A stretch of 46,631 bases of DNA from Pseudomonadota bacterium (GTDB lineage Bacteria > Desulfobacterota > Binatia > UBA9968), in assembly GCA_021324155.1 (NCBI GenBank), contig JAJPJQ010000006.1:1-46631 (forward strand), written 5' to 3'. The notes beneath the pieces are model-generated. The model had not been told where the DNA came from. It did not search any database and saw nothing but the letters and a program-made list of their open reading frames with translations. Below, piece after piece: positions 1-46,631 of this stretch; position 1 is the stretch's first letter; every line of letters starts with the position of its first letter. Made by a program: the position numbers and the translations under genes.

Positions 1-1061
1 CGAAAGCTTTCGGGATTCGCCTGATCGGTATGCGTGATTTGCAGATACGGCAGCGAGCGAAACAGCTTGTCGAGATACGGATTGCCGCGGCCGACGTAAA
101 GCACACGCAGGGGAGCGGCGCTCTTCACCGCGAGATAGCCGCGATTGTCGGTTGTGAAATCGTCGGCGATGTCGAGCCGCGCTTCCAGACGGTCGGGCAA
201 AGCGCCCGAATGCGGATACGCAAGGACGCGGGTCGCTCCCGCCCCGATTTCGACGGTCTCCCGGGCCCATATTTTTTCTCCGCTGACGGTCAGCGGCGCG
301 GCGACCGCATGCGATGTGAAATTCTTGACCGCCACCATCACCTCGTGACGATCCGCCTCGCCCGGGAAGCGCCGCAGCTCGAAGCCCGTGATGCCGACGT
401 TCTCGCCGCCGGCGCCGACGCGCACGAGCGCGAGATGCCCGGAATTCCACGGCAGCTCTTCGGCGCCGTCGAAGGCGCCGTCGCTCACGACCATGACGCG
501 GTCGCCCCCGCCGCGCTTCAAGAACGAATGGGCGAAGAGCACGGCGTCCTTCACCGGCGCGGCGGCGTCGGTCGCGCGCGCCGAGCGCGCCACGGCGCGG
601 AGATGGGCGGCGTCGCCGCTCCAGGTCGAAAGGATCTGCGGACGAGGTCCGGCGCCGATGATCATCATGTTGCCGCCGTACGGCAGCGCGTCGATCAATT
701 TCAAAAGCTCCGCGCGCGCGTCGTCGAAGCGGCTGCCGCTCCGCCCTTTCGCTTTCATGCTCGCGCTCTGATCGAGCACGACGATCGTGTCCGCCGCGCG
801 GCCGCCGAGCCACGTCACACGCGGGTCGGCGAGCGCCGCGATCAATGCGATCGCGGCGAGGAGCTGCAGCAGCAGCGCGAGATTTTTCCTCAGCAGGCGT
901 CCGAGCCACTGCCCCATCTGCCGCTCTTTGAGAACCCGTTCCCAGATAAACAGCGCGCTGGTTCCGACGCGAACGCCGCGCGGCCGAAGGGTATGAAGGA
1001 TGATGATCGCCGGAATGACGGCGAAGAGAAGAAACAGCGCGGATGGAAAACCCCAGCTCAT
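1..1061 (-). CDS. BatA-like VWA membrane protein, cut by left window edge
   Basis: The reading frame starts with an ATG at 1061 and runs open to the window edge, so the C-terminus is missing. Residues 1-30 form the hydrophobic BatA-type N-terminal segment, and a second membrane segment lies at about 60-79. A von Willebrand A domain follows, with an intact MIDAS motif D97-x-S99-x-S101 (VVLDQSAS). In this family the VWA domain faces the periplasm and binds metal-dependent ligands. The gene is the last visible member of the minus-strand MoxR-DUF58-VWA cluster; its start lies 20 bp after the end of the DUF58 gene. BatA-type proteins are linked by family knowledge to MoxR chaperone systems and envelope stress, but the exact role here is unknown. 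Confidence 0.85.
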   Translation of the reverse strand, partial: MSWGFPSALFLLFAVIPAIIILHTLRPRGVRVGTSALFIWERVLKERQMGQWLGRLLRKNLALLLQLLAAIALIAALADPRVTWLGGRAADTIVVLDQSASMKAKGRSGSRFDDARAELLKLIDALPYGGNMMIIGAGPRPQILSTWSGDAAHLRAVARSARATDAAAPVKDAVLFAHSFLKRGGGDRVMVVSDGAFDGAEELPWNSGHLALVRVGAGGENVGITGFELRRFPGEADRHEVMVAVKNFTSHAVAAPLTVSGEKIWARETVEIGAGATRVLAYPHSGALPDRLEARLDIADDFTTDNRGYLAVKSAAPLRVLYVGRGNPYLDKLFRSLPYLQITHTDQANPESF

Positions 1062-1081
1062 CGCGAAACCGGTTTAAGGCA

Positions 1082-1975
1082 TCATTTAACGCTGCGTCCT
1101 TCGCGGAGCGTCAACAGAACAAATTCGTCGAACGGCACCGAGGTGCGCGCGCGGAGGTAATCGACGCCGCGGCCGCGGCAAAACGACTCGATCTCACCAC
1201 AGTAAGCTTCGACCTCGGCCTGGAAGCGCGCGAGGAGCGCGGCATCGAGGAAGAGTCTGCGCTCGCGCCGGCTCTCGACATCGAACAGCGACAGATCGCC
1301 GCGCGCTGCGGGGGACAGCTCGCCGTCATCGAGCACGTGGATGACGAGCAGATCGTGGCGCTGCGCGAGGAGCGCTTCGAGCCCGGCGCGCCATCCGCGC
1401 GGATCGAAGAGATCGCTCAAGACGACCACGAGACCGGGGCGCGGGAAAAGCCGCGTGAACGAGCGCATCGACGCGCTGAAGCCCGTCTCGCCTTCGCTGG
1501 AGAGCGCCGAGAGAAAGCTGAAGAGCGAAAGGATCTGCTTTTTTCCTCGGCCTAGCGAGAGCGGCGCGACCAGATCTTCCGTAAAACCGGCGCCGCCGAC
1601 TTTATCGAGGTTCTTGAGACCGATGTAGCCGAGCGCCGCAGCGACCTTCTTCGCGTATTCGAGCTTGGGCGGATTTCCCTCGGCCATCGATCGGCTCGCG
1701 TCGACGAGGAGATAGATATTCATCTCCTCTTCGGCGGTGAACAGCTTAAGCCAGAGGCGCTCCAGCCGCCGGTAGATATTCCAATCGACGTATCTCAGGT
1801 CGTCGCCGCTCTGGTATTTGCGATAATCGGAGAATTCCAGGCTGAAGCCGCGGCGCGCCGACGGATGCTCGCCCTTCGCGGCCGACCACGCGAGCCGCTT
1901 GGCGATCAGCCGAAGCCGCTCGAGCTTTTTTAGAAATTCCGGCTCTAAGAAAATCGGCGTTTGCGGCGTCATCAC
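1082..1975 (-). CDS. DUF58 domain protein (MoxR-associated)
   Basis: A 297-aa soluble protein of the DUF58 family. The family signature is visible at about residues 51-70, a Tyr-x-x-Gly-Asp segment followed by RYVDWN, and leads into a VWA-like fold with a MIDAS motif D92-x-S94-x-S96. The first codon is GTG at 1975, with an ATG immediately after it at 1972, so the start is uncertain by one codon. DUF58 proteins are almost always encoded beside MoxR AAA+ ATPases, as here, and are thought to be partners or substrates of that ATPase. A 143-bp gap holding a large inverted repeat separates this gene from moxR, but strand and order suggest one functional cluster. Confidence 0.88.
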   Translation of the reverse strand: MMTPQTPIFLEPEFLKKLERLRLIAKRLAWSAAKGEHPSARRGFSLEFSDYRKYQSGDDLRYVDWNIYRRLERLWLKLFTAEEEMNIYLLVDASRSMAEGNPPKLEYAKKVAAALGYIGLKNLDKVGGAGFTEDLVAPLSLGRGKKQILSLFSFLSALSSEGETGFSASMRSFTRLFPRPGLVVVLSDLFDPRGWRAGLEALLAQRHDLLVIHVLDDGELSPAARGDLSLFDVESRRERRLFLDAALLARFQAEVEAYCGEIESFCRGRGVDYLRARTSVPFDEFVLLTLREGRSVK

Positions 1976-1993
1976 AAAGGGATTTGTTTTTTC

Positions 1994-2080
1994 CCGTTAC
2001 CCCCGCGAAAGCGGAGGTCCAGTATTTGATTCCCGATTTGGAAAAAAAACACTGGCTTCCCCCTTTCGCGGAAATGACGG
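1994..2080. repeat. Imperfect inverted repeat, dispersed-palindrome type
   Basis: Two 30-bp arms (1994-2023 and 2051-2080) are inverted copies of each other with about 21 of 30 positions matching, separated by a 27-bp AT-rich centre. The core of each arm is CCGCGAAAG and the inner end is CCAGT. This resembles the widespread proteobacterial palindrome whose arms read GTCATTCCCGCGAAAGCGGG followed by AATCCAGT. It lies alone between moxR and the DUF58 gene and could fold into a long hairpin in the transcript. The resemblance is from memory of such repeats, not a search. Confidence 0.7.
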
Positions 2081-2118
2081 AATAAACGCACCGTCTTTAA
2101 TCGATGAGAACATGTGCC

Positions 2119-3117
<999 letters not shown>

Positions 3118-3127
3118 CGAGTCTCCT

Positions 3128-4522
3128 CTATCGGCGCTTGTTCTCGTCGGTGCCCAGCGATGAAAAATACTGCTTGACGGTTTCCTTGAGCGCCGGCGGA
3201 ATTTTTTCGGCCGCCAGGTCTTCTTCCATCTGTCGCCGGTACGATGCCGGCGCCTCTTGTTCAGGAATTTTGCTCTCGCCCGCTTTCGCTTCGCTTCTCC
3301 AGGTCATGCCGCTGCTGCCGCCCGCTCCCAGCTGGCCGGTGACACGGCCGGCGGCGCCGGCGTTGGCGACCGGCGGCTGCCCCCGCTCGCCTTGCTTGCC
3401 CGGCTGGTCTCCCGGAAGCTCGCCTTTGCCGTCGCTTTTCTGGTCATCCTCGGCGCGGTCCGGGGCGCCGCGTCCGGGAATTCGCGCCTGGGCGGGGACG
3501 TCGCCGCCTTCGCGGCCCGGCATGAGCATAGAAAGAAATTGCTGCGCGTCGGCGCGCGTGCGCTGGTCCAGCTCGTCGGTAGCTTCGCGGTCGAGCTGGT
3601 CGAGCAGCTTTTGCACGTCTCCCGGTCCCATGTTCTCGGTCATCCCTCCGGCGCGCTTCATGGCTTCGCCGAGCCGCGGCAGAGATTGGAGGCGGTCGAG
3701 AAATTCCCTTTCGCGCATGCCCGCGGGAGCGCGGACCCTTTTCGCCGCGTCCAGCTCGGCCCTCAGCGCCGCCAGCTCTTCCCGGGTATAGGCTCCTAGA
3801 TCGAAGTCGCCTTGCGCGGCCGGAGCGGGCGCGTCGAGACGCATTTCCATCGCGGCGACACCCTGCGCGAATTGTTCTTCGCTCGTTTTACGCCCGATGC
3901 GCTCCTGCGCGAGGGCTTTGAGTGCGCGGGCAAGCTTCAAGCTTTCCGTCAGCCGCTGCGCCTCGGACTTCTCCTCGAGCTCCTGCGCAAATTGCTTGAG
4001 CTTCTCGGCCGGCGACGCCGGGTTCCTCGTGGGCGAGGCGCCGCCGACGCCCAGCCAGAGAAGAGCGAGCCAGAGCGCGATCAGCCCCGGCGCCGCCAGC
4101 GCCGGCCAGGACCATTCGCGCTTGAACAGCGCTCCGACCTGAACGCCTTCGATTCGTTCGGCGGCGTCGCGCAGCAGATAGTGTTCCGCAATTGTGATTT
4201 GGGGCTTTTCCACGACCTCCGCGGCCGTGACGGCGCGCGCATCGAGGCGCAGCGCGCAGTCGAGCGCCGCGACAGCCTTGAGCGAATCGATTTGCCGCCA
4301 TCGGCGAAAATAGAAGATCACCGCCGCAGCGAGCGCGAACGCCGCCGCCGGATAAGAAAACGGGTTCACGCGTGAGAAAATTCCCCGGAGCGGCAACAGC
4401 AGGAGCGCGGCGAGGAATGCGTATGCGAGAGCCTCGAGCAGGATCTTTTCCGTTCGCTTGGCCCGCTCCCACGCGATCAGCTCGGAAAATTTCTTTCGCA
4501 GTACCGCGGCGTCTTCGCTCAA
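3128..4522 (-). CDS. DUF4175-like membrane protein with long periplasmic helical region
   Basis: I read this as a 464-aa protein starting with TTG at 4522. That codon overlaps the TGA of the upstream gene (TTGA), and a longer frame upstream would be Arg-rich antisense-like sequence inside that gene. Hydrophobic segments lie near residues 20-45, 50-68 and 150-170. They are followed by a long charged, helix-rich region with several coiled-coil-like stretches and a Gly/Gln/Pro-rich linker near the C-terminus. Similar proteins occur beside MoxR/DUF58/VWA genes and are sometimes annotated DUF4175. No enzyme motif is visible. The tight overlap with the six-TM protein suggests co-translation and a shared membrane complex. 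Confidence 0.75.
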   Translation of the reverse strand: MSEDAAVLRKKFSELIAWERAKRTEKILLEALAYAFLAALLLLPLRGIFSRVNPFSYPAAAFALAAAVIFYFRRWRQIDSLKAVAALDCALRLDARAVTAAEVVEKPQITIAEHYLLRDAAERIEGVQVGALFKREWSWPALAAPGLIALWLALLWLGVGGASPTRNPASPAEKLKQFAQELEEKSEAQRLTESLKLARALKALAQERIGRKTSEEQFAQGVAAMEMRLDAPAPAAQGDFDLGAYTREELAALRAELDAAKRVRAPAGMREREFLDRLQSLPRLGEAMKRAGGMTENMGPGDVQKLLDQLDREATDELDQRTRADAQQFLSMLMPGREGGDVPAQARIPGRGAPDRAEDDQKSDGKGELPGDQPGKQGERGQPPVANAGAAGRVTGQLGAGGSSGMTWRSEAKAGESKIPEQEAPASYRRQMEEDLAAEKIPPALKETVKQYFSSLGTDENKRR

Positions 4523-5265
4523 GGGCCGATCTCCCTTTTGAGCGCCCGATAATAAATCCAGGCGCCCGCGCCGAAAAGCAAAAAATGGAACGTGAAATGC
4601 GCCGTGCCGGCCGACCAGCGCCGGCCCCACAGGAGCAGCGGCGCCATCTCCTTGTCGCCGAGGTACCCGAGTAAATAACCGACCGGATTCATCGGAACGT
4701 AAAAGACGGTCGTCAGAATCATCACGGAAATGAAGAACGCGCGAATGAAGACCTGGCGGACTTCGAGCTTCCGCTCCCAGGCGGCGAGCGCGGTCAGGCC
4801 CCACACGCCGTAAGCCAAGCCATAAAAGAAAAGGAGCATCAGCACAGTGAGCATCACGCGCGAGGGAATGCGCGCGATCGCTCCCGCCCAGACCAGGAGC
4901 GGCGCGGCGAGCAGGACCAAAACGGCGGTTTCCAGACAGAGCAGCGCGGCATGCCCTTTGGCGACTTCTGCCGGGCTGAGTTTTTCCTCGCTCAGCCGCC
5001 GACGCAGCGGAACAAAGCGCCAGGGAGCGAACTCCTGATTCGCGAGCCGCAAGCCGAAATAGCTGATCAAGATCATCGCCGCGACCGTCGAGATACTAAA
5101 GAAGGCCGCCGGCGCAATCCAGATCTGCGCGTCGAGCGCAGGCAAAAAGAGCGCTAGGAAGACGACCGGCGCGAGCAGCACCAGCAGATAGAAGTAGGCG
5201 GCGAAGCCGTGCCCTTCGGCGATATTAACCTCGACGCCCTCGCGAAACAGCGCGCCGGGCTTCAT
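4519..5265 (-). CDS. Six-TM membrane protein of the MoxR/Bat cluster
   Basis: A 248-aa integral membrane protein beginning with ATG at 5265, which overlaps the TGA of the upstream gene as ATGA. A longer in-frame extension to 5604 is Arg-rich and lies antisense-like inside the upstream gene, so I reject it. About six hydrophobic segments are visible: near residues 18-42, 45-72, 98-122, 128-155, 165-195 and 220-240. Several aromatic residues lie near the last segments. No known catalytic motif is seen. Its position between an exported protein and a DUF4175-like protein in an overlapping operon suggests a structural part of the same envelope complex. Confidence 0.75.
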   Translation of the reverse strand: MKPGALFREGVEVNIAEGHGFAAYFYLLVLLAPVVFLALFLPALDAQIWIAPAAFFSISTVAAMILISYFGLRLANQEFAPWRFVPLRRRLSEEKLSPAEVAKGHAALLCLETAVLVLLAAPLLVWAGAIARIPSRVMLTVLMLLFFYGLAYGVWGLTALAAWERKLEVRQVFIRAFFISVMILTTVFYVPMNPVGYLLGYLGDKEMAPLLLWGRRWSAGTAHFTFHFLLFGAGAWIYYRALKREIGP

Positions 5266-7169
5266 TCGTCCTCTCCGTCGACGGGAAACGCGGCGCGAAA
5301 AAAAGCGTATTCGCGCTCGCGCACTCTGCCGTCGGCCACCGTCACGCCGCGCGGTGCGGCTTGAAGCCAGCCGAAGAACAGACCCGCCCCGCCCCATGCG
5401 CTGGTTTGCTCCTGCGGAAAATACGAATAGCGCAGCAAAAGCTCGCGCACGGGGTCTTTGAAATGCACGTCGCGCAGGCCGGAGCGGTACGCGCGTCCGC
5501 CGACGGCGGCCGCATCGTTTACGTAAGGCAATTCGCGGCTGCGCGTCCGCCCGGCGGGAATATCGCCGAGCGCGAGGATTTGTCCGGATACGACGGCCCA
5601 ACAATCGGCAAGATCCTGCGCGCTGTCATTGGACACTTTAACGACCCGCCTATCTGCCTCGGTCGCGAGCTCGACGCGCACCGGCAGCCGCGCCACGGAA
5701 CGCAAGCGGAACAGGCGGTAATCCCACGCCTTCAGCGCTATGCGCAGGCGCGGCCGTCCGCCCTCTTCCTCCATAGTGAAGCTGTTCTCGCCGGCGGCGA
5801 CGGAGCGCCGCGGCAGCGGATCGAAGTCGGTCCAGCCCTTTTCCACGGATACATCGTAGTCGCGTCGGATCGTGGAGAAAAGGGCCGCGTTGGAGCTCGC
5901 CTCGACCTGGCCATTAGGCAGCGCGTCGAGCAGCGTCGAAGTAACGAGCACGCCGTCGGGGATGCCGTCGGCGCGAGAAAAGTAGAAATAGCCCAGCGAC
6001 GAGGAGAGAAAAACCACCGTCAAGAAACCGATGCCGAGCGTGCGCGGCGCGAGCCGCCGCCGGTCCCAGCACCAGGTCAGCGCTGCCAGCACCAAGAGAT
6101 AACCGACGATGCATCCGGCGAAAGCGCCGACCGGCAGATACATCGAAGACACGGCGCGGTTCAGAAGCAGCTGCGAGAACACCGTGTCGTCCCAGGCCGC
6201 CGCGGGCGCGCTGAGGCTCTCCGCGGGCGCCGCCGCGAGTTCCTTCAACAGCCGCGCGGCGCCGTCCCATTTGGAGAAAGGCGGCCGGCCGATGTCGACG
6301 GCGAGGTAGACGATTTTCCCTTTACCGCGCTCCGCCTCCACCACAATGGGACTGCCGTGCTCGGCGACGACGGCCCTGCCGTCTGTGATCGTCGCGTCCT
6401 GGACTTCGACGGCGCCGGCCGGCGGAACGCCGTAGCGCTTGGCGAGCTCCGGCAGCGCGGCGAACTGTTTGAGACCGGAAACTTTCACGGGCAGGAAGCG
6501 ACCGAGCGCGGCTTCCTGATAAAGCGCATAGCGCAGGCTCCCCAGCGCGACGATTTTGCCGCCGCAAACGAGCCACGTCTCCAGCGCCGCGTTCTGCGCA
6601 CCGGAGATTTCACGCAGCGAAGGCTCGTAGAGCACGACCGCCGCGACGCCGCTGTAGGCGCGCGGATCGGATGGCAGCTCTTCCGGAGCGATCGCGACGA
6701 GCGGATTCGCCGGGGTCGAGAGTCCGGGCAGAACGGAAAAGTCGCTTTCGGTAAGCAGCAGGACGATCGGGGAGGGAACGAAATGGCGCCTGAGATCGAT
6801 TTCTTGCGCCACGGCGGCGCCGGGACCATGAAAACCTACAACCAGCGGACGGCTGACCGACCCCGGATCGACGGTGAAGATCGCGCTCTTGCGCGCCGCG
6901 GCGCCGATCAGGAGAGTTCTCCGGTGATGAACCGGAAACGCGCCGATTCCTTTCGGCCCGCCCCCTTTCCACACCGTCGCCTCGACGGTGCCCTCGACGG
7001 GCGGCCCGGTATTCGTAACTTCGATCTTGATCGGGAAGGGCCGGCCGAGCTGGAAAACGCCGTGATAGCCGACGGTGACGTTGAGAGTTATTTCCGCCGC
7101 CGGAGCGGCCGGCGGAAGGAGCAGGAGCAGTGGAGCGATGAGAGCAGCCTTGATGATCCGTGCGGACAT
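5262..7169 (-). CDS. Exported membrane protein with GATase-like domain
   Basis: A 635-aa protein. I place the start at ATG 7169, which has GAGG eight bases upstream and opens a classical signal peptide (hydrophobic run ending PPAAPAAE). After an N-terminal beta-rich region resembling cell-surface Ig-like domains comes a segment of about 250 residues. It has the layout of glutamine-amidotransferase-like folds used in surface proteins (LETWLVCGGKIVALG, then GKGKIVYLAVDIG), with no obvious catalytic Cys. Two membrane segments near residues 400-450 and a C-terminal beta-rich domain follow. Similar proteins accompany MoxR-DUF58-VWA operons. It is the first gene of the cluster after greA, 28 bp downstream of the greA stop. 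Confidence 0.7.
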   Translation of the reverse strand: MSARIIKAALIAPLLLLLPPAAPAAEITLNVTVGYHGVFQLGRPFPIKIEVTNTGPPVEGTVEATVWKGGGPKGIGAFPVHHRRTLLIGAAARKSAIFTVDPGSVSRPLVVGFHGPGAAVAQEIDLRRHFVPSPIVLLLTESDFSVLPGLSTPANPLVAIAPEELPSDPRAYSGVAAVVLYEPSLREISGAQNAALETWLVCGGKIVALGSLRYALYQEAALGRFLPVKVSGLKQFAALPELAKRYGVPPAGAVEVQDATITDGRAVVAEHGSPIVVEAERGKGKIVYLAVDIGRPPFSKWDGAARLLKELAAAPAESLSAPAAAWDDTVFSQLLLNRAVSSMYLPVGAFAGCIVGYLLVLAALTWCWDRRRLAPRTLGIGFLTVVFLSSSLGYFYFSRADGIPDGVLVTSTLLDALPNGQVEASSNAALFSTIRRDYDVSVEKGWTDFDPLPRRSVAAGENSFTMEEEGGRPRLRIALKAWDYRLFRLRSVARLPVRVELATEADRRVVKVSNDSAQDLADCWAVVSGQILALGDIPAGRTRSRELPYVNDAAAVGGRAYRSGLRDVHFKDPVRELLLRYSYFPQEQTSAWGGAGLFFGWLQAAPRGVTVADGRVREREYAFFRAAFPVDGEDE

Positions 7170-7197
7170 GACTGCCTCGAGTGAAAATGAAAAAAGC

Positions 7198-7683
7198 TTA
7201 GTCGATAAATTCCACGCTGAGAATTTCAAAGGCGCGCGCCCCGGCGGGCGTTTGCACCTCGACCTCGTCGCCCTCGGATTTGCCGATGAGCGCGCGCGCG
7301 ATCGGCGAGCTGATGGAGATTTTACCGTTCTTGGGCTCCGCCTCATGGTCGCCGACGATCTGGTAGACAACCTTATCTCCATTTTCGTCCACGAGCGAGA
7401 CCGTGGCGCCGAAAACGACCTTTTCGCCGGAGAGCTTGGAGACGTCGATCACCTGCGCGCGCGCCATTCTGTCCTCGATCTCGCGGATCTGGACGTCGAG
7501 CAGCGACTGTCTTTCCTTGGCGGCGTGAAATTCCGCGTTCTCGGACAAGTCCCCGTGATCCCGCGCTTCCTCGATCTCGCGCACGACCTTCGGACGCTCT
7601 ACGCTCTTAAGGCGTTTCAGCTCTTCCATCAAGGTCTGATAACCCTTTTGCGTCATCGGTACGCGCGCGTCCGAAGTTGCCAT
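7198..7683 (-). CDS. greA: Transcription elongation factor GreA
   Basis: A 161-aa GreA, starting at ATG 7683 with AAAGGAGA six bases upstream; an in-frame Met seven codons earlier lacks such a site. GreA rescues backtracked RNA polymerase by stimulating transcript cleavage through the secondary channel. The N-terminal coiled coil is visible ([12 protein letters not shown] through the acidic tip [11 protein letters not shown]), with the key acidic pair in GDLSENAE. The C-terminal FKBP-like domain ends in [10 protein letters not shown]. The family's usual length is 155-160. A terminator-like hairpin sits immediately upstream of the ribosome binding site, so the gene probably has a leader-controlled promoter. 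Confidence 0.97.
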
Positions 7684-7696
7684 ATCGCTCTCCTTT

Positions 7697-7727
7697 AAAA
7701 ACAAAAACCTCCCGGACCGCCGGGAGG
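7697..7727 (-). terminator. Intrinsic-terminator hairpin in the greA leader
   Basis: On the minus strand an 8-bp perfect GC-rich stem (7708-7715 with 7720-7727, loop of four) is followed by the T-rich run TTTTTGTTTTT (7697-7707). It can end transcripts of the SBBP gene at 7804. It also lies only about 14 bp before the greA ATG, so greA transcripts starting upstream must read through it. Confidence 0.8.
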
Positions 7728-7757
7728 CTCGAAGTCGGAAACAAGCAAACTAAATGC

Positions 7758-7785
7758 ACTTTACCATCTAGGACGGGGAAATCAA
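7758..7785 (-). promoter_or_regulatory. Candidate greA promoter
   Basis: Minus-strand -35-like TTGATT (7780-7785) and -10-like TAAAGT (7758-7763) with a 16-bp spacer lie between the SBBP gene stop and the greA leader hairpin. The match to the sigma-70 consensus is moderate. The placement makes sense because nothing else fits between the hairpin and the greA start. Confidence 0.35.
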
Positions 7786-7803
7786 CCGAATTTTTGGCGT
7801 GGG

Positions 7804-10800
7804 TCAGGGCGTTACGGTGAACTTTTTTGAGGCCTTGACATTGTTCGTGTCCTGGCCGCCCTCGTCGACGGCGCCGCCGTCGTTCGCCACCGCTATGATG
7901 AAATAGGTTCCGGGTGTCGTGAGTGCCGGTATGATCAGACCGGTGCCGGTTGGGCCATCCGGTCCTTTACCAGGGAGTATCCCGATAGATCGGCTGCTGA
8001 GCAGGACATCGCCGCCGTCGAATTTGTTATCGGCCGAGAGGTAAAACGCCGTCGTCGAACCGACGACGGTGGAAGCCGCCTGGTTGTTCACCGTGGTATC
8101 CGTTACGGTAAACGACCCACCGGCCGGTATGGTGTTCTTAAGTGGGGGCGGGAATGCCAAAGTAACCTTCTTTATCGAGAGATCCGGAAAGATCGACTTC
8201 GTCTTGATCGTTACCGAGTTGTTGCTCGGTACAGTATCGGTCTCATCGGACGAAACGGTCGCGGTATTTGTAACCGAGCCGCCGGTCGCCGAGGTCATGT
8301 TGAAGCTACGAGTGACGACAGCGCTCTTTACAAGCGTGCCGAGGCTGCAGGTCACCGTGATGGGAGAGCCGGATCCTAAACAGCCACTGACGAGAGGATC
8401 GAAGCCTGCACCGACCGGGAAGACATCCGTGACGATTACGTTATTCGCGTCGTTCGGTCCCTTATTTGTCACGGTCAAAGTAAAGGTGATCGGGGCGCCG
8501 TTGGTGACCGATTTCGGCGCAGCCGTCATTTTCAACTGCACGTCGTTGCAGACCCCGGTGCAGATTTTCGTCACGAAGGCGTCGAGGCCGCCGTTCTGCG
8601 ACGTATCCGGCCCGCCTTTGGTCGGAAAGCGTGTTGTAGTGCCCACGACCACGGCGTCCGATTCGCCGGCGAGGAAGACGCCGCCTCTATCGTCCGCGGC
8701 GATCGCGTGCGCGCGGTCGTCGCTGGGGCCGCCGATGAACCCCGCCGAGACAAGCGTCGCGCCGTCTGTCTCAATGACGGCGACGAAGCCGTCGACGCCG
8801 CCGTTTGCCGTGGTGTCCGGCCCGGTCTTTTCCGGAAACGTCGTCTGATCGGAGTCCGTCTCCCCGGCGACGAACGCCTGGCACGGCGACGCACAGCCCG
8901 GAGCGATCGCGATGGCGTTCGCGCGGTCGTTGCCGTCGCCGCCGATGAAAGTCGCGTAATCGAGATCCCCGCCGTCGGCGCTGACGCGCGCGACGAAGGC
9001 GTCGAAAAGTCCGTTCTGAACCTTGTCGAATCCGTCGAGGCCGTTGAAGCCGTTGCCGTCGGGGAAAGTCGTCTCGGTGGAATTCGTCTCGCCCGCGACG
9101 TAGGCCAATCCACTTACGTCAACGGCAATCCCGTTGACGCGATCGGTGCCGCTGCCGCCGATGTAAGTCGCGTACTCCAGATCCGAGCCGTCGGACGAAA
9201 CTTTCGCAACGAAGCCGTCGATCCCGCCGTTGTGCGTCTCGTCGAATGCGCCGGATGTGACCGGAAAGCTTACCTGCGACGAGCTCGTCTCGCCGCCGAC
9301 GTAAACCACGCAGGGCGAACCGCAGGAAGGCTCGAGCGCGATCGCGTTGCCGCGATCGTCGCCCGCGCCGCCGATGAATCCCGCATAATCCAGCGTGCCG
9401 CCGTCGGCGCCGGAAATCCTGGCGACGAATGCATCGAGGCTGTCGTTTTGCGTGAGATCGGGTCCGACCGTGACCGGGAACGGATTGGGCGAAGAGTTCT
9501 CCGTCGAGCCGGTCTCGCCGGTGATGTACGCGGCACCGCTACCGTCCACGGCGATGCCCTTGCCGCGGTCGGTCCCCGAGCCGCCGAAGAACGTCGCGTA
9601 TAAAAGATCGGTGCCGTCCTCACTCACCTTGGCGACAAAAGCGTCGATTCCGCCGTTCGCCGTCTCGTTGAACGCGCCGGTCGTTACCGGGAAGGTTGTC
9701 TCGTCGGAATCCGTCTCGCCGGTGATATAGGCGGCGCAAGGCGGCGCGCAGCCCTGTTCCAAGGCGATCGCGTTGCCGCGGTCGTCGCCATCGCCGCCGA
9801 TAAACGTCGCGTAAACGAGTCCCGTGCCGTCGGCTTTGACCTTCGCTACGAACGCGTCGACTCCGCCGTTTTGCGTGCGGTCGAAAACGCCGGTCGTCTC
9901 GGGAAAGGTCGTCTGGTCGGACGCCGTCTCGCCGGTGACGTAGGCGTTGCCGTCAGCGTCGGCCGCGACGCCCCGCGCCACGTCGTCGCCGAGGCCGCCG
10001 ATAAAGCCGGAATAAATGATAATCGCCGGGTCGAGAACGAGCGGCTTCGTCGCGTCGTACGCGCCGATGCGAAAGCCGTAGGCGCCGGGCTCCGCCTCGA
10101 GACGATACGCCATCGACACTTCGACGCGCCGGCCGGCGATTTGCTGATACGCATACGGCTTGTCGTCGCGAAACGTTCCCGCGGGCGTCGCGATTTCCAA
10201 TTCGCCGTCTGTGATTGCGACGGACGAGGCGCCGCTGTAGGCGAGGCGAATTAGCCTCGGATCGGCGCCAGGCTTAACGACGAACTCATATTTCAGACGG
10301 TCGCTCGTGCCGGAATAAACGAGATCGATGCCGGGCCAGAGATCGGCATAGACGAGCTTGGAATAACTTTTAAGACCGGCTTTCCATGTTTCGCGGGGTC
10401 CCTTGAGGTAGCTGATCGTGGCCGGCGTCTGCTCCTGGGCTAGCGGCGTGGTGGGCTTCGCGTTCAGGAAATCGAGCTTCAGCAGCCACTGTCCCGAGGG
10501 CCGATCGCCGGACGACACGCGCACGAGCATGTCCGATTTTTGTTTGGACCGCGGCGAGAGAACGAACGTGATCCCCGCCGACGTGAAATAAAGCGACTTA
10601 TCCTTCCCCTGCAGATAATAGGCGGCCCGCGCGTCGACCTGCCCGCGGTTCTCGACGAAATAGAGCGGCATCTGCCCGAATGTCCGCAGGCGGACGTCGG
10701 ATTTTGACGTTTGTGCCGCTGGATCTACGCGACCCCGATGATCGGCAACGGCGCAGCCTGCTGCTCCCAGGGCTGAAACCACAATTGCGATCCACCCGAG

Positions 10801-10872
10801 GCGTTTAATTTTGAAGGAAAATAAGGAGTTAAGAGCGCTTACTCGGACCGAAAACATGGCACGATACTGCAT
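7804..10872 (-). CDS. Large SBBP-repeat beta-propeller lipoprotein with DUF11 and CARDB-like domains
   Basis: A surface protein of about 1020 aa. A lipoprotein signal ends at a Cys in SALGAAGC (residue 35 if the start is ATG 10857; a start at 10872 adds five codons). Both starts overlap the end of the upstream ATPase gene. An N-terminal domain containing FVENRGQV precedes seven SBBP propeller repeats, each opening with a strand like YATFIGG followed by DD, then an AYITGET-type strand and a DAFVAKV-type strand. After the propeller come a DUF11 domain ([20 protein letters not shown]) and a C-terminal CARDB-like domain. Such proteins are secreted or surface anchored; the ligand is unknown. Transcription probably ends at the hairpin at 7708-7727. 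Confidence 0.85.
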
Positions 10873-11799
10873 GGCCGTCGGCGGATTCTAACTCAGGCTC
10901 GATCTTATCGCAAACGTCTTCGCGATAAGCGCAACGCGGGTGAAAGCTGCAGCCCGACGGCGGGTTCACCGGGCTCGGCACGTCGCCCTGGAGCATGATG
11001 CGCTCCTTTTTGCGCTCGGGGTCGGGCAGCGGCACGGCGGAGAGCAGCGCGCGCGTGTAGGGGTGCTTGGCGTCGTGGTAAATCTTCTCGCTCGGAGCGA
11101 TCTCGACGATCTTCCCGAGATACATGATGGCCACGCGGTGGCTCAGATGCTCGACCACGCGGAGATCGTGCGAGATGAAAAAATAGGTCAGGTGCATCTT
11201 CTGCTGCAGCTCCTGCAGCAGATTGATGATCTGCGCCTGGATGGAGACGTCGAGCGACGAGACCGGCTCGTCCGCGACGATGAACCGCGGGTTGACGGCG
11301 AGCGCGCGCGCGATGCCGATGCGCTGACGCTGCCCGCCGCTGAACTCGTGCGGGTAACGGTCGTAGTGGTCCTCGCGCAGCCCGACCTGGTGCAGCAATT
11401 CCATCACGCGCTCGCGCTTTTTCCTCCCGCGCGCGAGCTTGTGGATCTCCAGTCCTTCGCCCACGATATCGCCCACGCGCATGCGCGGGTTGAGCGACGC
11501 GTAAGGATCCTGAAAGATGATCTGCATCTCGCGCCGCATCTGCCTGAGCTCGCGCGAGGAGAGCTTCAACAAATCCTTGCCTTCGAAGCGAATCTCCCCT
11601 TCGGTCGGCTCGATGAGCCGCAGGATCGTCCGCCCCAGCGTCGATTTGCCGCAGCCGGATTCGCCGACGACGCCCAGCGTCTCGCCCTCCTCGACGCTCA
11701 GGTCGACGCCGTCGACCGCGCGCACCTCGCCCTTCTTCGACGAGAACAGGCCGCCGCCGACGGGGAAATATTTTTTCAGGTTGTGGATTTCGAGCAGGC

Positions 11800-11803
<4 letters not shown>
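10829..11803 (-). CDS. Oligopeptide/dipeptide ABC transporter ATPase (OppF/DppF type)
   Basis: A 324-aa ATPase starting at ATG 11803, which overlaps the TGA of the OppD-like gene (ATGA). Walker A is GESGCGKST at residues 47-55, the ABC signature is [15 protein letters not shown], and Walker B is FIVADEP. The C-terminal oligopeptide-transporter region carries spaced cysteines ([14 protein letters not shown] plus one near the end); in Opp/Dpp ATPases this region can bind an iron-sulfur cluster. It should pair with the OppD-like ATPase to drive import of peptides or similar solutes through the OppB/OppC permeases encoded at 16309-18413. Confidence 0.93.
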
Positions 11804-12816
<1,013 letters not shown>

Positions 12817-12904
12817 AATGAATGGTAAATATCATAGGCGGAAGCCGTTTCCAAAGCGGCGGGGCGTCATCGCCGAGCGACGAATTTCACATCTCAAATC
12901 TCAT

Positions 12905-12932
12905 ATGACAGTATGAAATATGAATCTGTCAT
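12905..12932. promoter_or_regulatory. Inverted repeat in divergent promoter region, possible operator
   Basis: ATGACAG (12905-12911) is matched by its inverted copy CTGTCAT (12926-12932) with a 14-bp AT-rich spacer. It lies just upstream of the ribosome binding site of the plus-strand hydrolase and inside the AT-rich gap between two divergent genes. It could be an operator; no regulator gene is nearby. Confidence 0.3.
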
Positions 12933-12943
12933 CGTGAGGCGGT

Positions 12944-14038
12944 ATGGGACAGGTTAAAACGCTCGACGAAATCAAGACGATGATCCGCGCGCGCACGGGG
13001 AAGCGCAACGTCTTCCGGCGCGCGCAACAGGCCGACGTCGAATCCGTGCTGGAGCGGCTGACGGACAAAGATCCGGAGCGCTGGGCGGCGGAGTGGTCGC
13101 GCGTCGCGGCGGATTATGAAAATACCGGGATCGAGCGCGAGCGCCGGGGGCAACATCGCGATGCGATGGAAGCGGACTTGATGGCTTATACCTATTACAC
13201 GATTGGCCGCTACCCGGTGCCGCACACGACAGGGAAAAAACTCTGCTTCGAGAAAAGCCTCGAGCTCTACGAAAAAGCGGGACGCTATTTCACGCCGCCG
13301 CTCATGCGCGTCGAGATACCCTTCGGCGCGCAGACCGTCCCCGCTTATCTGCGTATTCCTCAAGGAGACGGGAACAGCGCCGTCGTCATTAATTTCGGCG
13401 GCATCGATTCGTTCAAAGCCGAGTGCTTCGAGTACGACGAGGCGCTGCTCGCCGCCGGCTTCGGCACGCTCGCGATCGATATGCCCGGCGTCGGCGAATG
13501 TCCGATCAAGGCCTCGACGACGGCGGAGCGCCTTTTCAGCGCCGCCATCGATTATTTGGAGAAACGCGCCGACATCGATCCGAAGCGCATCGCGATCATG
13601 GGCCGCAGCTTCGGCGGCTACTGGGCGGCGAAGCTGGCGCATGTCGAGGCGAGTCGCCTCCGCGCCGCCGTCGTCTGGGGCGGCGGCGTACATTATTTTT
13701 TTCAGGAAGAATGGCTGAGGGAATCGACGCACGCCGACAGCTATCTATTGGATCACGATATCGCGCGCTGCTCGGTCTTCGGCGTGAAAACGCTCGACGA
13801 GCTGGCGAAAATATTCCCCGCTATGTCGCTCAAAGCTCAGGACTGGCTCGACAAGCCGTCGTGTCCCATGCTCATCGTCAACGGCAAGGACGATAAACAG
13901 ACCCCGATCGAAGACTTGTATATTCTGTTGGAGCACGGCGCGACGAAATCGGCGCGCGTCTTTCCCGGCGGCCACATGGGACAGACGCCGCAGACGCTGC
14001 CGACGATCGTGCGCTGGCTGAAGAGCGAGCTCGCCTAG
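12944..14038 (+). CDS. FrsA-like alpha/beta hydrolase
   Basis: A 364-aa hydrolase with a ribosome binding site (GTGAGGCGGT) directly before ATG 12944. After an N-terminal helical region of about 130 residues comes an alpha/beta-hydrolase core. The nucleophile elbow is GRSFGG, the likely acid is the Asp in NGKDDKQTP, and the catalytic His is in GGHMG. The closest layout I recognise is the FrsA/DUF1100-type esterases. The substrate is unknown. It lies on the opposite strand to all its neighbours, between the two halves of the Opp-type transporter, and it has a clear paralogue at 14204-15337. Its TAG stop shares the palindrome CTAG with the stop of the convergent DUF3096 gene. Confidence 0.85.
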   Translation: MGQVKTLDEIKTMIRARTGKRNVFRRAQQADVESVLERLTDKDPERWAAEWSRVAADYENTGIERERRGQHRDAMEADLMAYTYYTIGRYPVPHTTGKKLCFEKSLELYEKAGRYFTPPLMRVEIPFGAQTVPAYLRIPQGDGNSAVVINFGGIDSFKAECFEYDEALLAAGFGTLAIDMPGVGECPIKASTTAERLFSAAIDYLEKRADIDPKRIAIMGRSFGGYWAAKLAHVEASRLRAAVVWGGGVHYFFQEEWLRESTHADSYLLDHDIARCSVFGVKTLDELAKIFPAMSLKAQDWLDKPSCPMLIVNGKDDKQTPIEDLYILLEHGATKSARVFPGGHMGQTPQTLPTIVRWLKSELA

Positions 14039-14178
14039 CGGACGAGGCCGAGGCCGAGCAGGCCCTGGATGATGAGAAAGATCGCTACGAGAATATTCAA
14101 GATGCGCGGGAAGATCAGAATCAGTATCCCGAACACGAGTGAAAGTATCGGACTGATATGCGCCGCCGTGATGACCAT
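14035..14178 (-). CDS. DUF3096 small membrane protein
   Basis: A 47-residue ORF too short for many gene callers. It begins at ATG 14178 with GGGAGG nine bases upstream. The protein is almost entirely hydrophobic, with the pattern ISPILSLVFGILILIFPRIL followed by NILVAIFLIIQGLLGLG, which matches what I recall of the DUF3096 family: two short membrane helices joined at a Pro-Arg turn. Function is unknown. It follows the second hydrolase gene by 25 bp on the same strand, and its TAG stop overlaps the stop of the plus-strand hydrolase within CTAG at 14035-14038. Confidence 0.85.
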   Translation of the reverse strand: MVITAAHISPILSLVFGILILIFPRILNILVAIFLIIQGLLGLGLVR

Positions 14179-14203
14179 ACACCTACCCTCCCTTCGTCCC
14201 TCG

Positions 14204-15337
14204 TCAATGCTCTTCCGTTAACCTCCGCCTGAGCCATTCGGTCGCGACTCGAAGCGCTTCGTCGTTGCGCTGACCCGGCACCCGGCCCATGTGGCCGCCG
14301 TCGGCGAAGATTCGCGCTTCTTTGGGATTACCATGCTCCATGGCTAAGTAAATATCCCCGACCGGGTGCTGGTCGTCGTGCTTGCCGTTCACGAAGAGCA
14401 GCGGCGCGCTCGGCTTGTCGATCCACCCTTGCGTCACAAGGGACAAGCGCGGCGCGATCTCCAACACTTCGTCGAGCGTCTTGGCGCGAAAAATATACGA
14501 TCTCGAATCGAGCAGGCTCGCCGGTCCCATGAGATACTGCGATGCGGTCTCGGTGAGCGCCGGCCGCAGCCATTCCGGCTGAAACGTATAGTGAAGGCCG
14601 GCGCCCCAGTTGACCGCGCCCCTCAGCCGCTTCGCCTCGACATAGGCGAGCTTCGCGGCCCAATAGCCGCCGAAGCTCCGGCCCATGACGGCGACGCGCT
14701 TGCCGTCGATATCGTTTCGCGTTTCGAGATGGTCGAGGGCGGCGGAAAACGTGCGCTCGGCGTTCGGCTCCTGGCCGAGCAGCGGGTTCTCGCCCGTTCC
14801 CGGCATGTCGATCGTAACCGTCGCGAGTCCAAGTCGATGCAGCGCCTCGCTCTGGCCGCGCGAGTCCTCCTTCCAGCCGTCGACGCCGCCCCAGTGCATG
14901 ACGACGGGCGGCCGCGCGACGCCGCCCGGAACCTGGAGATAGATCACGATTTTTTTGCCTTCGAAGGGAATTTCGATTCGCTCAACGGGCGCTGTGAAAT
15001 AGCGGCCGGCCTTGAGATAAGTTCGCATCGCGCCGCGGTAGCAGCTCACCTTCTCCGGGCTGCTCGGCACCGGGTAGCGGCCGATGCGAAAATATTCGTA
15101 GGCGAGATAATACTCTTCGCCCGCCTCGCGCGCGCCTTTTCGCTCCGCCTCTTCGGCGCCGGCTTCGTAGCGCGCGGCCACGCGGCCCCACTCTCGTCCC
15201 CAGGAGTCGGCGTCGAGGCTGCTCAGGTGCGACAAAACCTCTTCGACGTCTTCTCGCTTGACGCGCTCGAACGGGTTCACCTTGCCGGCGCGCCGGAGAA
15301 TCTCCTGCTTGAGCTCGGCGTAACTCAACTCGCGCAT
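14204..15337 (-). CDS. FrsA-like alpha/beta hydrolase, paralogue of the one at 12944
   Basis: A 377-aa hydrolase starting at ATG 15337 with a GGCGGAGC ribosome binding site; an in-frame upstream extension would overlap the preceding gene. It shares with its paralogue the N-terminal helical region (LKQEILRRAGKVNPFERV versus IKTMIRARTGKRNVFRRA), the YFRIGRYPVP block and the catalytic elbow GRSFGGYWAAKLA. The triad candidates are Ser in GRSFGG, Asp in NGKHDDQHP and His in GGHMG. It lies 7 bp after an NMT1-like substrate-binding protein and is probably co-transcribed with it and with the Opp permease genes. That suggests it acts on a compound the transporter brings in, but this is inference. Confidence 0.85.
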   Translation of the reverse strand: MRELSYAELKQEILRRAGKVNPFERVKREDVEEVLSHLSSLDADSWGREWGRVAARYEAGAEEAERKGAREAGEEYYLAYEYFRIGRYPVPSSPEKVSCYRGAMRTYLKAGRYFTAPVERIEIPFEGKKIVIYLQVPGGVARPPVVMHWGGVDGWKEDSRGQSEALHRLGLATVTIDMPGTGENPLLGQEPNAERTFSAALDHLETRNDIDGKRVAVMGRSFGGYWAAKLAYVEAKRLRGAVNWGAGLHYTFQPEWLRPALTETASQYLMGPASLLDSRSYIFRAKTLDEVLEIAPRLSLVTQGWIDKPSAPLLFVNGKHDDQHPVGDIYLAMEHGNPKEARIFADGGHMGRVPGQRNDEALRVATEWLRRRLTEEH

Positions 15338-15344
15338 GCTCCGC

Positions 15345-16298
15345 CTATTTCTGTCCTTCCGCGGCAAGCGCTTTTTTGAGAAAGCGGTCGTCCATGAATT
15401 GCTTCGGGTCGAAATTGGGCCGCTCTTTCAACGTCGCGATCTCGAGCTCGGCGCGCTTCATGATCCCGTCCGCCGTCAGCGCCGGCACGAACGCGTCGCG
15501 CGAGAGATCGTAGAGCGCGGTGGCGATATCGCGGTCGACCTGGCCGTGTTTCATGACCAGCTCGATGCCGCCCTCACGATTCTGCCTAAGATAAAGCATC
15601 GCCTTCACGACGGCGCGCACCGTGCGCTCGACCAAATCCGGTTCCTCCTGGATGATCTTCGCCGTCGTCAGCATCGCGCTGAACGGCACGCCTTTGAAGA
15701 CGTCCCCCATGTAAACGAGGCGCTTGAATCCGGCCTTCAAGACCGGACCGTCGGCCGGCGGCGCCATGAGCGCCGCGGAGACGGTTCCCTGGAGCAGCGC
15801 GGCGGCCTTCGCCTGGTCGCCCGGCATGTTCAAATACTCGCCGAAGTTCTGCGGCAGGCCGAAATGGCTCAGCATCGCGAGCAAGACGCTGTAGGTCGAA
15901 CCGCCGAACGTGACGGCGATCTTCTGCCCTTTCAGCTCTTCGATTTTTTTCACTTCGGGGCGCGTGATCAGCGCCATCGGGATTTGGTTGAAGATCTGCA
16001 CCAGGACACGCAGCTGCTCGCCGCGGAACATCGCGTGCATCGAGGGCCCAAAAGCGGATGCGAACTGAACGCTGCCGGAAAGGATCGCCTGCACGTTGAT
16101 AGAATTGCCGCGGAGATAAACGACGCGCGCGTCTGCTAGACCGGAATCCTCGTAAAAATGTTTGTATTTTGCAGCGGTGAGCGCGAGGTGCTGGATGTTT
16201 CCCGCGCTCGGCAGCGAGATGTAGACCGGCTTGGCGATCTGCGCGGCGCCGGGCGCTGCGAGCAGCAGAAAGCCGAGACCGACCAGAAGCCGCTTCAT
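15345..16298 (-). CDS. NMT1/THI5-like (SsuA-type) periplasmic substrate-binding protein
   Basis: A 317-aa binding protein with a cleavable signal peptide (hydrophobic run ending AAPGAAQ) and a strong ribosome binding site, AAGGAGG, seven bases before ATG 16298. The family features are an early strand KPVYISLPSAGN, the block LSGSVQFASAFGPS and the segment ELKGQKIAVTFGGS. This family feeds ABC importers for sulfonates, nitrate, thiamine precursors or aromatic acids. It sits inside an Opp-type operon, directly after the OppC-like permease, with no permease or ATPase of its own type nearby. It may be an extra specificity component or an orphan receptor. Confidence 0.85.
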   Translation of the reverse strand: MKRLLVGLGFLLLAAPGAAQIAKPVYISLPSAGNIQHLALTAAKYKHFYEDSGLADARVVYLRGNSINVQAILSGSVQFASAFGPSMHAMFRGEQLRVLVQIFNQIPMALITRPEVKKIEELKGQKIAVTFGGSTYSVLLAMLSHFGLPQNFGEYLNMPGDQAKAAALLQGTVSAALMAPPADGPVLKAGFKRLVYMGDVFKGVPFSAMLTTAKIIQEEPDLVERTVRAVVKAMLYLRQNREGGIELVMKHGQVDRDIATALYDLSRDAFVPALTADGIMKRAELEIATLKERPNFDPKQFMDDRFLKKALAAEGQK

Positions 16299-16308
16299 GG
16301 GAACCTCC

Positions 16309-17382
16309 TTACCGCGTGCCTTTGAGCCGCGGGTCGAGCGCGTCGCGGAGCCCCTCGCCGAGCAGATAATACGCCAGCACTGTAATAAAAATCGCGGCGC
16401 CGGGAAAGACCGCGAGCCACCATGCGAATGTGGCGCTGCGCGCCTCGTTCAGGATCGAGCCCCACGTCACCGCTTCGAGCGGCACGCCTATGCCCAAAAA
16501 GCTCAGGCTCGATTCAGTGAGAATTGCGCCGGCGACGCCGAGCACGACGGACACGAGCACCGGCGCCAGGGCGTTCGGCAGAATGTGGCGGAACATGATC
16601 TTTCGCGTCGAGACGCCGAGGGCCAAAGCCGCCGTAACGTAGTCGAGGCCGCGGATTCTTAAAAACTCGCTCCGGGTAAAGCGCGCCATCCCTACCCAGC
16701 TCGTGAGGCCGATGATCGCCATCGTGAGAAAGATGCTCGGAGGGAACATCGCGGCGATGGCGATCAAAAGAAAAAATGTCGGCACCGTCAGCATGACCTC
16801 AAAGATTCGCGAGATCAGCAGGTCGACCCACGAGCCGAAATAGCCCGCGAGTGCGCCCAAAACGACGCCGACGACAAGCGCGATCCCAACGGCGACAAAG
16901 CCGATCGAGAGCGAGATGCGCGAGCCGTGAATCAGGCCGGCGAGAACGTCGCGGCCGAGCTTATCGGTGCCCAACCAATGCTGCGGCGAAGGGGTCTCGA
17001 ATGGCGCCCTGAGATCGATATCGGTTGCGAGGTGCGGAATCGGCGGGAAAATCTTGCGCTCCGCATTGACCGTCTTGAAGTCCATGTTGAGCAGCTCGGG
17101 CTGCCACTTCGCGAGACCGAAGCGCACGAGACCGCTGCGCACGAGCGGGAAGTAGCTCCGCCCCTGATAGATCATGTAGTAAGGCTTGTTGTTGGCGAGA
17201 AAGTCCGCTCCGGCGGCGACCGTAAAAAGAAACAAGATCGTGTAAAGACCGACGAGCGCCAAACCGTTGTGCCTGAGGCTCTTCCAAACGGCGCTCCATT
17301 GCCCTTCGCCGCTCGGGACCTCCATCGGCGCAAGTCCGGCTGCCGGAGCGGCGGCGGCCGCCGCGGGGCTCTTCGCTGCCAC
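16309..17382 (-). CDS. Oligopeptide/dipeptide ABC permease (OppC/DppC type)
   Basis: A 357-aa inner-membrane permease starting with GTG at 17382, whose first base is the last base of the OppB-like stop codon. An Ala-rich N-terminus precedes the first membrane segment. The family features are GTDKLGRDVLAGLIHGSR and the EAA loop with RGLDYVTAALALGVS, followed by HILPNALAP. Five or six membrane helices are visible. It forms the transmembrane pore with the OppB-like protein. The long loop after the first helix (about residues 65-130) is somewhat extended, as in some DppC proteins. Confidence 0.93.
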   Translation of the reverse strand: MAAKSPAAAAAAPAAGLAPMEVPSGEGQWSAVWKSLRHNGLALVGLYTILFLFTVAAGADFLANNKPYYMIYQGRSYFPLVRSGLVRFGLAKWQPELLNMDFKTVNAERKIFPPIPHLATDIDLRAPFETPSPQHWLGTDKLGRDVLAGLIHGSRISLSIGFVAVGIALVVGVVLGALAGYFGSWVDLLISRIFEVMLTVPTFFLLIAIAAMFPPSIFLTMAIIGLTSWVGMARFTRSEFLRIRGLDYVTAALALGVSTRKIMFRHILPNALAPVLVSVVLGVAGAILTESSLSFLGIGVPLEAVTWGSILNEARSATFAWWLAVFPGAAIFITVLAYYLLGEGLRDALDPRLKGTR

Positions 17383-18413
17383 TATTCCGACCTCCGGCCG
17401 AAAGCGATGCGCGGATCGACGGCAGCAAGGAGAATGTCCGAGAGCAATATGCCGATCAGCGTCAAAACCGCCGTGATCGTCAGCAGCGCGAGCACGATGG
17501 GATAATCGCGCGCCAGCACCGCGTCGTACCCGAGTTGCCCCATGCCGGGAAGAGAAAAAACGGTTTCGATGATGACGCTGCCGCCGATGAGGCCCGGCAG
17601 CAGCTCGGCCAAAATCGTCACCTGCGGAATCAGCGAATTCCTGACCGCGTGTTTGAAGACGACAATGCGCTCTGAAAGCCCCTTAGCGCGCGCGACCTGG
17701 ATGTAATCCTGCCGCAGCACTTCGAGCATGCTCGACCGCATGTAGCGCGAGAGGCCCGCAAAGCCGGCATAGGAGAGCAGCACCACGGGGAGAAAGAGAT
17801 GCCATGTCTGATCGTTGATCCTTTCCCACAGCGGCCACTCGCGACCATAGTCGATAGAAGTGAGCCCGCCCGGCGGAAACAGGTACAGAAAATCGCCGCC
17901 GCAGATGAAGACGAGCGCCATCGTCGCCGCCCAGACGACCGGCACGGCGAAAAGGACGAACGCCGCGACCGTCGTCGCGTAATCGCCGAAGGTGTCGCGG
18001 TGCGTCGCCGAGTAGACGCCGAGCGGTATCGCGACCGCATAGACGAGCAGCAGCGAGAAGAACTCGAGCTTGAGCGTCACCGGCAGCCGCTCGCGAATTT
18101 TTTCCCAGACCGAGCGGTTGTCCTTGAACGAGCTGCCGAGGTCGAGCCGGACGAGATTTTTGAGCCAGACGAAGTACTGAACGTGGAGCGGTTTGTCGAG
18201 GCCGTAGAGGGCGCGCCACTCGGCGAGCGCCTGATCGACGGCGCCGCGCTTCTGCAGCGAAATGCCCGCGCCCCCCGCGGCGGCGAGACCGCCGCCCGCC
18301 ATCAGCTCCGCCGGATCGCCCGGCGCGAGATGAACGACCAAAAAACAAAGGATGGTAATCCCGATGAACGTCGGGATCATGAGAAGAAACCGCCGGACAA
18401 GGTAAGCGATCAC
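17382..18413 (-). CDS. Oligopeptide/dipeptide ABC permease (OppB/DppB type)
   Basis: A 343-aa permease starting with GTG at 18413, one base after the stop of the solute-binding protein gene. The N-terminus has the typical OppB block FLLMIPTFIGITILCFLVVHLAPGDPAE in outline: one membrane helix followed by APGDP. The EAA loop is RQDYIQVARAKGLSERIVVFKHAVRNSL. A Gly/Ala-rich insert after APGDP is slightly longer than usual. Membrane helices continue to the C-terminus (DILLAAVDPRIAF). It is part of the A-B-C half of the transporter. Confidence 0.93.
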   Translation of the reverse strand: MIAYLVRRFLLMIPTFIGITILCFLVVHLAPGDPAELMAGGGLAAAGGAGISLQKRGAVDQALAEWRALYGLDKPLHVQYFVWLKNLVRLDLGSSFKDNRSVWEKIRERLPVTLKLEFFSLLLVYAVAIPLGVYSATHRDTFGDYATTVAAFVLFAVPVVWAATMALVFICGGDFLYLFPPGGLTSIDYGREWPLWERINDQTWHLFLPVVLLSYAGFAGLSRYMRSSMLEVLRQDYIQVARAKGLSERIVVFKHAVRNSLIPQVTILAELLPGLIGGSVIIETVFSLPGMGQLGYDAVLARDYPIVLALLTITAVLTLIGILLSDILLAAVDPRIAFGRRSE

Positions 18414-18414
18414 T

Positions 18415-20169
18415 TCAGTTCGCCGTCTGGCTTGCGGTCTGTCGCGTTCCGTATTTTTGCAGCGGCCGCGGCACCCACCACTCGAATGGATTAAACCCCG
18501 TGGATGTGGAGAGAACCTCCACGCCGCGAAAGCGGCGGTCGACGGCGCTCACGGTTTTCCGCGCGAACAGAAACGTATACGGCTGCTCGTCGTTCAAGAT
18601 GCGCTGGAACTCCTTCGCCATCTCGAAGCGCTTCTTCTCGTCGAACTCGCGCCGGTAAGCTTCGAGGATCTGGTCGACCCGCGCGTTTTTGAAGCTGATC
18701 GCGTTCGAGCCTTTGTTGTCCGCCTGCGAGGAGTGCCAGACCTGAAAGTTGTCGCCTTCGGTGAACGACATCTGCCAGCCGAGAATCACCGCGTCGAACT
18801 TGTGGTTCTTGACGTCGTCCAAAAAAATCGTCCAGTCGAGACGCCTTACGGATGCGGCGATGCCGTGCTTTTTGAGCTCGTCCTGCAGCGTCAGCGCCAC
18901 CGCCTCGCGCACGTCGTTGCCGTAGTTCACTTTGATCTCGAAGCGCAGCGGCACTTTTCTGCCGTCGATCACCTTGTCGAGTATGCCGTCGCCGTCCGTA
19001 TCCTTCCAGCCGGCCTCGGCGAGCAGCGCGAGCGCCTTCTTCGGATCGAAAGGATAGTTGTAAAGGTTCTTGTAGTATTCGGGGCGGTTAAAATAAATCG
19101 GACTCTCGACGATCCTTCCCAAGCCGAAGAGAATCGATTTCACCATTTGCTCGCGGTTGGTGAAGTAGGTCATCGCCTGGCGCACGCGCTTGTCGCGGAA
19201 GATCGGGCTCGCGTTGTTCCAGCCGATATAGGAGTAAGCGGCGCCGTAAAATTCATATTTCGCGAACTGCCGCTTGAAGCGGTCGCTGCCGGTCCCGCGC
19301 GTCGCCTGGATCGGCGTCAGGTCCATGGTATCGAGATCGCCGCTTTTGAGCTGGATCAACGCCGCATCGGGATTATTGATGACGCGAAAACGCACGCGGT
19401 CGATGTGGGGCTGATCGATGCCGGCCTTGCCGTAGGCCCAGTAGCTCGGATCGCGCACGAGCTGCACTTCCTGTCCGGTTTTCCAAAACGCGAATTTATA
19501 CGGCCCGCTGCCTACCGGATTGCGGCTGAAATTTTTATTGAAATTGTCCGCGAAACGCTTCACCTGATCCGGAAGCTTCGCCGGATTGCCGAGCAGATCG
19601 CGCACGCCGATGTTTTTCAGCAGGTTTTCCGGATCGTAGATATGACGCGGGAGAACAAGAAAAAAGCCGAGCTGCTCCTCGTTCATGAAATAGGGCTCTT
19701 TGGTTGTGAACCGGATCGTGTGAGGGTCGATGAGCTGCGCGTCGACGATCGAATCGAAGTACACGCGCAGAAACGGCGCGTCGACGAGCGGGCATTTGAT
19801 CGTCTTGATGCTGAAGAGCACATCGTCGCCGGTGAGCGGCCGCCCGTCGGAAAAGTGCGCGTCTCGGCGGAGCTTGAAAGTATAGGAGAGCTTGTCTTTC
19901 GAGATCTCCGGCCGAGACTCGGCGAGCAGCGGCTTGAGCTGCAGCGTGCGCGGATCGAGCTGGAGAAGGCTTTCGAAAATGTAGCCCAGGACCTCGCTCG
20001 CGGACGCGTCGTTGCTCGTGAGCGGATTCAGCTGCTCGGGATCGCTGAGCGAGTGCGTGAGCAGCCAGTCGCCGGTGACCGGCTGTTCGGCACCGCCCTG
20101 GCCGAATCCGTCGCCGCGCAACGTGAGCGTCAGGAAAAGAACGAGTGCCAGAAGAACCGAGAGCCGCAC
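18415..20169 (-). CDS. Family 5 extracellular solute-binding protein (OppA/DppA type)
   Basis: A 584-aa binding protein. I place the start at GTG 20169, which has AGGTGA just upstream, lies 5 bp after the preceding stop, and opens a signal peptide (VRLSVLLALVLFLTLTL). A longer frame would overlap the upstream gene. The family 5 core is visible: SYTFKLRRDAHFSDGRPLTGDDVLFS, later VGSGPYKF and RQAMTYFTNREQ. The length fits peptide-binding proteins (500-600 aa). The likely cargo is a peptide or similar organic solute. The gene heads the OppA-B-C run, although it may also be transcribed with the LolB-like gene 4 bp upstream. Confidence 0.92.
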   Translation of the reverse strand: MRLSVLLALVLFLTLTLRGDGFGQGGAEQPVTGDWLLTHSLSDPEQLNPLTSNDASASEVLGYIFESLLQLDPRTLQLKPLLAESRPEISKDKLSYTFKLRRDAHFSDGRPLTGDDVLFSIKTIKCPLVDAPFLRVYFDSIVDAQLIDPHTIRFTTKEPYFMNEEQLGFFLVLPRHIYDPENLLKNIGVRDLLGNPAKLPDQVKRFADNFNKNFSRNPVGSGPYKFAFWKTGQEVQLVRDPSYWAYGKAGIDQPHIDRVRFRVINNPDAALIQLKSGDLDTMDLTPIQATRGTGSDRFKRQFAKYEFYGAAYSYIGWNNASPIFRDKRVRQAMTYFTNREQMVKSILFGLGRIVESPIYFNRPEYYKNLYNYPFDPKKALALLAEAGWKDTDGDGILDKVIDGRKVPLRFEIKVNYGNDVREAVALTLQDELKKHGIAASVRRLDWTIFLDDVKNHKFDAVILGWQMSFTEGDNFQVWHSSQADNKGSNAISFKNARVDQILEAYRREFDEKKRFEMAKEFQRILNDEQPYTFLFARKTVSAVDRRFRGVEVLSTSTGFNPFEWWVPRPLQKYGTRQTASQTAN

Positions 20170-20173
20170 GTGA

Positions 20174-20971
20174 TCACCTGCCGATCGAATCGAGCGCCAC
20201 CTCGCGGGCGTTGTCGGGTTTTTTCTGCACGAAAAGCGCCGGGGCGAGATCAACGTTCACCTCGGGCTCTTTGTAGACAATCTCGACGCGGCGCTTCTGC
20301 GGCGGGCTTTCGAGCGCGATACGCATGGGGAAAGGTCCGGCGCTCGACTGCGTGTAGTCGCCGAACTCGGCGGAGAGCTCGACCTGCCCGGAGGGATTGA
20401 AAAGCTGCCAACGGATCGGCAGCGGCTGCGCTTGATCGAAGGTCAGCGCCTCTTTCCATCCGCCGCCGGCGTCCTGAACCAGCGAAGGTCCTTCGCGGCG
20501 CCACTCGCCGGTGATCCTCGGCGGCAGGCCCATCAGCAGCGAGGCGGCCTCGTCAACGCTGAGCGGAATCTGGGTGAAGCGCCAAAGGTTTTCGCGCGAG
20601 CTCTGCCCGCGGTAAAAAACCCCCTCGCGCGTCGCATAGCCCGTGAGGCCGTCGGGCGAAGCGGTCACGATCATGAGGACGCCGAGCGGATAAAGCGTCT
20701 CCAGACGCAGGCGGTCCGGCCGGCGGACAAGCACGATCTCCTGGAAATTATGCTTGCCGTCGGATGCCGAGTAGTAGACGTTCGCAAGCGATCGCAGCGA
20801 CTTTAGCTCGCTGTTGCGGCGCGCGAGCGGCTGGAGCAATTCGTCTACCGAGCGGCGCTCCTCCGGGAGCTTCTCCGGCAGCAGCGGAGGACGCGTGGTC
20901 GAGCAGCTTGCCAGCAGAGCCGCCGCGAAACCGCAGAAAATTAGGTGTCTGAGTCGAGGTTGCAATAGCAT
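20174..20971 (-). CDS. lolB: LolB-like outer-membrane lipoprotein (DUF4292 type)
   Basis: A 265-aa lipoprotein with a signal peptide ending in LLASC (Cys23) and Ser at +2, which favours outer-membrane sorting. The body is beta-rich with LolB-like layout (RSLANVYYSASDG, RRPDRLRLETLYPLGVLMIV, later LPIRWQLFNPSGQVELS). LolB receives lipoproteins from LolA and inserts them in the outer membrane. The upstream neighbour is a TPR lipoprotein of about 580 residues. In Pseudomonas and relatives a TPR protein of similar size precedes lolB and ispE, so gene order supports the call, though no ispE follows here. Sequence resemblance alone is moderate. Confidence 0.6.
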   Translation of the reverse strand: MLLQPRLRHLIFCGFAAALLASCSTTRPPLLPEKLPEERRSVDELLQPLARRNSELKSLRSLANVYYSASDGKHNFQEIVLVRRPDRLRLETLYPLGVLMIVTASPDGLTGYATREGVFYRGQSSRENLWRFTQIPLSVDEAASLLMGLPPRITGEWRREGPSLVQDAGGGWKEALTFDQAQPLPIRWQLFNPSGQVELSAEFGDYTQSSAGPFPMRIALESPPQKRRVEIVYKEPEVNVDLAPALFVQKKPDNAREVALDSIGR

Positions 20972-21011
20972 GGAAGAGCAGGCGGGAGATGGGATCGGAA
21001 AGCAACGCGCC

Positions 21012-22763
21012 TCAGATTCTCCGCTCGAGGAGCTTGATTTTCTCCTTCACTCTGTGAAGTTGCTCTTCTTCCTTCGAGCGCTTGACGACTTCGCGATAGC
21101 GGCCGAGCGCCGAGTCGGTTTTTCCGAGCTTGTCGTAGGCGTCGCCCAGATGCTCGATGACGACGGGATCGTCGTTGATCAGTTCGCTCGCGCGCTCGAG
21201 ATGCTCGGCGGCGCGCTGATAATCGCCCCTCTGATAATAGACCCAGCCAAGGCTGTCGATGTATGCGCCTTCGTTCGGCTCGACCTTGAGCGCGCGGAGA
21301 ATGAGGCTCTCCGCTTCTTCTAAACGCACGCCTTTCTCGGCCAGGCTGTAGCCCAGATAATTCAGCGCCTGCGCGTTCTGCGGATTCAAGTCGATCGCGA
21401 GCTTCATCTGCTCGAGCATCTTATCCTTGTTGTGACTTTCATCGTAAACCGCGCCGAGCTGGAAATGAGCCTGGTCGTTCTTGGGGTCGAGCTTGATGAG
21501 GCTTTGCAGCGTATCGATCGCCTTCGGGTAATCTTTGCCCTTGCGGTATAAAGACGCCAGCAGATTGAGGACGTCCTTCTGCTCCTTGGGCTCGGTTTTT
21601 CTCGCCAACGCGGCCTTCACCGCCTCGATCGCGCTCGGCAGCTCGTTTTTCTGATCGTAAATGAATGCCAGCTGCAAGCGGGAATCGCCGAAGTATTCGC
21701 TCTTCTCGGGAATCCGCTGGAACTCCTCGACCGCGCGGTCGGGCGCCTTGATCTCGGCATACGTGCTGCCGAGATAGTATCGAACGCGGTCGTTGTCGGG
21801 GTCGGTCGCGAGGACGAGGTTGAATTCCGTGATCGCGCGCTCGAAATCGCCCCGCTCGAAATAGATGAGTCCGATCTTGGTGCGCGCCTCGCGCGGATCG
21901 GCCTCGACGCGCTCCAGCGTCTGGAACTGCGACAGCGCATCGTCGAGCTTGTTCTGCCCGACGTACAGGTCGCCCAAGCGCTTGGTCGCCCACACGTTAT
22001 TGGGATCGACCTGCAGCACTTTTTGATAGGTCTGCGCCGCCTCGTCCGTCTTGCCTTCGAGCTCGTAGACGAGCGCCAGGTCCATCAACACTTCCTGGGC
22101 TTTCGGATTCAGCTCCAGCGCTTTGCGATAGCTCTCTTCGGCCGCGAGATAAAGCTGGCTTTTCGCTCGCACCCGGCCGAGATAATAGTACCCAAACACC
22201 GAATTCGGGTTGATCGCTAAAAGTTTCTCTAGGGTCTTGGTCGCCTTCTCGTAATCGCCGAGCTTGAGCTGCAGGGCGCCGAGATAGAGCAGAGCCTCCT
22301 GATTGCCGGGGTCGCCGCGCAGCGTCGCCTCGTATTCCTTGAGGCTCCCGGCATCCTCGCCGAGAGCCGAGTAGAGCCCGGCGAGCAACAGATGGCCTTC
22401 GGCGGCATCGGGCGCCAAGCGGACGCCCTCTTCGGCTTCGCCGAGCGCCTTTTTCAGGTCGCCTTTGCGCAAATAGAGGCTTGCGAGACGAAAGCGCAGA
22501 AACGCGTTGCCGGGGTCGGCCGCCGCGGCCGCGGCGAATTCGGTGAGCGCCTGATCGAAATCGCCCTCGAAGAGCAGATACTGTCCCTTGACGAAATGGC
22601 CCAGTCCCGCCGCTTCAGGCGGCACTTCGACTTTGGGCTCGCGCTGGAACGGCGCTTCCGGTTGTACGCTGATCTGTTTGGGCGCTTCTTGGACCTTGGC
22701 GAGCTTCGACGAACAGGCGGCGAGCAAGGCTAGAGAAACGACTCCAATAATGGAGCTTCTCAT
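21012..22763 (-). CDS. TPR-repeat lipoprotein
   Basis: A 583-aa lipoprotein. The signal peptide ends at Cys17 (SLALLAACSS), and Ser at +2 suggests the outer membrane facing the periplasm. Nearly the whole mature protein, from about residue 50, is a TPR superhelix of about 14 repeats (for example DYEKATKTLEKLLAINPNSV and GDFERAITEFNLVLATDPDN). It ends with an extended helix. TPR proteins scaffold protein complexes. The family that precedes lolB in proteobacteria has this size and layout. The gene is divergent from ligA, with a 121-bp gap, and heads the lolB-oppA run. Confidence 0.88.
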   Translation of the reverse strand: MRSSIIGVVSLALLAACSSKLAKVQEAPKQISVQPEAPFQREPKVEVPPEAAGLGHFVKGQYLLFEGDFDQALTEFAAAAAADPGNAFLRFRLASLYLRKGDLKKALGEAEEGVRLAPDAAEGHLLLAGLYSALGEDAGSLKEYEATLRGDPGNQEALLYLGALQLKLGDYEKATKTLEKLLAINPNSVFGYYYLGRVRAKSQLYLAAEESYRKALELNPKAQEVLMDLALVYELEGKTDEAAQTYQKVLQVDPNNVWATKRLGDLYVGQNKLDDALSQFQTLERVEADPREARTKIGLIYFERGDFERAITEFNLVLATDPDNDRVRYYLGSTYAEIKAPDRAVEEFQRIPEKSEYFGDSRLQLAFIYDQKNELPSAIEAVKAALARKTEPKEQKDVLNLLASLYRKGKDYPKAIDTLQSLIKLDPKNDQAHFQLGAVYDESHNKDKMLEQMKLAIDLNPQNAQALNYLGYSLAEKGVRLEEAESLILRALKVEPNEGAYIDSLGWVYYQRGDYQRAAEHLERASELINDDPVVIEHLGDAYDKLGKTDSALGRYREVVKRSKEEEQLHRVKEKIKLLERRI

Positions 22764-22773
22764 CGGAATCTAG

Positions 22774-24891
<2,118 letters not shown>

Positions 24892-24897
24892 GCCGAT

Positions 24898-25188
24898 CTA
24901 CCAGCGGTTCTGGCGCTGGCCGCCGCCGCCCGAGCGCTGCTCCTGGGGGCGCGCTTCGCTGACGACGATGTTGCGGCCCTCGAAGTCGGTGCCGTTGAGC
25001 GCCGAGATCGCGCGCTGCGCCTCGTCGTCCGAGCTCATCTCGACGAAGCCGAAGCCCTTCGAGCGGCCGCTGAACTTGTCGGTGATAATCCGGGCGCTCA
25101 CCACATTGCCGTGTTTGGCGAAGTGCTCCTGCAGCTTCGCCTCGACGACCGAATATGGGAGATTCCCGACGTACAATTTCGCGCCCAT
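24898..25188 (-). CDS. RRM-domain RNA-binding protein
   Basis: A 96-aa protein with one RNA-recognition motif. I start it at ATG 25188 with GGAGG upstream; a longer in-frame extension lacks family similarity. RNP2 is LYVGNLPYSV near the N-terminus and RNP1 is RSKGFGFVEM; the C-terminal tail is Gly/Arg/Gln-rich (EQRSGGGGQRQNRW). Such small RRM proteins in bacteria bind single-stranded RNA and are often cold- or stress-induced. The targets are unknown. It stands alone between ligA and the acylphosphatase gene. Confidence 0.95.
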   Translation of the reverse strand: MGAKLYVGNLPYSVVEAKLQEHFAKHGNVVSARIITDKFSGRSKGFGFVEMSSDDEAQRAISALNGTDFEGRNIVVSEARPQEQRSGGGGQRQNRW

Positions 25189-25357
25189 CTTGCCTGACCC
25201 TCCTTCGCGACGGGCCTGCGCCGAATTTAACCGGCTTCTCGGGCCCGACAAAAACGGCGCAAGCTTAGCCGCGATTCGGGTTCTTGTCAAATCCCGATTG
25301 GCGCGAGGCAATGACGCGATTGCGCCTCTATCCGCAGTGGGTTAGGAGATCATTGAA

Positions 25358-25645
25358 ATGGCCGGCGGCGACAACGCGCGCGCGCACCTGCGCATTTACG
25401 GACAAGTTCAGGGCGTGTTTTTTCGCGCCTCGACGGAGTCGGAGGCGCGGCGCCTCGGCCTGACCGGATGGGTGAGAAACCGCCCGGACGGATCCGTCGA
25501 AGTCGTCGCCGAAGGGCCTAAGGCTACGCTCGAAGAGCTCGCCGCCTGGTGCCGCCACGGACCGCCGCGCGCGCAGGTCGATCGGCTCGACGTCGAATGG
25601 AGCGAGGCCAGCGGCGAATTCTCCGGCTTCCGCACGTCGCGTTAA
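25358..25645 (+). CDS. acyP: Acylphosphatase
   Basis: A 95-aa enzyme that hydrolyses carboxyl-phosphate bonds such as that of acetyl phosphate. The two catalytic residues are in place: Arg23 in GVFFRAST and Asn41 in [13 protein letters not shown]. The fold pattern GQVQGVFFR and the conserved [12 protein letters not shown] near the C-terminus match the family, whose usual length is 90-100. It is flanked by the RRM gene on the opposite strand and is convergent with rsmI, 7 bp apart, so it is likely a single-gene unit with its promoter in the gap at 25189-25357. Confidence 0.96.
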
Positions 25646-25652
25646 GGGCGGC

Positions 25653-26480
25653 TCACTTCTGCCGCTGCAAGACCATGCGATAGATATCTTTTTTCGGATG
25701 GCCGAACTTTTCGCCTAGAATTTCGGCGATCTCTTTGACGCGCAGACCTCTGTCGAGCAAATTGGCGATCTCGCTGTCGATCTCCGCATCCATGGCCGGC
25801 GCCTCGCCGGCGAATCCCGCGACGGCGAGCGTGATCTCGCCGCGCGGCTCTTTGCGCGCGACGGCCGCGAGCGCTTCGCTCAGGCTCCCGCGGACGAATT
25901 CTTCGTACGCTTTCGTCACCTCGCGGCCGAAGACCGCTTCGCGGTCGCCGAAAATCTCCAGCATATCGCCCAGGGTCTCACTTAATCGGTGCGGCGCTTC
26001 GTAGAAGACCAGCGTTCGCGGTTCTGTGGCGAGCGTTTGCAGCTTCTCGCGCCGCTCCCGCCGCTTCGCCGGTAGAAAGCCTTCGAAGGCGAAACGATCC
26101 GTGGGCAGGCCGCTCGCGCTCAAAACCGCGAGCAGCGCCGAGGCGCCGGGCAGGGGAACGATCGCAATGCCGGCGCGAATCGCCTCGCGCACCAGGCGAA
26201 AGCCCGGGTCGGACAGCGTCGGCGTGCCGGCGTCGGAAACGAGCGCGATGGTTTTTCCGTTTTGGAGCTGTTTTATCAGCTCCATTGCTTTCTCGCGCTC
26301 GATCTCGTCGTAATAGCTCGTGAGCGGCGTCGAGATGTCGTAGTGAGCGAGCAGCTTCTTGGTCCGCCGCGTGTCCTCGGCGGCGATAAGATCGGCTTCC
26401 TTGAGAACGCGCAGCGCCCTCAAAGTAATGTCCTCTAAATTTCCGATGGGCGTCGCGACGATGTAGAGGGTACCGGTCAT
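25653..26480 (-). CDS. rsmI: 16S rRNA 2'-O-ribose methyltransferase RsmI
   Basis: A 275-aa SAM-dependent methyltransferase that modifies C1402 of 16S rRNA. The family motifs are YIVATPIGNLEDIT at the N-terminus, AEDTRRTKKLLAHYDI, and SDAGTPTLSDPG, which belongs to the SAM site of the tetrapyrrole-methylase fold. The length is typical (about 280). The start is ATG 26480. The gene upstream on the same strand, nadE, ends at 26548, leaving a 67-bp AT-rich gap with short repeated CAAAA-type words. Confidence 0.97.
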   Translation of the reverse strand: MTGTLYIVATPIGNLEDITLRALRVLKEADLIAAEDTRRTKKLLAHYDISTPLTSYYDEIEREKAMELIKQLQNGKTIALVSDAGTPTLSDPGFRLVREAIRAGIAIVPLPGASALLAVLSASGLPTDRFAFEGFLPAKRRERREKLQTLATEPRTLVFYEAPHRLSETLGDMLEIFGDREAVFGREVTKAYEEFVRGSLSEALAAVARKEPRGEITLAVAGFAGEAPAMDAEIDSEIANLLDRGLRVKEIAEILGEKFGHPKKDIYRMVLQRQK

Positions 26481-26547
26481 GAGGAAATGTTGAATGATGA
26501 CTTTTGAACGATGAATTTCAATTCAAAACTCAAAATTCAAGATTGTT

Positions 26548-27372
26548 TTATTTTCCCCAGTCTCTGGCATACCGGAAGTCGCGGTCGATCGTGCGCTGCG
26601 AGACTTTGGCGATGACGGGCAGGCGGCGCTTGAAATGCGAGTTCATGACGCGGTCGTTCACCTGGTCGACGAAACGCTCATCGAAACCCGCCTCGATGAG
26701 CTCGGCGCGCGAATAACGCTCATCGACCATCAGGTAGAGCAGCCGGTCGACGTCGCGGTAGCTGAAGCCAAGCTCGCCTTCGTCGGTCTGCCCCTGCCAG
26801 AGATCGGCTGACGGCTCTTTCTTAACGACGACCTCCGGCACGCCCACCGCTTCGGCGAGCGCCCACACCTGCGTCTTATAGAGGTCGCCGAGCGGATTGA
26901 TCGCCGACGCCATGTCGCCGTAAAGCGTTCCGTAGCCCAGGAGCAGCTCCGTCTTGTTGCTGGTCCCGAGGACCAGCGCCTGCCAGCGCGCCGAGTGATC
27001 GTAAAGGATCGTCATCCGCTCGCGCGCCATCTTGTTGCCGCGACGCCGCGCGTCGGCGTCGGGGAAGCGCGTGAAATAGGCGTCGATCTGCGGCGAGATG
27101 TCGACCGTCAGCGACTCGATCGGCGCCTTTTTCACGATCAACTCGGCGTGCGCGCGGCTTTCCGGACTCGAAGTTTTGTACGGCATCATGATGCCGAGTA
27201 CATTCTTCGGCCCCAGCGCCTCGGCCGCGAGCAGCGCGCTGAGGCTCGAGTCGACGCCGCCCGAGAGCCCGACGACGACGCGCTTGACGCCGACCTTCTC
27301 GACCTCGTTGCGGATGAAGCTGGTGAGAATCTTTCTGAGCAGCGCGACGTTGGTGGGGATCTCGCCGCCCAT
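26548..27372 (-). CDS. nadE: NAD+ synthase, ammonia-using domain
   Basis: A 274-aa NadE that amidates nicotinic acid adenine dinucleotide to NAD using ATP. I start it at ATG 27372, which overlaps the TGA of the upstream nitrilase gene by one base (TGATG); a longer frame upstream is antisense-like. The P-loop for ATP pyrophosphatases is SGGVDSS at residues 37-43. Further blocks are [21 protein letters not shown] and [16 protein letters not shown]. This is the synthetase part only. The glutaminase part is encoded by the preceding overlapping gene, so the two proteins probably form a glutamine-dependent enzyme. Confidence 0.95.
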
Positions 27373-28316
27373 CAACGTCTCTTTTTCGGATTCTTGCCGC
27401 GCCCGCCGAGACCCTTGCTGCCTCTGATGACGCGCAGGCCCTTGACGAGACGCGCGGGCTTCACGTTCGACGGCCGCTCGCGGATGCGCAGCAGCTCGTT
27501 CACGGTGAGATCGATGTCTTCGTCGCGCAGCAGCGGCGCGGCCGCGCGCTTTCTGCGGACGGCGTCGAGCGCGATGTTGCCGGCGATAAAATCTTCCTCG
27601 TAGTATTTGGCTTTCGCGATCCGGCGGCCGAACGGATCGACGATCTCCGAGCCGCCCCAGAAGCCGACGCCGTCTTCGAAGCCGACGCGGTTGCCGTAGA
27701 CCATGAAGAGGCTGAATGTCTCCGCGTAGGCGCGGTTGATCATCTCCCAGTAGCGCGCGTTGTCGTCCTGCGGCTCTCCGTCGCTGATGCCGCGCAGCGG
27801 GCTCGTCGACGGGCACAAGACGGTGACAGCGCCGTCGAGCGCCGCGAGATAAATCGTCGAAGGATGCCACAAGTCTTCGCAGATGAGCACCGCGAGCCGC
27901 CCGAAGCGCGTATCGAACGCGCGCACGCGGTCGCCGCGCGCGAAGTAGCGCTGCTCGTCGAACATGCCGTACGTCGGCAGATAGACTTTGCGGTGAACGT
28001 GACGCGCCTCGCCGCGGTCGAAGTAAACCGCCGCGTTGTAAAAGCGGTAGTCGGGCCCTTCTTCGACCAGACCGGCGACAAAGGCCATATCGCGGCTCAG
28101 CTTCTTCAACCGGTCGATCTCCGGCGCCGACAGCCTGAGCGCGACGTTCGGCACCATGTCGCGAAGGAAATATCCGGTAAGGCTCAGTTCCGGAAAGAGC
28201 AGAAGATCGGCGCCGCGCTTCGCCGCGAGGCGAATTTGCTCCTCGTAGATCGCGAGATTGGCGGCGACATCTCCAAGGCGGGGATTTATTTGCGCGATAG
28301 CGACTCGAAACGCCAC
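27372..28316 (-). CDS. Nitrilase-superfamily amidohydrolase, probable glutaminase subunit for NadE
   Basis: A 314-aa carbon-nitrogen hydrolase. The start is GTG 28316 with GAGG upstream. The catalytic triad is visible: Glu43 in [10 protein letters not shown], Lys110 in [10 protein letters not shown] and Cys146 in [10 protein letters not shown]. These blocks match the glutaminase domain of glutamine-dependent NAD synthetases. Most such enzymes are single two-domain proteins. Here the domain is a separate gene whose stop overlaps the nadE start, which favours equal production and ammonia channelling between subunits. The C-terminus ends in a basic Lys/Arg-rich tail that could contact NadE. Confidence 0.88.
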
Positions 28317-28354
28317 ATCAGCCTCACGGAAAGGCTAACACAGGGGGTAAACGC

Positions 28355-28383
28355 TTGCAATTTAAGCTGAGGAGACAGAGAAT
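28355..28383 (+). promoter_or_regulatory. Candidate promoter for the selenoprotein gene
   Basis: A plus-strand -35-like TTGCAA (28355-28360) and a -10-like GAGAAT (28378-28383) are spaced by 17 bp, downstream of the divergent nitrilase gene start. The match to consensus is modest. It is the only plausible pair seen before the glutaredoxin-like gene at 28458. Confidence 0.25.
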
Positions 28384-28389
28384 TGCGAC

Positions 28390-28439
28390 AGAGATAGAGA
28401 AAAGACAGATAAAGACTTCGCTGCGAGATTTCTATCTCT
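28390..28439 (+). other. Inverted repeat in the 5' leader of the selenoprotein gene
   Basis: AGAGATAGA (28390-28398) is exactly complementary in inverted order to TCTATCTCT (28431-28439), 9 bp with a loop of 32. It could form a leader hairpin before the weak ribosome binding region of the gene at 28458. No function is known. Confidence 0.4.
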
Positions 28440-28457
28440 CTCTGCCTGGTTTATTTT

Positions 28458-28670
28458 ATGGAAAAAGTTCTCATCTTCGGCCAGGATCTCTGACCTTACA
28501 CGCGCAAAGCCCGTGAGGCTTACGCACAACGAAACATCCCCTTCGAGTATATCAATGTCCTGAGCGATGCCGACGGACTCAAGCGCATGCTCGCGCTCAA
28601 CGATAATCAGCGCGACATTCCAGTCATCCTCGAAGCCGGCAAAGTGACGGTCGGCTTCGGCGGCACTTGA
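28458..28670 (+). CDS. Glutaredoxin-like selenoprotein (in-frame UGA as selenocysteine)
   Basis: Translated from ATG 28458 to TGA 28668-28670 with the TGA at 28491-28493 read as selenocysteine, this gives a 70-residue thioredoxin-fold protein. It begins MEKVLIFGQDL, then U12-P-Y-T, then RKAREAYAQRNIPFEYINV, and ends IPVILEAGKVTVGFGGT. Position 12 is exactly where glutaredoxins have the first Cys of CPYC. The rest keeps glutaredoxin order: strand, active site, helix, IPFEY strand and cis-Pro in DIPVI. It matches what I recall of the UXX-type glutaredoxin-like selenoprotein family. A SECIS-like hairpin follows the UGA. The ribosome binding site is weak. The alternative is a Cys-form gene broken by one mutation, but the intact downstream frame argues against that. 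Confidence 0.85.
28491..28525 (+). promoter_or_regulatory. Bacterial SECIS-like element after the in-frame UGA
   Basis: After the UGA (28491-28493) the coding RNA can fold a stem of AAGCC (28507-28511) with GGCUU (28517-28521). The apical loop is CGUGA with GU at 28513-28514, and an outer GCG/CGC stem (28502-28504 with 28523-28525) lies across a small internal loop. The loop GU is 20 nt after the UGA, and a G lies in the first two loop positions, as in bacterial SECIS elements bound by SelB. Confidence 0.65.
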
Positions 28671-28681
28671 TCGGTCTAAAT

Positions 28682-28698
28682 CGCCCACGGCGTGGGCG
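28682..28698 (+). terminator. Hairpin after the selenoprotein gene
   Basis: CGCCCAC (28682-28688) pairs with GTGGGCG (28692-28698) around a three-base loop, 11 bp after the stop codon. There is no clear T-run, so it may end transcription weakly or protect the 3' end. Short tandem words (TTACGAGTTTCGGG, TTGCGAGTTTCGAG) follow at 28706-28733. Confidence 0.4.
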
Positions 28699-28813
28699 GT
28701 AGCAGTTACGAGTTTCGGGTTGCGAGTTTCGAGCCGGGCTGGCGGTGGAAAAACCAATCGCTAAAAGTGAAATCCACGCTTCTTTACTTGAAAGCCGGAG
28801 CCAGAGACCGCGA

Positions 28814-30043
28814 CTACGCTTTCTTAAGCGTGAGATGCGCGATCTGAGGAGGGCAGTTGATGCGGACGGGCAGCCCGGTAATGCCGATGCCGCGGCCGAC
28901 AAACAGCATCGAGCTTTTCGCGTCAGCCTTCGCGATGCTCCGGCGCGGCAGGCGATACATGCCGTCGACATACGGCGTTAGCAGCCGCGCGATCGAGAGG
29001 TTCGCCGCCTCAGGACCGAGCTTGACCTGCCCTCCGTGGTAGTGACCCGAGAGCACCATCTCGACGCCGCTCGCGGCGGCCGCGGGAAAGATTTCCGGCC
29101 GGTGCGATAACAGCAGGCGCACCTCGCCCGGCTGCGCTTGGGCGGCGGCGAGCGCCCGCGACAGATCCGGCTCGCCCGACCGCAGGTCGTCTATACCGAG
29201 CACGCTCAGCGAACTGTTTCCGATGCGGTGCGCGACCGCCTCGTTCCTCAGCATGCGGATGTTGTTTTCGGCGAAGCGCCGCGTAATCTCGTCTTCGATG
29301 CCGGCGTACACGTCATGATTTCCCAGGCAGGCGTATATGCCGCGCTTCGCGCGCAGACGCGACAAGGCCTCGACGCAGGGTTCGACCTCGGTACGGCTGC
29401 CGGCGACGAAATCGCCGGTGAGCGCCACGAAATCCGGCTCGAGCCGATTAATCGCTTCAACGTAGGCCGCTAATTCCTCTCCGGGCATGAACGGGCCGAC
29501 ATGAATATCGGTCAATTGAACGATCGTCGACCCGTGCAGCGCGCCGGAGAGACCGTCGAGCGGAAATTCGAAATGTTCAATCTCGAAGCGGCGGCGCTCC
29601 ATCAAAGCGCCGTAGCCCGAAAGAACGAAAGGCGCCGCGGCAATCGTGCCGAGGCCGGTTTTGAGAAATTCCCGGCGCTGGATATCGGGCGCTGTCGGCA
29701 AACGCGAAAGCCGCGTCATCGCGCGGCGGGCAAAATCGTAACCGATCAGCACGAGCGTCGAGCCGGTCGAGCCCAGCGCCCAAATGGCAAAAAGCACAAT
29801 CTGCGCGCGAACGAGCCACGGATAAGGCTGTCGTGCGACCAACCCATAAAGGCCCATGGAAACCAGCGGCAGGAACATGAAAATCAGAAAACCCGCCGCG
29901 GCTGCGATCAGGAGCGCGGCGCGTTTCGGATCTGGAATTTTGTCGCCGATATAACGCCGGGCGCAGCGAAAAAGATAAACTTGGCAAGCGATGTACAGAC
30001 CGATAAGAAGAAAAAAAGGCACGCGAGGACTCGTAAAATTCAC
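28814..30043 (-). CDS. Membrane-anchored metallophosphoesterase (YkuE-like)
   Basis: A 409-aa protein with three N-terminal membrane helices (about residues 8-25, 42-70, 78-104). A further hydrophobic segment follows an Arg-Arg pair, RREFLKTGLGTIAAAPFVLSG, which resembles a twin-arginine-type anchor. The calcineurin-like phosphoesterase domain carries TDIH, LTGDFV, GNHD, LSHRPE and GHYHGGQVKLG, so all metal-binding motifs are present. YkuE-like enzymes of this type act on the outer face of the membrane on unknown phosphoesters. The start is GTG 30043. It is divergent from amgK with a 48-bp gap. Confidence 0.92.
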   Translation of the reverse strand: MNFTSPRVPFFLLIGLYIACQVYLFRCARRYIGDKIPDPKRAALLIAAAAGFLIFMFLPLVSMGLYGLVARQPYPWLVRAQIVLFAIWALGSTGSTLVLIGYDFARRAMTRLSRLPTAPDIQRREFLKTGLGTIAAAPFVLSGYGALMERRRFEIEHFEFPLDGLSGALHGSTIVQLTDIHVGPFMPGEELAAYVEAINRLEPDFVALTGDFVAGSRTEVEPCVEALSRLRAKRGIYACLGNHDVYAGIEDEITRRFAENNIRMLRNEAVAHRIGNSSLSVLGIDDLRSGEPDLSRALAAAQAQPGEVRLLLSHRPEIFPAAAASGVEMVLSGHYHGGQVKLGPEAANLSIARLLTPYVDGMYRLPRRSIAKADAKSSMLFVGRGIGITGLPVRINCPPQIAHLTLKKA

Positions 30044-30091
30044 AACAGAAAAGTAATATAACGGAAACCGCCAAATCGAACAAGGCGCAAA

Positions 30092-31162
30092 ATGACGGAA
30101 TTGTTACAAGAACAGATATCCGAGGAGATCCGTCGCGCGCTCGGACCGGCGGTGCGCCTCGCCGCGCTCACGCCGCTGGCGGGAGACGCCTCGAGCCGCC
30201 GCTATTATCGCGCGCGGCTGGAAAATTCGCCGCGAGCGGATTCGTCGATCGTGATGGAGCTCGCGGGCAGCGCGCTGCCATTGTCTTCCGAGGAGCTCGC
30301 GATCTTCAAAGAGCCTCCGACGGAGCTGCCGTTCATCAACGTGCACCGCTTTCTTTCCACGCTCGGCGTCCGAGTGCCCGCGCTGTTCGGTATCGCCGCC
30401 GGCGGGAAGCTTCTACTCCTTGAAGACCTCGGCGACCGCGCGCTCTGGGACGCAGTCCAGGCGCTTCCCTCCGACGAGATTTTCGCCTGGTATCGGAAAG
30501 CCGTCGATCAGCTGCTGCTGCTTCAGGTCGAGGGCATGCGCCGCCGCGACGACCGCTGCGTCGCGTTTCAGCAGCGATTCGACTTTCGCCTGTATCAATG
30601 GGAATTCGAGCACTTCATCGAATACGGCTTGGAAAAAAGACCAGGCGGGAAAGTCTCGGACGCCGACAAAAGCCGCCTGCGCGAGAGCTTCGACGCAATC
30701 GCGCGGCGCCTCGAAGGGCTTGAGCCGTGCCTCAGCCACCGCGATTACCACAGCTGGAATTTGATGGCGCTCGACGGCGAGGTCGCGGTCATCGATTTTC
30801 AGGACGCGCTGCTGGCGCCGCCGCAGTACGATCTCGCTTCGCTGCTGAACGATCGTGAAACCGATCGCATCATCGACGCCGGGCTCGAAGCGCGGCTCAT
30901 CGATTATTATCTCGAGCGCCGCGAAGCGCTCGGGCTCGCCGCGGATCGCGCCGAATTCTTCGACGACTACATCCTTTCGGCGCTGCAGCGCGATTTTAAA
31001 GTCGTCGGTCGCTTTTATTATCTCGACGTGGTGAAGGGAAAGCCCGGTTACAAAAAATACATCTCGCCCACGCTAAAGCGTCTGAAGCGCAACCTCGAGC
31101 GCGCACCGCGCTACCGCAAGCTGATCCCGCTGCTGGAGGCTCATTTCGAGGAGCTTCGGTGA
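30092..31162 (+). CDS. amgK: Anomeric N-acetylmuramate/N-acetylglucosamine kinase AmgK
   Basis: A 356-aa kinase of the aminoglycoside-phosphotransferase fold. The active-site block is CLSHRDYHSWNLM and the metal-binding block is VIDFQDALLAPPQYDLASLLND, both very like AmgK. The N-terminus has the LAGDASSRRYYRA nucleotide-binding loop. AmgK phosphorylates MurNAc at C1 in peptidoglycan recycling, bypassing new synthesis of UDP-MurNAc. Its partner murU follows with a 4-bp overlap, which strongly supports the call. The start at ATG 30092 has AAGG just upstream. Confidence 0.92.
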   Translation: MTELLQEQISEEIRRALGPAVRLAALTPLAGDASSRRYYRARLENSPRADSSIVMELAGSALPLSSEELAIFKEPPTELPFINVHRFLSTLGVRVPALFGIAAGGKLLLLEDLGDRALWDAVQALPSDEIFAWYRKAVDQLLLLQVEGMRRRDDRCVAFQQRFDFRLYQWEFEHFIEYGLEKRPGGKVSDADKSRLRESFDAIARRLEGLEPCLSHRDYHSWNLMALDGEVAVIDFQDALLAPPQYDLASLLNDRETDRIIDAGLEARLIDYYLERREALGLAADRAEFFDDYILSALQRDFKVVGRFYYLDVVKGKPGYKKYISPTLKRLKRNLERAPRYRKLIPLLEAHFEELR

Positions 31163-31920
31163 AGGCGATGCTCTTTGCCGCCGGACGGGGCACGCGCCTC
31201 GCGCCGCTGACCGACAGCGTGCCGAAGCCGCTCGTGTCCGTCGCCGGCCGCCCGATGATCGAATATCCGCTGTTACTGCTGCGCCACTACGGCATTACCG
31301 ACATCGTCGTTAACATTCACCACCTCGGCGCGATGATCGAGGATTACCTCGGCGACGGTCGGAGGCTCGGCGTCAATCTCAGTTATTCGCGCGAGACCGA
31401 GCTGCTCGACACCGGCGGCGGGCTGCTGAAGGCGCGGCCGTTTCTCGACGGCGGCACCTTTGTCGTGGTCAACAGTGACGTGCTGATAGATCTCGATTTG
31501 CGCGCCGTCATCGAGCGCCATCTATCAACGCGCGCCGCCGCGACGCTGGTGCTGCGCGCCGATCCCGACGCCGATCGTTACGGCGCGATCGAGCTGTCGC
31601 GCGACGGCCGCGTGCAGAAGTTTTTGCATCATGTAGCTGCGTCGAGCGGCTCCGCCGGGCCGCTGAACAAATTCATGTTCACCGGCGTTCAAGTATTGGA
31701 GCCCCGCATTTTCGATTACATGGAGAGCGAAACATCGCGCCGCTTCGGGACGACGACCGCGACGTATCCGAAGATGCTCCTGGACGGCGCCAATCTTCAA
31801 GGTTTTGCGTTCGACGGCTTCTGGCACGATCTCGGAACGCCGGAAAGCATTCGGAGCGCCGAGGCGAAGCTCGCCGCGGGCCGGGCACGGCTTCGATACC
31901 TGGGATCGCCTCAGACCTGA
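31159..31920 (+). CDS. murU: N-acetylmuramate-1-phosphate uridylyltransferase MurU
   Basis: A 253-aa nucleotidyltransferase starting at GTG 31159 within the end of amgK (GTGA). The nucleotide-binding signature is LFAAGRGTRLAPLTDSVPKPL at the N-terminus, and the metal Asp lies in VVVNSDVLIDLD. MurU turns MurNAc-1-phosphate and UTP into UDP-MurNAc, returning recycled cell wall sugar to murein synthesis. Proteins of the glucose-1-phosphate thymidylyltransferase type look similar, but the amgK partner decides the call. The 3' end overlaps the convergent ZIP gene by 10 bp. Confidence 0.92.
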   Translation: MKAMLFAAGRGTRLAPLTDSVPKPLVSVAGRPMIEYPLLLLRHYGITDIVVNIHHLGAMIEDYLGDGRRLGVNLSYSRETELLDTGGGLLKARPFLDGGTFVVVNSDVLIDLDLRAVIERHLSTRAAATLVLRADPDADRYGAIELSRDGRVQKFLHHVAASSGSAGPLNKFMFTGVQVLEPRIFDYMESETSRRFGTTTATYPKMLLDGANLQGFAFDGFWHDLGTPESIRSAEAKLAAGRARLRYLGSPQT

Positions 31921-32624
31921 GGAACGATGAAGCGGATGGCGAGCATAAACGCCATGCCGCAGAGAGTCGAAGCGACGACTTTCCAGTTGAACTGCCGATG
32001 CGCTTCGGGCAGGAGATCGCTGGCGCCGAGGTAAATGAAGTCGCCGGCGATGAACGCAAGAAGCTTCTGCTGAAAGTCGGAGGGAATGAAACCGGCCAGG
32101 AGCGCGCCGATCGGATACAGCAGCCCCGCGAGCATTAGCGCGAGCATGGTGCCCTCGCGGCGCCACTTCGCCTCGCGCATAATGAGCGCCGAGCTCATGC
32201 CTTGGGGGATCTCGTGCAGGACGACGGCGAGCGTGATGGTCAGCCCTAAATAGGGATCGATTAAATATCCGACCATGATCCCCGCTCCGTCCACGACGTT
32301 GTCGAGCGCCATCCCGAGCACGGCGACCGGACCGATCTGGTGCGTATGGCACTCGGCCTCGCCGCAGGCGTGAATCATGACGAGTTTTTCCAAAACATAG
32401 AACGTGACGAAGCCGAGGGCGAGATAGCCGGAATCGGTTTTCAAATTGCTTTCCGGCAGGATCTCGAAAAACACAACCGCCAGAAGCACGCCGGCCGCGA
32501 ACGCAATCACATATCTCGGCTCGATTCTGTCGCGCTCGACGCGCATCGCGAGCCAACCCGAGAGGAAATCGCTCGATCCGGCGATCAATGCGTAAACGTA
32601 GACCATCAGGTCCCCTGCCGCCAT
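31911..32624 (-). CDS. ZIP-family metal transporter
   Basis: A 237-aa membrane transporter of the ZIP family, which moves Zn2+, Fe2+ or other divalent cations into the cytosol. Seven or eight hydrophobic helices are visible. The metal-site blocks are MALDNVVDGAGIMVG in TM4 and VVLHEIPQGMSSALIM in TM5, with the conserved HEIPQG. A loop with CGEAECHTHQIG before TM4 is Cys/His-rich and likely binds metal. The start may be 32624 or the Met six codons later. A terminator-like hairpin on the same strand lies just upstream and ends the aldolase gene. Confidence 0.93.
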   Translation of the reverse strand: MAAGDLMVYVYALIAGSSDFLSGWLAMRVERDRIEPRYVIAFAAGVLLAVVFFEILPESNLKTDSGYLALGFVTFYVLEKLVMIHACGEAECHTHQIGPVAVLGMALDNVVDGAGIMVGYLIDPYLGLTITLAVVLHEIPQGMSSALIMREAKWRREGTMLALMLAGLLYPIGALLAGFIPSDFQQKLLAFIAGDFIYLGASDLLPEAHRQFNWKVVASTLCGMAFMLAIRFIVPQV

Positions 32625-32632
32625 CGCAAAAG

Positions 32633-32662
32633 TTAAATGAAACCCCCGAGCGCAGTCGGGGG
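32633..32662 (-). terminator. Intrinsic terminator after the aldolase gene
   Basis: On the minus strand CCCCCGA pairs with TCGGGGG (32643-32649 and 32656-32662) around a six-base loop, followed by a T-rich stretch beginning TTTCATTTAA. It lies 28 bp after the aldolase stop. Confidence 0.75.
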
Positions 32663-32690
32663 CGCAAGAACGTGTCGCGAGCGCTTCGCC

Positions 32691-34067
32691 CTACGCTACG
32701 CGAAGCTCCCGGTCGTCGTGCGGAATCTTTTCACGCACGATGGACGCGGTGTTCACCACGTTGAGTTTTTTGAACAGGAATTCGAAGCGCTCCTCGAGCT
32801 TCTTTCCGATCTCTTTGCGAAAAGATTCCGGCAGCGTCCAAAAGCGCTCTTTCAGCGGGCCGAAGCCTTTTTTGCGTGTTTTGTAAATGAACTGTTCGTC
32901 GGTCTCGCCGTCGACCTTCTCGGCGGCGCATTCCTTGCGCAGAAAGTCGTAAACCTCTTTTTTGACTTCCGGAGGAAAGCCGGCATCGTCGTAGAGCATG
33001 TTCTGAAATCCCGTCGCCAGGTGGATCTCGGCGCAGCGGCGCTTCGGGAAATGATCGAAAGCCTCCTCCGGAAGCGTCGATGCGCCGTGCTGGACCGCGC
33101 CGGCGAGGCCGTATTTTTCGCGCGCGACCTGGGAGAGCTGCTCCAGCGTGTCGAAATCGAGCTTGACGCGCGCGATCGTTCCGTCGGGCAGCGGCACGCC
33201 GCCGTGGGACGTGCCGGTTTGAATGCTGATCTTGCTGATGCCTTTGAGGCCCTTGCCCCGTTTGTCGAGCTCTTCGCGGTAACCGTCCATGTAGGCCTCG
33301 AGCTCTTCGACCGTGCTGTTTTTCTTGCCCACCTCGCCGATCTCGCCGCCGACGGAGATCGTGATGCCCTTGGGCTCCAGGCCGCGCACGTGCGCGGTCA
33401 GCTCGGCCGCGACCCAACAGTTGTCCTGCTGCTGCGCGCGCACCGTGGGCCGGCTCAGATCAACGAGCGTCGAGCTGTCGATGTCGATATTGTAGAACTC
33501 TGCCTCGATCGCTTCTTTGATGAGATCCTTGAGAGCCTGGATTTCCGCCTGCGGGTTCTTCGCGAAATTCTTCGCGCTCGCCTGGAAATGGTCGCCCTGG
33601 ATGAAGAGCGGGCCGGTAAAGCCCTCCTTGATGGCGGCCGCGGTCACGACATGCGCGTATTCCGCCGGTCGTTGGAACGTATAACCGATCTCGGAGCGCG
33701 CGATCTCGAAGACTACCGCGCCGACTTTATTGCGGAGCGCGGCGCGAAAGACCGCCCGCGCCGTCTCGAACGTCAGGCCGCGAATGTTGATCGCCGGCAC
33801 CGTGAAGCCTTTGACTTCCCCGCGGCCCATCGCGTCGTACAGTCGCTGGATCGAAGCCGGATAGATGCCCAGTGCGCGCGCCGCCCGGCGCACGGTATCG
33901 CGCGCGGCGGCCTTGACCGCGGCGTCTTCGCTGAAAACGCCGTTGAAAACCAGACGGTCGATGACCTCGCCGCGGAGCTTCTCCGCATCGACCACGCTTG
34001 TTTTCCCGTTGCTCTCGATGACGCCCTGAAGGCTTTTTTTCAGCTCTTGCTGCCCTTGGTACCGCAT
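32691..34067 (-). CDS. Class II fructose-bisphosphate aldolase-like protein, long form
   Basis: A 458-aa protein of the class II aldolase family. The TIM-barrel blocks are FTVPAINIRGLTFETARAVF near residue 88, GPLFIQGDHFQ with the metal His, YNIDIDSSTLVDLS, ISVGGEIGEVG, and SIQTGTSHGGVPLPDG with a second His site. These match the long class II aldolases seen in several uncultured lineages and in tagatose-bisphosphate relatives. The N-terminal 85 residues (DTVRRAARALGIYPASIQRLYDAM) are an addition absent from the short E. coli-type enzyme. Substrate could be fructose-1,6-bisphosphate or a related sugar. The gene stands alone with a terminator after it. Confidence 0.85.
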   Translation of the reverse strand: MRYQGQQELKKSLQGVIESNGKTSVVDAEKLRGEVIDRLVFNGVFSEDAAVKAAARDTVRRAARALGIYPASIQRLYDAMGRGEVKGFTVPAINIRGLTFETARAVFRAALRNKVGAVVFEIARSEIGYTFQRPAEYAHVVTAAAIKEGFTGPLFIQGDHFQASAKNFAKNPQAEIQALKDLIKEAIEAEFYNIDIDSSTLVDLSRPTVRAQQQDNCWVAAELTAHVRGLEPKGITISVGGEIGEVGKKNSTVEELEAYMDGYREELDKRGKGLKGISKISIQTGTSHGGVPLPDGTIARVKLDFDTLEQLSQVAREKYGLAGAVQHGASTLPEEAFDHFPKRRCAEIHLATGFQNMLYDDAGFPPEVKKEVYDFLRKECAAEKVDGETDEQFIYKTRKKGFGPLKERFWTLPESFRKEIGKKLEERFEFLFKKLNVVNTASIVREKIPHDDRELRVA

Positions 34068-34177
34068 ATCGGCCTCCTTGGAACTGCGAGGTGTATTTGG
34101 CCCTCAAGTTAGATATCCCAAATCGTTCGGGTAGGCAAGAATTCGGCGGCGGCGCCTTCAAAGCGCGGCCGTGTTTT

Positions 34178-36052
34178 CTAGCGTTTCGGCGCGGCGCCCA
34201 GAGCCCTGTCCAGGCTCGCTTGGGCGGAGGCGAGATTGGGATCGACCTCCAACGCCTTGCGAAACTCGGCGATCGCTTCGGTGCGGTGGCCCAGGGCGAT
34301 GAGCACGTCGCCCAGATTGACGTGCGCCAGCGGAAATTCCGGGCTGATCTCGATGGCTTTACGCAGATGCAGGATCGCCTCGGGGTACTGGCCGCGCGCA
34401 GCCAGTAAAAGGCCCAAGTTATTCTGTCCTTCGAGAAAACCGGAATTGATCTCGAGCGCCTTGCGGTAATGCTCGATCGCTTCGTCGATTTTTCCCTCCC
34501 TCATTAACGCGAGACCGAGATTGTGGTGGGCGACCAGAGAATTCGGTCTCCGGCGGAGCGCCTCGCGATATTGCGCCATGGCCTCCGCGTTCTTGCCCTG
34601 TTCGGCGAGGACGTTCCCCAGATTGGAGCGCGCATCGTCATAATCGGGATCGATTTCCAATGCACGGGAATAATAAGCGATCGCCTGATCGTACTGGCGG
34701 CGGTCAGCCAGGAGCCCGGCATAGTTGTTGTACGCGATCCGCGACGGCCGAGGGGTATTGGCAAGCACATACTCGTATAAGCTTTCCGAATCGCGCCAAA
34801 CCGCGATCTCCCTTCGCGTGGTGAACAGGAGCGCAACGATCACTGCGAGCGCGGCGCCGGCGGCAAGATAGCGGCCGAAGGCTTCCTTACGCAGCCGTGC
34901 GCGCCAGAGTCCCGCGGCGCCGCCGGCCGCGAGCAAAGCCCAGCCGAGACACGACAGGTAGGTATACCGGTCGGCGACTATCTGTGAGCCGCTCTGCGCG
35001 ATGCCCGATATGGGCGCGATCAGCGCGAGATAATAAACCCAGGCGGCCAGAGCGGCCGCGAAACGGCGGCGCGTCAGCACGAGAACGAGCGTGACGCCGG
35101 CTGCGGCGAAAAAACTCGCCACGTAAACCGTCTCCCACGGATTGAAGCGCATCGGCAAGTCATACATCGGGTAACCGCCGCCGGGGAAGAACGTCTTCTC
35201 GACGTAGTAGCAAACGGCGAACGACGCCTGCGCAAGGCGCTGAAGCACAGAATGCTTCTCGAACGTATCCAGCGCTCCGGTGTCGTGTTGGGCCAGGCCG
35301 GCGACGACCGCCGCAGCCGCGCCGAGCGCGAGGAACGGCAGCTTTTCGAGCCATACATACCGCGGTCCGACGCCGTTGCTGTCGATCCGCCGGAGCGGAA
35401 AGAAATCGAGCGCGAGCAGCGCGACCGGCAGCGTCATCGCGGTAGCTTTCGAGAGCAGCGATAAAGCATAAGCGATCAGAGCCGCGCCGAGCCATTTGCG
35501 ATACGCGTTCGACATCGTAGAGGCGGCCGCCTTGAGATACGCCAGGATCGTCAAGAAGAAAAACAATCCGGAGAGCACGTCGCGCCGCTCGGTCGCCCAT
35601 GCGACCGATTCGACGCGGAATGGATGAAGCGCGAAGAAAAGCGCCGCGAGCGCGGCGCCGATCTGTATCGTGCGCTCCTCCCATGCCGGCTTCGCCAGCA
35701 TGAGCAAGCGAACACATACGAGATAAAACAACGCCGCATTGGCGGCGTGCAGGAGCATGCTCGTTAGATGGTAGCCGGCTGGATTTAAACCCCAAATGCG
35801 ATAATCGACGGCAAAGCTCAGCCAGCTGAGCGGCTGATAATGCCCCAGATAGAAGGTGGTGAACATCCAGCGCAAGGCGGGCCCCGCGGCCTGCCGGAAC
35901 GATAAATTTTCCGTCAGCGTGGCGTCGTCGTCCCAATTGACGAAACCGTTGCGGATGACCGGGAGAAAAACGGCGGCGGTTACAACCGCGACGAGAATAG
36001 GCAGCGCGGCGCGGAGAATTCGCTCCCGGTCCCATTTCAATACGGGGTTCAC
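34178..36052 (-). CDS. TMTC-like membrane protein with C-terminal TPRs
   Basis: A 624-aa protein starting at GTG 36052, overlapping the stop of the upstream TPR gene (GTGA). The N-terminal two thirds is a multi-helix membrane domain of GT-C type. It has NGFVNWDDDATL after the first helix, then MFTTFYLGHYQPLSW and an ATERRDVLSGLFFFL block, all typical of TMTC-like proteins that resemble O-mannosyltransferases. From about residue 440 it has about five TPRs (AIAYYSRALEIDPDYDDARSNLG). By analogy it would move a lipid-linked sugar onto a protein outside the membrane, but this is inference. It is the last gene of the operon 41752-34178. Confidence 0.8.
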   Translation of the reverse strand: MNPVLKWDRERILRAALPILVAVVTAAVFLPVIRNGFVNWDDDATLTENLSFRQAAGPALRWMFTTFYLGHYQPLSWLSFAVDYRIWGLNPAGYHLTSMLLHAANAALFYLVCVRLLMLAKPAWEERTIQIGAALAALFFALHPFRVESVAWATERRDVLSGLFFFLTILAYLKAAASTMSNAYRKWLGAALIAYALSLLSKATAMTLPVALLALDFFPLRRIDSNGVGPRYVWLEKLPFLALGAAAAVVAGLAQHDTGALDTFEKHSVLQRLAQASFAVCYYVEKTFFPGGGYPMYDLPMRFNPWETVYVASFFAAAGVTLVLVLTRRRFAAALAAWVYYLALIAPISGIAQSGSQIVADRYTYLSCLGWALLAAGGAAGLWRARLRKEAFGRYLAAGAALAVIVALLFTTRREIAVWRDSESLYEYVLANTPRPSRIAYNNYAGLLADRRQYDQAIAYYSRALEIDPDYDDARSNLGNVLAEQGKNAEAMAQYREALRRRPNSLVAHHNLGLALMREGKIDEAIEHYRKALEINSGFLEGQNNLGLLLAARGQYPEAILHLRKAIEISPEFPLAHVNLGDVLIALGHRTEAIAEFRKALEVDPNLASAQASLDRALGAAPKR

Positions 36053-37242
36053 GGCTTCACCCCCAAGCGCTGCAAGTCTTCTTTGGCGCCCTTAATATCC
36101 GGCCGGAGTTTGAGCGCTTGGCCGAACTCGCGCGCGGCGTCGTCGCGTTTGCCGGTCGCGGCCAGGAATCGACCCAGCTGATAATGGGCTTCGGCATCGC
36201 GCGGATTCAAAGCGATGAAGCGCTGCAGGTGCTCGATGCCGCCGCCGACGTCGCCGGCTTCGGCCAGCAGCAACGCAAGATTGAAAAGCGCAGGCGCGTA
36301 CTTTGGATCGATTTTCAGCGCCGCGCGATATTCCGCCATCGCAGCCCCTGTTTTCCCCTGCTCATCCAAAACGCCGCCCAGGTTCGTGCGCGCTTCGACG
36401 TATTTCGGATCGATCTCGATTGCGCGGCGATATTCCTTAACCGCGCTCTCGAGCTCCTGAGATTTCCAGAGCGCGTTCGCGAGGTTGAAATGCGCGGCTG
36501 CATACTTCGGGTCGATCTCGATCGCGCGGCGATAGTGGCGTATCGCTTCCTCCCGCTGCCCGCGCAGCTCGAGCGCGCTGCCCAGATTCGAATGCGCCGC
36601 GGCATTTTTCGGCTCGGCGGCGAGCGCGGCGCGATAGTGCTCGATCGCCTGATCGGCTTTGCCTTCTTTCAATAACGCGTTGGCGATGTCGTAATGCGCC
36701 GGACCGCGCCGCGCCAGCAGGAAATCCAGGCCGGCTTGCGCGGCGGCGTAGCGCGGATAGATGCGCACCGCGGCGCGGTAATGCTCGATCGCCTCCTCTA
36801 TCCGACCCGTGGCGGCGAGGGTATCGGCGAGATTTTTCTGCGCCACTTCGAAGTTGGGATCGATCTCGACGGCGCGGCGATAATGTCCCAGCGCCTCCTC
36901 TACTTTGCCGCGGGCGGCGGCGAGCGCGCCGAGATTGTTGACCACCTCGACGTAAGCCGGATAAATCGCCAGCGCGCGGCCGTATCGCTCGACCGCCGCG
37001 TCGACCTGGCCTTCGCGCCGGAGACGGTCGCCCTCGCGGGCCCAAAAAGCGGCGCGCAGAAAGGTCGACCGCTCCTTCGCTGCGAGGATGTGACGTGCCT
37101 CGCGCCGGCTCGGAATCCAGCGGTTGAATTCCTGGTATGTAACGAAAGACAGCGCGATGACAACGCCGATCATCAGGACATGCACTGGAGCCGCCGGCGG
37201 ATACGGCAGGCGCAGCGCGAGGAATGGACTGTCAATGCGCAT
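36049..37242 (-). CDS. TPR protein with N-terminal membrane anchor
   Basis: A 397-aa protein with one membrane segment near residues 20-40 (LMIGVVIALSFVTY) and then nine to ten TPRs. The C-terminal half is very like the C-terminal TPRs of the 908-aa protein at 39026-41752: both have DPKYVEARTNLG, LNPRDAEAHY and a final basic helix ending in LQRL or LERL. It therefore looks like a split-off copy of that array. It overlaps the upstream GT-C gene by 11 bp and the downstream TMTC gene by 4 bp. Its role may be to scaffold the glycosylation proteins encoded on either side. Confidence 0.85.
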   Translation of the reverse strand: MRIDSPFLALRLPYPPAAPVHVLMIGVVIALSFVTYQEFNRWIPSRREARHILAAKERSTFLRAAFWAREGDRLRREGQVDAAVERYGRALAIYPAYVEVVNNLGALAAARGKVEEALGHYRRAVEIDPNFEVAQKNLADTLAATGRIEEAIEHYRAAVRIYPRYAAAQAGLDFLLARRGPAHYDIANALLKEGKADQAIEHYRAALAAEPKNAAAHSNLGSALELRGQREEAIRHYRRAIEIDPKYAAAHFNLANALWKSQELESAVKEYRRAIEIDPKYVEARTNLGGVLDEQGKTGAAMAEYRAALKIDPKYAPALFNLALLLAEAGDVGGGIEHLQRFIALNPRDAEAHYQLGRFLAATGKRDDAAREFGQALKLRPDIKGAKEDLQRLGVKP

Positions 37243-39025
37243 GAGCCTGAGCGTCCTCGGTCTTAAAAATGAAAATCGAATAGCCGATCATCGCCAACGG
37301 CTCCCTGCCTCGAAACTGCTCGACAAATTCAACCTGCGGCTGCCGTCCTTTGATGAAAGGGCTGTACAAAAGGCTCGGACTGATCGCTATATAAGGTGAG
37401 ACTCCCGGGGATTGAGTCGCCGGCGGATCGAAAAGGATCCAAGTTCCCGGCAGGTACGATGCGTCGATACCGTAATATTCCGGATCGTCGTAGCCGAAAT
37501 GGACGAAGCGTATTTTCTCAACGCCGTGCCGCTGCATCCATACCTTCAGCCCCTTCAGATCCTGCCCCCAGTCGAGGTTCGAATCGTTCAGAATTTTGTA
37601 TCCGTTTCTCGGACCGCCGGCTGCTTCATTGAAGTACGCGAGATAATCGGGATACATCCGCACCGCCGTGCTCACGTACCATACGGCAAGAATCGCCAGA
37701 GCCGCTCGCCATAAGCGGCCGGGCGTCCACAGACGAACGGCGGCGCCGGCGATCAACACGAATAGAAACGGATAGACCGGCAGAATGTGCCGGAGGCCGA
37801 TATTGATTCCCGTCGCGACGGCGAGGAGAAAATAGAGCACCGGAGGCACAATGAGAAATGCCGCGTCGGTGCGCTTCAGCATGCCCGTCACCGCCAGCCA
37901 CAAACCGGCGGCTGAAAGAATTATCGTCGGTAGAGGCGTTTTAACCGCGAATGCGACGGGGAAATACGCGTAAAAGCCCACGGGTGACATTTGCCCGAGC
38001 AGATAAGCCGGCCGCCGCAATGTGCCCAGGATCGACAATTGTCCGTAAAGCCATGCTTCGGGCAAAACATGATGGCGCAAAGCGAACAGCGCCGGCGCGC
38101 GCAGCAGCGATGCTTCGCCCGGCATGAACCATTCGAAATGGAAATGATGCGCGCCGCCGGGAACGGCGTCGTAGCGAAATCCATAGAGCGCCCAGACGAC
38201 GGCGTACGCGGCAACCGGCGCGGCGAACAGAACCGCGGCGACTCGAAACGACCGTTGCGCTCGGGTTAGCGCGCCGGCGGCCGCGTCTTGCCGCGAAAAA
38301 ATCCACAATATGCCGAGGAGAAGCCATGCGAGGAGAATTCCCGGCGCGGCATATTTCGTGGCGGCGGCGAGGGCGAAGCAAAGCGCCGTTATGGCCAACA
38401 GCCACCACACGCCTTCGCGCAAGAAGCGCCATAAAAAATAGGTGCCGACGAAAAAACTGGCGGCGAATGGAACATCGGTATGAATGTTCGCGCTATGCGC
38501 CAGGATATTCGGATCCAGGGCGAAAATGGCGAGCGCGGCGACGCCGGCTTCGCGCCCGAAAAGTCTCGCGGCCCAAAGATAGACGAACAGGCCGAGGACG
38601 ATCGCGACCGCAATCATCTGCAGCTTGGCGAAAAAGAAGAGCGGCTCCGCCTCGTTGTCGACGAACATCGCGTCGTGAGCGGCTTCGGCGGTCTCCGCGA
38701 CCCGGCCGTCGGTGATGCGCTCCCATTGAGGGTAAGTGCGAAAGTCCTTGATCGGATAGGCGAGCAGCGGAAGCGCGGCCCACATTTTTGCCAACGGCGG
38801 ATGTTCCGAGTTGGCTCTGAAGTCGCCGAACTTGAGATACGAATAGCCGGCGAAAAGGTGGATCGGCTCGTCGACGGTCGGCGATTTCTGCAACAAAACC
38901 GAGACCGAGACGAGCGTAAAGATGACGATAAAATAAGCGATGGCGTAAAACGGCGCGGAGCGCAGGAGCGGCGTCGGTCCTTTTTCCTGCACAGCGCTCT
39001 CCACAACTGGGTTCAAAGCGGCCAC
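37232..39025 (-). CDS. GT-C family glycosyltransferase (PMT/ArnT-like)
   Basis: A 597-aa multi-membrane protein starting at GTG 39025, directly after the stop of the preceding gene. The first extracytoplasmic loop holds the family's catalytic acidic pair, TVDEPIHLFAGYSYLKFGDF, and the following SEHPPLAKM block. About ten to eleven membrane helices follow, then a soluble C-terminal domain with LNDSNLDWGQDLKGLKVWM. GT-C enzymes use polyprenyl-phosphate sugars as donors. This class includes protein O-mannosyltransferases and ArnT-like lipid A modifiers. The acceptor here is unknown, but the flanking TMTC-like genes point to proteins or surface polymers. Confidence 0.85.
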   Translation of the reverse strand: MAALNPVVESAVQEKGPTPLLRSAPFYAIAYFIVIFTLVSVSVLLQKSPTVDEPIHLFAGYSYLKFGDFRANSEHPPLAKMWAALPLLAYPIKDFRTYPQWERITDGRVAETAEAAHDAMFVDNEAEPLFFFAKLQMIAVAIVLGLFVYLWAARLFGREAGVAALAIFALDPNILAHSANIHTDVPFAASFFVGTYFLWRFLREGVWWLLAITALCFALAAATKYAAPGILLAWLLLGILWIFSRQDAAAGALTRAQRSFRVAAVLFAAPVAAYAVVWALYGFRYDAVPGGAHHFHFEWFMPGEASLLRAPALFALRHHVLPEAWLYGQLSILGTLRRPAYLLGQMSPVGFYAYFPVAFAVKTPLPTIILSAAGLWLAVTGMLKRTDAAFLIVPPVLYFLLAVATGINIGLRHILPVYPFLFVLIAGAAVRLWTPGRLWRAALAILAVWYVSTAVRMYPDYLAYFNEAAGGPRNGYKILNDSNLDWGQDLKGLKVWMQRHGVEKIRFVHFGYDDPEYYGIDASYLPGTWILFDPPATQSPGVSPYIAISPSLLYSPFIKGRQPQVEFVEQFRGREPLAMIGYSIFIFKTEDAQAHAH

Positions 39026-41752
39026 TTAGCGCAGCTTCTCCGAGCGGCGCGGCAAACGCTCCAGCGCCTCCCGCGCCGACGCGAGCTCGGGCTGAATCTT
39101 GAGCGCTTCGCGAAACTCGCGCTCCGCCGCGTCGCGCTCGCCGCGCGCTGCGAGATACCGTCCGAGATGGTAGTGCGCCTCGGCGTCGCGCGGATTGAGC
39201 TTGATCACGTGGCGCAGTCGGACGATCGCGGCGTCGACTTGCCCCTGTTCGCCCAGCAGCGTCGCGAGGCTGAACTCCGCCGGAATGTAGCTCGGGTCGA
39301 GCTTCAGCGCCTCGCGGTACTGCTCGGCGGCTTCGGACGGCTTTCCTGCCGAGTCGAGCGCGGTACCCAGATTGGTCCGCGCCTCCACGTATTTCGGATC
39401 GAGCTCGACGGCGCGGCGGTACTCCGCGATCGCGCCCTCCAGATCGCCGTCTTTCCATAGGGCGTTGCCCAGATTGAAATGCGCCGGGGGATGGCGCGGA
39501 TTGGCTTGGATCGCCCGGCGGAATTCCCGGAGCGCCCCCGCGGCGTCGCCCTTGAGATCCAATGCGCCGCCGAGGTTCGCGTGCGCCTGGGCATTTTTCG
39601 GATCGAGCGTCGCGGCGGCGCGATACTGCTCCGCCGCAGCGGCGGCCTTTCCCAGCTTCAACAACGCGTTGCCGTAACGGTAATGCGCCTCAGCGTGTTT
39701 CGGGTGGAGTTCGAGAAACTTTTTATATTCGTCGGCGGCGTTTTCAAAACGGCCGAGCTCGTAGTAGGCGTTGCCTATTTCGTAGACCATGGGCTTATAG
39801 TCCGGGTTGCCTTCGATCGCCTGACGGTATTCCGCGATGGCCTCGGCAAATCGCTTCTGCTGCATGAATACCTTGCCGCGGGCGTAGTGCGCGGTCGGAA
39901 GCTTCGGGCTGATCGCGAGCGCGCGGTCGATGACCGTGGACGCCTGGTCCGGACGATTTTGCAGGGCCAACGTGTGGCCCAGGTTCGCATATCCCATGGC
40001 GAAATCCGGCTCGATTGCAACCGCCTTGCGATAATAGGCTTCGGCTTCGTTGAGCTTGCCGCGCGCCGCCAGGATATTTCCCAGGTTGTTGTAGGCGCGC
40101 CAATCGGATGGATCCGCCTGGATCGCGCGCGTGTACGCGTCGATCGCTTCATCGAACTTCTCTTGTCCGGCAAGGAAGAACCCCAGATTATAAGAGGCCG
40201 GCGCATACTGCGGAGCATATTGCGCTGCTTTCCGGTACTCTTCGATCGCTTCGTCCGTCCGCCCGACGCGCGCGAGCACATAGGCATAGTTGTAATGGAA
40301 CATCCCGGCCCTGGGGTTGAGGCGAATCGCTTCGCGGTAATGCTCGAGAGCGGCGTTCACGTCGCCCCGTTTGGTTAGAATATTGCCGAGATCGTTGTGC
40401 GCGACGCTGGTGCGCGGCTCGACGCTGAGAATATAGCTCCAAAGCGTTTCGCTGTCGTGCCACACGCTCACCTGCTGGCGCGTGAGCACGATTAACAACA
40501 CGGCTACGGCCGCGCTCGCGGCGACAACAACCGTCGCGCCCGTGCGCCGGCGCCAGAGATGCGCCGCCGCTCCGCCGGCCAAAAGCGCAAATCCGAGGCA
40601 CGGCAGGTAGCTGTAGCGCGCCGCGACCAGCTGGGGGCCGCTTTGGGCAATGCCCGATACGGGCAGCACCATGATGATATAAGCAAGCCACACCGCGAGT
40701 GCCGCCGGCCAAGCCTTTCTGAAAACAATCAACGCCAGCGTGACCGCGACGACCCCCAGCGCGCAGGCGGAATAAATCCACTGTGTCGGATCGAAATCGA
40801 CCGGCACTTCGTACATCGGCGAGAGTTTCGTCGGCAGCAATGTTTTCCACACGTAAAAAACAAAGCCGTAGAAAGCGGTCGCCGCGCGCAGAATGATCCC
40901 GTACTGCGCTAGCGTCACCATCGCGCTCGTCTCATACTGCGCGAGGGCCGCCGTTGCCGCGGCGCCGGCGGCGAACACGAGAAACGGCACTTTTTCGAGC
41001 CAAACGTTCCAGACTTCCCGTCCGAACCAACGCTCGCGGCTGCCACCGAGCCTGCCGAGCGGATAGACGTCCAGAATGACCATGACGACGGGCAGGGTCA
41101 TGCCGACCGATTTCGAGAGGAGCGACACAACGTACAAGATCAGCGCGCAGAGAAGCCACTTTTTGCGGCGCGCCGCCGACGGCGCCTCGGCCGCAGTCAA
41201 ATAGGCGTGCACCGTCAAAAAGAAAAACAGGCCCGAGAGCACGTCGCGACGCTCCGTTACCCATGCGACCGACTCGACGCGCAGAGGATGAATCGAGAAC
41301 AACATCGCCGCGACGGCCGCGCCGACGATCACCGCGCGGTCCTCGCCGCGCGGCATAACGTAAGCGAGGAGGCGAAACGCGAGCGCATAGAAGAGAACCG
41401 TATTCGCTGTGTGGAGCAGGAGATTCGTGAGATGATATCCGAAGGGGTTCATGCCCCAGATTACGTAATCGAGCCCCAACGTCACCCACGTCAGCGGCTG
41501 ATAGTGTCCCATGAGGAAAGTCGTGAACATCCAGCGGAGATTTTCCCATCCGAGGCCGCGGAAGTAGGGGTTTTTGAGGTACAGCGTATCGTCGTCGTAG
41601 TCGACGAAGCCGTTGTGGAGCGAGGCGTAAAAAGCCGCGACGCAGAGGAGGATCAGAAGGACGATGGAGGCGGTTTGAGCCGATTCGACGGAGAGAAAGC
41701 GCGCGAGTCCAATCCTTGACTTCGCTTCAGCACTCGGATTAAAGATGCTCAC
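39026..41752 (-). CDS. Large TMTC-like membrane protein with long TPR array
   Basis: A 908-aa protein if started at GTG 41752; a 20-codon extension with a TTG start at 41812 would run into the divergent ubiD gene. It has a multi-helix membrane part with NGFVDYDDDTLYL, MFTTFLMGHYQPLTW and VTERRDVLSGLFFFL, as in its shorter relative at 34178. From about residue 440 to the end it carries about thirteen TPRs. The combination of GT-C-like membrane region and TPRs is the TMTC layout. It heads the four-gene operon 41752-34178. Only 27 bp separate it from the divergent ubiD start, so its promoter must lie within or very near ubiD. Confidence 0.82.
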   Translation of the reverse strand: MSIFNPSAEAKSRIGLARFLSVESAQTASIVLLILLCVAAFYASLHNGFVDYDDDTLYLKNPYFRGLGWENLRWMFTTFLMGHYQPLTWVTLGLDYVIWGMNPFGYHLTNLLLHTANTVLFYALAFRLLAYVMPRGEDRAVIVGAAVAAMLFSIHPLRVESVAWVTERRDVLSGLFFFLTVHAYLTAAEAPSAARRKKWLLCALILYVVSLLSKSVGMTLPVVMVILDVYPLGRLGGSRERWFGREVWNVWLEKVPFLVFAAGAAATAALAQYETSAMVTLAQYGIILRAATAFYGFVFYVWKTLLPTKLSPMYEVPVDFDPTQWIYSACALGVVAVTLALIVFRKAWPAALAVWLAYIIMVLPVSGIAQSGPQLVAARYSYLPCLGFALLAGGAAAHLWRRRTGATVVVAASAAVAVLLIVLTRQQVSVWHDSETLWSYILSVEPRTSVAHNDLGNILTKRGDVNAALEHYREAIRLNPRAGMFHYNYAYVLARVGRTDEAIEEYRKAAQYAPQYAPASYNLGFFLAGQEKFDEAIDAYTRAIQADPSDWRAYNNLGNILAARGKLNEAEAYYRKAVAIEPDFAMGYANLGHTLALQNRPDQASTVIDRALAISPKLPTAHYARGKVFMQQKRFAEAIAEYRQAIEGNPDYKPMVYEIGNAYYELGRFENAADEYKKFLELHPKHAEAHYRYGNALLKLGKAAAAAEQYRAAATLDPKNAQAHANLGGALDLKGDAAGALREFRRAIQANPRHPPAHFNLGNALWKDGDLEGAIAEYRRAVELDPKYVEARTNLGTALDSAGKPSEAAEQYREALKLDPSYIPAEFSLATLLGEQGQVDAAIVRLRHVIKLNPRDAEAHYHLGRYLAARGERDAAEREFREALKIQPELASAREALERLPRRSEKLR

Positions 41753-41779
41753 CTGATCGACGGGGCGGGACCTTCGCTG

Positions 41780-43222
41780 ATGGCTTATAACAGCTTGCGG
41801 GAATTCGTTCAAGTTTTAGAGCGCGAAAACGAGCTGAAGCGAATCGGCCATCCCGTGAAGGCCGAGCTCGAAATCGCCGAGATCTCCGACCGCGTGATGA
41901 AGCGCGGCGGCCCGGCGCTGCTGTTCGAGAACGTCGTCGGGCAAACGATCCCCGTGCTCATCAACGCGTTCGGCTCGGCGCGCCGTATGGCGCTGGCGCT
42001 GGGCGTCAACGATGTCGGGGATATCGCCGGCGATATCGAGCGCCTCACGCGCTTGAAGCCGCCGGGCTCGTGGCGCGAGCGATTTCAACTGCTTCCCCAA
42101 TTACTGCGGCTCGCCGGCGTCGCTCCGAAACTCCAGCGCGACGGCGCATGCCAGGAGGTGATCGACCGCGATCCGGACTTGTCGTCTCTCCCCGTGCTCA
42201 CCTGTTGGCCGGGCGATGCGGGACCTTTCATCACCCTACCGCTGGTCTTCTCGCGCGATCCCGCCGAGGGCAGGCGCAACGTCGGTCTCTACCGCATGCA
42301 GGTCTTCGACCGGCGCACGACCGGCATGCACTGGCATCCGCACAAGGTCGGCGCGCGTCATTACAAGCGGCAGAAAGAGGGCGGCGGACGCATGGAGCTA
42401 GCCGCCTGCATCGGCGGCGACCCGGCGCTTACGTACGCGGCCACGGCGCCCCTGCCCGATCAAATCGACGAGCTCCTTTTCGCCGGCTTTGTCCGCAAAA
42501 AGCCGGTGGAGCTCGTCAAGGCGGTCAGCGTCGATGTCGAGGTGCCGGCGAGCTCGGATATCGTCATCGAAGGCTACATCGATCCAGCGGAGCCGCTCCG
42601 GCGCGAAGGGCCGTTCGGCGATCATACCGGTTTTTACTCGCTGGCGGACGATTATCCGGTGTTTCACGTCACCTGCGTGACGCACAAGAAAGATCCGATC
42701 TATCTCACGACGATCGTCGGCCGCCCGCCGATGGAGGATGCTTACCTGGGGAAAGCGACCGAGCGGATTTTTCTACCGCTCATCCGCCTGACATTCCCCG
42801 AAATCGTCGACATCAACCTGCCGGTGCACGGGGTATTCCATAACCTTGCGATCGTGTCGATCAAGAAAGAGTATCCCGCGCACGCGCGCAAGATTATGCA
42901 CGGCCTCTGGGGTCTGGGACAGCTGATGTTCACGAAAGTGATTATCGTCGTCAACCACGACGTCAACGTGCAGGACCTTGCCGAAGTCGCGTGGGTGGTC
43001 GGCAACCACATAGACCCGAAGCGCGACATAACGTTCGTCGAAGGGCCCGTCGACGTGCTGGATCACGCCGCGCCGGCCCTCGGCTACGGCTCGAAGATGG
43101 GCATCGACGCCACCGCCAAAGGGCGCGAGGAAGGCTTCGAGCGCGGCTGGCCCGATCCGATCGTCATGGACGAGAAAACCAAGCGCCACATAGATTCGAT
43201 TTGGAGTAAGCTCGGCCTCTAA
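41780..43222 (+). CDS. ubiD: UbiD-family decarboxylase
   Basis: A 480-aa prenylated-FMN-dependent decarboxylase, probably acting on a polyprenyl-hydroxybenzoate or on the naphthoate of menaquinone routes. The conserved blocks are LREFVQVLERENELKRI, the metal/Arg region NVGLYRMQVFDRRTTGMHWHPHKV in outline, and the catalytic block EPLRREGPFGDHTGFYSLADDYP with the key Glu. The length fits UbiD (about 490). A UbiA-type prenyltransferase follows 3 bp after the stop, so the pair makes a quinone head group. Whether it serves ubiquinone or the futalosine menaquinone route (MqnL) cannot be told here. Confidence 0.92.
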   Translation: MAYNSLREFVQVLERENELKRIGHPVKAELEIAEISDRVMKRGGPALLFENVVGQTIPVLINAFGSARRMALALGVNDVGDIAGDIERLTRLKPPGSWRERFQLLPQLLRLAGVAPKLQRDGACQEVIDRDPDLSSLPVLTCWPGDAGPFITLPLVFSRDPAEGRRNVGLYRMQVFDRRTTGMHWHPHKVGARHYKRQKEGGGRMELAACIGGDPALTYAATAPLPDQIDELLFAGFVRKKPVELVKAVSVDVEVPASSDIVIEGYIDPAEPLRREGPFGDHTGFYSLADDYPVFHVTCVTHKKDPIYLTTIVGRPPMEDAYLGKATERIFLPLIRLTFPEIVDINLPVHGVFHNLAIVSIKKEYPAHARKIMHGLWGLGQLMFTKVIIVVNHDVNVQDLAEVAWVVGNHIDPKRDITFVEGPVDVLDHAAPALGYGSKMGIDATAKGREEGFERGWPDPIVMDEKTKRHIDSIWSKLGL

Positions 43223-43225
43223 TCC

Positions 43226-44116
43226 ATGACCGTCGGCGAAAAACTCGCGGATTACGCGCGCCTGGTGCGGTTCTCGCACAGCGTCTTTGCGCTGCCGTTC
43301 GCCCTCGCGTCGCTGACGCTCGCCGGAACCCGCTACCAGGTGAGCGCCGCCGCATTGGGATGGATCGTCGTCGCGATGGTAGGAGCACGGACGGCGGCGA
43401 TGGGATTCAATCGCCTGGCGGACAGAAAGTTCGACGCCCTGAACCCGCGCACCCGCGCGTGGGAGCTGCCGGCGGGAAAAGTGGCCGTCATCGAAGCCGT
43501 GTTTTTGACGGGAGCCGCGGCGATCGTTTTCGTCTACGCCGCCTATCGATTAAATCCGCTCTGCTTCTATCTTTCGCCCGTGGCGCTGGCGGTGATCTTT
43601 TTTTACTCTCTGACGAAGCGATTCACCTGGACATCGCATCTTTTTCTCGGACTCGCCCTGTCGCTCGCGCCGCTCGGCGCATGGCTCGCCGTGAGCGGCG
43701 CGCCGCGCGAAGCGGGCGACATCCAGGTTCCCGCGTTGATGGCGCTGGCGGTCGTCTTCTGGCTCGCCGGCTTCGACATCATTTACGCGATCCAGGATTA
43801 CCGCTTCGATCGCGAGCAGGGACTTTTTTCCATACCCGCGCGCTTCGGGGTCGCCAAAAGTCTCGCGGTGTCGAGCGTCTTTCATTTCGTCACGGTCGTC
43901 TTTCTCGCGCTCGTCGGTCTGAGCGCCGGTCTCGGACCCATTTATTGGATCGGCATCGCCGCTGTCGCGGGGGTCCTCATCTGGGAGCACCGCCTCGTGT
44001 CGCCCAACGATCTATCGCGCATCAACAAGGCGTTTTTCGACGTCAACGCGTACGTCAGCTTGGGCTATCTCGCCGCGACGGCGCTCGACGTTTTTCTCGC
44101 CGCTCCCGGGCGCTAA
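43226..44116 (+). CDS. ubiA: UbiA-family prenyltransferase (UbiA or MqnP)
   Basis: A 296-aa integral membrane prenyltransferase that joins a polyprenyl diphosphate to an aromatic acid. The first Asp-rich motif is FNRLADRKFDALNPRTR and the second is DIIYAIQDYRFDREQG; these bind the diphosphate through Mg2+. Eight or nine membrane helices are visible. It starts 3 bp after ubiD and is certainly co-transcribed. The motifs fit both UbiA and the MqnP enzyme of the futalosine menaquinone pathway. An 8-bp inverted repeat (44115-44122 with 44143-44150) overlaps its stop. Confidence 0.92.
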   Translation: MTVGEKLADYARLVRFSHSVFALPFALASLTLAGTRYQVSAAALGWIVVAMVGARTAAMGFNRLADRKFDALNPRTRAWELPAGKVAVIEAVFLTGAAAIVFVYAAYRLNPLCFYLSPVALAVIFFYSLTKRFTWTSHLFLGLALSLAPLGAWLAVSGAPREAGDIQVPALMALAVVFWLAGFDIIYAIQDYRFDREQGLFSIPARFGVAKSLAVSSVFHFVTVVFLALVGLSAGLGPIYWIGIAAVAGVLIWEHRLVSPNDLSRINKAFFDVNAYVSLGYLAATALDVFLAAPGR

Positions 44117-44150
44117 TCGGCCCTGTCAGCGCTACTTGCGTCGGCCGATT
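44115..44150 (+). other. Inverted repeat after ubiA
   Basis: AATCGGCC (44115-44122) is mirrored by GGCCGATT (44143-44150) with a 20-base loop. It starts in the ubiA stop codon and lies before a new gene, so it may be a weak terminator or 3' stabiliser. No T-run follows. Confidence 0.35.
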
Positions 44151-44173
44151 ATTGTGCCTATCCTTATTGCACT

Positions 44174-44800
44174 ATGAAGCCCATAATGCTCTTGGCGATT
44201 TTGGCGCTCCTCGGCCTCGGTGTCTCCGGCTGCGTCACAGCGCAAGGAGAAGTTCAGGCGGGCAGAAGAGAGCTTCTTTACGGCGATCCGAACGTGGCGC
44301 TCGTTCATTTTCAAACCGCCGCCACGGCGAGGCCCGACGCCCTTCATTTCAGTCTGATTCCGCAGAGCGCCTGGACGTACGTCGGCCGCGCCTATTACGA
44401 GACCGGCAGATTGCCCGAAGCGCGAAAGACGCTGGAGCGTGCGGTGATGCGCTCGAGCGACGATAGCCTCGCCAGACTTTACCTCGGCTTAACGCTCGCG
44501 CGCGAGGGCAACCGCCCTGCGGGCTTGAAGGACATCGAAAGCGGCTTGATGGGCATCAGTGACTGGCTGGATTGGCTTGAAACGTCTCGACCGTACACCC
44601 TCGGCATCTACTGGGATCCCAGAAAAGAGATCCGCGGAGAGATCCGCACACAACTCGCGATGATCGGCCCCGGCGTGAATTGGCCGCAGCTCATCGCCGG
44701 CGGCGAATGGGTCGGCCGTCAGATGGAAGAAGAAATCGATCGCGCGCGTTTCGACGAGCGCCAAGAATGGCGCCTGGAAGGCGAGGGCAAGCAGCCCTAG
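44174..44800 (+). CDS. Small TPR lipoprotein
   Basis: A 208-aa lipoprotein with a signal peptide ending in GVSGC (Cys20) and Val at +2. The mature part has about two TPR-like helical pairs (ALVHFQTAATARPDA; ARKTLERAVMRSSDDSLARLYLGLTLAREG) and then a C-terminal region with little similarity to known domains (YWDPRKEIRGEIRTQLAMI, later GGEWVGRQMEEEID). Function is unknown. It lies 57 bp after ubiA on the same strand and is convergent with another TPR lipoprotein. The two stop codons share the palindrome CTAG at 44797-44800. Confidence 0.82.
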   Translation: MKPIMLLAILALLGLGVSGCVTAQGEVQAGRRELLYGDPNVALVHFQTAATARPDALHFSLIPQSAWTYVGRAYYETGRLPEARKTLERAVMRSSDDSLARLYLGLTLAREGNRPAGLKDIESGLMGISDWLDWLETSRPYTLGIYWDPRKEIRGEIRTQLAMIGPGVNWPQLIAGGEWVGRQMEEEIDRARFDERQEWRLEGEGKQP

Positions 44801-45468
44801 CGCGTGTCCTGCCGCGACCTGACCGAGCGGCCGGTGGTATTCTGAAAATATTCTTCGTCGTCTAGACGGCTGAGGAGTACTTCGCAGGTGCGCAAAAGCG
44901 CCGGCTTCGCATCGATGCCTTTTCTAAGCTCCACGACCGTTCTTGAGATGGACGAGCGCACGAGCCCCTTGCCGTCCCAATCCTCGTAGCCGCGGTAGCC
45001 CGGTTTGGAGACTTTGCTGACCAGCGTGACAGCCCCTTGCAGGGTTTCGATACCCTTATCATCTTCTCCCAGACGCAGCTGCGTCATGCCCAAGGTCATC
45101 CAGGCTATCTCGTCCTCGTTGTTGACGCGCAGCGCGCGCTGGATAATTTGCCGTGAAGCTTCGTAGTTGCCCTGATTGTAGTAGGCTCTCGCCAGTAGCG
45201 TCAGGCTGTCTTTGTACGTGGGATCATCGCGGACGATGACCGAAAGATCCGTTATGGCCTTTTCCATGCTGCCGCTTTTGCCCTTCAAGAACTGCTGCCG
45301 CGCCTCGGTGTAGTGGCCGGCAGTGCCGACGCGCGGAATGTCGTGGCGGAAGATATCTCCGCCGCAGCCGGCCGCGTAGGCCGAGAGGCAGGCGAGCAGC
45401 ACGCACTGTAACATCAACGGGAATATGCCGACGTCTTTTGTCGCTGAAAAACGGCTAATGCTTATCAC
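44797..45468 (-). CDS. TPR lipoprotein
   Basis: A 223-aa lipoprotein. I start it at GTG 45468 because AGGAAG lies upstream; a Met 18 codons later (45414) is possible but has no ribosome binding site. The signal peptide ends in YAAGC (Cys35 from the GTG). Two to three TPRs follow (AITDLSVIVRDDPTYKDSL, QIIQRALRVNNEDEIAWMTLG), then a segment with KPGYRGYEDWDGKG. No known function. It may be co-transcribed with the zeta-like gene upstream, since its start lies 75 bp after that gene's stop. Confidence 0.82.
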   Translation of the reverse strand: MISISRFSATKDVGIFPLMLQCVLLACLSAYAAGCGGDIFRHDIPRVGTAGHYTEARQQFLKGKSGSMEKAITDLSVIVRDDPTYKDSLTLLARAYYNQGNYEASRQIIQRALRVNNEDEIAWMTLGMTQLRLGEDDKGIETLQGAVTLVSKVSKPGYRGYEDWDGKGLVRSSISRTVVELRKGIDAKPALLRTCEVLLSRLDDEEYFQNTTGRSVRSRQDTR

Positions 45469-45553
45469 TTCGAGTCTTCCTTTCTTTCGTTTTCCGATTG
45501 AGTTTCCCAGCCATCCGCTCCGCCAGCAGCCGCGTGAAATCCTTAAGAGGCAT
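45455..45553 (-). CDS. Possible 32-residue basic small protein
   Basis: A short frame (MPLKDFTRLLAERMAGK, then a Lys/Arg-rich tail) starts inside the end of the zeta-like gene and ends inside the start of the TPR lipoprotein gene. The sequence AAAGGAG touches its ATG, which is too close for a normal site. It fills the gap between two genes and could be real or chance. I list it only as a possibility. Confidence 0.2.
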   Translation of the reverse strand: MPLKDFTRLLAERMAGKLNRKTKERKTRSDKH

Positions 45554-46532
45554 CTCCTTTAAACCCGCGGTAGATGATGTCGGAGATGCCTTCCTTTTCC
45601 CCGCGCCGGCCTTTTTCATGAGCATCCTCCAAGGCACGGCTAAGCTTTGTCTTGAGCTCGTCGCGCGTGTATTTTCCTGCAATGGAGCCGACGAACTTCA
45701 GATCGGAGACTACGGCTCCTCCGCGCCCGCGGCTGTTGTCGATAACCGCGATCTCCACCCGTTTGTCGGCCTTGTAAAGCTCTGCGATCTTCAACAGCAC
45801 TTCCGGCGCGCCCAAGTGCGTGTCGATGTAGGCGTCGAGCGGCAGCGTGCGCCCGTTCCTCTCCGCGCGCGGCAGAGCGCCGCCGACAAACGATTCGACG
45901 GGATCGCGATAGACATAAACGATGCTGACCTCTTTTCCCGCGTCGAGCGCTTGACGCACTCGATCGAGCGAGCTTTTGAGCCCCGAAAGCGTCGTATCGT
46001 AGACGATTTGCGCCGCGTCGACGGCCCGCTCGAGACCGGCGATCTGATGAATGCTCGTTGTCTTGCCCACGCCGGCGCCGCCCGCCGTAAAGACGACCTG
46101 GTTACGCTCGTTGGCCGCCGCGCGCTTTTGCAATTCCCGGCGGTAAATCTCTTTGGTCAACGCGCTCGAAGGCTCATGGACCGCGGCGCTCCACTGCGCG
46201 CGCGCGGCGCGCGTCGGCGCATCCTCCGCATCCATGCCGCCGGGCGCGTAGTCGGGCGAAAGCTCGCGCGCGTTGTCGGTGTTGATCTCCTTGCCGTACT
46301 TCTGCTTGTAGCGGTCGATCGCTTCATCCGTATGGCTTTCAAGATAGGCCGCAAACCGCGCCTCGATTTCACGCCCGCGCGGCGAGAGATTCTTCGCCTT
46401 CGCGATGCCGAGCTTGCCGGGATAGAAAGCCGATTCCTCCGCGGGCTTTTGGGCGCCGCATGAAGCGAGCAGCAGGAAGCTTACGAGCAGAACGAGGATA
46501 TTTGTCGGAGCGGAATATGGGGCGCGGTACAT
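45543..46532 (-). CDS. Lipoprotein with zeta-toxin-like P-loop domain
   Basis: A 329-aa protein with a clear lipoprotein signal: LLVSFLLLASC with Cys25 and Gly at +2, which favours the outer membrane. Residues 145-160 hold VVFTAGGAGVGKTTSIH, a Walker A (GGAGVGKT, 151-158) in the setting typical of zeta-toxin and related small-molecule kinases. Later blocks QIVYDTTLSGL and VYVYRDPVESFVGGALPRAERNGRTLP also fit zeta-like folds. Zeta toxins normally act in the cytoplasm with ATP, so a periplasmic form is puzzling. No antitoxin is seen. It lies directly downstream of a strong terminator. Confidence 0.8.
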   Translation of the reverse strand: MYRAPYSAPTNILVLLVSFLLLASCGAQKPAEESAFYPGKLGIAKAKNLSPRGREIEARFAAYLESHTDEAIDRYKQKYGKEINTDNARELSPDYAPGGMDAEDAPTRAARAQWSAAVHEPSSALTKEIYRRELQKRAAANERNQVVFTAGGAGVGKTTSIHQIAGLERAVDAAQIVYDTTLSGLKSSLDRVRQALDAGKEVSIVYVYRDPVESFVGGALPRAERNGRTLPLDAYIDTHLGAPEVLLKIAELYKADKRVEIAVIDNSRGRGGAVVSDLKFVGSIAGKYTRDELKTKLSRALEDAHEKGRRGEKEGISDIIYRGFKGDAS

Positions 46533-46570
46533 TTTCGAGCGAATTTATAACAAGCGACAAGAAAAAAAAA

Positions 46571-46595
46571 GGGGAGCCTTCCGGCTCCCCTTTTT
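46571..46595. terminator. Strong bidirectional intrinsic terminator
   Basis: GGGGAGCC (46571-46578) pairs with GGCTCCCC (46583-46590) around a four-base loop. A run of nine A lies on one side and five T on the other, so it can terminate transcription from either strand. It ends the barrel-like gene at the right edge (minus strand). Confidence 0.9.
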
Positions 46596-46612
46596 CGTTT
46601 CGCGCTTCGTGT

Positions 46613-46631
46613 TTAGAACACGTAGCGCCAG
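46613..46631 (-). CDS. 3' end of a gene, probable outer-membrane beta-barrel protein
   Basis: Only the last codons are in the window. In the minus frame they read W-R-Y-V-F and then TAA (46613-46615), followed 22 bp later by a strong terminator. A C-terminal aromatic residue with alternating hydrophobic positions is the usual signature of outer-membrane barrels recognised by BamA. The frame cannot be proved from 19 bases, but the terminator placement supports it. Confidence 0.5.

Follow-up and report, generated by a model that had tools for sequence, protein, structure and literature searches.

The plus strand of the window, the 46,631-nucleotide stretch of DNA analysed here, carries at positions 28458–28679 a short gene that we regard with high confidence as a functional UXX-star family 1 selenoprotein gene, encoding a double-selenocysteine glutaredoxin-like protein with predicted selenocysteine (Sec, U) at two UGA codons and a putative SECIS element for each. 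Judged from its sequence, the protein would carry Sec at residues 12 and 71 (U12 and U71). In the mechanism we propose, SelB would deliver Sec-tRNA at both UGA codons, each of them cued by its own SECIS hairpin, and the product would adopt a glutaredoxin fold carrying two selenols, U12 where the active site normally lies and U71 at the C-terminus.

With TGA read as U, translation from the ATG at 28458 gives MEKVLIFGQDL-U-PYTRKAREAYAQRNIPFEYINVLSDADGLKRMLALNDNQRDIPVILEAGKVTVGFGGT-U-SV-stop, a chain of 73 residues. The first in-frame TGA (28491–28493, plus strand) encodes residue 12 in the motif U-P-Y-T, which corresponds to the glutaredoxin active-site position, and the second (28668–28670, plus strand) encodes residue 71 in the ending GFGGT-U-S-V-stop, with the TAA stop codon two codons further on (28677–28679, plus strand). 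A first-pass annotation had proposed the ATG, the first TGA giving U-P-Y-T and an open frame as far as GFGGT, all of which the translation bears out, and it had rightly placed the gene in the gap between two minus-strand genes (27372–28316 and 28814–30043). It had counted a single TGA and, taking the second for the stop, had ended the gene at 28670 after 70 residues; here its reading has to be amended, as the frame continues through S-V to the TAA and includes two U residues. Ordinary gene callers would probably overlook a gene of this kind, and its 3′ end is now corrected.

The translated protein matches the NCBIfam model NF041114.2, ‘UXX-star selenoprotein family 1’, at 103.4 bits against a cut-off of 72 (E 5.7e-30), over the whole length of the model (1–70 of 70), and the match extends through residue 73 of the protein. 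This family comparison, made with TGA as U, agrees with the earlier proposal of a glutaredoxin-fold UXX-type selenoprotein. A profile search of the whole genome with NF041114 recovered the same place (28458–28679, 88.8 bits) with both in-frame TGA codons inside it, and the only other match in that genome, a CPYC protein without a TGA, scored 42.8 bits, below the cut-off. The subfamily model NF041212 also matched the window protein (82.8 bits, cut-off 66), as did the Pfam glutaredoxin model PF00462 (31.3 against a cut-off of 22.9), the latter over residues 4–58 only. The models of UXX-star families 2 and 3 (NF041211 and NF047338) gave 43.1 and 37.5 bits and missed their cut-offs of 100 and 97, and the HUGP/GUXX-star fusion model NF045501 gave 48 bits, below its cut-off of 325.

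In the table passages available to us, a 2026 review (PMC13188914, Table 1) catalogues NF041114 as ‘Distant Grx-like protein 1 (UXX-star selenoprotein family 1)’ with a UxxT motif and two Sec residues, and the available part of PMC9312934 likewise lists ‘Distant Grx-like protein 1’ with UxxT. We take PMC2398784, which precedes the review's reference 62 and is unnamed in these table passages, as the review's source for the family; for UXX-star family 2, the review passages cite Haft and Tolstoy 2025. The window gene has the two features catalogued, namely two in-frame TGA codons, with Sec predicted at each, in the motifs U-P-Y-T and T-U-S-V-stop. Since it scores above the NF041114 cut-off and that family has a catalogue entry, which agrees on two Sec residues, the gene is, by sequence comparison, a clear additional member of an already catalogued selenoprotein family. 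The whole-length match, the UxxT motif and the two Sec positions are those of UXX-star family 1, and nothing sets the window gene apart from it; its ending is U-S-V, whereas U-G-V is commoner in the family. The name UXX-star probably refers to the C-terminal U-x-x-stop.

Both UGA sites were compared across a phylum sample of 395 genomes, 100 of which had an NF041114 match above the cut-off, giving 104 copies that were all read, the window copy included. The C-terminal site is U (TGA) in 104 of 104 copies, 96 of them placed by rule and eight by motif; the eight motif-read copies show GGTU or GRTU, and stop codons and hairpins were counted on the other 96 only. At the N-terminal site, 90 copies have U and 14 have Cys. 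The codon three places past the C-terminal U codon is a stop in 92 of the 96 copies (TGA in 49, TAA in 24, TAG in 19) and no stop in the other four, with one misplaced copy among the 92 (L151, in which the rule chose a later TGA and the GGTU before it also has a TGA). The second codon after the C-terminal U mostly encodes V or I. An exact U-x-x-stop ending is found in 91 of the 104 copies, including the window gene, and the other 13 run past it by a little or by much, as in the GGTU-P-V-K-stop of L154. Loci L142–L147 and L154 have a longer stretch before the C-terminal U (for example GFAGDASLRGGIPLFGGTU-P-V) and lack the U-x-x-stop end, and most of them have U-P-[FY]-C at the N-terminal site. 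At locus L043, two UXX-star copies stand in tandem (genome G367, contig C16, 100071–100271 and 100496–100696), both with two TGA codons.

A separate scan of named genomes gave 27 loci, of which 26 passed a 40-bit filter and one (L100) failed; the scan used peptides of the window protein including GKVTVGFG and is therefore biased towards relatives with that segment. The records are titled Deltaproteobacteria, Acidobacteria, Planctomycetota, Methylomirabilota and others. The N-terminal site is split evenly between U (13) and Cys (13), and by rule all 26 have U at the C-terminal site, 25 of them cleanly; the exception, L087, has a shifted U (GFGGES-GVGFTU) with no stop after it. Both TGAs occupy the same codons in relatives whose titles name Binatia, Acidobacteria, Planctomycetota and Methylomirabilota. 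CPYC or CPFC occurs together with a C-terminal U in ten of the 26 named relatives, which score low with our own profile and may belong to sister families. Cys at the C-terminal site was seen neither in the 104 phylum-sample copies nor in the 26 named loci.

AlphaFold2 modelling on 26 sequences predicted the structure with a mean pLDDT of 95.9 and a pTM of 0.85. The best matches among solved structures were the thioredoxin-like protein BC3987 (3zij; Z 10.6, rmsd 1.7 over 66 residues) and, at equal Z, the glutaredoxin cGrx1 (7c12; Z 10.6, rmsd 1.8 over 65 residues), and the best Foldseek rows were mostly glutaredoxins. The predicted structure, the Z of 10.6 and the PF00462 match thus all show a thioredoxin/glutaredoxin fold; the structural alignments span residues 1–69, such that the C-terminal Sec tail is barely compared with known structures. 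The resemblance to cGrx1 (PDB 7c10 and 7c12, Z 10.4 and 10.6) is one of fold, with about 25% identity and a weak sequence similarity to 7c12 (E 0.0026) in an alignment that ends before the C-terminal U of the window protein. In its natural form, cGrx1 carries Sec at the first of its active-site positions. The fold is also like those of glutaredoxin 3, NrdH and BC3987, which are dithiol CxxC proteins and are not known to contain Sec. The window protein scores far below the NCBIfam cut-offs for glutaredoxin 3 and NrdH (28.8 against 90 for TIGR02181) and has U-P-Y-T in place of the CxxC, with its resolving Cys, of a dithiol glutaredoxin.

We infer two reactive selenols, U12 in the active-site position of glutaredoxins and U71 directly after the conserved GFGGT, which would give the UXX-star protein a redox role. 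Because U71 is invariant, U12 can be replaced by Cys and some relatives keep CxxC along with the U, we think that function in this family is defined by the C-terminal Sec and that this residue is no stand-in for a resolving Cys; the ten of 26 relatives that carry CPYC or CPFC together with a C-terminal U argue against U71 simply replacing a missing resolving Cys. We give roughly even chances to the two residues reacting together in thiol/selenol exchange, which we favour over metal or metalloid binding. That the same gene encodes a protein chiefly binding a metal or metalloid through its two selenols, in place of thiol exchange, is a less likely though serious possibility: available passages of the review suggest metal binding as one possible use of Sec in UXX-star family 1 (PMC13188914), whereas the glutaredoxin fold and the UPYT site point to redox chemistry.

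Each UGA is followed by a SECIS-like hairpin on the plus strand. The bacterial SECIS model given in the available part of PMC13188914 has a loop of 3–9 nt, a stem of 4–16 bp, a G in the first two loop positions, a UGA-to-loop distance of 16–37 nt and an energy of at most −7.5 kcal/mol, and both hairpins, taken whole, agree with it in spacing, loop G and energy. Hairpin 1 (28502–28525) has the loop CGUGA (28512–28516), 18 nt past the first Sec codon, and an energy of −9.3 kcal/mol (z −1.3 to −1.8); its upper stem alone, at −5.5, falls short of the −7.5 rule. Its core CCCGTG(A/C)GG is found in ten of 12 close copies, and in some relatives the sequence suggests a differently paired lower stem. 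Hairpin 2 (28680–28700) forms 9 bp, one of them G-U, around the loop GGC (28689–28691), with an energy of −14.7 kcal/mol (z −2.3). Its loop also lies 18 nt past its Sec codon, and the hairpin starts at the base after the TAA and is wholly 3′ of the stop; with only two residues following the second Sec, its SECIS would fall within the 3′ untranslated region. As an alternative role for hairpin 2, a terminator was considered and rejected, with no terminator-like site found in 28300–28850.

A hairpin census was made with a strict upper-stem rule derived from the same model (PMC13188914), with the expectation taken from shuffles. In the phylum sample, C-terminal sites passed in 70 of 96 copies against 11.0 expected, N-terminal sites with U in 22 of 90 against 4.4, and N-terminal sites with Cys in three of 14 against 1.2. 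Among the 26 named loci, the corresponding figures were 21 of 26 against 1.8, two of 13 against 1.0 and none of 13 against 0.2; with so few N-terminal U sites passing there (2/13), hairpin 1 is the weaker case. Hairpin 2 was also examined for covariation in six close relatives with three-base loops, a small set of related sequences, in which 95.2% of cells are paired, both sides have changed at three of seven pairs and the score is 0.371, compared with 0.029–0.057 for slid partners. From the 11-sequence alignment of hairpin 2, L161, L162, L164, L165 and L166 had been dropped from this count because three- and four-base loops are out of register. Shuffles reached the observed score and percentage paired in seven of 500 cases and the number of cells changed on both sides in 25 of 500; two further measures, pairs changed on both sides (66/500) and further pair types (222/500), were unremarkable.

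These observations bear on the reading in which the first UGA alone encodes Sec and the second is a normal stop, giving a 70-residue protein. The second TGA does lie near the expected end, and the Pfam glutaredoxin match covers residues 4–58 only. Against this, the C-terminal TGA is kept in all 104 copies, whereas the stops two codons further on are mixed; of the two extra codons, the second mostly specifies V or I, and a covarying hairpin then follows; the NF041114 match reaches residue 73; and the review counts two Sec residues in the passages available (PMC13188914). We therefore consider a single-Sec protein very improbable and retain the reading with two Sec residues.

Comparison with related copies indicates a conserved coding frame. 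The window protein and that of L054, from the same family of genomes, are identical at 48 of 70 residues, with a dS of 1.3 and a dN of 0.23; the corresponding values are 1.66 and 0.27 for L075 and 1.31 and 0.26 for L076, and by these substitution rates the UXX-star frame is under purifying selection. The first-pass annotation had named frame-breaking changes in close relatives as a sign of decay, and none was found in 12 close copies, the window included, one of which (L162) has Cys at the N-terminal site. Likewise, no TAA or TAG lies inside the gene in the 13 over-cut-off copies of a set of relatives, where TGA is the only such codon; the L159 copy is cut by a contig end, and L167 and L168, which gave no match to the search pattern, both score above the profile cut-off with only TGA inside.

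The genome from which the window derives (G000, 98% complete, 53 contigs) has selA, selB, selC and selD, as the first-pass annotation had predicted in naming an absence of this machinery as a refutation. All four lie on contig C16: the tRNA-Sec gene selC at 257–347 (74.8 bits; ARAGORN likewise calls it tRNA-SeC(tca)), selD at 68287–69216 (392 bits; its single in-frame TGA gives GUAAK), selB at 69325–71211 (412 bits) and selA at 71316–72650 (603 bits). SelD of this genome (L056 / L019) is itself a predicted selenoprotein. In the set of 19 related genomes, selA is above its cut-off in 18 and the UXX-star gene in 13; 12 genomes have both, six have selA only and one, G198, has the UXX-star gene only. 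G198, which belongs to the same family and is listed as 100% complete in 240 contigs, has no selA, selB, selD or tRNA-Sec above cut-off, and its UXX-star gene (L054) keeps both TGAs despite the absent matches. In G399 (790 contigs), selA is partial, and no selD or tRNA-Sec scores above cut-off. Missing contigs are a plausible cause of these gaps; a real loss may be another, in which case G198 would hold a stranded selenoprotein gene.

Two in-frame TGAs in a short gene, together with the lack of sel genes above cut-off in G198, could suggest a decaying pseudogene with two nonsense mutations. Both TGAs, however, stand at the same codons in relatives titled Binatia, Acidobacteria, Planctomycetota and Methylomirabilota, dN is well below dS, no other frame break is seen and the gene's own genome has the sel machinery, which together make decay highly unlikely and favour a functional selenoprotein gene. 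The open run between the two TGAs is 58 codons, for which base composition gives a chance of about 0.11 and which is not rare by itself; a chance frame is excluded by the family match, by the two TGAs being kept in relatives and by the bias of the substitutions towards synonymous ones. An antisense or chance open frame without a product is the least credible reading: the minus-strand open reading frame at 28362–28757 does overlap the gene, but the NF041114 match has an E of 5.7e-30 and the reverse strand behaves as a shadow when scored with our own profile (17.8 against 99.7 bits in L009; 61.0 against 113.0 in L086, the strongest shadow).

The neighbouring minus-strand gene at 27372–28316 encodes the amidase (glutaminase-like) part of an NAD synthase (NF010588, 151.6 bits, less than the full-length cut-off of 479), and an amidase homologue is also found upstream of the UXX-star gene in L054, L076, L157 and L159. 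On the other side, the minus-strand gene at 28814–30043 encodes an LpxG/YaeI-like metallophosphoesterase, scoring below curated cut-offs, which also adjoins the UXX-star gene in L054. The NAD synthase in the window (26548–28316) consists of two overlapping frames, not one long chain, with the amidase-like part at 27372–28316 and the NadE part within 26548–27870; a separate amidase-length frame is also present in L054 and L076. Further along, at 30092–31920, lies a pair encoding an AmgK-like kinase and a MurU-like nucleotidyltransferase, both below curated cut-offs, and an AmgK-like kinase is also found near the UXX-star gene in L054, L155, L163 and L076. No widely shared neighbour was seen across 121 loci (most with about 1.5 kb on each side), the largest cluster comprising 13 loci, so that genomic context gives no function; the nadE neighbour is limited to some close relatives. 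The window has no Rfam match at gathering scores and no tRNA, and the sel genes are on another contig.

The least ordinary point is the combination of a second SECIS beyond the stop codon with a UGA stop after the Sec UGA in about half of the copies. Hairpin 2 starts after the stop, and the UGA that it would need to recode lies nine bases before that stop; as the true stop is itself UGA in 49 of 96 copies (for example L027, L030 and L035), recoding would have to separate UGAs nine bases apart. In the portions available of PMC13188914, PMC2398784, PMC9312934 and PMC12013277, we found no discussion of a post-stop SECIS or of a Sec UGA followed by a UGA stop. We lean, somewhat beyond even odds, towards a SECIS acting from within the 3′ untranslated region and sparing UGA stops, in a family whose reactive centre may be the C-terminal selenol. 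If so, in copies with a UGA stop one hairpin would direct Sec insertion at a UGA and leave another, nine bases further on, to be read as the stop; the invariant C-terminal Sec, alongside an exchangeable N-terminal one, is what suggests that the C-terminal selenol may be the reactive centre of the family. Families built in this way are a compact natural system for testing how SelB distinguishes between two neighbouring UGAs and whether a bacterial SECIS can function when placed 3′ of the stop codon.
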